Positions 1-64,000 of a stretch of DNA of 64,000 bases are shown piece by piece. The stretch is from the NCBI RefSeq assembly GCF_029392675.1, contig NZ_CP113941.1, positions 546,001-610,000 on the forward strand, given 5' to 3'. The first letter of the stretch is position 1. Every line of letters starts with the position of its first letter. A program made the translations under genes and the position numbers. The notes beneath the pieces are model-generated. The model saw only the letters and a program-made list of their open reading frames with translations. It ran no database searches and had not been told where the DNA came from. The DNA is from Lactobacillus sp. ESL0684. GTDB taxonomy: Bacteria; Bacillota; Bacilli; Lactobacillales; Lactobacillaceae.

Positions 1-36
1 AAAGGTAGATTTTTAAAAAGGGAATAGTAATCTGAA

Positions 37-777
37 ATGAAAATTTTAAGTGTGTCAACTGCAACTAATTATCTGAGTGTAGCGCTCAATGATGGACAAA
101 AAGTACTGGTGGAAAAAGGTGAACCTGATGAACGGAATCATAGTGAACACCTTGATCCATTGATTGATGAGATTTTAACTAGTAATAATTTAGCGTTAAC
201 AGATATTGATCGTTTTGCAGTTGCTAATGGTCCTGGTTCATATACTGGTTTGCGGATTGGGGTAACTACCATGAAGATGTTTGCCAGTATTTTAAATAAG
301 GAATTAGTTGGTATTTCAACGCTTGAAGCCTTAGCAGCTAGTTCAACTGCAGAAAACACGTTAATTGTTGCTGGAATTGATGCACGTAATGACAATTACT
401 TTGCTGGAGCATATATCAAACGTGATGGTCAACTAACTAATGTGCTTGCCGATGGCCATTATCATATCACCACTTTGCTTGAGGCGGTTAAACAAATTGC
501 TAATACTAATTCTTTTGGTAAAATCGAATTCTTAGGTACCGGCTTTGATAAACAAGCATCAGCGTTAACACAATTGCCTCTGCCAATTAGTTACGGTACT
601 GAACAACAAAACTTGATTCATGCCGGTCTAATCGGAAGATTAGCTGAATCCGTGCAGCCAGTTGATCCAGATCTATTGTTACCAAATTATTTACGGCGTA
701 CACAAGCTGAAGTTGATTGGCATCAAAAGACCGGTCAGCCTTTTGCACCTGATAGTGATTATGTGGAAGAAGTATAG
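37..777 (+). CDS. tsaB: TsaB, tRNA t6A37 biosynthesis scaffold subunit
   Basis: TsaB is the catalytically inactive ASKHA-fold partner that activates TsaD for threonylcarbamoylation of A37 in ANN-decoding tRNAs (family knowledge). The 246-residue product has the family motif GPGSYTGLRIG at residues 65-75 and ends with the typical PNYLRRTQAE stretch. The ATG at 37 follows a purine-rich AAAAAGGGAA. tsaD begins only 33 bp downstream, so the two are surely co-transcribed. In B. subtilis and, from memory, many lactobacilli, rimI lies between these genes; here it is missing. Start and length fit the family. Confidence 0.95.
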   Translation: MKILSVSTATNYLSVALNDGQKVLVEKGEPDERNHSEHLDPLIDEILTSNNLALTDIDRFAVANGPGSYTGLRIGVTTMKMFASILNKELVGISTLEALAASSTAENTLIVAGIDARNDNYFAGAYIKRDGQLTNVLADGHYHITTLLEAVKQIANTNSFGKIEFLGTGFDKQASALTQLPLPISYGTEQQNLIHAGLIGRLAESVQPVDPDLLLPNYLRRTQAEVDWHQKTGQPFAPDSDYVEEV

Positions 778-810
778 TCACTAATTCGTTGTGACAGAGG
801 AGATTTTATT

Positions 811-1860
811 TTGAAGAGCAAAAAAGATGTTCGAATTTTGGCTTATGAAAGTTCATGTGATGAAACTTCCACTTCAGTCGTTAAAAATGGGCGTGAAGTA
901 GAAAGCCTAATTGTAGCTACACAGATTAAAAGTCACCAACGGTTTGGCGGAGTGGTCCCCGAAGTTGCCAGCAGGCATCATATTGAAGTGATTAGTCAAA
1001 TTACCAAAGAGGCATTGGCTAAGGCTAATGCAACTTGGCAGGATATTGATGCAATTGCGGTTACCTATGGTCCAGGACTGGTAGGAGCTTTATTAATTGG
1101 GGTTAGTGCGGCTAAAGCTGCGTCGATGGCTACTGGTATTCCACTAATTGGAGTTGACCACATTATGGGTCACATTATGGCAGCTCAACTAGAAACGGAA
1201 ATTGAGTATCCTGCTTTGGCTTTACAAGTTTCTGGTGGTCATACCGAAATTGTCCTGTTAAAAGATCCTACTCATTTTGAAATTGTTGGTGATACCAGAG
1301 ATGACGCGGCGGGAGAAGCTTATGACAAAATTGGTCGTGTTTTAGGGGTACAATATCCAGCGGGAAAAACGATTGACGAGTGGGCACACCAAGGTCAAGA
1401 TACGTTCAACTTTCCACGGGCGATGATTGATGATAATAGTTATGACTTTTCTTTTTCTGGATTAAAGAGTGCCTTTATTAATACCTGTCATCATGCTGAC
1501 CAAATTCATCAAGAACTTAATAAATATGATTTAGCAGCTAGTTTTCAGGCTGCTGTCGTTGACGTTTTAGTCACCAAAACAATTAGGGCAATCAAACAAT
1601 ATCAACCTAAAACTTTTATTTTGGGTGGCGGAGTAGCAGCTAATCTTGGCTTGCGTGAGCAGATGCAGACGGAAATTACTAAGTTACCTGATTCTATGCA
1701 ACCGAAAGTAATTCTACCAGCACTTAAATTATGTGGTGATAATGCGGCAATGATTGGCGCAGCAGCTTATAATTTATACAATGAAGGTAAGTTTGCGGAT
1801 TTGACGCTGAATGCTGATCCATCATTAGAATTGCCATATGCTGACAGCATGCTAAATTGA
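811..1860 (+). CDS. tsaD: TsaD, tRNA N6-threonylcarbamoyladenosine transferase
   Basis: Catalytic subunit that transfers the threonylcarbamoyl group from TC-AMP to tRNA A37, acting with TsaB and TsaE in the cytosol. The 349-residue product carries the Kae1/TsaD signatures: ESSCDETS at residues 13-19 and the metal-binding HIMGH at 117-121, plus [11 protein letters not shown] near the C terminus. The start is TTG at 811, chosen because AGAGGAG lies 8 bases upstream. It forms an operon with tsaB and ends just before a strong terminator shared with the convergent ABC-F gene. Confidence 0.97.
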
Positions 1861-1867
1861 TTATCAA

Positions 1868-1920
1868 ACAAAAGGACTAAGAATTTTTGATCTATTAGAT
1901 CTACTTCTTAGTCCTTTTTT
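1868..1920. terminator. Bidirectional rho-independent terminator, tsaD / ABC-F
   Basis: A 14-bp stem AAAAGGACTAAGAA (1870-1883) pairs with TTCTTAGTCCTTTT (1905-1918), with T runs on both strands. It lies between convergent genes, the last bases overlapping the ABC-F stop codon. Confidence 0.9.
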
Positions 1921-3826
1921 AAAATTCATCTAGTTCAGTTAATGCGGTTTCCCAAAGTTGATTTGCTTGATCGAGTTCTGTTTGCACGGCCGATAATTTT
2001 TCTTGTAGTGGTCCTAATTTACCGAAGTCAGTAGCAATCTCTGGATCAGCCATTTCTGTTTGAACAGCAGTTTGTTGTTGTTCTAACTCTTCGATTTTTG
2101 CTTCAGCCTGCTCAACTTGGCGTTCTAACTTACGTTTTTGTGAATCACGCTGCTTTTGTTGTTGATAGTTAAGTTTACTAGTGTCAACAGGTTGCTCTTG
2201 TTCATTCTGAATTTGCTGACTGGCCAGTTGCTCTTTAGCTTTTTCATTTAAATAATAGGAGTAATCGCCTTCATAAATTTTGGCACCTCCGTCTTTAACT
2301 GCAACAATTTTATTAGCTAATTGATTAATAAAATAGCGGTCATGTGAGACAAACAGCAGAGTGCCATCAAATTTTTGCAAGGCTTGCTCAAGGACTTCTT
2401 TAGCTTCAATGTCCAAGTGGTTGGTAGGCTCGTCCATTAACAAAAAATTGTTATGTTCAAGCGATAAGACTGTCAGCGTTAATCGTGCTTTTTGACCGCC
2501 AGAAAGTTGACCAACGGTTTTGTCAATATCTTGTGCAGTAAATAAGAAACTGGCTAAAACAGAACGTACATCGCGTTCAGGCATTGTTTTGTGGCGATCC
2601 CAAATGGTATCGAGAACGGTCTTGCTGGAATCGAGCTGCTGCAATTCCTGATCGTAATAACCAATGTCAAGTGAGGAACCGTATTTAATGGATCCAACCT
2701 TGGGCTTTAAGTCGTGCATTACGGTTTTTAAGAGAGTGGATTTACCAATCCCGTTTTGTCCAATGACAGCTACGCGATCTCCCTTGTTTACTTGCAATGA
2801 AATGTTTTTAACCATGGTTTTAGTTGGGTAGCCAATGGTTAAGTTATTTAAGATTAGTACTTCTTTACCAGATGGTCGTTCACTCTGAAAGTTAATCCGC
2901 ACCTTACTTTGATGCTTAGGAGGATTGATGCGATCAATTTTGGCTAACTGTTTACGCCGGCTTTGGGCTCGTTTGGTAGTAGTTGCCCGAACAATATTTT
3001 TTTGGATGAATTCTTCATCCTTTTTAATTTGCTCTTGCTGTTTTTCATAGGCCTGCTCTTGCTGCTGATCACGTAATTGACGCTGTGCTAAATAATCAGA
3101 GTAGTTACCTTTAAAAGTAGTTAATTTACCAAAGCGTAATTCGAAAATTTGATTAGCTAAATGATCCAAAAAGTATTGGTCATGCGAAACCGTTAGAATT
3201 GCTCCAGAATATCCTTTAAGATAGTTTTCAAGCCAATCCAAGGTATCAATATCTAAATAGTTAGTCGGTTCGTCTAGCAGTAATAGCGGAGGTTTGCGCA
3301 ACAACAGCTTAACGAAAGCCAAACGAGTTTTTTCACCACCAGAAAGGCTCGCAATTTGCTTAGACCAAGTTGGTTGTGGAAAATTAAAACCATTGAGAAT
3401 GCTCTTGATGTCAGCTTGGTATGTGTAGCCACCACGCTGTTCGAAGTCAAATTGTAATTGATCGTATTGCATTAATAAGTCTTTATTTTCTGGATGTTGA
3501 GCAATTTGTTCTTGCATAGATTGGATTTTAGAGTTGAGTTTAATTAAGCTCTCAAAAACGCCTAGCATTTCGTTCCAAATTGTTTTTTCTTCGTTTAGAC
3601 CGTTTTCCTGTGCAATATAGCCAACGTCGACATTTTTATTGATAGTGAATTCGCCATGAGTTGAACTTTCTTGTCCAGTCATAATTTTCAGCAGAGTGGT
3701 TTTGCCAACTCCGTTTGAGCCGACTAAGCCAATTCTGGCATTATCAGCAATAGAAAAATTCACATTTTTAAATAGTATATTAGCACCGAATTGTTTTTCG
3801 ATATCATGTCCTTGTGCAATTATCAT
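1919..3826 (-). CDS. ABC-F family ATPase (YdiF-like), ribosome-associated
   Basis: Soluble ABC-F protein of 635 residues with two ABC cassettes and no membrane domain. The first Walker A is GSNGVGKT (36-43), with signature LSGGEKTRL and Walker B LLLLDEPTNYLD; the second cassette has GQNGIGKST, LSGGQKARL and LLMDEPTNHLD. A charged linker joins them, and a Gln/Glu-rich predicted coiled coil occupies the last ~90 residues. ABC-F proteins act at the ribosomal E site in translation or antibiotic protection; the position between tsaD and rex matches B. subtilis ydiF, so a housekeeping role is more likely than resistance. The minus-strand ATG is preceded by AGGTG. Confidence 0.93.
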   Translation of the reverse strand: MIIAQGHDIEKQFGANILFKNVNFSIADNARIGLVGSNGVGKTTLLKIMTGQESSTHGEFTINKNVDVGYIAQENGLNEEKTIWNEMLGVFESLIKLNSKIQSMQEQIAQHPENKDLLMQYDQLQFDFEQRGGYTYQADIKSILNGFNFPQPTWSKQIASLSGGEKTRLAFVKLLLRKPPLLLLDEPTNYLDIDTLDWLENYLKGYSGAILTVSHDQYFLDHLANQIFELRFGKLTTFKGNYSDYLAQRQLRDQQQEQAYEKQQEQIKKDEEFIQKNIVRATTTKRAQSRRKQLAKIDRINPPKHQSKVRINFQSERPSGKEVLILNNLTIGYPTKTMVKNISLQVNKGDRVAVIGQNGIGKSTLLKTVMHDLKPKVGSIKYGSSLDIGYYDQELQQLDSSKTVLDTIWDRHKTMPERDVRSVLASFLFTAQDIDKTVGQLSGGQKARLTLTVLSLEHNNFLLMDEPTNHLDIEAKEVLEQALQKFDGTLLFVSHDRYFINQLANKIVAVKDGGAKIYEGDYSYYLNEKAKEQLASQQIQNEQEQPVDTSKLNYQQQKQRDSQKRKLERQVEQAEAKIEELEQQQTAVQTEMADPEIATDFGKLGPLQEKLSAVQTELDQANQLWETALTELDEF

Positions 3827-3898
3827 TTATTTCACCTAAAAACTATTTTAGCATAAAGCCGGATTTTATTGGATAGTCTTAAAGGTAAAAAGTCATGG

Positions 3899-4309
3899 TT
3901 AATTATTAGTAGTTCGCTGCTTTTCGGCTAGCTTACGGTTGATTTTGTTAATTGATAATCGCTCAAAGAAAATCACAATTGCCCAGATTAACAGATAAAT
4001 AGCAAAAAAGGCTCCACCAAAGGTTAAAATATTAGTAGGACTGGTGATCCAGCCATTATAGGCGATCATGGCAACTACTAGCGCAAAGGTAGCACTAAAG
4101 TGGATCAGCAATGTCTTAATGGTAATCCCTTGACTAAAGAGGTGGGTTAAAAGTCCAATTAGAAAACTCATAATCCAAATACTGATAATATTTTTGGCTG
4201 TTGGAAATGCAGACTGTATCTTAAATAGTAGAATCAACAAGTATGAAAAAGAGCCAAAGCCAATCCCAGTAGTACCGTTGACAAGAATATTGATAATTTT
4301 TTGTTTCAT
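3899..4309 (-). CDS. DUF3021-type four-TM membrane protein, partner of LytTR regulator
   Basis: A 136-residue polytopic protein with four predicted membrane segments (about residues 10-30, 38-60, 68-88 and 96-116) and a basic C-terminal tail. Size, topology and position directly after a stand-alone LytTR gene (10 bp gap) fit the DUF3021 family. In related LytTR regulatory systems (HdrM/HdrR, BrsM/BrsR of streptococci) the membrane partner holds the regulator inactive; that role is inferred here, not shown by the sequence. Confidence 0.8.
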   Translation of the reverse strand: MKQKIINILVNGTTGIGFGSFSYLLILLFKIQSAFPTAKNIISIWIMSFLIGLLTHLFSQGITIKTLLIHFSATFALVVAMIAYNGWITSPTNILTFGGAFFAIYLLIWAIVIFFERLSINKINRKLAEKQRTTNN

Positions 4310-4319
4310 TTTTAATCTC

Positions 4320-4775
4320 CTAAATGCCTAAAAAATGCATTAAATCCTTTACGTACTTGCGACTAACGCTAGTCGTAAGCTGATGAGCCAGTTTTGCTGT
4401 CAGGTTACCAGAAAAACTGTCTTCTAAGGCTAATAAGTAATCAACATTAATGATGGCATGTCTTGAAACTTGCAAGAAGTGTTTAGGCGTTAGCTTTTGA
4501 TGAAAACTGACTAGAGTTTCTTTAGTTTTAAGAATGCCATCAACTGTATAAATTACTAACAGATTATCGACAAGATCCACTAAAATGATCGATTTAGTTT
4601 TGACCATGTTAAGCTGTTGCGAAGTTTTGACAGGAATGATGTCACTTTTTTCTGCTTGAAAATGTTCAAGAGCCGCCATAATAGCTGCTGCTTTATCAGT
4701 TTGTTTTGCCGCTTGAATGATAATTGTTGGCTCTTGTGGATCAATTTCTGGATTAGTTTCAAAAATTAACTTCAC
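4320..4775 (-). CDS. Stand-alone LytTR DNA-binding transcriptional regulator
   Basis: A 151-residue cytosolic regulator whose C-terminal ~100 residues match the LytTR DNA-binding fold: an IILVDLVDNLLVIYTVDG strand region, FHQKLTPKHFLQVSRHAIIN and a terminal SRKYVKDLMHFLG helix. The first 50 residues hold no receiver domain, so it is not a classical response regulator. The start is GTG (minus strand, 4775), with AAGGAGGTGAG just upstream, one of the best ribosome binding sites in the window. It is transcribed with the downstream DUF3021 gene. Such pairs often autoregulate and control bacteriocin or competence genes (family knowledge); the targets here are unknown. Confidence 0.88.
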   Translation of the reverse strand: MKLIFETNPEIDPQEPTIIIQAAKQTDKAAAIMAALEHFQAEKSDIIPVKTSQQLNMVKTKSIILVDLVDNLLVIYTVDGILKTKETLVSFHQKLTPKHFLQVSRHAIINVDYLLALEDSFSGNLTAKLAHQLTTSVSRKYVKDLMHFLGI

Positions 4776-4946
4776 GTTCTCACCTCCTTAACTTATATGC
4801 CAATTGTACTGATTGCTGGCCAGTTTGTCTGTAAGATTGAGACAAGTGGTTAGCTGAAGCAGGCAAAAAGTAAGCTTAGCAGGTTAAGCGGTGTCGAAAA
4901 TCGCCAGAAAATTTGCAAAGTTATCCGTAGATTGTGAAAAAAATAT

Positions 4947-4976
4947 TTGCAAATAGCTAAGCTTCACGGGTACAAT
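4947..4976 (+). promoter_or_regulatory. Putative sigma-A promoter of rex
   Basis: TTGCAA (4947-4952), an 18-bp spacer and TACAAT (4971-4976) lie ~55 bp before the rex start. The 254-bp space between the divergent LytTR gene and rex otherwise holds only AT-rich sequence and short imperfect repeats. Confidence 0.6.
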
Positions 4977-5029
4977 AAGGATAATTAATATTTAGTTCAC
5001 AAATAAAATCTGGGAGGCTTTTTAAATAA

Positions 5030-5674
5030 ATGGAAACAATTAAAATTCCAACGGCAACGGCCAAGCGGTTACCGCTTTATTATCGGTACTTAATTATTTT
5101 GAATGATAGCGGTAAGGAGAAAGTATCTTCAACTGAATTATCTGAAGCTGTTCAAGTTGATAGTGCTTCAATTCGGCGCGACTTTTCTTATTTCGGCGCA
5201 TTGGGTAAGCGAGGTTATGGTTATGACGTCAAAAGTTTGCTGACCTTTTTTAAGAAAATTTTGAACCAAGACACCTTAACTAATGTGGCATTGGTTGGTG
5301 TTGGTAATTTGGGTCATGCGCTGCTCAACTACAACTTTAAGCGTAGCAATAATATTCGGATTTCTTGTGCCTTTGATATCAATGAAAAAATCACCGGTAA
5401 GATACTGAGTGGTGTACCGGTTTATGGGATGAGTGAGCTAACTAAACAACTCAGTGATCAACAAATTTCGATCGCTATCTTAACTGTGCCAGCTAATACC
5501 GCGCAAAAGACGGCTGATGAAATGATCGAGTCTGGAATCAAAGGAATTATGAATTTCACTCCAATCAGACTTTCGGCACCAAGTGGCGTGCGCATTCAAA
5601 ATGTTGATTTGGCAACAGAATTGCAGACGCTGATTTATTTCTTGGATGCTGATAAGGCTGATGAAGATAAGTAA
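5030..5674 (+). CDS. rex: Rex, NADH/NAD+-sensing transcriptional repressor
   Basis: Rex represses fermentation and respiration genes and leaves DNA when NADH is high. The 214-residue product has the N-terminal winged helix ([16 protein letters not shown] at 6-21; [19 protein letters not shown] at 47-65) and a Rossmann NAD(H)-binding domain with [10 protein letters not shown] at 89-98. GGGAGG lies upstream of the ATG at 5030. Length and order match Bacillus ydiH/rex, which also lies between the tsa cluster and groESL. Confidence 0.97.
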
Positions 5675-5717
5675 TTTGGGTATTTGCCATGGCAAGATTT
5701 CATGATAAAAGCAGAAA

Positions 5718-5744
5718 TTAGCACTTTAACCAAAAAAGTGCTAA
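5718..5744 (+). promoter_or_regulatory. CIRCE operator 1 (HrcA site), upstream of groESL
   Basis: TTAGCACTT-N9-AAGTGCTAA is the HrcA operator with the terminal C/G of each arm replaced symmetrically by T/A. It lies just upstream of the -35 box of the groESL promoter. Confidence 0.88.
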
Positions 5745-5751
5745 TTTTTAC

Positions 5752-5780
5752 TTGCATTCTATTTCAAAAGGGGTTATTAT
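5752..5780 (+). promoter_or_regulatory. groESL sigma-A promoter
   Basis: TTGCAT (5752-5757), a 17-bp spacer and TATTAT (5775-5780), sandwiched between the two CIRCE repeats, a standard layout for HrcA-controlled chaperonin operons. Confidence 0.75.
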
Positions 5781-5792
5781 CATATTTGTAGG

Positions 5793-5819
5793 TTGGCACT
5801 TGGGTAATAAGAGTGCTAA
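5793..5819 (+). promoter_or_regulatory. CIRCE operator 2 (HrcA site) in the groESL leader
   Basis: TTGGCACTT-N9-GAGTGCTAA; the right arm is consensus and the left arm has two changes. It falls at or just after the expected transcription start, where HrcA binding blocks initiation. Confidence 0.9.
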
Positions 5820-5862
5820 TAATTATTAAAAAGTTAAAATTTTGATTATAGGAGGGACAAAC

Positions 5863-6147
5863 GTGTTACAACCAATCGGTGATCGCGTGATCGTAAAAGT
5901 TAAAGAAGAAGAAGAAAAGACTGTTGGCGGTATCGTCCTAGCTTCCAACGCTAAGGAAAAACCAACTGAAGGTGAAGTTGTTGCTATCGGCCAAGGTAAC
6001 TTTGCAGATAATGGCGATAAGATTCCAATGACCGTTAAAAAGGGTGACGTTGTTCTTTACGACAAGTATTCAGGTACTGATGTCAAATATGAAGGCGAAA
6101 AATATTTAGTTCTTCATGAAAAAGATATTTTGGCAATTGTTGAATAG
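5863..6147 (+). CDS. groES: GroES co-chaperonin
   Basis: Ten-kilodalton co-chaperonin that caps the GroEL ring. The 94-residue product begins [11 protein letters not shown] and has the mobile-loop region [14 protein letters not shown]; it ends in the usual [10 protein letters not shown]. The start is GTG at 5863: AGGAGG (5850-5855) sits 7 bases before it. An in-frame TTG at 5842 lies upstream of that binding site and is rejected. The pair with groEL (18 bp gap) is under two CIRCE operators, so heat induction through HrcA is expected. Confidence 0.97.
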
Positions 6148-7794
<1,647 letters not shown>

Positions 7795-7811
7795 TTAAAT
7801 AGTTAATATTT

Positions 7812-7845
7812 TAAAAGAGCCACTCGATTGAGTGGTTCTTTTTGT
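7812..7845 (+). terminator. groESL terminator
   Basis: AAGAGCCACTC, loop GATT, GAGTGGTTCTTTTT: an 11-bp stem with one G-T-type pair and a T tail, 20 bp after groEL. Confidence 0.9.
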
Positions 7846-7856
7846 GTGTAATAAAA

Positions 7857-8693
7857 TTAATTGAATAAATAGGAAAGTTGCTTAATTTGTTGTTTTAATA
7901 CTGTAGCAATATCGCTAGCTCCGATTTCGTTTAATAAATTGATATAATAATCTGTTTGTTGCAGATTTTTATCACAAAAAGCAAGTTCAGTTTTGCATAA
8001 TAGCAACTTTTCAAATTGATTATTCTCTTTTGCAAGTTTGGCAGCTAAAGTTAGTGTCTTTTTTGCGAGAAAAATATCGTGGTTATCTAAATGGATATTA
8101 GCTAAGTTGATTAATGTATTACATTTTAAGCTCTTAAGAAATGGATAGTGATTATCTATTTCGTTTAATATTGTAGTAATAATTTGAATATTAGTTTTGT
8201 TGTCGAAAGCATAAGCAATCATATTTAATAAGGCGATGTCGAATATTGTCAGTGTTTTTATTTTTGCTAAGTAATTGTACCAAATAGGTTGGACCAATTT
8301 TTTAGCTTTCGATAAGTTATGCTGCTGACTAAGTAACAGTTGAGCTTGTAAGACTGTTCTGATTCGCTTAATATCATCGTCATTGTAAATACTTGAACAC
8401 TCCTTTATTAGTGAATTTATTTTCTCTATTTCTGTATTAGAGCTGATGTTAAAGAAATGGTATAAAATTTGTTCTTTTTTTGAAGCTGAGTAATTACGTT
8501 GAATATATTCAAATTCTGTAGCACTAACACCTAAGCGAGAGATGAGCATACTAGCAACTTGTTGAGAAGGATAGGATACACCACTCTCGATTCTTGATAA
8601 TCTGCTACGATCAAAGATTCCCTTAGCTAAATCCGTTTGACTAATAGAAAGTGATGTTCGTAATTTTCGAAAAGTTTGTCCGAAGTCTTCCAT
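7857..8693 (-). CDS. Rgg/MutR-family-like HTH transcriptional regulator
   Basis: A 278-residue regulator with an N-terminal XRE-type helix-turn-helix (FRKLRTSLSISQTDLAKGIF ... RLSRIESGVSYPS) followed by ~210 residues of amphipathic helices as in TPR-like peptide-sensing domains. This architecture and the GVSATEFEYI link after the HTH are typical of the Rgg/GadR/MutR group, several of which respond to short pheromones and control bacteriocin genes. The start at 8693 is chosen because AAAAGGAGT lies 6-7 bases upstream; an earlier in-frame ATG at 8726 precedes that site. It is divergent from the secreted-peptide/ABC locus, which is its likely target (inference). Confidence 0.82.
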   Translation of the reverse strand: MEDFGQTFRKLRTSLSISQTDLAKGIFDRSRLSRIESGVSYPSQQVASMLISRLGVSATEFEYIQRNYSASKKEQILYHFFNISSNTEIEKINSLIKECSSIYNDDDIKRIRTVLQAQLLLSQQHNLSKAKKLVQPIWYNYLAKIKTLTIFDIALLNMIAYAFDNKTNIQIITTILNEIDNHYPFLKSLKCNTLINLANIHLDNHDIFLAKKTLTLAAKLAKENNQFEKLLLCKTELAFCDKNLQQTDYYINLLNEIGASDIATVLKQQIKQLSYLFN

Positions 8694-8714
8694 AGTAATA
8701 CTCCTTTTTATTAC

Positions 8715-8742
8715 ATTATATATCATATAAGACTACTTGCAA
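8715..8742 (-). promoter_or_regulatory. Putative promoter of the Rgg-like regulator
   Basis: On the minus strand TTGCAA (8737-8742) and TATAAT (8715-8720) are separated by 16 bp, ~25 bp ahead of the gene. The rest of the divergent intergenic region (8743-8869) is AT-rich; no clear pheromone-like small ORF was seen there. Confidence 0.55.
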
Positions 8743-8869
8743 ATACAAATAAATAGTGTCAAAAACGCACAGTTATTATTTTTAATACGAGTTATTATAG
8801 ATGCAAGGACATTTACCGATGAGTACTTAGATATTTTGTTCTGTTATATATTATTTTAGTGAATTTATA

Positions 8870-9271
8870 ATGATATTTTTTAAACACAATTTTTGGGGTA
8901 AAGCAATACTAGTAGCCGGAACTGTGGTAGCATTAAGTGGAACTGCAGTTGTGGGAGCTGCAAAAGGTACATGGACTGTTTCTTCTGAAACAGTTAGTGC
9001 ACATGGTGATTGGAGTTCTTATGGTTCTCCTAATACTAAAAAGAACAATTCTAATATAGCATCATTTAACGGTAATTCTATACCTAATCAGTTAGGTTAT
9101 AGTGTAAGACTAATTAATAGTAATGCATCACTAAAATCGGGAAAAACTGGCTTGTATAGAGATCAGACTACATATGGGAGCAACAATACTGAAACAGTTA
9201 ATTATAAGTATTATGCTGATATTCGTTTTAGTTTGATTAGAACGGTGAGCGTAAGTTGGGGGAGTAGTTTT
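8870..9271 (+). CDS. Secreted peptide, bacteriocin-like; open frame runs into the next gene
   Basis: The first 134 codons encode a signal peptide (basic start, hydrophobic AILVAGTVVALSGTAVVGA, likely cleavage near residue 30-31) and a ~100-residue Asn/Ser/Tyr-rich mature part beginning KGTWTVSSETVSAHGDW. It has no cysteines. The C-terminal ETVNYKYYADIRFSLIRTVSVSW resembles small secreted proteins found beside ABC transporters in Firmicutes (DUF2712-like; weak recollection). There is no stop before the downstream membrane-protein ATG: the frame continues in phase through TGG GGG AGT AGT TTT ATG. One extra G in the G5 tract (9258-9262) would put TAG (9265-9267) in frame. The ribosome binding site at 8870 is weak. 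Function is unproven. Confidence 0.55.
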
Positions 9272-10078
9272 ATGCCAAAAAGGACTAAAAAGATAATCAT
9301 CATTGCTATAATATTTTATTTGTTATTGATAACCGCATATACATTTGCTACCTTTAAAGATAAGGCTGGTCTTTTAAAGAGAGGCAATATTTCCGTACAT
9401 GCTTTTTTTGAGCTTCAATCGGGATTAAGTGACAATGTTGTACTTGACGTAGTGCAAATGTTTCTTTTTCCACTACTTGGTTCTGTTTTGTTTATTTATT
9501 TAAAGAATAATAGCATGGTAAATATTCAACAGCGTATTGATTATAGAGGATTTCTTAAACGAGGAATAAGCACTACCTTTTTAGCTGGTGCTGGAATCTC
9601 TTTACTAACCAATATTTATGAAATGGGTTTAATTAACTGGTTTTATTATCCGTTTATTTATGATTTTAACGATCCTTTTTTAAATGGTATCAGACCTGGA
9701 AACTTTACTAACAATGACTTAACGGAAATTATTTTATTTATCATATTTGCAGCGCTTGGTTGGGGTGTTTTTGCTGTTTTTATTTTTAGTGTGGGTTTGT
9801 TTGTTCGGAAAACGGCTTTATACTTTGCAATGGGACCTGTCTTAGGTTTAATGTTAATTTTACTAGTAACTTTGAGTAATATGAGTAGTTGGGCTTGGCG
9901 AGCATTCTATTTTTCTTGGCTTCCGTACACTTTAATCGCGCCTGGTCAGTATACGCTTATAGGTATGGCTCCGCCGATTAGGCCCGGACTATCATTTGTA
10001 ATTGCTGCTATGATTTATTTAGCAGTAGCAGCGCTTTTGATTAGTATCTGGTGTAAAAAACAGAGAAAAGGGGCCTAA
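9272..10078 (+). CDS. Six-TM membrane protein, copy 1 of a tandem duplicated pair
   Basis: A 268-residue polytopic protein with six hydrophobic segments and a basic start (MPKRTKK) and end (KKQRKGA). GGGGGAG lies 7 bases before the ATG at 9272, so this is its own start even though the upstream peptide frame reads into it. It is clearly homologous along its whole length to the next gene (shared FTNNDxxEIxLFII, IFSxGLFVRK, LIAPGQYT and PPIxPGLSF). No enzymatic motif was recognised. Given the ABC ATPase downstream, it is plausibly a permease or immunity-type subunit (inference). Confidence 0.75.
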   Translation: MPKRTKKIIIIAIIFYLLLITAYTFATFKDKAGLLKRGNISVHAFFELQSGLSDNVVLDVVQMFLFPLLGSVLFIYLKNNSMVNIQQRIDYRGFLKRGISTTFLAGAGISLLTNIYEMGLINWFYYPFIYDFNDPFLNGIRPGNFTNNDLTEIILFIIFAALGWGVFAVFIFSVGLFVRKTALYFAMGPVLGLMLILLVTLSNMSSWAWRAFYFSWLPYTLIAPGQYTLIGMAPPIRPGLSFVIAAMIYLAVAALLISIWCKKQRKGA

Positions 10079-10080
10079 TC

Positions 10081-10155
10081 ATGCAAGCTAACATGTTTGG
10101 CAAAAGTTAATTTAACTAGTTTAATTATCGCATTACTGAGATTAATAGTTGGCAT
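10081..10155 (+). pseudogene. Remnant of the 5' end of the third membrane gene (duplication scar)
   Basis: This stretch matches the first ~75 bp of the gene at 10992: ATGCAAGCTA then ACATGTTTGGC, followed by ACTAGTTTAATTATC. One A is missing relative to the intact gene, so translation stops after nine codons. The similarity fades near 10150, where sequence resembling the region before 9272 (AAGTTAGGGAGTAG) resumes. It marks the junction of a ~902-bp tandem duplication. Confidence 0.8.
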
Positions 10156-10173
10156 AAGTTAGGGAGTAGTTTT

Positions 10174-10989
10174 ATGCTGAAAAGAACTAAAAAAATCATA
10201 AGTATAACAATAATATTATATTTTTTTCTAATAACTTGTCATACTTTTGTATCTATTAAAGATGGGCAAGGCATTCTTAGTGCAGGGGGAAATATTTCTG
10301 TTAGTATATTTTTTGAAATGCAAGCTGGGGGTGGTAATGGGTCTGAAATAGTCGATTTGACGATGATGGCAGTATTATCGGTTATTGGATCAGGATTATT
10401 TATTTATATAAAAAATAATAATATGTTTGATAGTGTTCAACAGAGATTGCGCTATAAACGATTCTTAATGAAAAGCGTTATTACTACTTTTTTAGCTGCT
10501 ACTGGATTATCCATATTTACTAATCTGTATGAAATGAGTTTAATTAATTGGTTTTATTTTCCATTTACATATAAAATGAATGATCCCTTTTTGAGATCGC
10601 ATCGACCTAGTAACTTTACAAATAATGATTTCGTAGAAATACTATTATTCATTATACTTGGTGCTGTTGGTTGGGGAATTTTTGCTATTTTTATTTTTAG
10701 TATTGGTTTGTTTGTGCGTAAGAATGCATTTTATATAATTGTTGGTCCGATTATTGGGCTGGTACTAATTTTATTACCAATTTTAGGTAATATACATAGT
10801 CTAATTTGGCGAGTATTTTCGTATTCTTGGTTTGTCTATACTCTAATTGCTCCCGGACAGTATACTTTTATCAGTGAAGCTCCACCGATTAAGCCGGGAC
10901 TATCATTTATAATTGCTGCTATGATTTATTTAGCAGCAGCAGTGCTTTTGATTAGTATCTGGTACAAGAAGCAGCGAAAAGAGGCTTAA
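10174..10989 (+). CDS. Six-TM membrane protein, copy 2 of the tandem duplicated pair
   Basis: A 271-residue paralogue of the preceding protein with the same topology and the same conserved blocks. AGGGAG and the identical spacer TAGTTTT precede the ATG, as in copy 1. The copies differ at many residues, so the duplication is not recent. The next gene starts 2 bp after the stop, so copy 2 is coupled to the intact third membrane protein and ABC ATPase. Likely a transporter or immunity membrane subunit; not matched to a named family. Confidence 0.75.
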   Translation: MLKRTKKIISITIILYFFLITCHTFVSIKDGQGILSAGGNISVSIFFEMQAGGGNGSEIVDLTMMAVLSVIGSGLFIYIKNNNMFDSVQQRLRYKRFLMKSVITTFLAATGLSIFTNLYEMSLINWFYFPFTYKMNDPFLRSHRPSNFTNNDFVEILLFIILGAVGWGIFAIFIFSIGLFVRKNAFYIIVGPIIGLVLILLPILGNIHSLIWRVFSYSWFVYTLIAPGQYTFISEAPPIKPGLSFIIAAMIYLAAAVLLISIWYKKQRKEA

Positions 10990-10991
10990 TC

Positions 10992-11576
10992 ATGCAAGCT
11001 AAACATGTTTGGCGAAAGCTAAGCTTAACTAGTTTAATTATCACGTTGCTTGGCTTATGGGGTGGTTGGTATTTAACTACACAAAGTGAGCCTGCCACGA
11101 TGGAATTACCCAATGCCTATCTTAATGCCAATTTAGTATCGCTGTACTTGCAGCCAGCAGTCTTAATTTTAATTTACAACCAGATTTTAACTTTTCGTAA
11201 AATCAACTTATTGGTTGGCGTGCGGCAATGGACTAATAAGATGATTGCCCGTTTGTTAATCTTGGCAACGCTAGATTGTCTACTCTTCTGTGCTGGACTG
11301 ATAATTCCTTATCTGATGACTGATTTTCCATTCTTTCGTAATGGTAGCCCTCTGCTGGGTACGGCATTACTGCTGTTACATGTTGCGGTGCTGATCTTAA
11401 TGGCTTGGCTACTAGTTGGTGCCTATCAAATGCGCTATCCGCAATTATTGTTATTCATCGTTATTATTATCGATTTGGTGTATCATTTCTATTTTGAAAA
11501 GCAGGCTTTGATACTGTATAGTCCGCTATATGATCCACTATACCGAGCAGTTCATCGGATTTATGGTGGATATTAA
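10992..11576 (+). CDS. Integral membrane protein, ABC-2-like permease candidate
   Basis: A 194-residue protein with about five hydrophobic segments (near residues 14-32, 48-68, 85-107, 122-142 and 150-168). GAGG lies 8 bases before the ATG at 10992. It stands between the duplicated membrane proteins and an ABC ATPase gene 12 bp downstream, so it is a candidate transmembrane subunit of the same transporter. No family motif was recognised. Its first ~75 bp also occur as a decayed copy at 10081. Confidence 0.72.
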   Translation: MQAKHVWRKLSLTSLIITLLGLWGGWYLTTQSEPATMELPNAYLNANLVSLYLQPAVLILIYNQILTFRKINLLVGVRQWTNKMIARLLILATLDCLLFCAGLIIPYLMTDFPFFRNGSPLLGTALLLLHVAVLILMAWLLVGAYQMRYPQLLLFIVIIIDLVYHFYFEKQALILYSPLYDPLYRAVHRIYGGY

Positions 11577-11588
11577 TGGAGAATTATT

Positions 11589-12194
11589 ATGTTAGAAATT
11601 AAACAGATAAAAAAGTCATTTGGTCGCAAGCAAGTTTTACAAGATGTGACACTATCCGCTCAAGCTGGTGAGTTGATTCATATTTCAGGAATTAATGGCT
11701 CAGGCAAGTCAACGATCTTTAAAATTGTAACTGGTCTGCTAAAGCCCGATAGTGGCACAGTCAAGTTGGGACAAAACGATGTTATTGGCGCCTTAATTGA
11801 GAATCCCGGTTTTCTGGAATATGAATCCGCAATGACCAATCTTCAGTTCTTGGCTAATCTTAACCATAATTTTAATGAAGCAAAAGTTAGCGAATTACTG
11901 CAATATTTCGAACTAGATCCAGCGGATAATCAAGCTATTGCTAAGTATTCGGTTGGTATGCGGCAAAAAGTGGGTATTATTCAAGCAGTTATGGAAGATC
12001 AAAATATTATTTTGCTTGATGAGCCGACTCGCGGGATTGATCAAGCAAGTATTAGACAATTTGCTAATTTGCTAATCAAACTTAAGCAAGAGAATAAAAC
12101 GGTAATTGTTGCTAGTCATGACCGAATTGCCGAAATTAAATATGATCGCCGTTTAAATTTGCAGGGCGGTGTACTTAGTGATGAAGATGAATAA
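11589..12194 (+). CDS. ABC transporter ATP-binding protein of the peptide locus
   Basis: A compact 201-residue nucleotide-binding subunit with Walker A GINGSGKST, signature YSVGMRQKVGI, Walker B IILLDEPTRGID and a switch His in VIVASHDR. The short length and SVGMRQ signature are typical of exporters related to lantibiotic and ABC-2 multidrug systems. GGAG lies ahead of the ATG. It presumably energises the flanking membrane proteins (10174, 10992, 12181). The stop overlaps the start of the next gene, indicating translational coupling. Confidence 0.9.
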   Translation: MLEIKQIKKSFGRKQVLQDVTLSAQAGELIHISGINGSGKSTIFKIVTGLLKPDSGTVKLGQNDVIGALIENPGFLEYESAMTNLQFLANLNHNFNEAKVSELLQYFELDPADNQAIAKYSVGMRQKVGIIQAVMEDQNIILLDEPTRGIDQASIRQFANLLIKLKQENKTVIVASHDRIAEIKYDRRLNLQGGVLSDEDE

Positions 12195-12684
12195 GAAGCG
12201 AATCTTTCTGGCTTATGCTGCTGTCAGTGCTTTGTTAGTCTGTTTAGCGCGTGTGAATTGGTCTAGCTATCTATCTGCTGCCAAGTTATGGCAGATTAAT
12301 TTTGCCTGGATTACTAAGCCGATGGTATTTGCCTTATTAGCGACTAACTTGGTTTTCTTTGATTCTCTAGCAGTTTGGTTGCCACGAAGTGGGCTACATA
12401 ATATTAGTCCGCTAATGCAGGTTCGCAAACCGACTTTTAAACAACTAATAAAAAATATTGCCCCACAGGTTTGGCAATACTTAGTCATCTTCTTGTTGGT
12501 ACATGTATTTGCCTTTGACTACGGTAACTGGGGTTATTCATTATTAACGTTGCTAGGTTTGAGTCTGCTATGGCTAGCGTGTACTTTTTGTCCGGTTTAT
12601 CATTGGCCAGTCGGAGTGCAAAATTTATTGGTCATGATAGGCTTTTTTGGAGTTAGGCTAGCTCTGTGTTATTGGATAATTTAA
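12181..12684 (+). CDS. Membrane protein, last gene of the ABC locus
   Basis: A protein of about 167 residues with four hydrophobic segments and short loops, probably another transmembrane or accessory subunit. It overlaps the ATPase gene by 14 bp. GTG codons at 12169 and 12178 are in frame, but ATG 12181 or 12187 fits better, with GGCGGTG ~10 bases upstream. No known family recognised. A terminator follows at 12726. Confidence 0.65.
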   Translation: MKMNKKRIFLAYAAVSALLVCLARVNWSSYLSAAKLWQINFAWITKPMVFALLATNLVFFDSLAVWLPRSGLHNISPLMQVRKPTFKQLIKNIAPQVWQYLVIFLLVHVFAFDYGNWGYSLLTLLGLSLLWLACTFCPVYHWPVGVQNLLVMIGFFGVRLALCYWII

Positions 12685-12725
12685 TTAATTTATTATGGTT
12701 TGTAAATAGATAATTAAATAATTTT

Positions 12726-12757
12726 AAAAAATTGCTTGTGATGAGCAATTTTTTGTT
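12726..12757 (+). terminator. Terminator of the peptide/ABC locus
   Basis: AAAAAATTGCT, loop TGTGATG, AGCAATTTTTT: an 11-bp symmetrical stem with a T tail, 41 bp after the last gene. Confidence 0.85.
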
Positions 12758-12770
12758 TTTGGTAATTTCT

Positions 12771-12810
12771 TTGCTATGGCACTAAACAAGGTGCTATAAT
12801 TAGTGCTATA
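12771..12810 (+). promoter_or_regulatory. Promoter and candidate operator of the Phd/RelE-type module
   Basis: TTGCTA (12771-12776), an 18-bp spacer and TATAAT (12795-12800). Three related octamers overlap the -10 region: TGGCACTA, a GGTGCTA and TAGTGCTA, the first and last nearly inverted. This is the usual position of antitoxin-binding sites for autorepression; the operator assignment is inference. Confidence 0.6.
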
Positions 12811-12833
12811 AAAAGACTGTATGGAGGTATAAA

Positions 12834-13175
12834 ATGGTTTTAGCAAGTAGAATAAATGTACCGTTAACTTCAATCTCTGAAATAAAAAAAGCACCAATGA
12901 CGGCTTTTTCATTGTCAAAAAAAACGCAGGAGCCAGTCTATGTTCTTAATAATAATAAGGAAGTTGGGGTTGTGTTAGACATAGACCAGTATAATTCAAT
13001 CGTTGATTTTATTGAAAAAGCTCAGGCTATAATTGATAATGTGGCTGAGGATGCTTATCAAGAGAAAATTGAACAACGGATAAACTCAGATAAAGACTCA
13101 AATCTTTCTAATGAAGAAGTTCTTGGTAAAAATTGGCGAAAAAATTTGGAACAAATTCCGGATGAGTGGGATTAA
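12834..13175 (+). CDS. Phd/YefM-like antitoxin
   Basis: A 113-residue antitoxin. Residues ~10-60 (SISEIKKAPMTAFSLSK and PVYVLNNNKEVGVVLDIDQY) fit the Phd/YefM fold in which a short N-terminal domain binds DNA; the acidic C-terminal part would wrap the toxin. ATGGAGG lies 8 bases before the ATG. The stop codon TAATG overlaps the toxin ATG by one base, so the pair is translationally coupled. Antitoxin probably represses its own promoter. Confidence 0.85.
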   Translation: MVLASRINVPLTSISEIKKAPMTAFSLSKKTQEPVYVLNNNKEVGVVLDIDQYNSIVDFIEKAQAIIDNVAEDAYQEKIEQRINSDKDSNLSNEEVLGKNWRKNLEQIPDEWD

Positions 13176-13483
13176 TGTATCAGTTATCATGGTTTAAAGA
13201 AGCGGTAACGGAGTATCAAAAATTAGATGGTTCTCAAAAACTCCAAATTAAAAAAGGGATTGCGAGAATTACTGAACGTGGTATGCAGGCTGGTAAGCTA
13301 CTTGCAAAGAAAAAATATGATTTGTCAATGTGTCGTGAAATTAAGATGCGACGATTAGGTTTAAGAATAGTTTTTAAACAAAATAATCAAGCAATTCAGA
13401 TTATCGATATTGTCTGTGTGGGTAAACGTTCTGATGAAGCAGTATATGAGCAGGCAGCAAAATTATTAGGATTATTACCTTAA
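13175..13483 (+). CDS. RelE/ParE-superfamily toxin
   Basis: A basic 102-residue protein with the RelE/ParE pattern: LSWFKEAVTEYQKL helix, LAKKKYDLSMCREIKM, RRLGLRIVFKQ strand and a C-terminal VGKRSDEAVYEQAAKLL helix. Members act as ribosome-dependent mRNA endonucleases or gyrase poisons; which applies here is not evident. The ATG at 13175 is chosen over an in-frame GTG at 13166 because it overlaps the antitoxin stop in the usual TAATG arrangement. Confidence 0.85.
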   Translation: MYQLSWFKEAVTEYQKLDGSQKLQIKKGIARITERGMQAGKLLAKKKYDLSMCREIKMRRLGLRIVFKQNNQAIQIIDIVCVGKRSDEAVYEQAAKLLGLLP

Positions 13484-13499
13484 TTCTTAAAATCTTACT

Positions 13500-13528
13500 T
13501 TGACAGCTAACTCTTTTTTTAATATCAT
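13500..13528 (+). promoter_or_regulatory. pcp promoter
   Basis: Consensus TTGACA (13500-13505), a 17-bp spacer and TATCAT (13523-13528), ~50 bp before pcp. Confidence 0.75.
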
Positions 13529-13578
13529 ATAGAGATAATATTTTAACACTATCTTAACACGTGTGGTGAGTAAATAAA

Positions 13579-14226
13579 ATGAAGATTTTAGTAACGGGAT
13601 TTGATCCTTTTGGTGAAGATAAGATTAACCCAGCAATTGAAGCAGTTAAACGCTTAGATGATGAAATTGCTGGTGCAAAAATTGTTAAGCTAGAAATTCC
13701 TACTGTTTTTGGTGAATGTGCTGAAGTAGTGCATGAAGCAATTGTCAAGCATCAACCTGATTACGTCTTAAATATTGGTCAAGCTGGTGGTCGTTATGCT
13801 TTGACTCCAGAACGGGTAGCAATTAATTTTGACGATGGTCGGATTAAAGATAATAAGGGCTATCAGCCACTAGCCACACCAATTCATGAAGATGGACAAA
13901 ATGCATACTTCACGCAATTACCGGTTAAAGCAATTGCGCGAGCAATTCGGGGTGTTGGTGTGCCAAGTGTGGTTTCAACTACTGCTGGCACCTATGTTTG
14001 CAACCATATTATGTATCAAGTTCAGTATATGATTGATAAGGAATTTCACGGGTTAAAGGCCGGATTTATTCATATTCCATTTTTGCCTGAGCAAGTTGTT
14101 GATCGCCCAGATACTCCTAGCTTGAGTTTAGCAGATGATGTTAAAGGTATTACTGCAGCCATTGAAGCAATTGTTAAGATGGATGGCAAGGAAGATATTG
14201 CTAGCATTGAAGGACATATAGCTTAA
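13579..14226 (+). CDS. pcp: Pyroglutamyl-peptidase I
   Basis: Cytosolic cysteine peptidase (family C15) that removes N-terminal pyroglutamate. The 215-residue protein has TGFDPFG at 6-12, PERVAINFD with catalytic Glu79, AGTYVCNH with catalytic Cys141, and [11 protein letters not shown] with His165, so the triad is intact. It is a single-gene unit with its own consensus promoter and a strong downstream terminator. The sequence before its ATG (GTGGTGAG) supplies the binding site. Confidence 0.96.
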
Positions 14227-14231
14227 CTAAA

Positions 14232-14280
14232 AAATTTCCCACTAACAAATATTTAAGGATTTGTTAGTGGGATTTTTCTT
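14232..14280 (+). terminator. pcp terminator
   Basis: TCCCACTAACAAAT pairs with ATTTGTTAGTGGGA around a short AT loop, followed by TTTTTCTTTT. Confidence 0.92.
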
Positions 14281-14337
14281 TTACTATTGCCTTTAGCGTA
14301 TAATAGTAATGATAAATAAAATAAAGAAGAGGAACAA

Positions 14338-16935
14338 ATGGTTAATTCAAGTACGACGCCTATGATGGAACAATATTATGAAATTAAAAAGCAATATCCC
14401 GATGCTTTTCTGTTTTATCGGGTCGGAGACTTTTATGAGTTGTTTGAAGATGATGCAGTTAAAGGTGCGCAGCTTCTTGAGCTGACTCTGACACATCGCT
14501 CAAATAAAACTGCCAATCCAATTCCTATGGCAGGTGTGCCCCATGTAGCAGTTGATTCATACGTTGATACTTTAGTTGATAAAGGCTATAAGGTAGCTTT
14601 GTGTGAGCAACTGGAAAATCCTAAAGATGCTAAAGGGATGGTTAAGCGTGGAATTATTCAGCTGGTTACACCAGGTACCAAGATGAATGATAAGCCTAGT
14701 GAAGCAAAAGACTTTAATTATTTAACTTCAGTCATTACTACCAAAAGCGGCTTCGGATTAGCTTATAGCGATCTATCAACTGGTGAAATTTTTGCGACTC
14801 ACTTAAAAACATTTGCCACTGTTGTAAATGAGCTGTTATCATTGCGTACCAAAGAAGTTGTTTATGGTGGATATTTGGGCGATCAGGAGCAGGAAACGTT
14901 ACGCAAAGCCAATATCACAGTTTCAAAACCGGTTGAATTAACTAAGACACATGCAGAGATAGCGTTTGCTCAGCAAAAGCTAACTAATCAAGCAGAAAAG
15001 ACGGCTGTTAAGCAATTAGTTAGTTATCTGCTAGTTACCCAAAAACGTAGTTTAGCCCACTTACAAATTGCACAAAGTTATGAAGTCAGTCAATATTTAC
15101 AAATGTCTCATACCGTACAAAATAATTTGGAATTGGTAGCGTCAGCCAAAACTGGTAAAAAAATGGGTTCGCTATTTTGGGTACTCGATAAGACGCATAC
15201 CGCAATGGGTGGTCGTTTGTTAAAACAATGGTTAGCCAGACCGCTACTTTCAACTAATGAATTGAATAAGCGCCAAGAAATGGTACAAGCATTGGTAGAC
15301 GATTATTTTACTCGTGAAAATGTCGTAGATGCGCTAAAGGGAGTCTATGATTTGGAACGGCTGACTGGTCGAATTGCTTTTGGTAATGTTAATGCACGTG
15401 AGCTGCTTCAATTAGCAAATTCACTTACTGCTGTTCCAGTGATTTTAGCAGCTTTGACTAAGTCTCATAGTTCAGCTTTACAAAACTTCGCGCAAAAAAT
15501 TGATCCGTTAAAAGGGGTAGCTAAATTGATTAGCGATACTTTGGTAGCTGAGCCACCAATTTCTACAACTGAAGGTGGTCTAATTCGTGAAGGTGTTGAC
15601 CAGCAACTTGACCGTTACCGCGACGCAATGAATAACGGTAAGCAATGGCTAGCAGAGATGGAAGCTCAAGAGCGGCAAAAGACTGGGATTGAGAACCTGA
15701 AAGTTGGTTATAATAAGGTTTTCGGCTATTATTTACAAGTGACTAATTCTAATAAAAATAAGGTGCCAACTGAGCGTTATACTCGTAAGCAAACCTTGAC
15801 TAATGCCGAGCGTTATATAACGCCAGAACTAAAAGAACATGAAAATCTAATTTTAGAGGCACAAACTAAATCGACAGATTTGGAATATGATTTATTTGTC
15901 AAATTGCGTGAAGAAGTGAAAAAGTATATTTCTGCATTACAAGAATTGGCATCACAAGTAGCAGCAATTGACGTCTATTGTTCGTTTGCCCAAGTCGCAG
16001 AGACCAACAATTATTGTCGACCGCATTTTCAGACTGACAGCCAGAACGTTAAGATCGTTAATGGTCGTCATCCAGTTGTAGAACAAGTAATGCAGGCTGG
16101 TGCGTACATCCCTAATGATGTGCAGCTTGATGAAGAAACAGATATCTTTTTGATTACTGGACCGAATATGTCAGGCAAAAGCACTTATATGCGGCAGTTA
16201 GCGTTAATAACTGTTATGGCGCAAGTTGGTTCATTTGTCCCGGCAGATAGTGCTGAATTACCAATTTTTGACCAAATTTTTACGCGAATTGGTGCCGCTG
16301 ATGATTTGATCTCTGGGCAAAGTACCTTTATGGTAGAAATGACTGAAGCAAATGACGCCTTGCAAGCGGCAACTAAACGTAGTCTGGTGCTATTTGATGA
16401 GATTGGTCGCGGAACGGCAACGTATGATGGGATGGCATTGGCCGGTGCAATTGTCCAGTATTTACATGATGAAGTGGGAGCCAAAGTACTGTTTGCGACT
16501 CATTTTCATGAATTAACGGATTTAGAACAAACTTTACCACGTCTTAAAAATATTCATGTTGGGGCAACTCAGGAAAATGGTAAATTAATCTTTTTGCATA
16601 AAATTTTACCTGGACCTGCTGATCAAAGCTACGGAATTCATGTTGCGCAATTGGCTGGTTTACCAAGTAAGGTTTTGCGTCAAGCGACTAAGTTATTAAA
16701 TCGTTTAGAGGCTCAAGGAAGTAGCCTTGGACCAAGCACGCATCAACTTGATTTGTTTGCAACGGAAACCGATGAAGATATGATTAGTCAAACTCCAGAG
16801 GTGACGACTGATGAAGTTACAGTTAAGGAAAAAGATGTCTTAAAAGAACTTAATGGGTTGTATCTAGCTGATAAAACCCCACTGGAAATTATGCAAATAG
16901 TTGCGAATTGGCAAGCGGACTTAAAGGATGAATAA
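14338..16935 (+). CDS. mutS: MutS, DNA mismatch recognition protein
   Basis: MutS binds mismatches and recruits MutL. The 865-residue protein has the mismatch-binding GDFYELF motif near residue 30, the ATPase Walker A TGPNMSGKSTYM at ~605-616 and the DEIGRGTATYDGMALA block, and a canonical sliding-clamp-binding motif QLDLF near residue 803. GAAGAGGA precedes the ATG. It lies 2 bp before mutL and heads mutS-mutL-ruvA-ruvB. All motifs are intact, in contrast to the adjacent MutL. Confidence 0.98.
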   Translation: MVNSSTTPMMEQYYEIKKQYPDAFLFYRVGDFYELFEDDAVKGAQLLELTLTHRSNKTANPIPMAGVPHVAVDSYVDTLVDKGYKVALCEQLENPKDAKGMVKRGIIQLVTPGTKMNDKPSEAKDFNYLTSVITTKSGFGLAYSDLSTGEIFATHLKTFATVVNELLSLRTKEVVYGGYLGDQEQETLRKANITVSKPVELTKTHAEIAFAQQKLTNQAEKTAVKQLVSYLLVTQKRSLAHLQIAQSYEVSQYLQMSHTVQNNLELVASAKTGKKMGSLFWVLDKTHTAMGGRLLKQWLARPLLSTNELNKRQEMVQALVDDYFTRENVVDALKGVYDLERLTGRIAFGNVNARELLQLANSLTAVPVILAALTKSHSSALQNFAQKIDPLKGVAKLISDTLVAEPPISTTEGGLIREGVDQQLDRYRDAMNNGKQWLAEMEAQERQKTGIENLKVGYNKVFGYYLQVTNSNKNKVPTERYTRKQTLTNAERYITPELKEHENLILEAQTKSTDLEYDLFVKLREEVKKYISALQELASQVAAIDVYCSFAQVAETNNYCRPHFQTDSQNVKIVNGRHPVVEQVMQAGAYIPNDVQLDEETDIFLITGPNMSGKSTYMRQLALITVMAQVGSFVPADSAELPIFDQIFTRIGAADDLISGQSTFMVEMTEANDALQAATKRSLVLFDEIGRGTATYDGMALAGAIVQYLHDEVGAKVLFATHFHELTDLEQTLPRLKNIHVGATQENGKLIFLHKILPGPADQSYGIHVAQLAGLPSKVLRQATKLLNRLEAQGSSLGPSTHQLDLFATETDEDMISQTPEVTTDEVTVKEKDVLKELNGLYLADKTPLEIMQIVANWQADLKDE

Positions 16936-16937
16936 TC

Positions 16938-18818
16938 ATGGCACAAATTCATGAATTATCAGAAAATTTAGCCAATCAAATTGCAGCTGGTGAAGTTATT
17001 GAGCGACCAGCCAGTGTGGTTAAGGAACTAGTGGAAAATGCGATTGATGCTGGTAGTAGCAGAATTCGGATCGATTTTATTGATGGTGGATTAAAGCAAA
17101 TTGTCGTGCAGGATAATGGCAGTGGAATTCGCAGTGATCAAATTGATCTGGCCTTTCAAAGACATGCTACGAGTAAAATTAATAATGAACATGATTTATT
17201 TAAGGTTGGAACGCTGGGGTTTCGGGGTGAAGCTTTAGCTTCGATTGCCGCGGTAAGTCATGTGGAAATTTTGACTAATGCTGGTAGTGCGGCTGGAACG
17301 CTGGCTAAATTTAGTGCAGGAGTTAAGACTAGTCAAGAAGAAGCTGGCGGGGCACAAGGAACCAAGATTACAGTTAAAGATCTGTTTTATAATACTCCTG
17401 CTCGATTAAAATATTTACGTAGTCAGCGAACCGAGATTATGAAATTAGTAGATATTGTGAATCGGATTGCTTTAGGTTATCCAGAAATTGCATTTACCCT
17501 AACTAATGAGGGACGTCAATTACTAAAAACCGTTGGTAATAGCAATTTGCAACAAGCTATTTCCAGTATTTATGGTCGGCATACTGCTGAAAAGATGTTA
17601 CCTTTTGAGCAGAGTAATGATGATTTTACAGTTAGCGGCCTAGTTTCTAAACCAGAATTGACCCGCTCGACGCGAAATTTTATTTCGATTTTACTTAATG
17701 GTCGGTATATTAAGAACTTTAAGTTGGCTGCGGCTGTGATGGCTGGGTATGGTAGCCAATTATCTGCTAAGCATTATCCAATTGCTATTATTAAAATTAC
17801 GGTTGATCCTTTACTCGTCGATGTAAATGTGCATCCTACTAAGCAAGAAGTTCGCTTATCAAAAGAGCAGGAATTGAGCCGATTAGTAACTAGTGCTATT
17901 AGCGATTGCTTGCTGCGAACAACTACACAATCTGATGCGCTTGCTAATCTTGCTGGTGGCAAAGAGGACACTTTAGTCGATCAATTGAAATTTAATTTAA
18001 ATAAAAATGTGGTCGACACTAAGCGACCAGAATCTTCAGAAGTTCACGAAAGTCAACCAGCCAAAATTACTAGTCGCAAGCCAGCAAAATACGTTGATTT
18101 GACTGTGCCACGTGATGATTCACGCTATCTGATTACTGCTACTTGGGTCCAAAATGTTAAAAAACAGCAGTCACTGCGACCTTTTTCAAGTACTAATCAA
18201 ACTGCTGAAGTCATGACAAGTGGGGATGAATTATTAATTAATAGCTTGCCAGAATTAACCTTGGTTGGTCAAACTGCCAACTATATCGTTGCTAGCGCTA
18301 ATAATAACCTTTATCTAGTGGATCAGCTTGCGGCAAGGAGACTGCTCAAATTTGAGGAACTTAAGCGACAAATTACGGCACAAAAAATCACCGAGCAAGG
18401 GTTACTAACACCATTGACCTTAACCTTTGGCAACTTAGACTTCATTCAAATTCAAGCCAAACTCCCTGAACTTAAGAAAATCGGTTTGTTTTTAGAAGAG
18501 TTTGGCCAAGACACGTTTATTTTAAGGTCATATCCGACTTGGCTAACGAGTGATAATTTAGAAACATCGGTTAGATCGATTATTGATAGCTATTTAAATG
18601 TGGATCAAACTGATTCTGTTACTTTAATTAATCGGATTGCTGCTGATCAGGCTCAGAAAATGGTACCTGGTCGAAGCAAGTTAAGCAGTGCTGATTGCGA
18701 AGACATGTTGACAAGACTGCGCCAAATAAGCGATCCCTATCACGATGCTAAGGGAAATGTGGTATTGGTGTGCTTGCGAGCAACACAACTCCAAAAAATG
18801 TTTAAAAAGGATGAGTAG
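16938..18818 (+). CDS. mutL: MutL, mismatch repair protein with degenerate endonuclease motifs
   Basis: The N-terminal GHKL ATPase is intact: IAAGEVIERPASVVKELVEN, DNGSGI, RHATSKI and GFRGEALASIAAVS. In Firmicutes the C-terminal domain normally nicks DNA through DQHA-xx-E-xxxx-E, an ACK/RAS motif and CPHGRP. Here the equivalents read VDQLAARRLLKFEE (~461-474; His and first Glu lost), AADQAQKM (~567) and DPYHDAKGNVV (~599; CPHGRP lost). Length (626) and order are normal and there is no frameshift, so the protein is probably made but may lack nuclease activity, as E. coli MutL does. The C-terminal dimerisation fold appears retained. Confidence 0.95.
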   Translation: MAQIHELSENLANQIAAGEVIERPASVVKELVENAIDAGSSRIRIDFIDGGLKQIVVQDNGSGIRSDQIDLAFQRHATSKINNEHDLFKVGTLGFRGEALASIAAVSHVEILTNAGSAAGTLAKFSAGVKTSQEEAGGAQGTKITVKDLFYNTPARLKYLRSQRTEIMKLVDIVNRIALGYPEIAFTLTNEGRQLLKTVGNSNLQQAISSIYGRHTAEKMLPFEQSNDDFTVSGLVSKPELTRSTRNFISILLNGRYIKNFKLAAAVMAGYGSQLSAKHYPIAIIKITVDPLLVDVNVHPTKQEVRLSKEQELSRLVTSAISDCLLRTTTQSDALANLAGGKEDTLVDQLKFNLNKNVVDTKRPESSEVHESQPAKITSRKPAKYVDLTVPRDDSRYLITATWVQNVKKQQSLRPFSSTNQTAEVMTSGDELLINSLPELTLVGQTANYIVASANNNLYLVDQLAARRLLKFEELKRQITAQKITEQGLLTPLTLTFGNLDFIQIQAKLPELKKIGLFLEEFGQDTFILRSYPTWLTSDNLETSVRSIIDSYLNVDQTDSVTLINRIAADQAQKMVPGRSKLSSADCEDMLTRLRQISDPYHDAKGNVVLVCLRATQLQKMFKKDE

Positions 18819-18821
18819 TAA

Positions 18822-19406
18822 ATGTATGAATATTTAACGGGTGTGGTGACTAAGATTATGCCCAATTTTATCGTTGTCGAATGTGGCGGTGTAGGTTACA
18901 AAGTTTTTAGTCCAACGCCTTATAGTTATCATGAAGGAGCAAAAGCTCAAGTTTATATTGAGCAAATTGTGCGTGATACGGGGATAACCCTTTATGGTTT
19001 TCAAACTGAAGAGGATAAAGGGCTATTTTTAAAATTACTTAGCGTTAGTGGGATTGGGCCGAAATCTGCGATTGCAATTATGGCCGCAGAAAACAGCGAT
19101 TCGCTAGCTGAAGCCATTGAACAAGGTGAAGTAAAGTATTTAACTAAATTTCCAGGTGTTGGCAAAAAAACCGCTTCGCAAATCGTACTTGATTTAAAAG
19201 GAAAATTAGGCGATTATGTGCAGCGAGTTGATCAGACAACTAAACAGGATATTTCACCAGAGTTAAATGATGCACTGTTAGCATTGCTGGCGCTAGGATA
19301 TACTCAAAAAGAAGTTGATCGGATAACTGATAAACTTGCTAAAGAAGAGGCAACTAGTGCCGACCAATATATTAAAAAAGGCTTGGCATTGTTGTTAAAG
19401 AAGTAA
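18822..19406 (+). CDS. ruvA: RuvA, Holliday junction-binding subunit
   Basis: Tetrameric protein that binds four-way junctions and loads RuvB. The 194-residue protein starts [12 protein letters not shown] and has an OB fold (1-65), two helix-hairpin-helix motifs ([13 protein letters not shown] at ~71-83 and [15 protein letters not shown] at ~105-119) and a C-terminal RuvB-contact domain ending in [10 protein letters not shown]. It starts 3 bp after mutL and is followed by ruvB, forming a DNA repair operon. Confidence 0.97.
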
Positions 19407-19446
19407 TACTGGGCAAGAATCTGATACGGCAAAGGAAGTGAAACAA

Positions 19447-20457
19447 GTGACAGATAAAGAAGAACCAATCGTTTCTGGAGAAAGTCAAGGGGATTTAGAA
19501 ACAGCTAGTGAGATGTCGCTGCGTCCGCAAACTTTAAAGGATTATTTAGGTCAAGCGGCAGTCAAAAAAGAATTAGCGGTTTATATTGAGGCTGCTAAAA
19601 AACGTGACGAAGCGTTAGACCATGTGCTACTTTATGGACCACCTGGCTTAGGAAAAACGACCTTGGCATTTGTGATTGCCAATGAACTAGGAGTTAATTT
19701 AAAAAGTACGAGTGGGCCAGCAATTGAAAAAGCTGGCGACCTGGTGGCACTGTTAACTGAACTTGAACCAGGCGATGTACTGTTTATTGATGAAATTCAT
19801 CGGTTGTCAAAGCCGATTGAAGAAGTATTGTATTCCGCTATGGAAGATTATTACATTGATATTGTAATTGGTGAGGGACAAACTACGCATGCAGTGCATA
19901 TGCCATTGCCACCATTTACTTTAGTGGGAGCAACGACTTTGGCAGGACAGTTATCGGCTCCGCTGCGTGATCGCTTTGGAATCATGGCACACTTAGAATA
20001 CTATCAACTGCCAGAACTTGAAGAAATTATTCAGCGGTCGAGTAAGGTATTTAAGATTGAAATTGCGCCGCAGGCAGCTCATGAGCTGGCACGTCGCTCG
20101 CGAGGAACGCCGCGGGTTGCTAATCGCTTATTGCGACGGGTGCGGGATTTTGCCCAAGTTAAAGGTGAAAAGGTGATTTCTTTTGAAACTACTAAGGCAT
20201 CTTTAGAGCAATTACAAGTTGATAATGAAGGACTTGATCAAACTGATCGAAAGTTATTACGGGTAATGATTGAAAACTATCATGGCGGGCCAGTTGGTGT
20301 GCGTACTTTGGCAGCTAATGCAGGTGAAGATGTGGAAACTATTGAATCACTTTATGAGCCATACTTATTGCAGAATGGCTTTATTATCATGACACCACGT
20401 GGCCGGATGGTCACTGATAAGGCTTATTTACAATTAGGGCTACCAATTCCGGGTTAG
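19447..20457 (+). CDS. ruvB: RuvB, branch-migration helicase
   Basis: AAA+ motor that drives Holliday junction migration with RuvA. It has Walker [12 protein letters not shown], Walker [10 protein letters not shown], sensor [11 protein letters not shown] and a C-terminal winged helix ending in RTPRGRxxT-like [14 protein letters not shown] chose GTG 19447 ([11 protein letters not shown]): AAAGGAAG (19431-19438) lies 8 bases ahead of it, while the earlier in-frame GTG at 19438 overlaps that site. This gives 336 residues. Confidence 0.97.
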
Positions 20458-20533
20458 CCGTGCAATTGTTGCTATTTTTTTGTATAATTAGATAGTTGAT
20501 CTTGTTCGAATATTTTGAATATGAGGTGTAGAA

Positions 20534-20980
20534 TTGAATACTTTATTTTTAGCAAAAGCTAGTGGCGGTATGGGCAGCATGTGGTCAATAATTCTTTTAG
20601 TAGTGTTATTTGCCCTGATGTACTTCACGATGATTAAACCGCAGAAAAAGCAACAACAGAAAAAAGCAGAAATGATGAATCAATTGAAAAAAGGTGACGA
20701 TGTTATCTTGATTGATGGCTTGCATGCTAAGATTGATTCCGTTAATACTAAGGATAAGACAGTGGTTGTTGATGCTGATGGTATTTACCTGACTTTCAGC
20801 CGGATGGCCGTGCAACAGATTGTTTCAAGCGATACTACTGATCCGGCTGCTATTCCAGCAAATGAAGCCAAGCAAGAAGAGCAAGCTGAAACTGCAGCAA
20901 ATGAATCAACTGAAGAACAAGCACAAACTCCTGATAAGCCTGCAGATCAAGCTGAACAAGACAAGCCAAGTGCTGAATAA
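20534..20980 (+). CDS. yajC: YajC, Sec translocase accessory protein
   Basis: Single-span membrane protein of the SecDF-YajC complex. The 148-residue product has one TM helix (about 15-35), the family hallmark MIKPQKKQQQKK directly after it, the conserved LKKGDDVILIDGLHAKI core and a long acidic Glu/Gln/Ala tail. The start is TTG at 20534 with GAGGTG nearby. TGTATAAT at 20481-20488 is a possible -10 box. It is followed by a small terminator at 20991. Confidence 0.93.
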   Translation: MNTLFLAKASGGMGSMWSIILLVVLFALMYFTMIKPQKKQQQKKAEMMNQLKKGDDVILIDGLHAKIDSVNTKDKTVVVDADGIYLTFSRMAVQQIVSSDTTDPAAIPANEAKQEEQAETAANESTEEQAQTPDKPADQAEQDKPSAE

Positions 20981-20990
20981 TTAACTTTTT

Positions 20991-21017
20991 AAAAAAGTAC
21001 CTATTGGTGCTTTTTTA
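20991..21017 (+). terminator. yajC terminator
   Basis: AAAAAAGTACC, loop TATT, GGTGCTTTTTT: short stem with one mismatch and a T tail. Confidence 0.75.
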
Positions 21018-21035
21018 TTTTGCCTTAATTTTCTA

Positions 21036-21064
21036 TTGCAATTTTAATCATGTGACTTATACTG
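21036..21064 (+). promoter_or_regulatory. Promoter of the small ORF / ABC exporter operon
   Basis: TTGCAA (21036-21041), a 17-bp spacer and TATACT (21059-21064). It lies ~30 bp before the small ORF and should drive it together with the three ABC genes. Confidence 0.65.
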
Positions 21065-21095
21065 AAGATATTATTTTTAAGATAAGGTGGTAACT

Positions 21096-21170
21096 ATGAA
21101 AAATACAATTTTAAACACAAATTTAACCAAGCAAACGAGTAATTCTGCTAATCTGGCAAATAGAAAATAA
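21096..21170 (+). CDS. Small ORF, 24 codons, upstream of an ABC exporter
   Basis: ATG at 21096 is preceded by AAGGTGG 5 bases away and by a good promoter. The peptide starts MKNTILNTNLTKQ and ends ANLANRK. It is polar, Asn/Thr-rich, and has no cysteine or hydrophobic leader. A 54-bp gap separates it from the ABC ATPase ORF, with no terminator between. It could be a translated leader, a small substrate or signal peptide, or a remnant. I cannot assign a function, and the chance of a spurious ORF remains. Confidence 0.4.
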   Translation: MKNTILNTNLTKQTSNSANLANRK

Positions 21171-21242
21171 CTTTAAATTAGAGTAATTTCTTAATTTCTA
21201 GCATGGCAGAATACTCATTAACTAATGAATGGAGTAAAAGTC

Positions 21243-22184
21243 ATGTTAATTGAGATGGAGAATCTCACTCGTTTTTATCAAAAAAAGCAGTCAGCTAGCT
21301 TATGGAAGCAGCATTCGCAAAAAATTGCTGCTGTTCAAAATATTTCATTAAAGCTTAATTCTGGGGAGCGTATTGGTCTAGTTGGCTTAAATGGCTCAGG
21401 AAAGTCAACTTTAATTAAACTGATTCTGGGAATTTTGCAGCCTTCACAAGGCAAAATAAGCACTTTTGGACTAGATCCAGTAAAAAATCGACAGAGGAAT
21501 GCTTTAAAGATTGGTATAGTTTTCGGTCAGAGAAGTCAATTAAGATGGGATTTGCCAGCAAGCGATACATTTAAGCTGAACCAAGAGATTTATCAGATAC
21601 CTGAAGCAAAATTTCAAGAGCAATTAACGTTGTTAACTACTTTGCTTGATGCTAAAGAGATTGTTAATCAGCCAGTCAGAACCTTGAGCTTGGGTCAGAG
21701 AATGAAGGCGGAGTTTATTGCGGCTTTGATTCATGATCCTGAGCTAATTATTCTAGATGAGCCTACAATTGGTTTGGATATAATCTCTAAAAAGCGTATT
21801 ATCCAATTTTTAAACGGCTTAAAGAAAAAAACGATTATTTTTACTTCCCATGATTTAACTGAAGTCGAAAGTGTCTGTAATCGAGCAATAATTCTTAGTC
21901 ATGGGAAGGTAATAGTTGATAACAGCATGCAGGAAATTAGGCAACTTGATCTACCAGTGACAATTAGGTTTACCTGTGCTGATCCGAAGCTTGATTTGCC
22001 TAATTTAGTGCGCTTACCAAGTGGTGAATATGAGATTTCTGCAGTCAAGCGTTCAAATGTTTCATATTTACTTAAACAAATAACTGATAATTATGCTGTT
22101 GAGCAAGTCACGATTGAAAATCGCAAGTTGGAATATTTATTAGAACAAACTAATTTTCAAGCAGGTGCAGCGGATGAAAATTAG
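21243..22184 (+). CDS. ABC exporter ATP-binding protein (COG4586-type)
   Basis: A 313-residue nucleotide-binding protein with Walker A GLNGSGKSTLIK, signature LSLGQRMKAEF, Walker B LIILDEPTIGLD, a switch His in TSHDLTEVE, and an extra ~80-residue C-terminal domain. The N-terminal FYQKKQSASLWKQHSQK insertion before the first strand is typical of the ATPases that pair with two ABC-2-like permeases (COG4587/COG3694, from memory). AATGGAG lies 9 bases ahead of ATG 21243; an earlier in-frame ATG at 21225 lies upstream of it. Substrate unknown. Confidence 0.88.
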   Translation: MLIEMENLTRFYQKKQSASLWKQHSQKIAAVQNISLKLNSGERIGLVGLNGSGKSTLIKLILGILQPSQGKISTFGLDPVKNRQRNALKIGIVFGQRSQLRWDLPASDTFKLNQEIYQIPEAKFQEQLTLLTTLLDAKEIVNQPVRTLSLGQRMKAEFIAALIHDPELIILDEPTIGLDIISKKRIIQFLNGLKKKTIIFTSHDLTEVESVCNRAIILSHGKVIVDNSMQEIRQLDLPVTIRFTCADPKLDLPNLVRLPSGEYEISAVKRSNVSYLLKQITDNYAVEQVTIENRKLEYLLEQTNFQAGAADEN

Positions 22185-22944
22185 ATTCTCATTACTTAAA
22201 ATCGGATTCAAAAAAGGTTTATCCTCTAAATTGGCATTGGCGTTCTTATTATTTTCAGCAGTAATTTCATTTGTAGTTGAGTATTCTTTATGGCAATCTG
22301 TTTTACAGGGACGTCCGCGTCAAGTATTTCAGCAGACGATCAGCTATCTGTTAGTAATGCAGTTTTTAAGTTTGCTCTTTCCTAAGGCGAGTTATGAAAT
22401 CTATCATGAAATTGCTAATGGCGACATCGCAATTGATTTAATTAAACCGCTATCGTTATTCACTAAGCTACTGTGGGAAGATGTTGGCTACTCGCTTGCA
22501 AAATTACTAATAATCGGAATTCCTGAAATCATACTTTACTGCTGGATTTTAGATTTTAAAATACCAATATTGAGTAGCTTAAGTATGATTATCAGTGGGT
22601 TGCTAGCCTATTTGCTTTATTATGAACTGGAATTGTTGATTGGTACTTTTTCGTTTTATACATATAGTATTTGGGGAATTACAACTTTCAAATCCGCAAT
22701 TTTGTTGATTTTTTCTGGCAATCTCTTTCCGGCTAACTTTTATCCACCAGTAATTAAAGCTCTTGCGCGTTGTTTGCCATTTGAGTATACGTTTGGCGCA
22801 ATTGGTTTGTTAGCGCAAAATCCGACTTTTACTTTAGCGAGTCAAACTATCTTAATTCAGTTAGGATATGTAGTATTATTTTACTTGTTATGGCAACTAC
22901 TATTTAAGCATGCGGTTAATTCAATTGTGATTCAAGGAGGTTAG
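22174..22944 (+). CDS. ABC-2-type permease subunit 1
   Basis: A ~256-residue membrane protein with six predicted helices and a basic start (MKIRFSLLKIGFKKGL). It resembles the COG4587-type permease that follows COG4586-type ATPases. The ATG at 22174 overlaps the ATPase gene by 11 bp, implying coupled translation; an in-frame GTG at 22165 is less likely. It should form a heterodimeric channel with the next protein. The exported substrate is unknown. Confidence 0.82.
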   Translation: MKIRFSLLKIGFKKGLSSKLALAFLLFSAVISFVVEYSLWQSVLQGRPRQVFQQTISYLLVMQFLSLLFPKASYEIYHEIANGDIAIDLIKPLSLFTKLLWEDVGYSLAKLLIIGIPEIILYCWILDFKIPILSSLSMIISGLLAYLLYYELELLIGTFSFYTYSIWGITTFKSAILLIFSGNLFPANFYPPVIKALARCLPFEYTFGAIGLLAQNPTFTLASQTILIQLGYVVLFYLLWQLLFKHAVNSIVIQGG

Positions 22945-22946
22945 CG

Positions 22947-23723
22947 ATGCGTTATTTAAAATTATTTAGCTGTTATTTACGAACTAATCTCAAATCACTA
23001 GTAATTTATGATATTGATTTTTATTTTGCGATTATTGGGATGATAACGCAAAATCTTTTAAATATCATTGCCTTACGTTTTATGTTTAATGTGGTTCCTA
23101 AAATCAAAGGTTTTAATTTTACTGAACTGCTACTGACCTATACTTTGGCAACACTGGCTTTTGCAATTTTTCGCTGTTTTTTTATTAACACATTAAATAT
23201 TACTGATTATATTCACAATGGTGAACTTGATCAAATTTTAGCTAAACCAGTTAATCCGCTATTTCAGCTAATTAATGCCCGTGTAGATGATGATGCGTGG
23301 GGAGATTTATTAGTGGCGCTAGTTTTATTAATTGGCGTTGATATCCGTTTGCACAATCCCTGGTATATCACGTTAATGTTTTTGTTTATAGCCATTTTTA
23401 CGTCATTAATTTTTTTAGGAATTGCATTGCTTGGCAATATCGCCGCACTGTTTTCTAATGGTTTAGCAGATTTGGCAGAAACGGTTTTTGATTTTTTTGA
23501 ATTTAGCAAGTATCCGTTAGCAATTTATTCAAACGTATTAAAAATCTTTTTGGTTTGGGTTATACCGCTAGGCTGGGTGGCTTCGATTCCGCAGGAGGCA
23601 ATCGCAGTTAAGCATGAGTGGTTTTGGCTGCTAATTATTCCGGCGGTCTGCTTAGGATTTTTCCTAGCAATTTATCAAATTTGGCGACTATTTTTGACTA
23701 AGTACCAGAGTACTGGCAGCTAA
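22947..23723 (+). CDS. ABC-2-type permease subunit 2 (COG3694-type)
   Basis: A 258-residue membrane protein with six predicted helices. It carries the motif NGELDQILAKPVNPLF in the first cytoplasmic loop, which is characteristic of this permease family (a similar NGDIAIDLIKPLS occurs in the partner subunit). CAAGGAGG lies 7-8 bases ahead of the ATG and the gene starts 2 bp after subunit 1. A weak hairpin with seven T residues follows at 23727-23764. Confidence 0.85.
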   Translation: MRYLKLFSCYLRTNLKSLVIYDIDFYFAIIGMITQNLLNIIALRFMFNVVPKIKGFNFTELLLTYTLATLAFAIFRCFFINTLNITDYIHNGELDQILAKPVNPLFQLINARVDDDAWGDLLVALVLLIGVDIRLHNPWYITLMFLFIAIFTSLIFLGIALLGNIAALFSNGLADLAETVFDFFEFSKYPLAIYSNVLKIFLVWVIPLGWVASIPQEAIAVKHEWFWLLIIPAVCLGFFLAIYQIWRLFLTKYQSTGS

Positions 23724-23726
23724 TAG

Positions 23727-23764
23727 AAGAGGACATCAATTTGCAACATTGGTGCCTTTTTTTA
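23727..23764 (+). terminator. Weak terminator after the ABC exporter operon
   Basis: AGGACATCAA and TTGGTGCCT form an imperfect stem followed by TTTTTTT. Confidence 0.5.
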
Positions 23765-23847
23765 ATTTCTAGATTGCGAGGATTAATATTTGACTAAAAA
23801 TATTATAAAATAGAGATAACATGATAGTTAATGAAAGGGATGTCCTT

Positions 23848-25296
23848 ATGAAAAATATTCCAGTGGTAATGATCATCTTTGGTGGTAGTGGTGATTTAGC
23901 GCATCGAAAATTATATCCAGCTTTGTTTAACTTATATGAACAAGGTCTAATTCGTGATAACTTTGCGGTGATTGCGACTGCAAGACGTCCCTGGACTCAT
24001 GAATATTTGCGCGGGCAAATAGCTGATGCGGTTCATGAAACTCATACTGAAGTCAATGAGAATGATTTAGCTGACTTTACACAACATTTTTATTACCAAT
24101 CACATGATGTTACTAACGTCGGGCATTATGAAACGCTCAAAGAATTAGCGCAAGAACTTGATGATCGTTATAGTGCTCAAGGTAATCGCATCTTTTATCT
24201 AGCAATGGCGCCACGCTTTTTTGGGACAATTGCGACCCACTTAAATGATCAACATTTAACCAGTTCAGGTTTTAATCGGATTGTGGTGGAAAAACCATTT
24301 GGTCATGAATTAGCGTCCGCAGAGAAGTTGAATCAGCAAATAACGGCATCATTTGCAGAAGATGATATTTTTCGCATTGATCACTATTTAGGTAAGGAAA
24401 TGGTGCAGAATATTTTGCCAATGCGTTTCACTAATCCGCTAATTAAAAATGTGTGGAATAATTCCGAAATTAAGAATATCCAAGTTACTTTGGCTGAACG
24501 CTTAGGGGTCGAAGCGCGTGGTGGTTATTATGATACTTCAGGAGCGTTGCGAGACATGGTGCAAAATCACATTTTTCAAATTGTGACTTTACTGGCGATG
24601 CCTGAGCCTAAGGACCTGAATGCCAGCAGTATTCATGAAGCTAAGCAAGAACTTTTAGCAGGTCTAATTATTCCCAGTGAAGCAGAAATTGCTCAGCATT
24701 TTGTTCGTGGGCAATATCTTGGTAGTGATACAACTTTTGGTTATTTGCAAGAAGCTAATGTGGCAGAAGACTCGGCTACTGAAACGTTTGTAGCAGGTGA
24801 GATGAAATTTAAAAATGGTCCAATAGCCAATGTGCCAATCTATTTTAGAACAGGTAAAGAACTTAAGGAAAAGAAGACCCGAATTGATATTGTCTTAAAG
24901 CATAGATCTAATCCGTACGGTCAAGCACATTCGAATAATATTACGCTCATTGTTGACCCTAATATGGAAATTTATATTACGATTAATGGTAAAAAGATTA
25001 GTCAAACTGGGATTCGTCGTGAAAATTTGGATTATAATTTTTCTAAAGATGAGTTAGCTGAAGTTCCAGATGGCTATGAGAGATTGCTGCATGACGTGTT
25101 TGTCAATGATTCGACTAACTTCACCCATTGGAGCGAATTGCAAGCTTATTGGAAATTTATTGATGCAATTGAGTCGGCTTGGCAAAAGGCTGATCAAGCT
25201 GGTCAAAAACCTGCCCAATATTTGCCATACCGCATGGGACCTAAGGAAGCTGACCAAATTTTTGAAAGACCAACAGAACATTGGATCTATGAGTGA
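23848..25296 (+). CDS. zwf: Glucose-6-phosphate 1-dehydrogenase
   Basis: First enzyme of the oxidative pentose phosphate branch, oxidising glucose-6-phosphate with NADP+. The 482-residue product has the dinucleotide motif IFGGSGDLAHRKLYPAL near the start, the substrate-binding signature RIDHYLGKE and the EKPFGH segment. The start is ATG 23848 with AAAGGG 8 bases upstream; an in-frame ATG at 23821 has no binding site and adds nine unconserved residues. Its end overlaps dinB by 8 bp. Confidence 0.97.
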   Translation: MKNIPVVMIIFGGSGDLAHRKLYPALFNLYEQGLIRDNFAVIATARRPWTHEYLRGQIADAVHETHTEVNENDLADFTQHFYYQSHDVTNVGHYETLKELAQELDDRYSAQGNRIFYLAMAPRFFGTIATHLNDQHLTSSGFNRIVVEKPFGHELASAEKLNQQITASFAEDDIFRIDHYLGKEMVQNILPMRFTNPLIKNVWNNSEIKNIQVTLAERLGVEARGGYYDTSGALRDMVQNHIFQIVTLLAMPEPKDLNASSIHEAKQELLAGLIIPSEAEIAQHFVRGQYLGSDTTFGYLQEANVAEDSATETFVAGEMKFKNGPIANVPIYFRTGKELKEKKTRIDIVLKHRSNPYGQAHSNNITLIVDPNMEIYITINGKKISQTGIRRENLDYNFSKDELAEVPDGYERLLHDVFVNDSTNFTHWSELQAYWKFIDAIESAWQKADQAGQKPAQYLPYRMGPKEADQIFERPTEHWIYE

Positions 25297-26425
25297 TACG
25301 AGCGACGGTTTATTACCTCAAAATGATCTGCATCGGCGCATTATCCATCTTGATATGGACGCCTTTTATGCATCAGTTGAAATGCGTGACGATCCTTCGT
25401 TGAAAAATAAGGCATTGATAATTGGGCAAGATCCAAGGCAAAATCATGGGCATGGAGTGGTGGCTACTGCTAATTATGTTGCCCGTAAATATGGAGTTCA
25501 CTCTGCTATGCCTGCTATTAAGGCAGTGCGGCTAATTCCAGCGGAAAAATTGGTTTTCAAGATGCCTGATTTTGAAAAATACCATGAAGTTTCAACACAA
25601 ATTCACCAATTGATGCATGATCTGACCGATCTAGTGCAATCGATTGCGTTAGATGAAGCTTATCTTGATGTTACGCAAAATAAGTTGGATAGTACATCTG
25701 CCGTGCAATTGGCGATTGACTTGCAAACTAGAATTCGCCGAGAATTAGGGCTAAATTGTTCTTTTGGGGTCAGCTATAATAAGTTTTTGGCTAAAATGGG
25801 TTCTGAATATTCGAAGCCAATGGGGCGAACTGTCATTTTACCTAGTGAAGCTAAGGACTTTTTGGCAAGACAACCGATTGCCGCGTTTCATGGGATTGGT
25901 CCTAAAACCCAGGAAAAATTGCATAAAATGGGGGTTTATACGGGTAAAGATTTACGAGAAATTCACGTTCGTGACTTAATTAAAACTTTTAATCGCATGG
26001 GCTATCTGATGGCAGAACACGCGCATGGCATTGACTTATCTAGAGTAGTTCCAGATGACGAGCGTAATCGCAAATCAATTAGTATTGAGCGTACATATGA
26101 ACCTTGCGTTTATGCAGAACAAGCAGCTCTAACCAATTTGCGTAATTATGCCAGTAGCTTGGCAGACAAGTTAAAAGAGCGTAACTTTTATGCAACGACT
26201 ATTGTCCTAAAAACGCGCAATAACTCCTTTGTAACGGTCACTAAACGGCAAAAACTAAGCAAGGCAACTAATGATGGTACCCAGATTTATGAAGTTGCCC
26301 GTGACTTGTTTGGGCAAATTTCTAGTAGTTTCCTTAATGACGGGATTAGATTGTTGGGAGTAACTGCAACAGATTTTAGTGAGGCTAATTTTTCTGACGT
26401 CGATTTAGACTTGTTTTCGGATTAA
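25289..26425 (+). CDS. dinB: DNA polymerase IV (Y-family)
   Basis: Error-prone lesion-bypass polymerase of 378 residues. Catalytic carboxylates are in HLDMDAFYASVE and SIALDEAYLDV, and the finger motif VVATANYVARKYGVHSAM is present. The little-finger domain is complete, and a C-terminal VDLDLF resembles a sliding-clamp motif. The start is ATG 25289, inside the zwf stop region (ATGAGTGA), giving coupled translation. An open frame extends 73 codons upstream, but those are out-of-frame zwf codons. Confidence 0.96.
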   Translation: MSDTSDGLLPQNDLHRRIIHLDMDAFYASVEMRDDPSLKNKALIIGQDPRQNHGHGVVATANYVARKYGVHSAMPAIKAVRLIPAEKLVFKMPDFEKYHEVSTQIHQLMHDLTDLVQSIALDEAYLDVTQNKLDSTSAVQLAIDLQTRIRRELGLNCSFGVSYNKFLAKMGSEYSKPMGRTVILPSEAKDFLARQPIAAFHGIGPKTQEKLHKMGVYTGKDLREIHVRDLIKTFNRMGYLMAEHAHGIDLSRVVPDDERNRKSISIERTYEPCVYAEQAALTNLRNYASSLADKLKERNFYATTIVLKTRNNSFVTVTKRQKLSKATNDGTQIYEVARDLFGQISSSFLNDGIRLLGVTATDFSEANFSDVDLDLFSD

Positions 26426-26479
26426 GCCAACTTTTCTGTTAAACTAAATATTGATATTTAAAAATCTGAAGGAGAATTT

Positions 26480-27436
26480 ATGAGCACTTTTGCGCAAATT
26501 TATCAAAAAATCGAACAATTTTCGACTATTATTTTACATCGGCATACTAGTCCAGATCCGGATGCGTTGGGGTCACAAGCTGGGCTTGCTCGCAGTTTGA
26601 AACTTAAATTTCCTGCTAAGCGTATTCTATGTGCAGGTGAAAATGACGAGGGCGACTTAAGCTGGATTAACCAAATGGATCAAGTTGAGCCTACAGATTA
26701 TCAAGGAGCACTAGTTATTACTACCGATACTGCCAACACTGCTCGGATCGCTAACAAATTATATGATCAGGGTGATTTGTTAATTAAGATTGACCACCAT
26801 CCTGACGTTGAACCATATGCTGATTTAAGCTATGTCGATGCTGATGCACCAGCTGCTTCACAGATTGTGGCTGACTTTATTATTGAACAAGGCTTGCCAC
26901 TTACTGACCAAGTCGCTTATCCTTTGTATGCTGGAATTGTTGGGGATACAGGGCGCTTTATGTATCCGGAAACTACTGAGCATACTTTTAATGTGGTAGC
27001 TAAATTGACAGCTACTGGTATTAATATTAATGAAATTGCTCGCCGAATTAGTGATGTAACTTTTGAACAGGCTAAGCTGCAAGCAGTCGTTTTGGATTAT
27101 ATGGAAGTTGACCCAAGTGGTGCTGCATATGCGGTGCTATCACAAGCAACCTTAGCTAAATTGGGGGTTGATTTTGAACAAGCTTCATGCACGGTTTCAA
27201 CTCCAGGTCGGATTAAAGATATCATTGCGTGGAATGTTTTCGTGGAAAAACCCGATGGCACTTATCGGGTACATTATCGTTCTAAAGGTCCAGTAATTAA
27301 TGAATTGGCTGCTAAACACGATGGCGGCGGACACGCCTTAGCAAGTGGTGCCAATGCGAAAGATTTAACTGAAGTAAAGCAGATTTTCGCAGAATTAGTC
27401 CAAGTAACTAAGGAATATCAAAAAAATTATGAATAA
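26480..27436 (+). CDS. nrnA: NrnA-like DHH/DHHA1 phosphoesterase
   Basis: A 318-residue phosphoesterase with DHH-family metal sites: HRHTSPDPDALGSQ near residue 20, VITTDTANTARI, the DHH triplet in IDHHPDVEPYADLSYVD, and the DHHA1 signature GGGHALASGA near the C terminus. Family members degrade nanoRNA and can hydrolyse pAp or cyclic-dinucleotide products. AAGGAG precedes the ATG. It overlaps the following helicase gene by 8 bp, suggesting a small RNA-turnover operon. Confidence 0.92.
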   Translation: MSTFAQIYQKIEQFSTIILHRHTSPDPDALGSQAGLARSLKLKFPAKRILCAGENDEGDLSWINQMDQVEPTDYQGALVITTDTANTARIANKLYDQGDLLIKIDHHPDVEPYADLSYVDADAPAASQIVADFIIEQGLPLTDQVAYPLYAGIVGDTGRFMYPETTEHTFNVVAKLTATGININEIARRISDVTFEQAKLQAVVLDYMEVDPSGAAYAVLSQATLAKLGVDFEQASCTVSTPGRIKDIIAWNVFVEKPDGTYRVHYRSKGPVINELAAKHDGGGHALASGANAKDLTEVKQIFAELVQVTKEYQKNYE

Positions 27437-28790
27437 TATTTTTACATCTGAAAGAATAAAGCCTGCCTTGCAAGCTGGATTGAGCAAAATTAATTTTATT
27501 ACGCCGTCTAAGGTGCAAGAAGCAGTGATTCCAGTATTACTTGATCAGCAAAACGCTGTTGTACAGGCAGTTACTGGGTCAGGAAAGACGCACGCATTTT
27601 TAGTACCAATCTTAAATGAGCTTGATGAGCAGCTGACTTTTCCCCAAGCGATAATTACTGCGCCAAGTCGTGAACTTTCCGAGCAACTGTACCAAGTTGC
27701 TAGACAATTGCGGGATGCTGCTGGTTTGAAAATTTCAATTGCACATTTAGCAGGAGGTAGTGATCGCCAAAGGCAGTTGACTAGGTTAACAAATCACAAG
27801 CCTCAATTGATAATTGCCACACCAGGTCGGTTACATGATTTTGTGGAAAAGAAGCTTTTGCCTTTAGATTACGTACAATACTTTATTATTGACGAAGCAG
27901 ACATGACTTTGGACATGGGCTTTTTAGCTGATATCGATTTTATTGCGCAAAGATTGCCGAAAAAAGCAGTTTTAGCAGCTTTTTCAGCCACTTTACCTGT
28001 CCAATTGATGAACTTCTTGCGTAAATATATGGCTAAACCCAAACAAATTGTAATTGATAATCCTAGTGTGATTTCACCGACTGTCAAAAATGACTTGCTC
28101 GATGTTGGTGCCAAAAATCGAAAGACTATCTTATATAGGTTATTAACCATGGGACAGCCATACTTAGCACTAGTTTTTGCTAATACCAAGCAAAAGGTGG
28201 ATGAAATAACTGCTTATTTGCAAAATCAAGGTCTTAAGGTGGCTAAAATTCACGGGGGAATTACTGAGCGTGAACGCAAGCGGGCGTTGCGTGAAGTGGC
28301 TGCAGGTCAATATCAGTATGTTGTGGCAACTGATTTAGCAGCACGAGGTTTGGATATTGACGGCGTCAGTTTAGTGATTAATTATGAAATTCCTCGTAAT
28401 TTAGAGTTTGTGGTGCATCGCATCGGGCGAACTGGGCGCAACGGCCACTCTGGTCACGCCATCACTTTAATTCGTGAAGAAGAAATGCCGAGGATTGCTG
28501 GTTTAGAAAAGCTGGGCATCAAGTTTGATTTTGTGGAAATTAAGCATGATGAATTAGTCCCGCGTAAACATTACGCACGCCGCAATAATCGCAAAGAATC
28601 TGCCCATCAGGTTGATAACCACTTGAATGGCTATGTTAAAAAAGCTAAAAAGAAACGCAAACCTGGTTATAAGAAAAAGATTAAGCGGGTTGTTGAACAA
28701 GATAAGCAACAAAAACGCCGACTTGAACAACGTCATGAGATTCGCAAGGCAAAACGTCAGCGTAAGCAGCGTCGTGATAATAGTCGCTAA
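27429..28790 (+). CDS. DEAD-box RNA helicase (CshB-like)
   Basis: ATP-dependent RNA helicase of 453 residues. Motifs are in order: Q motif region ITPSKVQEAVI, I AVTGSGKTHAF, Ia APSRELSEQL, II IIDEADMTLDMG, III FSATLP, V TDLAARGLDI and VI HRIGRTGR. A Lys/Arg-rich tail of ~80 residues follows. The pairing with an upstream NrnA-type gene and the basic tail suggest CshB-type function in mRNA decay or ribosome assembly (inference). A strong terminator follows. Confidence 0.94.
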   Translation: MNNIFTSERIKPALQAGLSKINFITPSKVQEAVIPVLLDQQNAVVQAVTGSGKTHAFLVPILNELDEQLTFPQAIITAPSRELSEQLYQVARQLRDAAGLKISIAHLAGGSDRQRQLTRLTNHKPQLIIATPGRLHDFVEKKLLPLDYVQYFIIDEADMTLDMGFLADIDFIAQRLPKKAVLAAFSATLPVQLMNFLRKYMAKPKQIVIDNPSVISPTVKNDLLDVGAKNRKTILYRLLTMGQPYLALVFANTKQKVDEITAYLQNQGLKVAKIHGGITERERKRALREVAAGQYQYVVATDLAARGLDIDGVSLVINYEIPRNLEFVVHRIGRTGRNGHSGHAITLIREEEMPRIAGLEKLGIKFDFVEIKHDELVPRKHYARRNNRKESAHQVDNHLNGYVKKAKKKRKPGYKKKIKRVVEQDKQQKRRLEQRHEIRKAKRQRKQRRDNSR

Positions 28791-28792
28791 CT

Positions 28793-28834
28793 AAAAAAGC
28801 TTTATTGCAGTTTAAAACGCAATAAAGCTTTTTT
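28793..28834. terminator. Bidirectional terminator after the helicase gene
   Basis: AAAAAAGCTTTATTGC pairs perfectly with GCAATAAAGCTTTTTT, serving this gene and the convergent PAP2 gene. Confidence 0.93.
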
Positions 28835-28851
28835 GACGTTATTAAATTAAG

Positions 28852-29493
28852 TTATGATTTAGCATAATAGTAATGATACAAGCAAGAATAGCCGATTAGT
28901 AAAAAGCTGATTCCCTCAAGAAAACCGCCGACTACATCTGAAGGGTAATGGACATGCGCGAAGATTCGAGTATAACCGATTAACACGGGAAAGCAAAACC
29001 AAATTGCACACATAATTGTTTTGAGTGGCTTATTTTTAACTAACAGAAGTGTTAAAACGATTAAAATGCCAAATAAAGTTGCGCTACCGACAGAATGTCC
29101 TGATGGAAAACTGTAACCATCTGCATAGACGAGATGATGTACGCTTGGCCTTGGTCTGGCAATTGCATGTTTAATAATCCAATTAAAGCCATTAGCAGCA
29201 ATCATAGTACCAGCCGTAAAACAGGCATAAGCATATTTTTTAAAAATTACTAAAATTATTACTAAAATTATAGTTTCAGCAATAATTACGCTGGTATTAC
29301 CCAAATTAGTAAAAGATTTAGTAAATTGGGTAATAGATTCGTTATTGTTGGTAACGATCCCAATCACGATTTTATCGAATTGCTGAATAAAATTACTGCC
29401 CGCAGAAACTAGGATAGCCCAGATTGCGTAAATAACCAAAAAGACACTTGCGGGCACAATCGTATCCGTTTTTGGTTGATTTGTATTGTTCAA
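28852..29493 (-). CDS. PAP2-family membrane phosphatase
   Basis: A 213-residue membrane phosphatase of the PAP2/undecaprenyl-PP phosphatase type. The three phosphatase motifs are KHAIARPRPS, SYSFPSGHSVG-like YSFPSGHS and RIFAHVHYPSDVVGG, embedded among six predicted helices. TTG at 29493 (minus strand) is chosen because GGGGAG lies ~7 bases upstream; the open frame continues 29 codons further with no binding site. Lipid carrier recycling is plausible, but the substrate is not defined by sequence. Confidence 0.88.
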   Translation of the reverse strand: MNNTNQPKTDTIVPASVFLVIYAIWAILVSAGSNFIQQFDKIVIGIVTNNNESITQFTKSFTNLGNTSVIIAETIILVIILVIFKKYAYACFTAGTMIAANGFNWIIKHAIARPRPSVHHLVYADGYSFPSGHSVGSATLFGILIVLTLLLVKNKPLKTIMCAIWFCFPVLIGYTRIFAHVHYPSDVVGGFLEGISFLLIGYSCLYHYYYAKS

Positions 29494-29589
29494 ATAATAT
29501 TCTCCCCTTGTTTTTTTTAGTGTTTGTGGTAAATTATAATCATTATTAAATAAAAAATAAAGGTTAGGAACTAATAGCAATTTTATTTT

Positions 29590-29768
29590 TCTTTAGAGAA
29601 AAGTCGGTCGGTGCAAGACTTAAAAAATAAATTGTGAACTGAGCCTAGAACAAGCCTTTCGTTGTGCTTTCCGCGTTAAGGAAGCGTTTGAGGGTCACGT
29701 GCGAGCGTGAAACTTAGGTGGTACCGCGATTATTCGTCCTATGAAGTGAGTTCATAGGGCTTTTTTTA
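29590..29768 (+). ncRNA. T-box leader of leuS
   Basis: The leader holds the T-box sequence AGGTGGTACCGCG at 29716-29728, preceded by several helices and followed by a terminator GTCCTATGAA/TTCATAGGGC with a T7 tail (29736-29768). Uncharged tRNA-Leu pairing with the T-box would favour the antiterminator and leuS expression. I did not resolve the specifier codon with confidence. A candidate -10 TATAAT lies at 29535-29540. Confidence 0.9.
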
Positions 29769-29781
29769 TGAGGTAAAGAAT

Positions 29782-32196
29782 ATGTACAATCACAAAGTTG
29801 TTGAAAAAAAGTGGCAAGCTTATTGGGCTAAGAACCATACTTTTAAGACTGGTTCTGATCCTAAAAAGAAAAATTATTATGCCTTAGATATGTTTCCCTT
29901 TCCGTCAGGCAAAGGTCTACATGTTGGTCACCCAGAGGGTTATACGGCAACTGATATTGTTTCAAGGATGAAGCGGGCACAAGGCTACAATGTTTTGCAC
30001 CCAATGGGTTGGGATGCTTTTGGTCTACCAACTGAACAATATGCGTTAAAGACGGGTGAAGATCCAGCTGTTGTTACTAAAGAAAACATCGCAACTTTTA
30101 AGAAGCAGCTCAACCAATTGGGTTTCTCTTATGATTGGGATCGGGAATTTGCGACTAGTGATCCGGAATATTATAAGTGGACTCAATGGATTTTTGAACA
30201 AATGTACAAGAATGGCTTGGCTTATGAGGCTGAGGCGCCAGTTAACTGGTCACCGGATTTAGGAACTGTTGTTGCTAACGAGGATATTGTTGATGGCAAA
30301 ACCGAGCGTGGTGGCTATCCAATCTATCGGCGGAACATGAAGCAATGGATGCTGCGGATTACCGCTTATGCGGATAGATTATTGGCAGGGTTAGATAACC
30401 TTGATTGGCCTGAACCTGTTAAAGAAATGCAACGTAATTGGATTGGTCGCTCTGAAGGTGCGCAAGTTACTTTCAAGATTCAAGATTCTGATCAGTCTTT
30501 TGACATCTTTACTACGCGTCCTGATACTTTGTTTGGCGCAACTTATGCAGTACTTGCTCCAGAAAATAAATTGGTTGAAAAGATTACGACTGATGGACAT
30601 CGGGCTGAAGTTGACGCTTATCTTAAAGAAATTGAGTCTAAATCTGATCTGGAACGGACAGACTTAAATAAGAATAAGACTGGAGTCTTTACTGGTGCTT
30701 ATGCCATTAATCCGGTTAACAATGAAGCAATTCCAGTTTGGATTTCTGATTATGTTTTGGCAAGTTACGGCACTGGTGCGCTAATGGCTGTTCCGGCTCA
30801 TGATGATCGTGACTATGAATTTGCACAAAAATTCCATTTACCGATTAAAGCAGTAATTGAAGGTGGCGACATCAGTAAGAGTGCTTATACTGGCGAAGGA
30901 CCACACATCAATTCCGAATTTTTGAATGGCTTAAATGTAGATGATGCCAAAGAGAAAATTTTAGCTTGGCTTGAAGAACATCATGTTGGTGAGAAGAAGG
31001 TCAACTACAAACTGCGTGACTGGGAATTCAGCCGTCAACGTTATTGGGGTGAGCCAATTCCAGTAATTCACTGGGAAGATGGCGAAACCACACTGGTTCC
31101 AGAAGATGAATTACCGCTGGTCCTGCCACATGCAACCGATATTAAGCCTTCAGGGACTCCAGAGAGTCCACTAGTTAATCTAAAAGATTGGGTTAATGTT
31201 GTCGATAAAAATGGCCGCAAGGGTAAGCGAGAGACTAATACGATGCCGAATTGGGCTGGTTCTTCTTGGTACTTCTTACGCTTTGCTGATCCACATAATG
31301 ACAAGGAACTAGCCAATTACGATATTTTGAAGAAGTGGCTACCAGTAGACATCTATATTGGTGGTGCAGAGCACGCTGTGCGGCATCTACTGTATGCTAG
31401 ATTTTGGAATATGGTGCTTTATGATCTGGGGATCGTTCCTAATGAAGAGCCATTCCAGCGCTTATATAACCAAGGCTTGATTTTAAAGAATCATGAAAAG
31501 ATGTCCAAGTCTAAGGGTAACGTGGTTAACCCAGAAGATGTGGTTGAAGAATACGGTGCTGATAGCTTGCGGATGTATGAAATGTTCATGGGGCCGCTAG
31601 ATGCGTCAATTGATTGGGACGATAATGGCCCTGTTTCGACTAAGAAGTTTTTAGATCGGGTCTGGCGATTATTTGTTAATGATCTTGATCTTAAGGCAAT
31701 TCCGCAAGAAAATATTGTTGCGGAAAATGATGGTAGTCTAGATAAGGTTTATAACGAAACCGTTAAGAAAGTTACTGAAGACTTTGAAGATTATCATTTC
31801 AATACCGCTATTTCACAATTAATGGTTTTCGTTAATGCTGCACAAAAGGCCAAAACGATCCCAGTTGAATATGCAGAAGGCTTTATTAAATTGCTGGCGC
31901 CAGTTGCTCCACACATGATGGAAGAAATTTGGCAGGTGTTTGGTCATGATGAATCGATTACTTATGCCAAATGGCCGACTTATGATGCAACTAAATTAGT
32001 CGAAGCCACGGTTGAAATTATGGTTCAAGTTAATGGCAAACTGCGTGGTAGTTTCAAGATTGATAAAGATACTGCTAAAGATCAGGTCCAAGAACAAGCT
32101 TTAGAGTTGCCACATGTGCAAAAGTTCTTGACTGGCAAAGAAATCAAAAAAGTAATTGTGGTACCAAACAAGATTGTTAATATTGTAGCTAAATAA
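29782..32196 (+). CDS. leuS: Leucyl-tRNA synthetase
   Basis: Class I synthetase charging tRNA-Leu, 804 residues. The HIGH-type motif is [15 protein letters not shown] (~41-55), the CP1 editing domain lies at ~220-410 with [12 protein letters not shown], and KMSKSKGNV is at ~573. The C-terminal extension is present. GAGGT lies ahead of the ATG. Expression is controlled by the T-box leader directly upstream. Confidence 0.99.
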
Positions 32197-32292
32197 AATT
32201 TAATTTTTCCTAAAAAGAATAGTTATTTTGTTGTTAATCTGCCTGTTTGTTTCAAAATAGGATAGTTAGAACATTAGATTTAGGGAAAATTA

Positions 32293-33936
32293 ATGAAAGA
32301 AAATAATTTGAAAGAACAAAGCACGCAAGATACCTTTATCAAAGGTAGTGCATGGATGACTTTTGGCTCAATTACCTCTCGTATTTTAGGTGCTTTATAT
32401 ATTATTCCTTGGTTTATGTGGATGGCACCTTATGGTAATATCGCTAATGCGTTAACTGCTAGAAGTTATAATATTTATAGTATCTTTATTTTGATTTCAA
32501 CTGCTGGGATTCCAGGTGCTGTTGCTAAGCAGGTAGCCAAATATAACGCGCTAAATGAATATGAGGTTGGACAAAAGTTATTCCGCAAAGGATTGCTGTT
32601 AATGGCGTTCTTAGGAATAGTTTCAGCGGCGGTAATGTATTTTGCTTCGCCACTACTAGCATCAAATGGGTCAAGTAGCGATCCACGCCAAATTGCAGTG
32701 ATGCGGAGTTTATCGTATGCGATTTTAATTATTCCAATTTTGAGTTTTATGCGTGGGTATTTCCAGGGATATACTGACATGATGCCGTCCGCAATGTCAC
32801 AATTTGTGGAGCAGCTTGCGCGGGTTGTGTGGATACTGCTAACTGCCTATGTCATTATGCAAGTGCAACATGGTTCTTATGTTGATGCAGTTGTCCAGTC
32901 GAACTTTGCTGCTGCAATTGGGGCGGCCTTTGGGATTGGTATCTTAGCGTGGTTTTTGTTTTCTCGACGCAAGCAGATGAACGAATTAGTGGCTAATTCT
33001 GCTAATAAGGTACAAGTTTCTACTAAGGACTTATTTGTGGAAATCATTGGTCAAGCAGTGCCTTTCGTTATAACAGATGCTGGAATTCAATTATTCTATT
33101 TGATTGATCAGTATACTTTTCATCCGATGATTGCTAGTATCATGAAGGTATCTACAAATACGATTGAAACTTGGTACGCCTTATTTGCACTTAATGCTAA
33201 CAAGCTAATTATGATTATTGTCTCGCTAGCTAGCGCAATGGCGGTTACGGCAATTCCACTATTATCTGCAGCACACACGAAGCATGATCAGCATGGCATT
33301 TCCAAACAGATTGGTAGTATTATTGATTTATTTTTGTTTGTGATGATACCAGCAGCGTTTGGTATGGCAGCAATTTCCAAGCCAATTTATACTATCTTTT
33401 ATGGCTTTGATCAGCTGGGTTCCAACATCTTGTATCTTTCAGCTTTTACGGCAATCACTTTAGGTTTATTTACTGTTTTGACAGCAATTTTGCAAGGTTT
33501 ATCTGAAAATGGTCTGGCAATTAAATATCTGATTCTTGGGTTGATAATTAAGTTTGTTGTGCAATATCCAATGGTATACTTATTTAAGGCCTTTGGGCCG
33601 CTAGTTGCGACTAATGTTGGGATGTTAGCAATTATTTGGTTGGCTTTGAAGCATTTAAGGGTTAATTATCATTTCAATGCTAGTCGAACTAGTCGCCGTT
33701 TTATCGGGATTACTGCATTTTCAGTATTAATGTTTTTGCTAGTATTAGCAGTGGAAAAAGGTTTGGAACTGTTCCTAAGTCCTGCTAATCGCTTGCATGC
33801 TTTGATTATTGTTGTTATTGCAGTACTAGTTGGTGCAATATTCTACGTAGTTATGACGATTAAGTCAGAATTAGCACAAAAGATTTTAGGTAATAAATTT
33901 ACGGCAATTTTAGCTAAATTGCATATTAAAGCATAA
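32293..33936 (+). CDS. MOP-superfamily flippase, MurJ/YtgP-like polysaccharide transporter
   Basis: A 547-residue integral membrane protein with ~14 helices. The start QDTFIKGSAWMTFGSITSRILG and the repeated helix patterns match the MurJ/Wzx/SpoVB branch of the MOP superfamily. Proteins of this type flip lipid II or undecaprenyl-linked sugars. Location after leuS fits the YtgP-like protein of lactobacilli (from memory). AGGGAAA lies before the ATG. A strong terminator follows. Confidence 0.85.
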   Translation: MKENNLKEQSTQDTFIKGSAWMTFGSITSRILGALYIIPWFMWMAPYGNIANALTARSYNIYSIFILISTAGIPGAVAKQVAKYNALNEYEVGQKLFRKGLLLMAFLGIVSAAVMYFASPLLASNGSSSDPRQIAVMRSLSYAILIIPILSFMRGYFQGYTDMMPSAMSQFVEQLARVVWILLTAYVIMQVQHGSYVDAVVQSNFAAAIGAAFGIGILAWFLFSRRKQMNELVANSANKVQVSTKDLFVEIIGQAVPFVITDAGIQLFYLIDQYTFHPMIASIMKVSTNTIETWYALFALNANKLIMIIVSLASAMAVTAIPLLSAAHTKHDQHGISKQIGSIIDLFLFVMIPAAFGMAAISKPIYTIFYGFDQLGSNILYLSAFTAITLGLFTVLTAILQGLSENGLAIKYLILGLIIKFVVQYPMVYLFKAFGPLVATNVGMLAIIWLALKHLRVNYHFNASRTSRRFIGITAFSVLMFLLVLAVEKGLELFLSPANRLHALIIVVIAVLVGAIFYVVMTIKSELAQKILGNKFTAILAKLHIKA

Positions 33937-33977
33937 AAAAGACGCCATCATTCAATTGCGAATGATAGCGTCTTTTT
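33935..33977 (+). terminator. Terminator after the flippase gene
   Basis: AAAAAAGACGC-CATCATTC pairs with GAATGATAGCGTCTTTTT, with one mismatch; T tail present. Confidence 0.9.
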
Positions 33978-34059
33978 GAGTTTTGTCAAAAGCTGATTTA
34001 CTTTTGGCTGCCCCTGCCAAGGAACTTTATTTTATCAATTGCTGTTATAAGATGCAATT

Positions 34060-34281
34060 TTATGATTGATGAAATTCACCATCTGTAACATGAGTGTGGT
34101 GATTTGCCTCAGGCATTACAATAGCAGCAACGATGTAAAGGATGATACCCCAACCGGAAACAAGCATTAGCGCGCAACCGCAGATTCTAGTCCAAGCCTT
34201 ATCCCAATTAAAGTATTCAGCGATTCCGCCAAAGACACCAGCAACTATTTTATTATGAGATTTAGTTAATCTTTTTCGCAT
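34060..34281 (-). CDS. PspC-domain small membrane protein
   Basis: A 73-residue protein with the PspC pattern: RKRLTKSHNKIVAGVFGGIA, a YFNWD linker and one or two hydrophobic segments (about 30-55). PspC-type proteins are linked to envelope stress. GGGAGG lies 5-6 bases upstream of the ATG at 34281. It lies alone between the flippase terminator and a tRNA gene. Confidence 0.9.
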   Translation of the reverse strand: MRKRLTKSHNKIVAGVFGGIAEYFNWDKAWTRICGCALMLVSGWGIILYIVAAIVMPEANHHTHVTDGEFHQS

Positions 34282-34318
34282 ATTGGCCTCCCTTTACTGA
34301 AATTTAAGGTTGATTTTA

Positions 34319-34350
34319 CAAAAAAAGCTAATCAATTTGATTAGCTCTTA
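34319..34350 (-). terminator. Terminator of tRNA-Leu (minus strand)
   Basis: On the minus strand GAGCTAATCAA, loop ATT, GATTAGCTTTTTTT forms a stem with a T7 tail just 3' of the tRNA. Confidence 0.88.
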
Positions 34351-34358
34351 AAGATTGA

Positions 34359-34442
34359 TGCCCCGAAAAAGATTCGAACTTTCACTTAGTTACCTAAACA
34401 GCGACCTGAACGCTGCGCGTCTGCCAATTCCGCCATCGGGGC
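34359..34442 (-). tRNA. tRNA-Leu (CAG)
   Basis: The minus strand folds as a class II tRNA: acceptor GCCCCGA pairs with TCGGGGC plus discriminator A. The anticodon arm CAGCG-TTCAGGT-CGCTG gives anticodon CAG, and the variable arm GTAACTAAGTG-like is long, as required for tRNA-Leu. T loop TTCGAAT is present. CCA is not encoded. Confidence 0.95.
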
Positions 34443-34540
34443 TTAAGAATTTTTAATACAGTAATAATCATACCAAAAATTTGGTAAAATGTAAGCATAA
34501 ATAGTAATTTATCTCAAAAATTTTTGGTAAAGGAGATTCT

Positions 34541-35821
34541 ATGACTTGTAAAAGAAGAGTTAAGCAGGTAATAATTGCCTTAGTAGCCGTATTATTACTA
34601 CTGCCAATTCATAAAGTCAGTGCCCAAGAGCTGCCTGCTAATTATCATAATGATTTGCAATTGGATGCTAAGGCGGCAATTGCGATCGATAGTCAATCTG
34701 GTCAACTTTTATACGGCAAAAATATTAATCAGCCGCTGCCAATTGCATCAATGACTAAGTTAGTGACAGCCTACCTGACTTTGCAGGCGATTCAACGAAA
34801 AAAAATTACTTGGCAAACTAAAATTACACCAACGCCGGCAATTGTCAAAGTAGCAGGCAATCGGGATTTTTCCAATGTACCATTAAAAGCAGGGCATTCA
34901 TACACGGTTAAACAGCTTTATCGAGCAACTTTAATTGAGTCAGCTAATGGTGCCGCGATGCTACTAGCTGAAGCTGTCAGTGGCTCGCAGCAGGCATTTG
35001 TAAGACAGATGCGCGAGCAGCTGCGTAAGTGGCAAATTACGGATGCCAAAATTTATACGACTTGTGGATTACCTAATAAGAGCGTCGGCAGTGATGCATA
35101 CCCTAATGCAGATCCTGATGCAGAAAATCAAATGTCCGCTAGAGATATGGCAATTGTCGGGCAGCGATTATTGCAGGATTTTCCTGATGTGGTACAGACT
35201 ACTACGATTGCGAGACGTGATTTTGTTGATCAAAATCAGCGCTATCCTATGACTAATTTTAATTGGATGCTTAAAGGCTTGCCGCAATATCAACCGCAAC
35301 TAAAAGTTGATGGTCTCAAGACTGGGACAACAGATGCAGCTGGTGCTTGTTTTATTGCTACAGCTAAACATGAGGGAGCACGTGTTATTACGGTGGTACT
35401 TGGAGCAGCGCACAAGAGTCCGACGGATCCGGCTCGTTTCGTTCAGACTAGCCATTTATTGCAATATCTCTATCAGAATTATCGACCATTGATCTTTAAA
35501 CCAAACGAAGTAATCACGGGTTTAACCAAGATGAAGGTTAAGAATGGTAAGCAAAAGCAGGTTAATCTAGGAATGAAGAGTGCCTCAGCGATTTGGCTAC
35601 CAGTAAATGGTCCAAAATTGCAGGTAGAATTAGTCAATTCGAGTGTTGAGGCGCCAATAAAGCGCGGACAAATAATCAATGCTTATCAGTTTAAAGTTGG
35701 CAAGCAGAAGTTGTTGTCTGTACAGAATCCTACTGGTTTACGTATGCCAGCTAGCTCATTGCAAGCAACTGACAAAGTTAATATATTTGTTCGTTTCTGG
35801 CGTTGGCTTTTTGGAGAATAA
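34541..35821 (+). CDS. dacA: D-alanyl-D-alanine carboxypeptidase (PBP5-type)
   Basis: Secreted, membrane-attached DD-carboxypeptidase that trims peptidoglycan pentapeptides, 426 residues. A signal peptide occupies ~1-28 (VIIALVAVLLLLPIHKVSA). Active-site motifs are SMTK near residue 76, SAN near 132 and KTG in DGLKTGTTDAAG near 260. A PBP5-type C-terminal domain precedes an amphipathic end VNIFVRFWRWLFGE that should anchor it to the membrane. AAAGGAGA precedes the ATG. Confidence 0.95.
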   Translation: MTCKRRVKQVIIALVAVLLLLPIHKVSAQELPANYHNDLQLDAKAAIAIDSQSGQLLYGKNINQPLPIASMTKLVTAYLTLQAIQRKKITWQTKITPTPAIVKVAGNRDFSNVPLKAGHSYTVKQLYRATLIESANGAAMLLAEAVSGSQQAFVRQMREQLRKWQITDAKIYTTCGLPNKSVGSDAYPNADPDAENQMSARDMAIVGQRLLQDFPDVVQTTTIARRDFVDQNQRYPMTNFNWMLKGLPQYQPQLKVDGLKTGTTDAAGACFIATAKHEGARVITVVLGAAHKSPTDPARFVQTSHLLQYLYQNYRPLIFKPNEVITGLTKMKVKNGKQKQVNLGMKSASAIWLPVNGPKLQVELVNSSVEAPIKRGQIINAYQFKVGKQKLLSVQNPTGLRMPASSLQATDKVNIFVRFWRWLFGE

Positions 35822-35822
35822 T

Positions 35823-36668
35823 ATGAGTGAAATTAAAGCAGATATTTTGACCAAAGTGATTAAAAAACGACATAGCGCAACACACAAAGGAGATTATGGT
35901 CGCGTATTGCTAATCGGTGGCAACGAAAATTATGGTGGTGCAATTATTATGGCTACAGAGGGTGCGCTCAATACTGGTGCGGGCTTAGTGGCCGTAGCGA
36001 CGCATTCGCTTAATCTAACCGCACTTCATGCTCGCGACCCTGAAGCAATGTATCTTGATTGGCGTGATCATAATTTAGCTAGCTTGATTGGCAAAGTCGA
36101 TGTTGTAGTCTGTGGTCCAGGATTAGGAACTGGTAAATTTGCTAAACAAATTTTACAACTAATAGGAGAATATACTACTAGCAAACAGACATTAGTTTTA
36201 GACGCAAATGCGCTTGATATACTTGCTCAAGAGCGGCAATTGTTGCCAAAGCATGCCGGGACAATTGTGCTGACGCCGCATCAAATGGAATGGCAACGTT
36301 TAAGTGGAATAAAGATACCCTATCAAACTGACAGTGCTAATTTAGCAGCGTTTAATGAGCTGATTGATCAGCAAAAAGCGATTTTAGTATTAAAATCAAA
36401 TCAGACGCATGTTTATGATAATCAGGGCAGAGTTTTTGTCAATCTAACCGGCAATCCTGGTATGGCGACTGGTGGAATGGGTGATACCCTTGCAGGAATT
36501 ATTGGTGGGTTTACCGCGCAATTTGGCGGCGAGCTTGACAGTGTTTTAGCTGCTGTATATCTGCATTCTCTAGCAGGGGATGTGTTAGCCCAAAATAATT
36601 ATGTGGTTAAGCCAACTAGTCTGAGTGAATTGTTGCCGCAGTTAATGCAGCAGTATGCTAGTAAATAA
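35823..36668 (+). CDS. nnrD: ADP-dependent NAD(P)H-hydrate dehydratase
   Basis: Repairs hydrated NAD(P)H; ribokinase-like fold. The 281-residue protein has the nucleotide-binding GRVLLIGGNENYGGA, VVCGPGLGTG, LVLDANALDIL, VLTPHQMEW and the catalytic NLTGNPGMATGGMGDTLAG. The ATG at 35823 lies one base after the dacA stop with GGAGAA upstream; the longer open frame toward 35679 only overlaps dacA out of phase. It stands alone, without the NnrE epimerase domain. Confidence 0.93.
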   Translation: MSEIKADILTKVIKKRHSATHKGDYGRVLLIGGNENYGGAIIMATEGALNTGAGLVAVATHSLNLTALHARDPEAMYLDWRDHNLASLIGKVDVVVCGPGLGTGKFAKQILQLIGEYTTSKQTLVLDANALDILAQERQLLPKHAGTIVLTPHQMEWQRLSGIKIPYQTDSANLAAFNELIDQQKAILVLKSNQTHVYDNQGRVFVNLTGNPGMATGGMGDTLAGIIGGFTAQFGGELDSVLAAVYLHSLAGDVLAQNNYVVKPTSLSELLPQLMQQYASK

Positions 36669-36698
36669 GTGATATAAAGCGGAAAAGAGGAAGAGCGT

Positions 36699-37343
36699 AT
36701 GAAAAATAGGTTGCTGAAATGGGGTACTTTTTTAGCAATAGCAGTAATTGGAGTAATTAGTTTAGCTCGAGTTTCAATGCCACCAAATAAAAGTGATGTT
36801 AAACAAGTAGCGCCTAAAAAAGCCTTAGTCAAAAAATCGCAGCCAACTTATCGTTCATATCGCGATCCTGCTACTTTACGCAAACCCTATGATTGGCGCA
36901 GATCAAGTGAGGTTAGAGCATATCCTAAAATTAAGCGAATAGAAAATGATTTAACGATTCGGGTTTCACTTAAAGGAAATCGAGTTTATATTTTACGTAA
37001 TAATGAACGAATTTATACGATGCTCGCTAGTGGTGGATTGTTTAAGAAGGGTAAATCATTGACGCCACTTGGCACTTTTAAGATTCAAGGTGGGCGAGGA
37101 GACGCTTTTTATAATCCGAACTTGAATGAAGGTGCTAATAATTGGACCAGTTGGGATGAACAGAATGTCTATCTGTTTCACTCCGTGCCAACCAAGAATA
37201 ATGGCAAATATAATTTGACGCAAGCACGAAAATTGGGTAAAGAGCCAGCCTCTCATGGTTGTATTCGTTTAAGTGTAGCCGACTCGTTATGGCTTAAAGA
37301 TAATATTCCCACTGGAACAAAGGTAATTATTAAAAATGAATAG
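36699..37343 (+). CDS. L,D-transpeptidase, YkuD domain
   Basis: A 214-residue exported protein with an N-terminal signal anchor (WGTFLAIAVIGVISLA) and a C-terminal YkuD domain whose catalytic motif is SHGCIRLSVADSLWL near residues 185-199. The Cys, His and Arg of HxGCIRL are all present; such enzymes form 3-3 peptidoglycan cross-links or attach proteins. Catalytic competence is expected. GAGGAAGAG lies ahead of the ATG. A hairpin terminator follows. Confidence 0.92.
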   Translation: MKNRLLKWGTFLAIAVIGVISLARVSMPPNKSDVKQVAPKKALVKKSQPTYRSYRDPATLRKPYDWRRSSEVRAYPKIKRIENDLTIRVSLKGNRVYILRNNERIYTMLASGGLFKKGKSLTPLGTFKIQGGRGDAFYNPNLNEGANNWTSWDEQNVYLFHSVPTKNNGKYNLTQARKLGKEPASHGCIRLSVADSLWLKDNIPTGTKVIIKNE

Positions 37344-37346
37344 ACA

Positions 37347-37383
37347 AAAACCAATAGATATTAGAGCTGTTGGTTTTTTTATT
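37347..37383 (+). terminator. Terminator after the L,D-transpeptidase gene
   Basis: AAAAACCAA pairs with TTGGTTTTTTT around a mixed loop. Confidence 0.78.
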
Positions 37384-37423
37384 GTCAGATTGATCTTGCC
37401 TAACAGAAAGTGAACATTATCTT

Positions 37424-37555
37424 GCATAGATACAGATCAGGAATTAGAAGATTGGATTAATAAAAGCAAAAAGTATTGATTAGGAACGGCTGACATTGTA
37501 TATCACTTTTGTTAATGGAAAGGATGCTAAACGCTGTTTTTTGGCTATTACATGG
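37424..37555 (+). pseudogene. Decayed RelB/PemK toxin-antitoxin remnant
   Basis: This part of the 417-bp gap (37344-37760) is clearly related to the antitoxin-toxin junction at ~43460-43590: GATCAGGAATTAGAAGATTGG, then TATCACTTTTGTTAATGG, then TAAACGC. The copy is riddled with changes and has no usable start. After it, 37560-37680 holds a short frame reading DYGKEFNFKKVKAN then a stop, possibly another remnant; the rest is AT-rich promoter sequence for the apf-like gene. Confidence 0.72.
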
Positions 37556-37691
37556 TAGCAATTTTTTTAAAGTGAGGTGGATTCACTACAGATTATGGTA
37601 AAGAATTTAATTTTAAAAAGGTTAAAGCGAACATAAGGATTTGCTAGTGAATAACAAAAGACTCTAAATTGGTATATTGCTAATTATTTTT

Positions 37692-37733
37692 TTGAAAGCG
37701 CTTGATTAAATAAAGATATAGATATAATATAAT
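37692..37733 (+). promoter_or_regulatory. Cre-like box and putative promoter of the apf-like gene
   Basis: TTGAAAGCGCTTGAT (37692-37706) matches the catabolite-responsive element core except for its last two bases. It overlaps a possible -35 TTGATT (37702-37707). Two overlapping TATAAT boxes follow (37723-37733), although the spacing (15 or 20 bp) is not ideal. CcpA control is only a possibility. Confidence 0.4.
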
Positions 37734-37760
37734 ATTATAAAGCTGAAGGGAAGAGATAAT

Positions 37761-38431
37761 ATGAATGTTAAAAACTTATTGGTTTAAGTGCTTCAGCAAT
37801 TGCATTAGCAACTGTAATAGCTCCTATGGATACTAACGTAAATGCTGAAACAATAAGCGATACATCAGTTGAAAGCTCTGTTTCGAAAAATGATATTACG
37901 TCTGTAGCTAATCATAATAATCAATCGCTAAGACAAATTGCTAAAGATAATAATCTTAATTTGCAAGTAGTTGAACGACTTAATGACAATCTTGATCCTG
38001 ATATCCAACTTCAAAGTGGTACACCAATTTATTTACCTCAAAATGTTAAAAATCCTGATGATTTTTCCGAGGGAACAATTAATGATAATACTATTTTGGA
38101 CTTTGATAATGACTCTATGTTACGTAGCTATGGACATACACCTCAAGGGAATCCATATGCTAATGTTCCAGCAAGTATTAAGAAAAAATACTATGATAAT
38201 TTAAGTAGTGCAAATAGGTCAGCAAAAGTTTGGATAGCTTATAATGAATCTACCTATCGTTATAGTGCTTCTAATGGTCAGTATTATGGCAGATTTCAGT
38301 TAACCAAAGCATATCTTAATTATGATTATAGTAAAGCTAATCAGGAAAAATGTGCAGATAAATATGTTAAAAATCGTTATGGTACGTGGTCAAAAGCTAA
38401 AAAATTTTGGCAATCAAATAAATGGTACTAA
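37761..38431 (+). pseudogene. Aggregation-promoting-factor-like surface protein, frameshifted in the signal peptide
   Basis: ATG 37761 has a good GGGAAGAG site, but the frame stops after eight codons (MNVKNLLV). Adding one base to the A5 run at 37770-37774 gives MNVKKLIGLSASAIALAT..., a normal signal peptide in frame with the long ORF that follows. The mature part has a LysM-like segment (SLRQIAKDNNLNLQVVERLN) and the Apf C-terminal domain (AKVWIAYNESTYRYSASNGQ ... YGRFQLTKAY ... KFWQSNKWY), with the catalytic-like Glu kept. Without a shift, translation could only start at an internal ATG 37826, lacking a signal. It may be a recent mutation, phase-variable, or a sequencing error. Confidence 0.8.
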
Positions 38432-38445
38432 TGTAGGTGAGCAAA

Positions 38446-39075
38446 ATGAGAAGAAGATTTAAAGTTATTTTAGCCTTAGTGCTATTAATCTCTGTTTTTC
38501 CAGTTACAAAGTTAAGTAATACTAATACAATATCAGCTCAAGCAGAAACAACTAGGCATCTATCCGATAAAGCATGGACTAAGAAATTAGCTAATGCTGG
38601 ATACGTTTTTGAACTTCCTGATGCTACTAAAGGAGCGCTGTACAAGAATACAGCAGCTAAGGGCGGTAAATCATACAGTAAAAAGGTGCTAAAGAAGCTT
38701 GTTAAGAATCATACACTATTTAAGGTTAAAAAACTGTCAACTGTTAAAAATGGTATTTCTGTTGATCTAGTCTCTAAGGATGGTAAGTATAAAGGCTACA
38801 CTAACTATATTAATGGGATTTATAATAAAAATTTGCTAAATAAGAAATTACAGCCATTAATTAATTTAGAGCTCAAAGCAATTGATGAAAAAGATAAAAA
38901 GGTTGCTAAAGCTGATGTTGCAAAGGTAAGTAAGCTAGCAAAACAATTAACTGGTAAGAATAAAAAGGTTGCCAATACTTCAATTAACCAATTAAAACAA
39001 TTCCTTAAAAACAAAGATTTATCAGAAACTCCAGTACTTCTAATTGGGAAGTATCCTGGTAATATTTTAGAATAA
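38446..39075 (+). CDS. Secreted Lys-rich protein of unknown function
   Basis: A 209-residue exported protein: signal peptide MRRRFKVILALVLLISVFPV with likely cleavage after AQA (~residue 32), then a basic, Lys-rich mature part with no cysteines and no recognised domain. ATG 38446 is chosen, since AGGTGAG overlaps the earlier in-frame GTG at 38437. It lies 14 bp after the apf-like gene and probably shares its transcript. A strong terminator follows. Confidence 0.78.
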   Translation: MRRRFKVILALVLLISVFPVTKLSNTNTISAQAETTRHLSDKAWTKKLANAGYVFELPDATKGALYKNTAAKGGKSYSKKVLKKLVKNHTLFKVKKLSTVKNGISVDLVSKDGKYKGYTNYINGIYNKNLLNKKLQPLINLELKAIDEKDKKVAKADVAKVSKLAKQLTGKNKKVANTSINQLKQFLKNKDLSETPVLLIGKYPGNILE

Positions 39076-39078
39076 AAA

Positions 39079-39117
39079 ACAAAATATCGTTAGGTCAGAA
39101 ACCTAGCGATATTTTTT
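39079..39117 (+). terminator. Terminator after the secreted Lys-rich protein
   Basis: AAATATCGTTAGGT pairs with ACCTAGCGATATTTTTT (one mismatch) with loop CAGAA. Confidence 0.9.
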
Positions 39118-39124
39118 AATTAAG

Positions 39125-39888
39125 GTCTTTAGACCTAGTTGAGCACGCGTAGCGTGCGAAACATAAAACCACCCGCTATGCGGGTGGGAGTCACTGGGTT
39201 ACCACAAAAAACTCCTCTTTTGTTTTAGAATATGATTGTCGAAGTCAAAATCTAAAAAGGAAGAGGAGAACAATGGCACAAAAACTAAATAGTTTAGCTC
39301 ATACCAAAAGGTTATGTAAATACCATATTGTGTTTACACCAAAGTATAGAAGAAAAATAATTTATAATCAATATCGGCGGGATTTGGAAGAATATATCAA
39401 GCTGCTTTGTAAGTATAAAGGTGTGGAAATAATCGAAGGCCATATGATGCCAGATCATGTTCATCTGTTAGTGAGCATACCGCCAAAATTAAGTGTTGCA
39501 TCATTTATGGGATATTTAAAAGGTAAAAGTGCATTGATGATGTTTGATCGCCACGCAAATTTAAAATATAAATTTGGTAATCGCCATTTTTGGGCAGAAG
39601 GATATTATGTAAGCACAGTCGGATTAAATGAAGCCACAATCCAGAAGTATATTAGGGATCAAGAAAAACATGATATCGTCAAGGATAAGTTGACAGAAGT
39701 AGAGTATCGCGACCCTTTTAAGGGTGGCAAGTAATACAAAGGCCGCTTAAAGCGGCAGCGAAGTAATAAAAGTATTTTGGCTTTGACGAAAGAAAAAGCC
39801 AGCGCCTTGAGACGCTGACTGATCATAAGGGCTTATGGCCCTGAGCAAACCACCCGTTTTACGGGTGGTTATGATTGATAAATAAAAA
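39125..39888 (+). mobile_element. IS200/IS605-family element (tnpA only)
   Basis: The element has no terminal inverted repeats; instead both ends carry subterminal hairpins, as TnpA needs. Left: GCACGC-GTA-GCGTGC (~39143-39157) and ACCACCCGC-TAT-GCGGGTGG (~39168-39188). Right: GGCCGCTT-AAAGCGGC (~39741), CAGCG...CGCTG (~39800) and AACCACCCGTTTTACGGGTGGTT (39848-39870, written in parts: ACCACCCG/CGGGTGGT). It encodes only a Y1 transposase. Exact ends are uncertain; the right end merges into a 24-bp tandem repeat. Confidence 0.85.
39273..39734 (+). CDS. tnpA: TnpA, Y1 (HUH) transposase of IS200/IS605 family
   Basis: A 153-residue single-strand DNA transposase. The HUH metal motif is DHVHLLVSIPP near residues 60-70, and the catalytic tyrosine lies in GYYVSTVGLNE near residue 112; both are intact, so it may be active. 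The start AKRLCKYHIVFTPKYRRKI is typical. GAGGAG lies 5-6 bases before the ATG. No tnpB is present, which defines the IS200 subgroup. The left-end hairpins would also limit read-through from neighbouring genes. Confidence 0.96.
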   Translation: MAQKLNSLAHTKRLCKYHIVFTPKYRRKIIYNQYRRDLEEYIKLLCKYKGVEIIEGHMMPDHVHLLVSIPPKLSVASFMGYLKGKSALMMFDRHANLKYKFGNRHFWAEGYYVSTVGLNEATIQKYIRDQEKHDIVKDKLTEVEYRDPFKGGK

Positions 39889-39960
39889 GTGGTTATGATT
39901 GATAAATAAAAAGTGGTTATGATTGATAAATAAAAAGTGGTTATGATTGATAAATAAAAA
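39865..39960. repeat. Four perfect tandem copies of a 24-bp unit at the IS200 right end
   Basis: Copies lie at 39865-39888, 39889-39912, 39913-39936 and 39937-39960. The unit begins GTGGTTATGATTGAT, whose first six bases are the last bases of the right-end hairpin. The array therefore repeats the outer tip of the element. It is not CRISPR: there are no spacers. Confidence 0.95.
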
Positions 39961-40132
39961 ACAGCATTATTACTAGGAATAATGCTGTTAATGACTAAAA
40001 TAGTGAAGTTTACCATGGCAGAACGTAATGTTTGAATAGCTCTGTCACAATTAAGCATAACATGTTTAATGTTTTTAGGCCTAAGATTAAGGTCAGCGAT
40101 TTCATAAAAGTGACATTTGTAAGAATGGACAA
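39958..40132 (-). pseudogene. Minus-strand coding remnant with its terminator, next to the IS200 element
   Basis: On the minus strand from ~40132 a frame reads ...LVHSYKCHFYEIADLNLRP, then NIKHVMLNCDRAIQTLRSAM, ending near a perfect hairpin AACAGCATTATT/AATAATGCTGTT (39959-39988) with a T tail on that strand. It has no start and is cut upstream by SLAP-gene leader sequence and downstream by the repeat array. I do not recognise the family. The rest of the 459-bp gap (39735-40193) is IS200 end, repeats and the SLAP leader. Confidence 0.4.
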
Positions 40133-40193
40133 GTAAGCGGATAACTACTAGACTAAAAATGGAAAACTACAAAATGCTATAAGGAGGACCAAT

Positions 40194-41150
40194 ATGAAGA
40201 ACAAGAAGGCTCTGCTAGGACTAGCGGCAACATTATTGCTAACGACTTCAGCAGTATCATTAATGACCAACACTAATCAAGCTCACGCAGTAGAAGATAC
40301 AACCAAAGATGTGGCTAATGAACAGGGGACTTTAGAGCTTAACCACAATGCTCGAGTATATAACAAAAAAGGTAAGAAGTTAAAAAAATTTCAAGGTAAG
40401 AGTTCATTACTAAAGAAGAACAAATCAGTTGAATATGCCAAGGAAGTTAAGCCCATTACTGATCCAAGTGCTAAACGATATTCCTTCCATGATGATGAAT
40501 GGAATTGGTTCTACCTGCCATATAAGACAATCAAGGGTAAAGAATATTATAGCTTAGGTCATGGTGGTTATATTAAGGCAGTAAATGTTGATAAAGTTAA
40601 TGGAAACTTTCTTTATATCAATGAAGTTAATGCTACAACAGAAACATTTGGTGGTTTTTTAAAAATCAAATTATATGATAGTCATGGTAAGCAGATTAAC
40701 AAATATTTAAAGTCTGGTAAAAAAATTATTCTTGATAGAAAAGCTAATATTGATGATTTTGATGAAATGATAGATTATAGTAATGGATCAGAATATTTTT
40801 ATCGAATTAAAGAGAAGGATGAGTTTATTAGCTTTAAAAATGTTAAACTTAAATTAAGACAACCCCTACACCTATTTAGCAATTACGCACATGTGCTTTT
40901 TAAAAACGATTCATATGTGTATACCGAAAAAGGTGTCAGATTTGATTCAAATTTAAATAAACCAAGATTTAAGAAAAATTCTGAAGTTATAGCTACACAA
41001 GTAAAAGACATTCGGATTAAAGAAGAAAACAAAGTGGAACAGTGCTATCAACTTGAACAGAGTTATACAAGTGGTGAAGGTATCGGATTTGTAAAGGTAT
41101 CGGATACCAGATTAATTGGTGGACGTGATATATTATCAAGTAACCAATAA
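40194..41150 (+). CDS. SLAP-domain surface protein 1
   Basis: A 318-residue secreted protein. Signal peptide 1-~32 (ALLGLAATLLLTTSAVSLM; cleavage after AHA). Residues ~45-132 form a SLAP (S-layer-type wall-binding) domain: ELNHNARVYNKKGKKLKKF ... YKTIKGKEYYSLGHGGYIKA. The C-terminal ~180 residues differ from the paralogues at 42086 and 43930. AAGGAGG lies 6-7 bases before the ATG. The ~65 bp before the start are nearly identical to those before 43930. It should sit in the wall; its function is unknown. Confidence 0.88.
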   Translation: MKNKKALLGLAATLLLTTSAVSLMTNTNQAHAVEDTTKDVANEQGTLELNHNARVYNKKGKKLKKFQGKSSLLKKNKSVEYAKEVKPITDPSAKRYSFHDDEWNWFYLPYKTIKGKEYYSLGHGGYIKAVNVDKVNGNFLYINEVNATTETFGGFLKIKLYDSHGKQINKYLKSGKKIILDRKANIDDFDEMIDYSNGSEYFYRIKEKDEFISFKNVKLKLRQPLHLFSNYAHVLFKNDSYVYTEKGVRFDSNLNKPRFKKNSEVIATQVKDIRIKEENKVEQCYQLEQSYTSGEGIGFVKVSDTRLIGGRDILSSNQ

Positions 41151-41163
41151 TATGTTTTTTCTC

Positions 41164-41199
41164 AAAAAGTAAAGGGACTAGTTTCTTTACTTTTTTAAT
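41164..41199 (+). terminator. Terminator after SLAP protein 1
   Basis: AAAAAGTAAAG pairs with CTTTACTTTTTT around a GGACTAGTTT loop. Confidence 0.85.
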
Positions 41200-41262
41200 T
41201 AATTTCAATTTTTTTGTTGCATAATTTTGTAGTGGAGATCATTAATGTAGGGATACTGATGG

Positions 41263-41349
41263 GTAAAAGAAGAAATTCAAAGCTTAAAAAAATATGCAGA
41301 AGATTTTAAAGTGCTTAGTAATGAGCAATTGCTCAAGTATAGCAAGTAA
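41263..41349 (+). other. Possible coding remnant before the HigB-like toxin gene
   Basis: A frame without a start reads EEIQSLKKYAEDFKVL then SNEQLLKYSK and stops at 41349. It looks coding in composition and could be the tail of a lost antitoxin-like gene. The promoter and operator of the next pair lie inside it. The evidence is slight. Confidence 0.25.
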
Positions 41350-41380
41350 GTTATAATAGCAAATATAACCTACTTGCTAT
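41329..41380 (+). promoter_or_regulatory. Promoter and 17-bp inverted-repeat operator of the HigBA-like pair
   Basis: TTGCTC (41329-41334), a 17-bp spacer and TATAAT (41352-41357). ATAGCAAGTAAGTTATA (41339-41355) and TATAACCTACTTGCTAT (41364-41380) are inverted copies with one mismatch and an 8-bp centre, overlapping the -10 box and start site. This is a textbook position for autorepression by the antitoxin. Confidence 0.8.
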
Positions 41381-41395
41381 ATTTGAGGGAAAGCA

Positions 41396-41755
41396 ATGTA
41401 TGATGTAGAAATTTATGAAGATAAGTGTGGTCATAGTGAAATAAAAGATTGGCTAGATTTGTTGAATAATAGTTCACAAACAGAAGATAAACGGGTACTT
41501 AAAAAAGTAAGGTATCAATTAAAGTTGTTGCAAGCCCTAGGTCCCAATATTAGGCCACCGCAATCTAAAATTCTTAAAGGCTATAAATATCCTATTATGG
41601 AATTGCGTCCTTTACCGGATAGAATTTTTTATGCTAGTTATGACGAAAATAAATTTATTTTATTGAATCACTATACTAAGAAGCAGAATAAAACTGATAA
41701 AAAACAAATTCAGCGAGCAATTAATCTTTTAGAAGACTGGTTAGAAAGGCAGTGA
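41396..41755 (+). CDS. HigB/Gp49-like RelE-superfamily toxin
   Basis: A 119-residue basic protein matching the Gp49/HigB branch: YDVEIYEDKCG start, KILKGYKYPIMELRP core, DRIFYASYDENKFILLNHYTKK strands and a final AINLLEDWLE helix. Members cleave mRNA at the ribosome. GAGGGA lies ~5 bases before the ATG at 41396. It is followed after 4 bp by an XRE antitoxin, in the toxin-first order typical of higBA. It is inserted between two SLAP genes. Confidence 0.87.
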   Translation: MYDVEIYEDKCGHSEIKDWLDLLNNSSQTEDKRVLKKVRYQLKLLQALGPNIRPPQSKILKGYKYPIMELRPLPDRIFYASYDENKFILLNHYTKKQNKTDKKQIQRAINLLEDWLERQ

Positions 41756-41759
41756 TTAG

Positions 41760-42017
41760 ATGAAACTTAATGATATCGAGGGTAGCTTTTCGTCTATTTC
41801 AGAAGATGAAAAAGTAAGTATTGACACTATGGCAAAGCTTTATGCGGAGAGAATTAGACGTAATATCCCGCAAGTAGTATTTGCAAAAAGAATTGGTATG
41901 AAGCAGCCACAGTTAGCAAAGTTAGAAATGTTAGACTCAGTGCCAACATTAGCAACATTGAATAGATATGCCCAAGGGTTAGGCTTAAAACTTGAAATTG
42001 ATCTAGTTTCTGCTTAA
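41760..42017 (+). CDS. HigA-like XRE antitoxin
   Basis: An 85-residue helix-turn-helix protein; residues ~33-80 form the HTH (VVFAKRIGMKQPQLAKLEML and VPTLATLNRYAQGLGLKL). It should neutralise the preceding toxin and bind the inverted repeat upstream of the pair. The start ATG at 41760 lies 4 bp after the toxin stop; AGGCAGTGA-like sequence is the only binding site. SLAP protein 2 follows after 68 bp. Confidence 0.87.
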   Translation: MKLNDIEGSFSSISEDEKVSIDTMAKLYAERIRRNIPQVVFAKRIGMKQPQLAKLEMLDSVPTLATLNRYAQGLGLKLEIDLVSA

Positions 42018-42085
42018 TAAATCGGATGTTTTTTGTTAGTAGTTAACTAGAAATAAAACCATAAAATGCTATAAGGAGAATCAAT

Positions 42086-43081
42086 ATGAAAAACAAGAAG
42101 GCTCTGCTAGGACTAGCGGCAACATTGCTGCTAACTACTCCAGCAGTATCATTAATGACCAACACTAATCAAGCTCACGCAGTGGAAAGTACAACTCAAG
42201 ATCCAGTTAATGAACAGGGGACTTTAGAGCTTAATCATAATGCTCGGGTGTACAACAAAAAAGGCAAGAAACTAAAAAAATTCCAAGGTAAAAGTTCATT
42301 ACTAAAGAAGAACAAGTCGGTTGAATATGCCAAGGAAGTTAAGCCCGTTGCTGATCCAAGTACTAAACGATACTCCTTCCATGATGATGAATGGAATTGG
42401 TTCTACTTGCCATATAAGACAATTAAGGGTAAAGAATACTACAGCCTAGGACATGGTGGCTATATTAAGGCAGTAAATGTTAATAGTATCAACGATAATT
42501 ATCTTTATACCAATGAAATTAAAGCTACTACCATAGCAAATGCTCCAACTACAAAAGTAGCACCATTATATGATACTAATAATAATAAGATCAAAAAGAC
42601 TTTAAAAATAGGTAAAAAGATAATATTAGATAAGCAATCTGAATCAACAGACTTTACTGAGATGGGTGACGGCTATGACGGGCTGACTACTTATTATCGG
42701 ATTAAGGGGACAAATAATTTTATAGAAAAAAGTTTTTTAAAGCTTGGATCAAAAGCTTTATTACCAACTTTTTCTAACTTTATGCATGTAGCTGCAAAAA
42801 GGGATACACATGACTATACAGCTCAGGGAGAATTGTTTACACCTGATGATGTCGAATATAATCAACATATAAAGAAAGGGACGGATTTAGTAGTTACAGC
42901 AGCAACATATGTATGGATTAAAAGTGAATCAAAAACTGAGTTACTATACAAACTTGCTCCTACAAGTGACTTAAGTGCAATATATAATCAACCTAAAGGA
43001 TATATTAAAGCTAAAGATTTTAAATATGTTGCTGGAAAGAAGTTACAGCCTTTAAATACTTTTAGCGAAATTAATCAATGA
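42086..43081 (+). CDS. SLAP-domain surface protein 2
   Basis: A 331-residue secreted paralogue of the 40194 protein. The signal peptide and SLAP domain (to ~residue 132, GGYIKAVNV) are almost identical between the two, then the sequences part sharply. The variable C-terminal half has regions such as FIEKSFLKLGSKALLPTFSN and ends in a KGYIKAKDFKYVAGKK motif that may be a degenerate second SLAP unit. AAGGAGA lies ahead of the ATG. Probably wall-bound through the SLAP domain. Confidence 0.88.
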   Translation: MKNKKALLGLAATLLLTTPAVSLMTNTNQAHAVESTTQDPVNEQGTLELNHNARVYNKKGKKLKKFQGKSSLLKKNKSVEYAKEVKPVADPSTKRYSFHDDEWNWFYLPYKTIKGKEYYSLGHGGYIKAVNVNSINDNYLYTNEIKATTIANAPTTKVAPLYDTNNNKIKKTLKIGKKIILDKQSESTDFTEMGDGYDGLTTYYRIKGTNNFIEKSFLKLGSKALLPTFSNFMHVAAKRDTHDYTAQGELFTPDDVEYNQHIKKGTDLVVTAATYVWIKSESKTELLYKLAPTSDLSAIYNQPKGYIKAKDFKYVAGKKLQPLNTFSEINQ

Positions 43082-43229
43082 TCGTAATAAAAGTGATTGA
43101 CCATCCATATTATCATTAATTTTTACAACGCTTTACACTCTATGAAGAATATATTTTGTAAAAAATAAGCAAAAGTCATATTAAACACTTATTTTATAGT
43201 ATAATTTAAGTATAAAAAGGATGATTCAC

Positions 43230-43514
43230 ATGCAAAGTTCAACTAAAAAGAAAAGAATTCAGGTACAACTCGATCAGACTATAGCTGATAATGCAACTAT
43301 GGTTTTTGAAGAGTTAGGAATAAATCCAACTACGGCAATTACATTGTTTTACTCTAGAGTTGCTGCTGAAGGCAAGTTACCTTTTGATGTTGCTTTAACA
43401 GAACGCGAGAAGGCGAACCTTGCCTTAACTGATGCCTTTAAAGGATTACCAAATGAAGAAATAGCTACAGATCAGGAATTAAAAGATTGGATTAATGAAA
43501 GTGAAGAATACTAA
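43230..43514 (+). CDS. RelB/DinJ-family antitoxin
   Basis: A 94-residue antitoxin with the ribbon-helix-helix start of RelB/DinJ: RIQVQLDQTIADNATMVFEE followed by LGINPTTAITLFYSRVAAEG. The acidic C-terminal part would bind the toxin. ATG 43230 has AAAGGA 10 bases upstream; the in-frame ATG at 43221 is too close to that site. It overlaps the toxin gene by 20 bp. RelB/DinJ proteins more usually accompany YafQ/RelE toxins, but here the partner is PemK/MazF-like. Confidence 0.88.
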   Translation: MQSSTKKKRIQVQLDQTIADNATMVFEELGINPTTAITLFYSRVAAEGKLPFDVALTEREKANLALTDAFKGLPNEEIATDQELKDWINESEEY

Positions 43515-43872
43515 TCTACAAGTGTCTGATATCGTAACTGCTTATATCACTTTTGTTAATGGTAAGGGTGGTAAACGCAGACCTGCCTTGATAGTTGCAG
43601 ACACTAACGACAAATTTGCAATGGTTAGTATAACTTCAAAGTACGAAAATAAGTCTGATCAAATTAAAAAGCAGTATTATCCTTTGGAAGATTGGGTAAA
43701 AGAAGGCTTGACGAAAAAGTCTTATATCGACATTTTATCTTTGAAATGGGTAAAAAGAGATTTACAATCTAGGTTCAAGAAGATAGGTATAATTACGATT
43801 AATGATGAACAAAAACTAAGTGAATTTGTTATTAAGTATCGTAAAGAATTTAAGGGTAGAATAGACAAGTAA
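43495..43872 (+). CDS. PemK/MazF-like toxin
   Basis: A 125-residue protein of the PemK/MazF type: VSDIVTAYITFVNGKGGKRR ending in RPALIVADTND, then FAMVSITSKYENKSDQI and YIDILSLKWVKRDLQSRFKK. MazF-type toxins are mRNA interferases; the Lys/Arg and Thr/Ser sites near KGGKRRP and SITSKY fit, but activity is unproven. The start overlaps the antitoxin gene. Its last ~16 bp also occur before SLAP gene 1, showing that this cassette edge was duplicated. Confidence 0.82.
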   Translation: MKVKNTNLQVSDIVTAYITFVNGKGGKRRPALIVADTNDKFAMVSITSKYENKSDQIKKQYYPLEDWVKEGLTKKSYIDILSLKWVKRDLQSRFKKIGIITINDEQKLSEFVIKYRKEFKGRIDK

Positions 43873-43929
43873 GCGGATAGCTACTAGACTAAAAATAGAA
43901 AACTACAAAATGCTATAAGGAGGATCGAT

Positions 43930-44899
43930 ATGAAGAACAAGAAGACTCTGTTAGGAATAGCGGCAACATTGTTGCTAACTATTCCAGCAGTATCATTAAT
44001 GACCAACAATAATCAAGCTCATGCAGTGGAAGATACGACTCAAGATCCAGCTAATGAACAGGGGACTTTAGAGCTTAATCATAATGCTCGGGTATATAAC
44101 AAAAAAGGTAAGAAGTTAAAAAAATTTCAAGGTAAGAGTTCATTACTGAAGAAGGACAAATCGGTTGAATACGCAAAGAAGTAAAACCAATTGCTGATCC
44201 AAGTACTAAGCGATATTCTTTTTATGATGATAATGGGAATAGTTTTTATTTACCATACAAAACTATTAAGGGAAAAGAATATTATAGTATTGGTCATGGT
44301 GGATATATTAAATCTATAAATGTTGCAGAGATCAATGACCATTACCTTATAGCTAATTATGCTACAGTTATTGTTAAAAAGAATAGTAAAAATAAAATCT
44401 ATGCTTATGATTTTGCAAATGGAGCACCAAAAAAGCTTTTAAAAAAGGGAGAGAAAGTTTTGGTTGATCGTGAATCAAGTACATTTGATCTGATGGGAGA
44501 TGACAATGGTAATTTGACTTATTCTACAGCAAATTATCGAATAAAGGGTACAGATGGCTTTTTTATTGACGATGTTGACCTGGATAATAGACCTAGACAG
44601 CATCTTTTGCTTTATAGTGTTTATCCGCATGTATTCTTTATAAATAATTCATACGTTTATAATAAAAGTGGAAAAGCCCAAAAACCTACGAACACTCAAA
44701 ACTTAAATGCTTATCGTTTTGATAAAGGAAGCTCAGTTGAAGTGACAAAGTTGGTTAATATTTGGTTTCCAGATGAAAATAATATGAGCTTTGTTACGAG
44801 TTAGCTCCTCAAGGAGATGCAGAAGGCTACGATTATATTAAAGCTTCAGATGTTAAGTATGGTTATGGACCTCAAATAACTAATGTAAGTCCATTATAA
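43930..44899 (+). pseudogene. SLAP-domain surface protein 3, two frameshifts
   Basis: A third paralogue begins with the same leader, signal peptide and SLAP start, but the frame ends at 44184 (VEYAKK). Comparison with the paralogues shows one base lost in GCAAAGAAG (paralogue GCCAAGGAAG) at ~44172-44178. The sense frame continues (PIADPSTKRYSF ... GGYIKSINV) through ~44785. A second single-base loss near ATGAGCTTTG (~44782-44790) ends it at 44804; after correction LCYELAPQGDAEGYDYIKA runs to TAA 44897-44899. The variable half is again unique. No full-length product can be made. Confidence 0.9.
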
Positions 44900-44996
44900 T
44901 AGATTTACATAAGGAATTATAATTAATATATACAAGTAAGTGTCTGGGAATTATATAGAATTCTTGAAGTGTATTCCGCACGAATTGTTGATATTC

Positions 44997-45034
44997 AAAA
45001 AGAACGTTAGTTTTTAATCCTAACGCTCTTTTTT
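44997..45034 (+). terminator. Terminator after SLAP pseudogene 3
   Basis: AAAGAACGTTAG pairs with CTAACGCTCTTTTTT around TTTTTAATC; one mismatch. Confidence 0.8.
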
Positions 45035-45061
45035 GCAATCCTTGCTTATTCATAGTAATAC
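45033..45061 (+). promoter_or_regulatory. Candidate original promoter of the helveticin-like gene, now cut off by IS30
   Basis: TTGCAA (45033-45038), a 17-bp spacer and TAATAC (45056-45061), just after the terminator and ~40 bp before the insertion point. If the IS is removed, it would lie ~75 bp before the helveticin start. The assignment is tentative; the -10 box is weak. Confidence 0.35.
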
Positions 45062-45102
45062 ATCAATCATAATTTTAAGGAATTTGCTTATAAAGAATAT
45101 TT

Positions 45103-46296
45103 ATTTAAAAAGGACCCCGAATTTAAAATTGAAGTGCAACGTTAATTGTTAAACAAAAAGGTCATGAAGACCTAAACTTGAATTGTATCAAAAAGCAAGA
45201 AAGGAAAATCTTCATGACCAATTCAAATTCTAGCATGTCTAGCCGTTATCATCAATTAACCAGTGTGCAGCGTGGTCAAATTCAAGCGTTGCTTGATGCT
45301 GGCATCACTTCTCGTACAGTTATTGCCCAAGAGGTTGGTTGTCATAAGTCAACGATTAGCCGTGAAATCAAACGTGGCAGTGTACTTCAACGTGATCATA
45401 ATTATTTTCTCTACAAGCATTACTATGCCGATACTGCCTAAATCTATCATGATCAAAAGCGTTTAAATTGCTATAAACGCGATCCACTTAGGCATTTTTC
45501 AGTCTTCTTCAAAATGCTCTCAAGACGCTTTAAGACTAAGTTTGACGCAACCAGCATCGATGAATTCGTTGGTGAATTCAAACTGACTATGCCTGGCTAT
45601 CCTTGTCCTAGTACTCCAACAGTCTATCGCTATATCGATCAAGGATTGCTCGATATAAGCAATATTGATCTACCAATGAAACTGAAGAGGCGTAGAAGCA
45701 AACGTCGTCACAATCATGGTGGACATGCGCTGCACAAGAAGCATCTAGGTGATTCGATTGAAGATCGTCCAGCAGAAGTAGAAGATCGAAAAACGCTGTT
45801 GCACTGGGAAGGTGACCTAGTTAAAGGTGTTAGGCGTAAGAATCAGCCAGCTTTAATGACCTTGACTGAACGTGTAACTCGTTTTGAAGTGGTTATCAAG
45901 ATTCCAGATTACCGTGCTGCTACTTGCTTGAGGCTTCTGCAAGAAGAAATTGATAAACATCCAAGCTGGTACAAGACGATCACGTTTGATAATGGTTCAG
46001 AGTTTGCGGATATGGTTCAAATACAGCACTGCAAGATTTACTTTGCACATCCATATTCGCCTTGGGAAAGAGGAACCAATGAAAACTGCAATGGTCTACT
46101 TAGACAGTTCTTTCCCAAAGGTCAAAGTATGCAAGATAAGACAGATGACTATGTTCAAAAAGCAACTAAAGCAATTAATCGTAAACATCGTCGAATCCTC
46201 CATTACCAAACAGCAGAAAACCTATTCAAGCAATATATATCTTCATAGACCAATAACTGTTGCACTTAATTTGACAATTCAGGATTTAAAAAGGAC
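45103..46296 (+). mobile_element. IS30-family insertion sequence with a 13-bp target duplication
   Basis: The element spans 45116-46283 (1168 bp). Imperfect ends CCCGAATT...AAGTGCAAC and its right-end counterpart CCTGAATT...AAGTGCAAC (read on the minus strand) are inverted repeats of about 33 bp. The exact direct repeat ATTTAAAAAGGAC abuts both ends (45103-45115 and 46284-46296). The repeat contains the ribosome binding site of the downstream helveticin-like gene. The transposase inside has a nonsense codon. Confidence 0.9.
45214..46248 (+). pseudogene. IS30-family transposase with in-frame stop
   Basis: The frame encodes an IS30 transposase: HTH part (HQLTSVQRGQIQALLDAGIT, CHKSTISREIKRG) and DDE integrase core (HWEGDLVKG with first Asp, TFDNGSEFADM with second Asp, SPWERGTNENCNGLLRQFFP with the Glu). 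TAA at 45439-45441 interrupts it after YADTA; the frame is otherwise open to the end, so CAA-to-TAA is likely. The 3' part could restart at ATG 45514 but would lack the DNA-binding domain. GGAAAATCTTC-type sequence precedes the ATG at 45214. Confidence 0.93.
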
Positions 46297-46304
46297 TGAT
46301 AAAA

Positions 46305-47315
46305 ATGCAGGAAAAATTCCCTAATGTATCATTATTAAAAGATCTATCTGGTGCTTACAAAGTTGTAATTCAAAATGGTAACGTAACGCAGAATAATATT
46401 TATGCTTTGCAACTTCGTAATAGCCAAACTGATACATATGTAATTTGTGGTTCTAGAGCAACAGGTATTTTTAATAAAACGCCAGCATTAATTTTACATG
46501 GTGATAAAACTAAGGGATATAATGCTGGTGGTCATACACAAACTTGGGAATATGCTAATAAGCCAGAATCATGGTTTGTAGGTACCAAACCTAACAATGC
46601 AAACTGGAATACCCAAATTGCTCGTGTTAAATTTCCATCATCTGGTACTACACATATTTATTACAATACAGATATGCCAAGATTGTCGTACCTTAATCGT
46701 GCAGGTAAAGAATTTGGCATCAATTATCTGGGTAAAAATATGAAACGTGTTGAGGCGGCTGTTTCACCTAATTATGTCTATATGCTTATTGCAAGCGTAG
46801 ATACTACAGGTACTGGATACTTTTCTATTTATAATTTAGCAGAAGTTAACAATTTTCTTGACAAGGCAGCAAATAATCCCAAGCCTATTCCTGATGTACC
46901 AATTATGGACTTATCATGTCAATCTGCGTTTAAAATTGATAACTTTGTCAATATTTTAGGTAATCTTCAACATGATCCAAAAGGTGGTTCAATTCAAGGT
47001 TATGATATAGATGATAACCTTAATATCTATATTTCTAGTGAAAAATCTCCTAAACAGGGTAATCTAAAACAGTTGCCAAGAAAAATTGTCAAAATTCCTT
47101 GGGGTATTACTGATACAGCCCAATGGGAATTTGCTGATCTTGATAGCGAGAACATGGATATACTTGGGTACATTTCTGAATTTGAAAGTATCCAAGTTAT
47201 TGATGCAAATACTCTGTACTTAACAGTATCGTATCATAAAAAGGCTAAGGACTTTGAAACAGGTAAACGTCTAAGAACAACTAAGCAGCGTATTTATCAA
47301 ATTGACTGGTACTAA
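46305..47315 (+). CDS. Helveticin J-family class III bacteriocin-like protein
   Basis: A 336-residue protein that matches helveticin J in many places: GGHTQTWEYA, WFVGTKP, QIARVKFP, DMPRLSYLNRAGKEF, VEAAVSPNY, GSIQGYDIDDNLNIYISSEK and YLTVSYHKK. Helveticin J is a heat-labile lactobacillus bacteriocin of ~37 kDa without a classical signal peptide, and none is seen here. AAAAAGGAC lies 8-9 bases before the ATG. The only sequence between IS30 and the ATG is this duplicated binding site, so expression must come from inside or beyond the IS. No immunity gene is recognised nearby. Confidence 0.9.
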   Translation: MQEKFPNVSLLKDLSGAYKVVIQNGNVTQNNIYALQLRNSQTDTYVICGSRATGIFNKTPALILHGDKTKGYNAGGHTQTWEYANKPESWFVGTKPNNANWNTQIARVKFPSSGTTHIYYNTDMPRLSYLNRAGKEFGINYLGKNMKRVEAAVSPNYVYMLIASVDTTGTGYFSIYNLAEVNNFLDKAANNPKPIPDVPIMDLSCQSAFKIDNFVNILGNLQHDPKGGSIQGYDIDDNLNIYISSEKSPKQGNLKQLPRKIVKIPWGITDTAQWEFADLDSENMDILGYISEFESIQVIDANTLYLTVSYHKKAKDFETGKRLRTTKQRIYQIDWY

Positions 47316-47403
47316 TTAAAGTTGTCCAACCTTATTTGCAGGAATACCATCGGTCACTAACTGGGAATTTAACTATATGTTAGGATCGACTTTAGTTAAC
47401 ATT

Positions 47404-48660
47404 TTAGTCTAATGGAACGTCGTCAACTGTAAAAGTATATTTACCAATATTTGGCAATTTAACTGTTGGTGGAACTAAGACGATCTCGGTAACACCATAG
47501 TTATTTTCTTCAGTGCTAGGACAGAAGTATGCACCTATTTTATATCCTTTAAAGTCGTTGAATTTCTTATGCTGACGTTTTAAGTCTTTTGCAATTTCTT
47601 TTTTAGCAGCTTCGTAGATTTCTTCATCACTTTTTCCTTTTCTGTATGTTGGACTTTTCCAACCTAACATGCTCCTAACAAAAACCACTTTTTTCTTATA
47701 ATTTTTACCAAGAATATCTTTGCAAATGTCATCGTAGTGTTCTGGATAGTCAGCGGATACATCAAAATATGATTGGTACAAATTGGCAGCCAATTGAACT
47801 TGATCATTTTTTACTGTTCCAGGAAAGAGGTTAATTAAAGCATTGTTACGCTCAGTGTCGATATAATCAGAACTAACAACTCCAGAATAATTTTTGGGAT
47901 CATAAAATACGGTCGATAATTTAGTTGGTATTGATCCAGGTGACTTTAACATAACGATAGTTTTCTTACTTTTTGGATTTACATAAGCACCGATCTTAAA
48001 GCCGTTAAAGCCAGTAAAAGCTTTATTATTTTTAGCTAATTCCTTTTGTAGTTGCTTATATATAAAGTCTTTAAAGTTATCGTGATTGTTATATTTTGCA
48101 TTAACAATTATTGATACACAACTTTCGGTTCCAATTATGTTATTGTCAAAAAGGTCAGCAGCTAATTGTGTCTGTTTGTCATGAATTGTATTAGGAAATA
48201 AGCTAATCACCGAATTGTTTAAGTTGTTATCAATATTTTTAGTGTGAATACCATATTCTGGATTTAGTGGATTAAATAATACTGATGTGGTAGGGGTGCT
48301 AGTAGCTGCATATTTCCCCTTAGTTAAATAGCCATGCCAGACATAGCCAGAGTGCCTCTTATTACCGCTTTTAACCTTATAATAAATAGCTTTAGTCGAA
48401 TCATGCTTCATAGTAACTGAAGCTGAAGCATACCAAGTTGTGTGTGGATAATTTTGCAAGTTACTTATAGGCTTGGTATGTTTTTTATTCCAAATTTTGA
48501 CACTTTTGTCAGGGTCTTTAGCATGATAAGGCTTATTTTTTGCATAGTTCTTTTGTTTAACAACATGATATGTTGCGGCTTGTACTGGGTGCATGTTAAC
48601 TTGAATACTAAATAATGCACAAAAGGCGATTAGTAAAGAGATAAATTTCGATTTTTTCAT
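47404..48660 (-). CDS. Secreted protein with SH3-like segment and two internal repeats
   Basis: A 418-residue exported protein: signal peptide 1-~28 (FISLLIAFCALFSIQVNM, AQA-like VQAA cleavage). Residues ~45-115 (VKIWNKKHTKPISNL ... TKAIYYKVKSGN ... SGYVWHGYL) resemble GW/SH3-like wall-binding modules of lactobacilli. Two repeats follow: NNSVISLFPNTIHDKQTQLA ... FKIGAYVNP (~145-240) and NNALINLFPGTVKNDQVQLA ... YKIGAYFCP (~280-385). AAAGGA precedes the ATG. The repeat unit is not one I know. Confidence 0.8.
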   Translation of the reverse strand: MKKSKFISLLIAFCALFSIQVNMHPVQAATYHVVKQKNYAKNKPYHAKDPDKSVKIWNKKHTKPISNLQNYPHTTWYASASVTMKHDSTKAIYYKVKSGNKRHSGYVWHGYLTKGKYAATSTPTTSVLFNPLNPEYGIHTKNIDNNLNNSVISLFPNTIHDKQTQLAADLFDNNIIGTESCVSIIVNAKYNNHDNFKDFIYKQLQKELAKNNKAFTGFNGFKIGAYVNPKSKKTIVMLKSPGSIPTKLSTVFYDPKNYSGVVSSDYIDTERNNALINLFPGTVKNDQVQLAANLYQSYFDVSADYPEHYDDICKDILGKNYKKKVVFVRSMLGWKSPTYRKGKSDEEIYEAAKKEIAKDLKRQHKKFNDFKGYKIGAYFCPSTEENNYGVTEIVLVPPTVKLPNIGKYTFTVDDVPLD

Positions 48661-48757
48661 AATGTAAATCCTTTCCCAATAAATTGTTAAGTTAGTTATA
48701 CCACAATTATCTCGTTGTTTTTTTGATAAAAGAAATCAGAATAAATCAGTAAAAAGA

Positions 48758-48786
48758 TTGGCTAACTACGATTTTCCTGTTATAAT
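48758..48786 (+). promoter_or_regulatory. argS promoter (extended -10)
   Basis: TTGGCT (48758-48763), a 17-bp spacer and TGTTATAAT with TATAAT at 48781-48786. Confidence 0.7.
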
Positions 48787-48792
48787 CATGAT

Positions 48793-48992
48793 TTAAAGGG
48801 GTTAGGAGTAGTAATTCAATTTTTCTGGATAGCGAATTTGCAATTGGTGAAAGGCAAGTAAGAGAATTGGCTGAAGGCGTGCCTAACTGATAACTTAGTA
48901 AATTAATAAGCGGATACTTTGTATCAATAAGAGTGGTACCGCGGGTAAAAACTCGTCTCTTCTTACGATAATGTAGGAAGAGACTTTTTTAT
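48793..48992 (+). ncRNA. T-box leader of argS
   Basis: The T-box motif GTGGTACCGCG lies at 48933-48943 and is followed by a terminator, GTCTCTTC (48955-48962) pairing with GAAGAGAC (48977-48984) plus a T6 tail. The upstream ~130 nt contain the stem I region; its arginine specifier was not resolved. With the upstream promoter this explains most of the 351-bp space 48661-49011. Confidence 0.9.
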
Positions 48993-49011
48993 TGCATTTA
49001 GGAGGTTAAAG

Positions 49012-50694
49012 ATGAATTTTAAGGATAAAGTGGTTGAGCTAATTGCTAGCAAAGTGGATTTGCCCAAAGAACAGATTGATTCGCTGATTGAGCGACCAAA
49101 GAATGAAAAGATGGGGGATTATGCTTTTCCGGCTTTTGCCTTAGCTAAGGTTTTGCATCAGAATCCAGCAGAAATTGCACAAACGATTGCGTCGGAATTG
49201 ACTAGCAGTGATTTTGCTAGTATCAAGGCTGCAGGCCCATATGTTAACTTCTCAATTAACCATGAAAAGCTGATCTCGCTGACACTGCAAGATGTCTTGA
49301 CGCAAAAAGAGCATTATGGTGATCAAAAGTTAGGCGAAGGCAATGTGCCAATTGATATGTCTAGTCCTAACATTGCTAAGCCGATGTCGATGGGACATTT
49401 GCGCTCAACAGTGATTGGCAATTCAATTGCTAAAACTTTGCAAAAGGTTGGCTATACCCCAATTAAGATCAACTATATTGGCGATTATGGTACCCAATTT
49501 GGTAAACTAATTGCTGCTTATAAGCACTGGGGTGTTGAGGCAGATGTCAAAAAAGACCCGATCATGAATTTGTTTAAATATTACGTCAAATTCCATGAAG
49601 AAGCTGAAAAAGATCCAAGCCTTGATGATGAGGGGCGTGCTTGGTTTAAGAAGCTAGAAGAAGGGGACTCTGAAGCAGTTGAACTATGGCAATGGTTCCG
49701 AGATGTTTCGCTAACTGATTTTAAACGGATTTATAAACAACTAGGGGTGGAGTTCGATTCTTATAAAGGCGAGGCCTTCTTTAATGATAAGATGCAGCCT
49801 GTGATTGATGAATTGAAAGATAAAGGTTTGCTTTATGAATCAAATGGTGCTCAAGTAGTTGATATTGGTGAAGAGAATCCAGCATTAATTGTTAAATCCG
49901 ATGGTACCAGTATTTATTTGACTCGAGATTTAGCAGCAGCGATTTACCGAATGAATAATTATCATTTTGTTAAGATGCTTTATGTTGTTGGTAATGAACA
50001 ATCTAATCACTTTGTGGAACTTAAGGCAGTTTTGAAGCGTATGGGTTATGATTGGTCAGACGAAATTACGCATGTGCCATTTGGTTTGATTACGCAGAAT
50101 GGCAAGAAGCTATCAACTCGGAAGGGTAACGTTGTTTTTCTTGATCAGGTGTTAAACGATGCAGTTGACTTGGCTCAAAAACAAATTGAGCAGAAGAACC
50201 CAGACTTAGCTAATAAAGAACAAGTTGCCCATGATGTTGGTGTTGGTGCCGTAATCTTTCATGATTTAAAGAACAACCGGACTGATAATTTTGACTTTGA
50301 CTTAGATGAAGTAGTGCGCTTTGAAGGTGATACTGGTCCTTATGTGCAATATACCAATGCCCGGGCACAAAGCGTTTTGCGCAAGGCTGCTAAAATTGGA
50401 CAAGAACCAAGTTTGACAGATCTTGCCTTAAGCGATGATTGGGCTTTTAGTGTTGCTAAGACAATTGCTGATTTTCCACGGATTATCGCTCGTGCTAATG
50501 ATAAATTTGAACCGTCAATTATTGCTAAGTATGCTTTAGATTTGGCCAAGAAGTTCAATAAATATTACGCTAATGTGAAGATTTTAACCCAAGATGAGCA
50601 AATCAATGCACGTCTAGCTTTAGTTGAAGCAACTTCGATTGTATTGACCGAAGCATTGCGATTATTAGGGGTAAATGCACCTAAGGAAATGTAA
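49012..50694 (+). CDS. argS: Arginyl-tRNA synthetase
   Basis: Class I synthetase charging tRNA-Arg, 560 residues. The N-terminal Add1 domain (1-~110) precedes the HIGH-type motif SSPNIAKPMSMGHLRST (~120-136). The KMSKS-equivalent region is KKLSTRKGNVVFL, and a DALR anticodon domain lies at the C terminus, with DTGPYVQYTNARAQSV. AGGAGG is 6-7 bases before the ATG. Regulated by the T-box leader that precedes it. Confidence 0.98.
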   Translation: MNFKDKVVELIASKVDLPKEQIDSLIERPKNEKMGDYAFPAFALAKVLHQNPAEIAQTIASELTSSDFASIKAAGPYVNFSINHEKLISLTLQDVLTQKEHYGDQKLGEGNVPIDMSSPNIAKPMSMGHLRSTVIGNSIAKTLQKVGYTPIKINYIGDYGTQFGKLIAAYKHWGVEADVKKDPIMNLFKYYVKFHEEAEKDPSLDDEGRAWFKKLEEGDSEAVELWQWFRDVSLTDFKRIYKQLGVEFDSYKGEAFFNDKMQPVIDELKDKGLLYESNGAQVVDIGEENPALIVKSDGTSIYLTRDLAAAIYRMNNYHFVKMLYVVGNEQSNHFVELKAVLKRMGYDWSDEITHVPFGLITQNGKKLSTRKGNVVFLDQVLNDAVDLAQKQIEQKNPDLANKEQVAHDVGVGAVIFHDLKNNRTDNFDFDLDEVVRFEGDTGPYVQYTNARAQSVLRKAAKIGQEPSLTDLALSDDWAFSVAKTIADFPRIIARANDKFEPSIIAKYALDLAKKFNKYYANVKILTQDEQINARLALVEATSIVLTEALRLLGVNAPKEM

Positions 50695-50737
50695 TTGTAA
50701 ATATTTTTAAAAACAGCGGTTACATCAGAAGAAAAGA

Positions 50738-50767
50738 TTGTTCAATTTTTAATTAATACGGTACAAT
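50738..50767 (+). promoter_or_regulatory. fba promoter
   Basis: TTGTTC (50738-50743), an 18-bp spacer and TACAAT (50762-50767), ~30 bp before the fba start. Confidence 0.6.
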
Positions 50768-50798
50768 ATTATTGTAAGTTTTATAGGAGGTATTTTTA

Positions 50799-51713
50799 AT
50801 GGCATATTTAGATAATGGTAATCAAATCTTTAAAGACGCTCGTAAAAACCATTATGCAGTAGGTGCTTATAACACTAACAACTTGGAATGGACACGTGCA
50901 ATTTTGCAAGCTGCCGAAGAAACCAGAACTCCAGTATTAATTCAAGTTTCAACTGGAGCTGCTAAGTACATGGGTGGTTACAAGGTTGTTAAGGACTTAG
51001 TTGAAGACGAAATGGACGCAATGAACATTTCAGTGCCTGTTGTTTTGAACTTAGACCACGGTGATTTTGAATCAGCTAAAGAATGTATCGCACTTGGCTA
51101 TTCATCAGTTATGTTTGATGGTCATGCACTTTCAACTGAAGAGAACTTAGCTAAGACTAAGGAAATCGTGAAGTTAGCTCATGAACGTGGCATTTCAGTT
51201 GAAGCTGAAATTGGTAAGATTGGTGAAAACCAAGGTAGTGAGGGTGGAGAATTAGCTTCAGTTGAAGATGCTAAGGCTTTCGTTGCTGCTGGTGTTGACA
51301 AACTTGCTTGTGGTATTGGTAATATCCACGGAGTTTACCCAGAAGGTTGGACTGGTCTTAACTTTGATCGTTTGAAAGAAATCGCTGATGCTGTTGACGT
51401 ACCATTGGTACTTCACGGTGGTTCAGGAATTCCTGAAGAACAAGTTAAGAAGGCTATTTCTCTTGGTATTTCAAAGGTTAACATTAACACTGAATTCCAA
51501 TTGGCTTTCCAAGAAGCTACTCGTGCATACTTTGAAGCTCACAAAGATGAAGATAAAGCTGGTAAAGGCTATGATCCTCGTAAATTGTTGCTTCCAGGTA
51601 CTGAAGCAATCACTAATTCAATGAAGGAAATGATCGGCTGGCTTGGTACTCCATCAATTGATGACAAGGTTAAGTCTGCAGCATTTGACAAGAGTTCATT
51701 GAACGAAGAATAA
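50799..51713 (+). CDS. fba: Class II fructose-bisphosphate aldolase
   Basis: Zn-dependent glycolytic aldolase that splits fructose-1,6-bisphosphate, 304 residues. It shows the class II signature VVLNLDHGDFESAKE (metal His), EAEIGKIGENQGSEGGE, KLACGIGNIHGVYP, and VLHGGSGIPEEQVKKAISLG. AGGAGG precedes the ATG by 7-8 bases. The codon use is strongly biased to preferred codons (GGT, GAA, AAG, CGT), in line with very high expression. Single-gene unit. Confidence 0.98.
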   Translation: MAYLDNGNQIFKDARKNHYAVGAYNTNNLEWTRAILQAAEETRTPVLIQVSTGAAKYMGGYKVVKDLVEDEMDAMNISVPVVLNLDHGDFESAKECIALGYSSVMFDGHALSTEENLAKTKEIVKLAHERGISVEAEIGKIGENQGSEGGELASVEDAKAFVAAGVDKLACGIGNIHGVYPEGWTGLNFDRLKEIADAVDVPLVLHGGSGIPEEQVKKAISLGISKVNINTEFQLAFQEATRAYFEAHKDEDKAGKGYDPRKLLLPGTEAITNSMKEMIGWLGTPSIDDKVKSAAFDKSSLNEE

Positions 51714-51886
51714 TATTAATAAGCATAATAAAGGAAGTCTAGTTATTTGAAAGAGTAAGTGGGCTTTTTTATTTTGCAAAATTTGCTTTTAGTACTTAGA
51801 TATAAATGATATAATCATATTTGTAGACAACAGTTATAGTATGTGCAAAGATAAGTTATATTTGTTTTAGTTATTTAAGGAGTATT

Positions 51887-52348
51887 ATGAAAAGAAAAAA
51901 GCGAATTTTAGCCATTGTAATTGCTAGCCTTAGCTTAGTAATTGGTCTAGGAGTGGTTGTTCCTAATAGTAGTCAAGCAGTTAATGCCAAAAGTACGGTT
52001 AGTCATACCGTTCCTAAGAAGTTTCGTGGATCATGGTATAGTTATAATGCTGATGATTCCTATACTATTCAGAAATATACTAAAAATAAGGAAGCTTTTT
52101 ATACATCGGATACCAAACCGTATTATCACAAGGTGACTGTGCGTAAGTATAACAAGAACAAGTACTTAATTTATCCAGGGAAAAAAATGCCGAAATATCG
52201 CCAGTATTTGTCAATCAAATCGATGGCTTATAATAACAAAAAGATTAAGGCATTAGTGATTAAAGAAAAGGGATTGACTCCGTCGTATTACTTTAACCGT
52301 AAAATCAAGGCGCATTATTCACCATCAACTGGCGAATTTTATAAATAA
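51887..52348 (+). CDS. Small secreted lactobacillus protein of unknown function
   Basis: A 153-residue exported protein with signal peptide MKRKKRILAIVIASLSLVIG (cleavage near AVNAKS, ~residue 36) and a basic, Tyr/Lys-rich mature part (KKFRGSWYSYNADDSYTIQK). The GSWYSY start and beta-rich pattern look like a small lipocalin-like or wall-associated fold, but no family is recognised. AAGGAG precedes the ATG at 51887. A strong terminator follows. Confidence 0.78.
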   Translation: MKRKKRILAIVIASLSLVIGLGVVVPNSSQAVNAKSTVSHTVPKKFRGSWYSYNADDSYTIQKYTKNKEAFYTSDTKPYYHKVTVRKYNKNKYLIYPGKKMPKYRQYLSIKSMAYNNKKIKALVIKEKGLTPSYYFNRKIKAHYSPSTGEFYK

Positions 52349-52370
52349 GTAGATAATGAAATAGTTTCAA

Positions 52371-52398
52371 GAACAGACTAAGTGGTCTGTTCTTTTTT
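52371..52398 (+). terminator. Terminator after the small secreted protein
   Basis: GAACAGAC, loop TAAGTG, GTCTGTTC followed by T6. Confidence 0.93.
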
Positions 52399-52407
52399 GT
52401 TAGGTGA

Positions 52408-52629
52408 TTATCTGGTGGTCAACAGCAGCGAGTTGCAGTAGCTCGCGCTCTGATTAAGCCCAGCGAACTGGTTTTAGCAGATGAACCGACTGGGTCCTTA
52501 GATAGTAAAAATCGTGATGAAATCATTGATTTGTTGCTGGAACTTAATAACTCTGGCAAAACAGTGGTAGTTGTTACTCATGATGATCATGTGGCAGCAA
52601 AGTGTCAACGAGTAATTACACTTAAATAA
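52408..52629 (+). pseudogene. 3' half of an ABC transporter ATPase gene (remnant)
   Basis: The frame [20 protein letters not shown] ... [15 protein letters not shown] ... [11 protein letters not shown] ... VITLK* holds the signature motif, Walker B, D-loop and switch His of a LolD/MacB-type ATPase, but the Walker A half and any start are missing. It follows the previous terminator by ~10 bp, so a deletion fused the tail here. The frame is still undamaged, pointing to a fairly recent loss. It fills most of the 329-bp gap 52349-52677. Confidence 0.9.
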
Positions 52630-52640
52630 GTTAAGACCAT

Positions 52641-52679
52641 TAAAAAACAGATACGCTGATTTTGCGTATCTGCTTTTTT
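52641..52679. terminator. Bidirectional terminator between the ABC remnant and fic
   Basis: AAAAAACAGATACGC pairs with GCGTATCTGCTTTTTT (one mismatch), T runs on both strands. Confidence 0.9.
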
Positions 52680-53545
52680 AATCTTTTGCTTTTAAATTCG
52701 AAGTTGACTTTTGAGCTTTAAGTTTTGCTCGGGCATCCTGTTCTAGTTTATCCCAATTAATTTTACTTTCCTTAAATGATTCTTCAGCTTCTTTAGTATA
52801 TTTTTCGTTTAATTGCAGGATGTCAATTCTATTATTTAGTTCTTTTTCAACGTAGTCAGCAATTAAATCCCTAAATGGCTGTGAATTATTTTCCGGTGAT
52901 TCTGCGCTGGCTAAAGCTTGCATGTACTTATCTCTAGCATTTTTTGATGGATTAACGTTGATAACAGGATAGCCATTTTCGGTTAAAACTAGATTCATTA
53001 GTAGTCTTGCTGTACGACCATTACCATCCCTAAATGGGTGGATAGTAACAAATTTTTGATGTAAATCAGTGGCATATTGAACAGGATGCAAGCTTATTCT
53101 AGCTTGATTACTCCAATTTTGTAGTTGTTGCATCTTTTCTGGAATTTCAAATGGAAGTGCATAGGGTCTTTTATTTGAGCCATAAGGATATACTTCAATT
53201 GTCCGATAAGCACCAGCTTCTGATTTAGGTTTCTCATATCCGCGATAGTAATTTCCTGTTTTTGTGTAGCTAAATCCTCCATATAATTATAAGCTTGATT
53301 TAGGTCAAGTATCTCTAGTGTTTCTTTGATCGTCTTACCATGAATAGTTGCTCCTATTCCGCTATCAATAATGGCGGCTGTTTCATTCTCAGATAAGGTG
53401 TTACCTTCAATTGCGGCTGATGACCAAACATGTTCAATTCTAATATTTTTTTCTAGTCGTTTAATCTCTAATGGAGACAAAGGGCGATATGTGTCTAACT
53501 TTTTTTGAGCTCGCTAAGAGTAGCTAAGCGTTTTTGATAATCCAT
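52678..53545 (-). pseudogene. Fic-family protein, broken by two frameshifts
   Basis: ATG 53545 (minus strand) has a good GGAGG site. The frame MDYQKRLATLSELKKS stops at once; one extra A in the A7 run (~53502) would give KKKLDTYRPLSPLEIKRLEK and join the next frame. That part carries the Fic inhibitory-helix motif SSAAIEGNTLSENE. A second break at ~53220 separates ADMRNLNQK from EAGAYRTIEVYPYG; the overlap looks like a small deletion. The Fic core HPFRDGNGRTARLLMN is intact downstream. Fic enzymes usually transfer AMP to proteins; this gene cannot make a whole one. Confidence 0.88.
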
Positions 53546-53631
53546 GTTAGTCCTCCATATATCAGTGTAAGATCTAGTGATAGTTTTGTCATTATGGCAT
53601 TAAGTTGATTATTACACAGAATAGCCATTAA

Positions 53632-54492
53632 TCAAAATCGCCGCTTTGCATTTGGTAACTCTATTTGAACCTTATCAAAAGAAAAAGGCTTAATGAATGA
53701 CATTCGGTAGGCTGTTAGGTGTAAGAGTTCACCTTGTTGATATTCTGAGTTATACAAAGGATCGCCAACTATGGGAGACCCAAGGCTAGCTAGATGAACC
53801 CGTATTTGATGAGTACGCCCCGTTTCTAAAGTAAGCTTAACTAAAGCCGTGTTATCCGGCATGTATCGGATAACTTGGTAATGCGTAATTGCAGCTAAGC
53901 CATCAGCTCGCACCATACGTTTACGTTGGTCGTGGGGGTCATGTCCTAATGGTTGTCTGATACTACCTGTGCTAGCTAGCTTGTCTGCATGCGCGATGGT
54001 AGCTAAATATTCACGTTGAAAAACTTTAGTGGTTAATTCACGATTTAAAATCGGAACCACAGCTGGATTTTTGGCAACTAACAATAAACCAGAAGTTAAC
54101 ATGTCTAATCGGTGGACAATATAAGGACTTTGACCTAAATAAGTAGCGCAGTCATTTAATGCAGTATTAGTTTCACCTTGATTGGGATGAGTCTTTTGAC
54201 CAGCTGGCTTGTTAATTACTAATAGATTAGCGTCTTCATAAATAATATCGGGCAAATTGTTACTTGATGGATAATTGCTTTGACGACTTTCAACCCGATC
54301 TAATGTCAGTTCAATTTTGTCATTAGGATAAACCAACTGATTAACTGACCGATAGCAACCGTTAATCAGCACTTTTTGATCACTGCGCAGGTAGTGGCGC
54401 CATTTGCGCGGAATTAATAATGCTTTTAACAAATCGCTGACCGAACACGGTTTGAGATTTTTGGGATAATTAAGGGTAAAATAATAGCTCAT
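53632..54492 (-). CDS. RluA/RluD-family 23S rRNA pseudouridine synthase
   Basis: A 286-residue pseudouridine synthase. The catalytic motif is HRLDMLTSGLLLVAK with its Asp at ~residue 130, and the later LETGRTHQIRVHLASLGSPIVGDPLY is the family's second signature (written here in part). A short S4-like start precedes it (VSDLLKALLIPRKWRHYL). It modifies uridines in rRNA or tRNA; the exact site cannot be read from sequence. It is divergent from the PBP gene. Confidence 0.94.
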   Translation of the reverse strand: MSYYFTLNYPKNLKPCSVSDLLKALLIPRKWRHYLRSDQKVLINGCYRSVNQLVYPNDKIELTLDRVESRQSNYPSSNNLPDIIYEDANLLVINKPAGQKTHPNQGETNTALNDCATYLGQSPYIVHRLDMLTSGLLLVAKNPAVVPILNRELTTKVFQREYLATIAHADKLASTGSIRQPLGHDPHDQRKRMVRADGLAAITHYQVIRYMPDNTALVKLTLETGRTHQIRVHLASLGSPIVGDPLYNSEYQQGELLHLTAYRMSFIKPFSFDKVQIELPNAKRRF

Positions 54493-54578
54493 AAATATTT
54501 GTTAAGTATTTCTGGTAAAATAAACCAGTCCTCTTAGATATGGTACAATTTTAGGTGTTTCTAAAAGGAGCAGATTCA

Positions 54579-56636
54579 ATGGACAATAATGAACCAAAGA
54601 AAAACGGGTTTCGTGCCGCGTGGCAGCGATTTGACCGTCGCTTTTACGTTGGTCGCTGGATCATTTTGATCTTGCTAAGCATAACTTTTTTGATTTGTTC
54701 GTATTATACTGTCAAAGTTAAGACTTCCAACATTGCTAACTTGAAAGCCTCTTTGTCAACAACGACGACGATTTACGATGCTAAAGGTCAAAAAGCCGGC
54801 TCGCTATATTCGCAAAAAGGTTCCTTTGTTGAATATAATCAAATTTCGTCAAATGTCAAGAATGCGGTAATTTCAACTGAAGATAGAACTTTTTGGACTA
54901 ATCCTGGTTTCAGTATTAAAGGGATGGCTCGTTCTGCTTTGGGGCTAGTGATTCATCACGGTCAGATTTCGGGTGGTGGTTCAACCATTACCCAACAATT
55001 AGCTAAGAATGCCCTGTTAACGCAAAAGCAGACTTTTTCACGGAAATTAGAAGAGTTATTTTTTTCAGTCGAGATTAATCATGTTTATTCCAAAAAAGAC
55101 GTGCTAACTATGTACTTAAATAATTCTTATTTTGGTAACGGGGTTTGGGGCGTTCAAGATGCTAGTAAAAAATACTTTGGTAAGAATGCAAGTCAATTAA
55201 CTGCCAGTGAAGGCGCAACTTTGGCTGGAATTTTGCGTAACCCTAGCCAATATAATCCGATTGATCATATGTCGTATGCTTTATCGCGGCGCAATCTGAT
55301 TTTGGACTTAATGGTTAGCAATCATAAGTTATCAAATGCGCAAGCTAAAAGCGCTAAAAGCCAGGGGCTTACTTTACAAGATACTTATCATAATCAGAAT
55401 GGTTACCGATATCCTTATTTCTTTGATGCTGTGGTTGATGAAGCGATTAGTCGTTATGGACTAAAAGAAGAAGACGTAATGAATAAGGGCCTAAAGATTT
55501 ACACAACTTTAAACCAGGACTATCAAGGCCAATTACAAGAAAAATTTAAACAAGATTGGCTATTTCCACAATCAGCTGCTGATGGTACTCAAACTCAAGG
55601 TGCTAGCGTGGTGATGGATCCGGGGTCTGGAGCTGTGCGTGCGGTGATTGGTGGTCGCGGTAAGCATATTTTTCGTGGTTATAATCGCGCCACTCAAATG
55701 AAACGTCAACCTGGTTCATCAATTAAGCCACTGGTTTCATATGCACCTGCACTGCAAGCTGGTTATCATTATGATTCGCCGCTGTCCAATAAATTACAGC
55801 AGTTTGGTAAGAACAATTATGAACCACATAACGTTGATAATGCTTATTCTGACAAGATTCCCATGTATTCGGCTTTAGCTCAAAGTAAAAATGTTCCAGC
55901 AGTCTGGTTATTAGACAAAATAGGAGTTGCTAAAGGGGTTGAGTCCGCCAAGAACTTTGGGCTAAAGGTACCAAAAGAAGATCAAAACTTAGCATTAGCT
56001 TTAGGTGGACTATCCAGCGGTGTTTCACCGCTGCAGATGGCACGTGCTTATTCTGCCTTTGCCAATAAAGGTAATTTACCTGACAATTCTTATTTTATTA
56101 CCAAGGTAACTGATGCTAGTGGTAATGTCTTAGCTGAAAATCATGATCCGGGAACTCACCGAGTTGTTTCGAATAATACTGCTAAAGAAATGACGACCAT
56201 GTTGCTAGGCGTTTTTAATAATGGTACGGGGACTGCGGCCCAACCAGCAGGTTATCGGGTAGCAGGTAAGACTGGTTCAACTGAAGTTCCTAATTCGTAT
56301 GGCTTTGGAACCAAAGATCAGTGGATTGTTGGCTATACACCAGATGTTGTGGTTGCTACGTGGGTTGGTTTTGATCGGACTAATCGTGAGCATTATATGC
56401 ATGGCATCTCTGAAACTGGTATTACTAAACTCTATAAAGCTGAGATGGAAGGAATTTTGCCATATACCGCGCAAAATCAGTTTAGTGAAAAGGCACCTGG
56501 ACAAATTATCAAGCATAATGGTTCTGGCAAAGATTGGACTGGTGGCCTAGGCGAAAAAATTGAAAAAGGGATAGAATCTGCGGGTGAAAAGTTTAATGAA
56601 TGGTATAATGATTTCAAAGGTTTTTTAGGACATTAA
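54579..56636 (+). CDS. Class A penicillin-binding protein (PBP1A/2A-like)
   Basis: Bifunctional peptidoglycan synthase of 685 residues. It has one TM helix (~28-48), a glycosyltransferase domain with ISTEDRTFWTNPGFSI and GGGSTITQQLAKNAL, and a transpeptidase domain with SSIK near 380, SKN and KTGSTEVP. A low-complexity Gly/Lys/Glu tail follows. ATG 54579 is chosen, with AAAAGGAG ~10 bases before it; an in-frame ATG at 54555 lies upstream of that site. It is followed by the ylbF-family gene after 14 bp. Confidence 0.95.
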   Translation: MDNNEPKKNGFRAAWQRFDRRFYVGRWIILILLSITFLICSYYTVKVKTSNIANLKASLSTTTTIYDAKGQKAGSLYSQKGSFVEYNQISSNVKNAVISTEDRTFWTNPGFSIKGMARSALGLVIHHGQISGGGSTITQQLAKNALLTQKQTFSRKLEELFFSVEINHVYSKKDVLTMYLNNSYFGNGVWGVQDASKKYFGKNASQLTASEGATLAGILRNPSQYNPIDHMSYALSRRNLILDLMVSNHKLSNAQAKSAKSQGLTLQDTYHNQNGYRYPYFFDAVVDEAISRYGLKEEDVMNKGLKIYTTLNQDYQGQLQEKFKQDWLFPQSAADGTQTQGASVVMDPGSGAVRAVIGGRGKHIFRGYNRATQMKRQPGSSIKPLVSYAPALQAGYHYDSPLSNKLQQFGKNNYEPHNVDNAYSDKIPMYSALAQSKNVPAVWLLDKIGVAKGVESAKNFGLKVPKEDQNLALALGGLSSGVSPLQMARAYSAFANKGNLPDNSYFITKVTDASGNVLAENHDPGTHRVVSNNTAKEMTTMLLGVFNNGTGTAAQPAGYRVAGKTGSTEVPNSYGFGTKDQWIVGYTPDVVVATWVGFDRTNREHYMHGISETGITKLYKAEMEGILPYTAQNQFSEKAPGQIIKHNGSGKDWTGGLGEKIEKGIESAGEKFNEWYNDFKGFLGH

Positions 56637-56650
56637 TTAAGGAGGACTTT

Positions 56651-57001
56651 ATGGTAAATATTTATGATTCAGCTAATGAATTAGCTGCTAACATACAAGA
56701 GATTGATGAATATAAGGCTTTGTCGGCTGCACTTGATGACGTTAAGCAGAACGCAACTAGCCTAGCATTGTTTAAGGAAATGGATCAGATCCAATCACAA
56801 ATTATGAATGCTCAGGCTCAAGGTGAAGAGTTATCACAAGAGCTGCAAGACAAGTACCAAAAATTGGATGAAAAAGTGCAAAAAGATGCTACAATTATGA
56901 AGCTTTTGCAAGCAGAGCAAGGATTGTATAAGATAATTGATGACGTTCAAAAGACACTGACTAAGCCAATTAATGATCTATATAATGATCTTAGAAAATA
57001 A
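56651..57001 (+). CDS. YlbF/YmcA-family protein
   Basis: A 116-residue helical protein with the DUF964 pattern: ANIQEIDEYKALSAALDDVK, LFKEMDQIQSQIMNAQAQGE and a helix EQGLYKIIDDVQKTL at the end. In Bacillus, YlbF and YmcA form the Y-complex that assists RNase Y-dependent mRNA maturation, competence and biofilm formation. AAGGAGG lies 7-8 bases before the ATG. It lies between a PBP gene and the yhaO-yhaN-yhaM group, probably in one transcript. Confidence 0.88.
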   Translation: MVNIYDSANELAANIQEIDEYKALSAALDDVKQNATSLALFKEMDQIQSQIMNAQAQGEELSQELQDKYQKLDEKVQKDATIMKLLQAEQGLYKIIDDVQKTLTKPINDLYNDLRK

Positions 57002-57009
57002 TTATAACA

Positions 57010-58221
57010 ATGAAATTTATTCATTTAGCAGATGCACATTTAGATAGTCCATTTTTGGGGCTATCTTTTTTGCCATCTGAGCAATTTTCACAGATTCGTC
57101 AGGCACCTAATGAGTCGTTGACTAAGATTGTTGACTTGGCATTAGCAGAGCAAGTTGATTTAGTGCTGATCGCTGGCGACACTTTTGATAGTGCTAGACC
57201 TGATCCGAGTAGTCAGTTGTTTTTTGCTCAAGAAATTAGTCGATTGACTGCAGCTGAAATTCAAGTAGTGATGATTTTTGGAAATCATGATCATATGCAG
57301 GAAAGTGATTTGTTAATACCAGATAGTCCATATTTTAAGCTATTAGGCAATCGCGAGCAGGTGGAAACTATTACTTGCCAGACTAAGACTGGCTTTAACT
57401 ATGCGGTTAACGGCTTTTCATATCTTAATAATCACATTACAACTGATATGTTAGAACAATTTCCAGCTAAAAGTAGTCAGTACACTTTTGGATTGATGCA
57501 TGCACAGGAAAAAGCCGGTCAAAGCAATCAAAATGTTTATGCTCCTTTTAGGTCAAGTGATCTAAAAAATTTGAATTATGACTATTTTGCTTTGGGTCAC
57601 ATTCATTTGCGACAAGTTTTATCTGAGAATCCGCTGATTGTCTATTCAGGTAATATTCAGGGTCGACATATTAATGAGCTTGGTGCTAAGGGATGTTATT
57701 TAGGAGAAATCAATGAAGCTACTAGACAAACTTCTATCACGTTTGTGCCGACTAGTCCGATTACTTGGGAGCAGACTAAAATTGAATTAAGTAGCGAAGT
57801 TAGTCTTAATGACCTACAAGAGCAAATTTTAGCTAAATTACATCCACAAGTAGCAACGTATTACAGTTTGAAAATTATTGGTGCTGATTTTTTAACCGAT
57901 GCACAGCGTGAACTAATGCAAGATAGTGGTTTTTGGCAGCAGATTTCTCAGCAGTTGACAGCAAACTCTCAGTTAGTCGATGTGCGGTTTGTGACTACGG
58001 AACATTTAGAAATTGCTGAAAGTGATCGGCCTTATTTTGAGCAGGCAAAAACAGAGCTTTTTACAGATCAAGAATTTGCTGAATTAGCTAAAGATTGGCT
58101 GAAAAAAGATGATTATGCCGCGCAGCTAGCTGAAGATCCGCAGTTTAAGCAGGAAGTACAGCAATTAACTGAGGTGGAGCTGAATCGGCGGTTGAAAGGA
58201 ATTGAGCATGAAACTGATTAG
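57010..58221 (+). CDS. yhaO: YhaO-like DNA repair exonuclease (SbcD-type phosphoesterase)
   Basis: A 403-residue calcineurin-like phosphoesterase. Metal motifs are in order: DAHLDSPF (D-x-H), AGDTFDSARP (GD-x), GNHDHMQ and GLMHAQEK/ALGHIHLRQ. It pairs with the SbcC-like ATPase encoded next, whose start overlaps its end by 14 bp. In B. subtilis, yhaO-yhaN-yhaM share the same order, and the pair resembles Mre11-Rad50. The ATG at 57010 has only a weak binding site. Confidence 0.93.
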   Translation: MKFIHLADAHLDSPFLGLSFLPSEQFSQIRQAPNESLTKIVDLALAEQVDLVLIAGDTFDSARPDPSSQLFFAQEISRLTAAEIQVVMIFGNHDHMQESDLLIPDSPYFKLLGNREQVETITCQTKTGFNYAVNGFSYLNNHITTDMLEQFPAKSSQYTFGLMHAQEKAGQSNQNVYAPFRSSDLKNLNYDYFALGHIHLRQVLSENPLIVYSGNIQGRHINELGAKGCYLGEINEATRQTSITFVPTSPITWEQTKIELSSEVSLNDLQEQILAKLHPQVATYYSLKIIGADFLTDAQRELMQDSGFWQQISQQLTANSQLVDVRFVTTEHLEIAESDRPYFEQAKTELFTDQEFAELAKDWLKKDDYAAQLAEDPQFKQEVQQLTEVELNRRLKGIEHETD

Positions 58222-60706
58222 AATCGAGATAGTTAATTTTGGTCAATTTTCGAATTTTACTTTAGCCGTGCCACATCATGGTCTTAATGTTTTCTTTGGC
58301 GCTAATGAAGCAGGCAAGAGTACGATTGTTGCCTTCATTAAGCAGATTATGTTCGGCTTTCATTTATCTAAGAGAACTGGTCCATTTTTTGAAGATTACA
58401 AGCCTTTGGCAAGAGTTAGTCCAATGGGTGGCTCGCTCTTTTTTGAAGATGAGCAAGGTAGCCATTATGAATTAGAACGCTTGTATGCTAGTGGAAAAGG
58501 TTCAAAATTAGGAACTCTAACAGTTAAGCGTGACAACCAGATAGTTCCAGAAAGTGTGTTTTTTGATCAACTAAAAAATATCGATGCTGATTTTTACGCA
58601 CAGAGCTTTATTTTTAATCAAGATATGCTAGCCAATGTGACTAATATCAGCCAAGATGAATTGCTAGAACGAATTTATTTTTTAGGAGCTGCTAATAGTG
58701 ATCAACTAATCGATCAGCGGAATATTTTTATTCAAGCAGCTAGTGACTTATTCAAAAAAGGTGGCAGTAAGCCACCAATTAATCAATTGCTCAAGCAGCT
58801 AGGCCAAGATCGCGGCCAGCTTGCTCAAGCAGAGCAGGAATTTACTGATTATCAAAGACTTGAAGCACAGCTTGCGGAGCAAACACAGTTGCAGGACAAG
58901 ACTTCAACCCAACTAGCCGATTTGCAAGCTGAATTAGGCAAAGTTGAGCAATTACAAAAATTATTGCCTAGTTATCAAAAATTGCAGGAGTTAAAAAAGC
59001 AGGTCAAAGCAGTTAAGTTTGATCAAGCTAACTACCAAACAACGCAAAAATTATATTTGCAGCAACAGAGTTTACAACAGTCAATTAAGTCAGTACAAAC
59101 TCGTTTGGATGAACTTAAAGGACAGCCACTTGCTGAAGATGCCACAAAAGTACTTCAACAAAAAGCAGAATTATTGCAATGGCAATCTGAATATCGGAAC
59201 TGTCAGCAAAAGGCAACGGAAATAGCTACGTCTAAGCAGCAGTTATTGTCCTTAAATCCTGACTTAGCAGCAGTTGCAGAGTTTGATCAAGAGCAAATTA
59301 ACAATTTGCAAGCAGATTATCAAAAGATCCCTGAGAAAGTTAAAGGTGAATCTGCTGTTAAGGATACGGGGAAAAACCTCTTATTTGGTGGGGCTGGTTT
59401 AATCGCGTTAGGGATTATATTATTAATGTTCATGCCTAAAGTTTGGGCAATTTTAGCAATAGTATTTGGTGGAGCTAGCATTTTGCTAGGATTAAACCAA
59501 CAAAAAAAGTTTCGTGTTGAGCAGCAGATTTACAAAAAACAACAGGCTAATTTTGATCGGTTGCAAGCAGACTTTTTACAAAAATATCATGTAGATGCAA
59601 ACAAAGTTGATCTAGCAAATTTGCTTAATGATTGGCGCCAGTATCAGTTACAAAAGCAAAATGAGCAAAGCAATCTGCAACACATGCAAGAAATAGATAC
59701 TCAAGTAGCTTCACTTGCTCAGCAAGTGAGTGCATTATTAGGACAGCGGGTAGCGGCTAGTTTTACGGCAGTTTTAACAGCTTTTGCCCAAGTAGAAGAG
59801 TTAGTAGCTAAGAGTCAAAAACAGCAAGCAACTAAGGCAAGTCTAGCAGCCAATTTAGCTGAAAGTCAGGCTGCTTTGCATGAAGCAGAATTAAAATTGC
59901 AGACTAATTTTGCACAGGCGAATGTTAAGGATCTAGCTGAATATGATCAATTGCAGCAGCAAGTACAAAATCAAGCTACTATTAAGACTGAAATTGCTGC
60001 TTTAACAGCTAATTTAGGCTCTGATTTAGACCAATTAGAACATTTGGCGCAAAATCAGACAGTAATAGCTGCTAGGCAAGCAGATTTAAACCATAAGTTT
60101 ATTGTTGTACAAAAAGAATTAGGCCAACAGCAAGCAAAGATCGCTGAAACTAAGGTTAAGATGACCAATCTGGCTAATTCGACAGCTGTTTTTTCTGCTA
60201 AACAGCAATTGGCAAATACTAAAACAGAATTTCAACGCTTGAGTAGAGAATATCTAGCTAATTTGTCGGCTGCTAAGTGGATTAATCGAGCACTGGATTT
60301 AGCTTCCAATGAGCGATTTCCGAAAATGATTATTGCTGCTAAGGAATATTTGCGCTTATTAACGCAAAATCGGTATAATAATATTGAGTTTTCTAAAAAA
60401 ATAGCGGTTACACGGAATGATGGCAAAAATATTGGTGTCCAATATTTATCGCGTGGAACCCAAGAACAACTCTACTTTGCCTTAAAATTAGCATTTACTG
60501 AACAGATTAAGGATCAAATTAATTTACCAATTTTAATTGATGATTCCTTTGTTAATTTTGATGAGCAAAGAACCAAGCAGATTGAGCAATTATTGGAGCA
60601 AATTGCTCGGAATAATCAAGTTTTAATCTTTACGGCGCAAACTAAGGTGGCGAAGCAATTGCAACTTCAGCCACTAACTTTTACGAAAGGGACAGAAAAT
60701 GTTTAA
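58208..60706 (+). CDS. yhaN: YhaN-like SbcC/Rad50-type ATPase
   Basis: An 832-residue SMC-like ATPase. The N-terminal Walker A is FFGANEAGKSTIV (~33-45). A long Gln/Leu/Glu coiled coil covers ~175-640, broken near 395-430 by two hydrophobic segments (LLFGGAGLIALGIILLM and VWAILAIVFGGASILLG), a transmembrane hairpin seen in YhaN-type proteins. The C-terminal signature is YLSRGTQEQLYFALKLAF and Walker B LPILIDDSFVNFD. ATG 58208 has AAAGGA 7 bases upstream; the TTG at 58202 is too close. Works with YhaO. Confidence 0.93.
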   Translation: MKLIRIEIVNFGQFSNFTLAVPHHGLNVFFGANEAGKSTIVAFIKQIMFGFHLSKRTGPFFEDYKPLARVSPMGGSLFFEDEQGSHYELERLYASGKGSKLGTLTVKRDNQIVPESVFFDQLKNIDADFYAQSFIFNQDMLANVTNISQDELLERIYFLGAANSDQLIDQRNIFIQAASDLFKKGGSKPPINQLLKQLGQDRGQLAQAEQEFTDYQRLEAQLAEQTQLQDKTSTQLADLQAELGKVEQLQKLLPSYQKLQELKKQVKAVKFDQANYQTTQKLYLQQQSLQQSIKSVQTRLDELKGQPLAEDATKVLQQKAELLQWQSEYRNCQQKATEIATSKQQLLSLNPDLAAVAEFDQEQINNLQADYQKIPEKVKGESAVKDTGKNLLFGGAGLIALGIILLMFMPKVWAILAIVFGGASILLGLNQQKKFRVEQQIYKKQQANFDRLQADFLQKYHVDANKVDLANLLNDWRQYQLQKQNEQSNLQHMQEIDTQVASLAQQVSALLGQRVAASFTAVLTAFAQVEELVAKSQKQQATKASLAANLAESQAALHEAELKLQTNFAQANVKDLAEYDQLQQQVQNQATIKTEIAALTANLGSDLDQLEHLAQNQTVIAARQADLNHKFIVVQKELGQQQAKIAETKVKMTNLANSTAVFSAKQQLANTKTEFQRLSREYLANLSAAKWINRALDLASNERFPKMIIAAKEYLRLLTQNRYNNIEFSKKIAVTRNDGKNIGVQYLSRGTQEQLYFALKLAFTEQIKDQINLPILIDDSFVNFDEQRTKQIEQLLEQIARNNQVLIFTAQTKVAKQLQLQPLTFTKGTENV

Positions 60707-61676
60707 ACGTTTACTGGATTACAATGATAGTGAAGAGCTGGAGTTGGTAGTTTTAATTAAGAATTCGCAACTGCGTCATACTAAGAAAGGCAAGCTATAT
60801 TTGGCTATGTCTTTTGGAGATAGTTCTGGCGAGATACGTGGTAATCTATGGGATGCTAGTGAACGGGATGCGGCTACTTATAATGATGGCACGTTGGTCG
60901 AATTAAATGGTAAGCGTGAAGAGTATCAAGATCAACCACAGATTAAGATTTATAGTTTAAGAGTGGTCGGGCCTGAGGAGGGATATGACCTTAATCAATT
61001 TATTAAGGCTGCTCCGGAAGAAATTTCGAACATGAAAGATGAAATTAATCAGTATGTTCTTGAGGTTCTGAATCCAACTTGGAATCAGATCGTATGTTAC
61101 TTACTAAAAAAGTGGGATAAACGTTTCTTTGATTATCCAGCTGGTAAAAGTAACCATCATGCTGTTCGTGGGGGCTTAGCCTACCATACACTTTCGATGT
61201 TGCGTGATGCCAAGGCAATTGCTGATAATTATCCTCAGGTTAATCGGTCATTGCTTTATGCTGGGTGTATTTTGCATGATATGGGTAAGGTTTTAGAATT
61301 AACTGGACCGGCGGCAACCCAATATACTGCAGAAGGCAATTTAATCGGTCATCTGGTTTTGATTGATGAACAGATTATGCTGGCCGCTAGTGAATTAAAG
61401 ATTGATACCGAATCTGAAGATTTGTTGATGTTACGGCATTTAGTGTTGTCGCATCATGGTAAGTATGAATATGGGTCTCCTAAATTGCCGGCAACTTTAG
61501 AAGCTGAATTACTGCACCGCATTGATGATCTTGATGCTGCCGTTTACGCCATAACCAATGCCTTGCAGAATACTAAGCCAGGGCATTTTACTAATAATAT
61601 TATGAGTCAGGGTGGGCGAAAGTTCTATCGTCCTAAGATTGATGAAGCATTGAGTAATTCACATAAATTAGAATAA
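60699..61676 (+). CDS. yhaM: YhaM 3'-5' exoribonuclease
   Basis: A 325-residue nuclease with an N-terminal OB fold (residues ~15-95: LVVLIKNSQLRHTKKGKLYL) and an HD domain with HHAVRGGLAYHTLSML, LHDMGKVLELTGP and HHGKYEYGSPKLP. YhaM trims RNA 3' ends and can act on single-stranded DNA. Its ATG lies inside the end of yhaN (8 bp overlap), so the three genes are translationally coupled. A terminator follows at 61677. Confidence 0.95.
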   Translation: MFKRLLDYNDSEELELVVLIKNSQLRHTKKGKLYLAMSFGDSSGEIRGNLWDASERDAATYNDGTLVELNGKREEYQDQPQIKIYSLRVVGPEEGYDLNQFIKAAPEEISNMKDEINQYVLEVLNPTWNQIVCYLLKKWDKRFFDYPAGKSNHHAVRGGLAYHTLSMLRDAKAIADNYPQVNRSLLYAGCILHDMGKVLELTGPAATQYTAEGNLIGHLVLIDEQIMLAASELKIDTESEDLLMLRHLVLSHHGKYEYGSPKLPATLEAELLHRIDDLDAAVYAITNALQNTKPGHFTNNIMSQGGRKFYRPKIDEALSNSHKLE

Positions 61677-61710
61677 TCAAAAAAGAAGCTCCAGATGGAA
61701 CTTCTTTTTT
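61677..61710. terminator. Terminator between yhaM and prsA
   Basis: AAAAAAGAAGCTCC, loop AGAT, GGAACTTCTTTTTT: stem with one mismatch, T runs on both strands, serving the convergent genes. Confidence 0.9.
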
Positions 61711-61729
61711 ACTTATTTAAAATTTAGTA

Positions 61730-62629
61730 TTATTTTTTATCTTTTGCTTTTGGAATGTATGAAGATAATACGTTCTTCAAGTCGTCATCCTTGATGGAAA
61801 CATCTGCCTTCTTCAAGACCTTAGCAATGACATCATGCATAGTTTCTTGATCTTGGGACATGGATTGATAAATTTCGTTATCAATTTCCTTCTTGTGTGA
61901 AGCAAATGATCCCTTAGCTGGATGTTTGATCATTCTGATTACATGGTAGCCAGATTGTGATTTAACTGGACTACTAGTGGTTTGACCGGTCTTAAGTTTA
62001 AAAGCGGCGTTCTTAAAAGCTGGATCAAGGCTAGAATCGGTAGAATCAAAAGCAGGTAATTTACCAGCCTTATCCTTGGTACCAGGATCTAGTGAATATT
62101 TCTTAGCCAAGCTCTTAAAACTCTTACCATTATCTAATTGGTTGATAATGTCTTGAGCTTTGGATTTCTTAGAAACTAAAATGTGTTGCACAGTAACTTT
62201 AGGTTGGTATGACTTCCAAGCTTTTTGTTCTTGACTCTTGGAAATCTTCTTGATGTCTTTAAGAGCAGCTTCAGAAAGCAAAGTAGTCTTGAGGTTATCT
62301 TTAAAACCATCTTCAGTCATACCGTTTTGTTGTAAAACGGCACTGAATTGAGAACCGTATTGCTTTTTGTAATTATTAAATTGTTTATTAACTTTGTTCT
62401 TAGGAACTTTATTACCATATTGTTCATCTAAAACGTGATTAATAATCATGTTAGCTAAAGCAGTTTGACCAGCCTGAGACTTCTTCATTTCTTTGTAGTA
62501 ATCGTCTTGAGTGATCTTGCCACCTTTGTATGAGGCAACGGTCTTGCCGCCATTAGAACAAGCAGCAGTTGACAATGCAATACCAGCTACAGCAACAACT
62601 GCAGCAATTTTTTTAATATATTTATTCAT
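61730..62629 (-). CDS. prsA: PrsA foldase lipoprotein
   Basis: Extracytoplasmic peptidyl-prolyl isomerase that folds exported proteins, 299 residues. It has the lipoprotein signal MNKYIKKIAAVVAVAGIALS with lipobox STAAC (Cys at ~24). The parvulin domain lies at ~143-235 (TVQHILVSKKSKAQDII, SGYHVIRMIKH). The N- and C-terminal chaperone arms are Lys-rich. A TGGAG sequence lies ahead of the ATG. It matters here because the window encodes many secreted proteins. Confidence 0.95.
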   Translation of the reverse strand: MNKYIKKIAAVVAVAGIALSTAACSNGGKTVASYKGGKITQDDYYKEMKKSQAGQTALANMIINHVLDEQYGNKVPKNKVNKQFNNYKKQYGSQFSAVLQQNGMTEDGFKDNLKTTLLSEAALKDIKKISKSQEQKAWKSYQPKVTVQHILVSKKSKAQDIINQLDNGKSFKSLAKKYSLDPGTKDKAGKLPAFDSTDSSLDPAFKNAAFKLKTGQTTSSPVKSQSGYHVIRMIKHPAKGSFASHKKEIDNEIYQSMSQDQETMHDVIAKVLKKADVSIKDDDLKNVLSSYIPKAKDKK

Positions 62630-62767
62630 AAGATTAAATTCTCCACATCCTTAACAAATTTAAATCACTGTCCATTAATATAACACAAATTGCTTAATAA
62701 GATTTTGTATTTAGCGATTTTCACAGAAAAATCACACATTCTTTACTATTTTTAAACAGTTTTACAA

Positions 62768-63076
62768 TTACTTTAGCTGATTAATTTCCGATTTTATCTC
62801 AGTTAATTGTCTGTCTATGTTCAATTGATAATATTCTAAATCATTTTGGAGTTCAGTAACTGTTTTTTTGGCTTGAGGCAAAGTATTAGTTAGTTCAGCT
62901 TTTGCTTGTTTAACATCCGTAATTGCTGAAGAAAGATTGGAAAAGTCCTGCGTGGTTTGTATAATACTTTTTTTGCAGTGTTTACCCAGGCGGGTTCCTT
63001 GTTTATCAGGTACTAGCGAAAGTCCCGCGCCAATAACAGCTCCTAAAATTACTCCTAGACTAAAGTGTTTCATCAT
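62768..63076 (-). CDS. YtxH-domain small membrane protein
   Basis: A 102-residue protein with one TM helix at the start (FSLGVILGAVIGAGLSLV, Gly-rich as in YtxH) followed by a long amphipathic helix. The start may be the first or second ATG; AAGGGA lies 4 or 7 bases upstream, so 63073 is slightly better. It occupies the yhaH position of B. subtilis, between hit and prsA. Role unknown. Confidence 0.82.
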   Translation of the reverse strand: MMKHFSLGVILGAVIGAGLSLVPDKQGTRLGKHCKKSIIQTTQDFSNLSSAITDVKQAKAELTNTLPQAKKTVTELQNDLEYYQLNIDRQLTEIKSEINQLK

Positions 63077-63082
63077 TTTCCC

Positions 63083-63514
63083 TTAAAATTGCGCTTTAAT
63101 CGTGTCAGCAATTTTTTGATAATCTGCTGGTTCGTAGTTATCTGCGTTGTTGCGTGTTTGATTATTTAGTCCATCACCTGCAAAGCGTGGAATAAAGTGA
63201 ATATGTGAGTGCATTACCACTTGCCCAGCACTTTCGCCATTATTAGTAGTAACGTTCATCCCTGTAATTTTAGGATCAAAATTCTTGATAGCATTGGCAA
63301 CTACTGGAATGTATTGCAGATATTGTTGAGCATCCTCAGCGCTGTAATCAAAAAAGTTAGTTATGTGCTTTTTAGGAATTAGCAGTGTATGTCCCGGATT
63401 TACTTGTGAAATATCTAAGTATGCCTTGACGTCTTCGTTTTCAAAAACGGTATAACTAGCTACTTCGCCGCGAATAATTTTACAAAATAAACAATCTTTG
63501 TCTAATTCATTCAT
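63083..63514 (-). CDS. hit: HIT-family nucleotide-binding hydrolase
   Basis: A 143-residue histidine-triad protein. It starts MNELDKDCLFCKIIRGEVAS (Cys pair for zinc, CLFC) and has the triad HSHIHFIPRF near residue 106. ATG 63514 is chosen because AAGAGGT lies 7 bases before it; a longer frame to 63532 begins upstream of that site. It is divergent from ecsA, as in B. subtilis. Members hydrolyse nucleoside phosphoramidates or dinucleoside polyphosphates. Confidence 0.94.
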   Translation of the reverse strand: MNELDKDCLFCKIIRGEVASYTVFENEDVKAYLDISQVNPGHTLLIPKKHITNFFDYSAEDAQQYLQYIPVVANAIKNFDPKITGMNVTTNNGESAGQVVMHSHIHFIPRFAGDGLNNQTRNNADNYEPADYQKIADTIKAQF

Positions 63515-63601
63515 ATTAAAACCTCTTTTCAAAATTTAGTTTCTTTTAATATCATGCTATCATATAAATTGAGTAAATTCATTAAAAGAAAGACAGGAAA
63601 T

Positions 63602-64000
63602 ATGGTTCTAAAAATTGAGCACCTAACTGGTGGGTATACTGGAGTACCAGTTATTAAAGAGGTTAACTTAGAAATAAAGCCGGGCCAAGCCTTAGGGCTA
63701 ATTGGCCTTAATGGTGCTGGGAAATCAACGACAATTAAGCATATTTTAGGCTTGTTAAGACCGCAAAAGGGTACGATCAGTTTGAACGGAATAAGCTTAG
63801 CGGCGCAACCAACGGCTTTCAAGCAAAAATTGGCTTATATTCCAGAGACACCAGTTTTGTATCCAGAATTAACGTTAAAAGAACATCTTGAGTTAACAAT
63901 GTTAAGTTATCAACTCGATGAGCAAGCAGCATGGAGCAGGGCTGACGAGCTATTGAAGATGTTTCGTTTGGACAATAAAATGGATTGGTTGCCAATTCAT
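63602..64000 (+). CDS. ecsA: EcsA, ABC transporter ATPase (5' part)
   Basis: The first 133 codons run to the window edge: MVLKIEHLTGGYTGVPVIKE, Walker A GLNGAGKSTTIK and Q-loop region YIPETPVLYPELTLKEHLEL. The YIPETP segment and placement opposite hit identify EcsA. In Bacillus EcsAB controls protein secretion, competence and intramembrane proteolysis. ACAGGA lies before the ATG at 63602. Signature and Walker B motifs are beyond the edge. Confidence 0.9.
   Translation, partial: MVLKIEHLTGGYTGVPVIKEVNLEIKPGQALGLIGLNGAGKSTTIKHILGLLRPQKGTISLNGISLAAQPTAFKQKLAYIPETPVLYPELTLKEHLELTMLSYQLDEQAAWSRADELLKMFRLDNKMDWLPIH

What the first reader, a model, noticed from the sequence alone, without database searches (positions are those of the whole stretch)
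7857..12757. Candidate undescribed peptide/ABC locus governed by an Rgg/MutR-like regulator
The regulator is divergent from a unit encoding a signal-peptide-bearing ~100-residue Asn/Ser/Tyr-rich peptide, a duplicated six-TM protein, a further membrane protein, a compact ABC ATPase and a last membrane protein, ending at a terminator. This resembles bacteriocin or pheromone cassettes, but the secreted peptide has no Cys and no double-Gly leader, and the membrane proteins match no family I recognise. Functional linkage is inferred from gene order.
Basis: partly seen in the sequence, partly recalled or inferred. Interest (0 to 1): 0.7.

Follow-up and report, generated by a model that had tools for sequence, protein, structure and literature searches.

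The report
Bacteriocin-like immunity locus, toxin gene decayed
A Lactobacillus gene cluster belongs to a recurring but apparently unnamed family in which a small secreted protein, probably a weapon against rival bacteria, travels with a membrane pump that probably protects its owner; in this genome the weapon gene looks broken while the pump genes look intact.

Summary
The genes described are there, with one important correction. The 'peptide' is not a separate gene: its frame (8870) runs without a stop into the first six-TM protein (ATG 9272), giving one 402-codon ORF. A survey shows that peptide, 6TM, 194-aa and ABC genes form a real module in Lactobacillaceae and two other Lactobacillales loci, often with a ~170-aa membrane protein. 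I mapped 49 loci: 46 carry near full-length 6TM, 22 carry the peptide (14 intact, 8 damaged, the window among the damaged). The 13 intact peptides measured are 104-107 residues from the first conserved Trp and Cys-free, with a Sec-type signal; one is confidently predicted as a beta sandwich. The 6TM protein resembles ABC-2 permeases. No Pfam or NCBIfam model recognises peptide or membrane proteins. Recurrent loss of the peptide with retention of the transporter, an Rgg-like regulator within Lactobacillus, and two neighbouring lactococcin-972-like clusters fit a bacteriocin plus ABC-2 immunity pump. It works like lactococcin 972 but fails that family's sequence and partner tests. The window copy is probably an immunity-type remnant carrying two diverged permease alleles. 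No killing or protection has been shown. Verdict: new variant of a known kind.

The parts
7857..8726 (-). Rgg-like HTH regulator, 289 aa, divergent from the unit
   Evidence: HTH_3 2.8e-9; TIGR01716 RGG_Cterm 2.2e-6 but below cut-off; orthologues at the same groEL site in L062-L065 at E 4e-113 to 2e-116
8755..8771 (.). degenerate half of a palindrome (TGTGCG-N5-CGCACA in same-site relatives): candidate operator
   Evidence: exact pattern once in each of four same-site genomes: L062, L063, L064 (= L097), L065 (= L096); 55-56 bp from the regulator start in L096 and L097; the window keeps only one arm
8870..9271 (+). peptide-like segment: signal peptide plus most of the beta-sandwich domain; no stop, open into the 6TM gene; conserved C-terminus lost
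   Evidence: (own 1.3e-85; best relative 4.1e-30); homology to L096 ends near 9227 and resumes at 9272
9272..10078 (+). six-TM protein A (268 aa), predicted ABC-2-type permease; GGGGGAG upstream of its ATG
10079..10135 (+). remnant of the 5' end of the 194-aa gene left by the duplication
   Evidence: alignment; identity by window
10174..10989 (+). six-TM protein B (271 aa), 61% identical to A, closer than A to the permeases of peptide-less L062 and L067
10992..11576 (+). membrane protein M194 (194 aa, 5 hydrophobic segments)
11589..12194 (+). ABC ATPase, 201 aa; Walker A, signature, Walker B and H-loop present
   Evidence: PF00005 2.6e-24; best NCBIfam TIGR03740 lantibiotic protection ABC 1.9e-38, below its cut-off; motifs
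12169..12684 (+). membrane protein M171 (GTG start overlapping the ABC gene, 5 hydrophobic segments)
12725..12762 (+). terminator-like hairpin with T-run

Best explanation
The module encodes a Sec-secreted, unmodified beta-sandwich bacteriocin-like protein of about 105 residues (PEP) and an ABC-2-type transporter (6TM permease, ABC ATPase, M194, often M171) that protects the producer, plausibly by removing the protein or its bound target from the cell surface. In part of Lactobacillus an adjacent Rgg-like regulator probably controls it. In the window the PEP gene has decayed: no ribosome-binding site like its relatives', half an operator, a shortened 3' end and loss of the stop, so that it is fused in frame to permease A. 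The transporter genes are intact, so this copy most likely gives immunity only, with two diverged permease alleles on one ATPase. Shown here: gene content, synteny, strong purifying selection on PEP in one pair and on most transporter genes in two pairs, recurrent PEP loss, a confident fold for one PEP and a moderate one for the permease. Inferred: antibacterial activity, immunity, regulation.
For: Linkage: PEP in 12 of 75 genus genomes, of which 11 have 6TM and the twelfth is a 33-residue remnant with a stop; 8 of 251 family genomes, all 8 with 6TM, while 15 of 251 have 6TM. Asymmetry: of 49 mapped loci 46 have near full-length 6TM and 22 have PEP, 14 intact and 8 damaged. A roughly 400-bp deletion removes PEP in L028 against sister L029, whose four transporter proteins are 98-99% identical. 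Secreted fold: signal peptide, then seven strands, block pLDDT 83-97 from residue 31 of the L096 protein. Permease: Foldseek ranks 1-15 are all ABC-2, ABCG or ABCA transporters. The ATPase's best NCBIfam model is a lantibiotic protection ATPase. dN/dS of PEP 0.05 in L085/L087. Lactococcin-972-like clusters next to the module in L081 and L086, all scores below the curated cut-offs. Precedent: streptococcin B, a Sec-type beta-sandwich bacteriocin beside a ComR-type regulator; some strains lack the functional peptide but have the immunity genes (PMC11796350, passages).
Against: No activity data. PEP has no detectable sequence relation to the lactococcin-972-like protein of L081 and no Foldseek match at E<=0.001. 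The 6TM model is of moderate confidence (pLDDT 68.4, best E 0.065). dN/dS of PEP in L063/L064 is 0.46 and of 6TM in L028/L029 0.73, both on few changes. Distances of PEP correlate with those of all transporter genes; the extra PEP-6TM signal is modest (partial r 0.38). [quoted passage not shown] Some damaged PEP genes lie in draft genomes and could include assembly errors; no second strain of the window's species was examined.
Confidence: 0.6

Rival explanations
1. The ABC module is a general cell-envelope or antimicrobial-peptide resistance pump, and PEP is a secreted accessory (sensor, wall-binding or decoy protein), not a toxin.
For: 24 of the 46 loci with near full-length 6TM have no PEP; PEP's weak Foldseek matches include carbohydrate-binding modules.
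Against: PEP was found without 6TM only once, as a remnant, and is damaged in 8 of 22 copies, as expected of a costly toxin; neighbouring lactococcin-972-like clusters.
Confidence: 0.22
2. The ABC transporter exports PEP or helps release it, instead of giving immunity.
For: Tight gene linkage and ABC-2 exporter-like fold.
Against: PEP carries a signal-peptide-like N-terminus (hydrophobic segment 9-32 in the window copy; A-x-A-like sites seen by eye), so Sec should suffice; lactococcin-972-like proteins are thought to go by Sec (PMC11796350).
Confidence: 0.1
3. PEP is a pheromone or signal for the Rgg-like regulator.
For: Regulator in 8 of 11 Lactobacillus loci with PEP.
Against: Known Rgg ligands are short hydrophobic peptides (recalled); PEP is predicted as a folded domain of about 105 residues; no such regulator in any of 18 loci outside the genus, 11 of which have PEP.
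Confidence: 0.05
4. In the window the fusion is functional: an extracellular PEP domain anchored through permease A.
For: The frame is open over 402 codons; dN/dS 0.16 for PEP and 0.19 for permease A against L096, although with saturated dS (1.56, 1.66), so this says little about recent history.
Against: The conserved C-terminal strand is missing, the relatives' ribosome-binding site is absent, and an internal start with its own GGGGGAG precedes permease A. A Sec-exported N-terminus would probably disturb the usual ABC-2 topology (inference).
Confidence: 0.06

Closest known systems
Lactococcin 972 family (lcn972-orf2-orf3; streptococcin B scbABC; mediterrocin)
   Same: Small Sec-type secreted protein of beta-sandwich type without Cys bridges, followed by membrane protein and ABC genes thought to give immunity; may sit beside a ComR-type regulator; strains without a functional peptide but with the immunity genes are reported (PMC4055356, PMC8538875, PMC11796350, PMC12345188, passages).
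   Different: No match to PF09683 or TIGR01653; no DUF1430/bact_immun_7tm protein; mature size about 105 against 66 (recalled) to 89 (mediterrocin); three smaller membrane proteins instead of one of about 700 aa (691 and 731 aa in L086 and L081).
LanFEG-type lantibiotic immunity ABC transporters
   Same: ABC-2-like permease plus separate small ATPase; the ATPase's best NCBIfam model is TIGR03740.
   Different: Score 132.4 against a cut-off of 309.75; the membrane proteins match no NCBIfam model; no lanthionine machinery in the module and no Cys in the peptide.
PmtCD and NosFY ABC-2 transporters
   Same: Top Foldseek matches of permease A.
   Different: TM-scores 0.40-0.54 and 10-13% identity among the first ten ranks, no E<=0.001; different gene contexts.
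BLB8/JUQZ-1 family (NF053514), Brevibacillus bacteriocin-like proteins
   Same: About 12 kDa, signal peptide (PMC11747845, passages).
   Different: Only 1 of 17 PEP members matches, at E 0.12: not significant.

Membership tests
Lactococcin 972 family bacteriocins | PF09683 / TIGR01653 sequence signature | tested here: not met
   No such hit at E<=1 for 17 members in NCBIfam, nor for the window segment; no hit at E<=0.5 for three relatives in Pfam
Lactococcin 972 family bacteriocins | Sec signal peptide, Cys-free mature protein | tested here: met
   Hydrophobic N-terminus and A-x-A-like site by eye (no signal-peptide program was run); 0 Cys in 14 of 15 mature sequences, the exception being damaged L041
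Lactococcin 972 family bacteriocins | Beta-sandwich fold like 2LGN | tested here: inconclusive
   Seven-strand beta model at high confidence; 2LGN is not among the 50 shown of 1083 Foldseek matches, and a second aligner was not available
Lactococcin 972 family bacteriocins | Partner DUF1430 / TIGR01654 membrane protein and TIGR03608 ATPase | tested here: not met
   No TIGR01654 or PF07242 match in the module's membrane proteins (17 six-TM members); TIGR03608 at 103.8 bits against a cut-off of 254.85
Lactococcin 972 family bacteriocins | Binds lipid II, inhibits septum formation | not testable with these tools
   needs biochemistry
LanFEG immunity transporters | Over-cut-off match to TIGR03740 and to the LanE/LanG permease models (that such models are in the library is recalled) | tested here: not met
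   for the window proteins; for 17 six-TM members
ABC-2 (type V) ABC transporters | Six-TM permease of ABC-2 fold paired with an ABC ATPase | tested here: inconclusive
   Foldseek ranks 1-15 are all ABC-2-type, prob up to 0.99, but E>=0.065; ATPase motifs intact
Rgg/MutR regulators | HTH plus Rgg C-terminal domain over cut-off (TIGR01716) | tested here: not met
   27.5 bits against 36.9 for the window protein; of three regulators of other loci tested, L098 passes at 37.7, L080 and L100 do not (26.8, 27.4)

The most novel reading that the evidence does not exclude
An undescribed family of secreted beta-sandwich bacteriocins whose specificity is carried by a peptide/six-TM-permease pair that can be stacked or exchanged upstream of a shared M194-ABC-M171 core. 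Tandem permeases occur in three separate loci (window A/B, L085, remnants in Melissococcus L136), while no second ATPase of the same type was seen in the maps. The window would record such a stack: permease A is nearest to same-site peptide-bearing relatives, permease B to two peptide-less ones, with exceptions among more distant relatives, and the toxin has gone.
Probability: 0.3. Interest if true: 0.72.

Novelty: new variant of a known kind. Interest (0 to 1): 0.55.

Why it matters
It would add an unannotated class of Sec-secreted, unmodified protein bacteriocins with its own ABC-2 immunity system to lactic acid bacteria, including a honey-bee bacterium (M. plutonius, source Apis mellifera) and L. 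hominis and L. jensenii (human association recalled). The protein-family libraries searched recognise only the ATPase and the HTH of the regulator, so genome mining would overlook it. The many transporter-only copies give a natural test of who resists whom in these communities.

Tried and rejected
Lactococcin 972 membership was tested and rejected by sequence. PEP against the 138-aa secreted protein of the other cassette in L038: no relation. PEP in solved structures by sequence: 0. Phage or viral origin: no match in phages, none of 60 candidate stretches confirmed in viral contigs, PHROGs 0 for the four module proteins given. Defence system: PADLOC matches only the ATPase and HTH among the module's proteins. 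JUQZ-1/BLB8 lead: E 0.12 in 1 of 17, 0 of 21 genomes over cut-off and 1 of 21 below it. A short Rgg pheromone ORF was not searched for. PEP beyond Lactobacillales: 1 of 299 phylum genomes, the own one. Mirror-tree: PEP-6TM r 0.68, PEP-M194 0.64, PEP-ABC 0.65, so only weakly specific (15 loci, including L064 and L041, whose PEP is damaged, and leaving out L085 as near L087). The idea that an unclassified bacteriocin ORF of an M. plutonius paper is PEP: not supported (see the full report).
Full report
WHAT IS IN THE WINDOW. The window lies in a one-contig 1.89-Mb genome whose genus, by named records of the same contigs, is Lactobacillus. Between groEL and a Phd/RelE-like pair, with mutS further on, lies: regulator 7857-8726(-); peptide-like segment from 8870; six-TM proteins A (9272-10078) and B (10174-10989); M194 (10992-11576); ABC ATPase (11589-12194); M171 (12169-12684, GTG start, overlapping); and a terminator-like hairpin 12725-12762.

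THE MODULE IS REAL. With the six-TM protein as query, 15 of 251 family genomes and 30 of 75 genus genomes match. The peptide profile matches 12 of 75 genus genomes, 8 of 251 family genomes, 3 of 295 order genomes and 1 of 299 phylum genomes, the own one; these sets overlap in part. I fetched the neighbourhoods of all 15 non-own family matches (14 genomes), of all 31 non-own genus matches (30 regions, 29 genomes), one locus from another family of the order, one named MAG, one plasmid, and the own locus: 49 loci. Six-TM covers its profile nearly fully in 46 of 49; L088 and L090 hold fragments and L091 no match. M194 covers at least 80% of its profile in 46 of 49, with a partial match in L089. 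An ABC match lies within 2.5 kb in 47 of 49. M171 is found in 30 of 49 by that profile, plus L095 by another. PEP is found in 22 of 49. The order PEP-6TM-M194-ABC-M171 held in the maps that I read, apart from absent genes, extra permeases (window, L085, L136) and L102, where M194 and 6TM are exchanged.

THE PEPTIDE FAMILY. Aligned members share a signal-peptide-like N-terminus, then W(T/S)...ASFNGD..PN..GY...LIN...S..GL..D.T...NN......YYADVRS...EPN...V.LHFS(A/S)D (consensus). In 15 loci the part from the first conserved Trp is 104-107 residues in 14 and 94 in the damaged L041; pI is 5.4-10.2, above 8 in 12 of 15; Cys is 0 in 14 of 15, L041 being the exception. The AlphaFold model of the L096 member, built on 8 sequences, has seven strands with block pLDDT 83-97 after the signal peptide; two of its five models had mean pLDDT of only 55.1 and 49.7. 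Foldseek against PDB gave 0 matches at E<=0.001; the best are weak beta-sandwich or jelly-roll matches, query TM-score up to 0.46 among the 50 shown. Pfam and NCBIfam have no significant model for it. In pair L085/L087 PEP has dN 0.056 and dS 1.19; in L063/L064 dN 0.018 and dS 0.039, few changes.

THE TRANSPORTER. The six-TM model (pLDDT 68.4) matches ABC-2-type transporters at ranks 1-15 (PmtCD, NosFY, ABCG, ABCA; E 0.065-0.93), none at E<=0.001. The ATPase has the four motifs looked for; its best NCBIfam model is the lantibiotic protection ATPase, below cut-off. No library searched names the membrane proteins. dN/dS of 6TM, M194 and ABC is 0.05-0.15 in L063/L064 and L085/L087; in L028/L029, which hardly differ, 6TM gives 0.73.

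TOXIN LOST, PUMP KEPT. Of 22 loci with PEP, 14 have a full-length open frame and 8 are damaged: window, L027, L032, L033, L041, L063, L064, L089. L063 and L064 have stops in the signal-peptide part only. L028 lacks about 400 bp that hold PEP in its sister L029, with transporter proteins 98-99% identical. G278 holds a 33-residue PEP remnant and no 6TM match. On Melissococcus plasmids, 3 records have PEP and 4 have 6TM; the strain DAT561 record has a 6TM match and no PEP match. This is the pattern expected of toxin and immunity, where immunity can stand alone; orphan ABC immunity genes are known in enterococci (PMC10598978, passages). Results against: 24 of 46 loci with near full-length 6TM have no PEP, so the transporter may have a life of its own, and draft or contaminated assemblies (L089 comes from one) may add false damage.

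THE WINDOW COPY. Relative to L096 at the same groEL site, homology of PEP ends near 9227 and resumes at the ATG 9272: 44 bp lie between, against 127 in L096, whose 127 bp include the end of PEP, its stop and a spacer. The regulator-PEP interval is 143 bp against 255 in L096 and lacks the AGGAGG seen in L096, L097 and L063. The palindrome TGTGCG-N5-CGCACA (searched as TGTGCGNAAAACGCACA) occurs exactly once in each of the four same-site genomes (L062, L063, L064 = L097, L065 = L096) and not in the window within 3 mismatches, where one arm remains at 8755-8771. Permease A keeps its own GGGGGAG. A and B are 61% identical. Their DNA identity is 0.87-0.90 over A positions 9967-10086 and 0.77 over 10087-10140, against 0.43-0.78 elsewhere. 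A is closer than B to the permeases of peptide-bearing L063, L064 and L065 (57.7, 56.6, 56.2% against 53.9, 53.2, 53.1), but also of peptide-less L066 (55.2 against 52.8) and L076 (45.7 against 42.4). B is closer to peptide-less L062 and L067 (60.7 and 59.0 against 56.2 and 52.6), but also slightly to peptide-bearing L068 (46.9 against 44.9). I read this as recombination between two alleles, followed by decay of the peptide; it is an inference from these identities, and no tree was built. Tandem permeases also occur in L085 (65% identical, PEP between them) and, as remnants, in L136.

REGULATOR. In the genus loci a regulator of this type lies in the fetched region in 8 of 11 loci with PEP and 4 of 20 without (Fisher P 0.007; loci are related, and the profile was built partly from these regulators, so this is descriptive). 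Outside the genus it was found in 0 of 18 loci.

RELATION TO KNOWN SYSTEMS. In L081 and L086 the module lies next to lactococcin-972-like clusters (TIGR01654 E 1.5e-19 and 3.8e-20; in L081 also TIGR01653 7.6e-5 and TIGR03608 5.4e-69; all below the curated cut-offs); both these copies lack PEP. Lactococcin 972 binds lipid II and has two genes that could encode an ABC transporter involved in immunity (PMC4055356, passages); the family is described as beta-sandwich and thought to be Sec-secreted, and streptococcin B sits beside a ComR-type regulator, with some strains lacking the functional peptide (PMC11796350, passages). The present module works like these by its anatomy, but fails the sequence and partner tests for membership. 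An M. plutonius study reports putative bacteriocin genes, among them an unclassified ORF3 that, as I read the passage, occurs in sequence types other than ST3 and ST7 and not in DAT561 (PMC6116112, passages). PEP is present in strain S1, listed there as ST3, so the two do not readily agree; the supplement was not readable, and an earlier flag for this plasmid gene cannot be excluded. Searches of the open-access library showed me no description of this family (listings, plus passages of eight papers); subscription papers and preprints are not held.

HOW SURE. Module and secreted peptide family: very likely. Bacteriocin plus immunity: about 0.6, inferred. Window copy without a functional free peptide: about 0.85, from the missing stop, C-terminus and ribosome-binding site. 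Permease stacking as specificity exchange: about 0.3.

Noticed in passing
L038:10561-14346 (-): A second kind of cassette: a 138-aa secreted-looking protein followed by three membrane proteins, an ABC ATPase and a 171-aa protein, close to the module; relatives of the secreted protein in 12 of 201 Lactobacillaceae genomes, no family over cut-off. A set of similar layout without such a peptide lies downstream of the module in L063 and L064/L097.
   Followed up: partly
L136 (Melissococcus plutonius pMP1), 5093-8958: The module sits on a plasmid, its peptide and membrane genes annotated as hypothetical proteins, with an intact peptide, a split M171 and remnants of an older peptide/permease pair upstream.
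   Followed up: partly
window:12834-13483: Phd/YefM-like antitoxin and RelE-like toxin pair directly downstream.
   Followed up: no
L076:6110-8746 and L062:6011-7995: Three regulators or regulator pieces in a row beside peptide-less copies of the module, suggesting repeated duplication of the regulator.
   Followed up: no
L069-L075, L077, L078: Nine related genus loci carry 6TM-M194-ABC without peptide or M171 between the same neighbouring genes: a fixed transporter-only form.
   Followed up: partly
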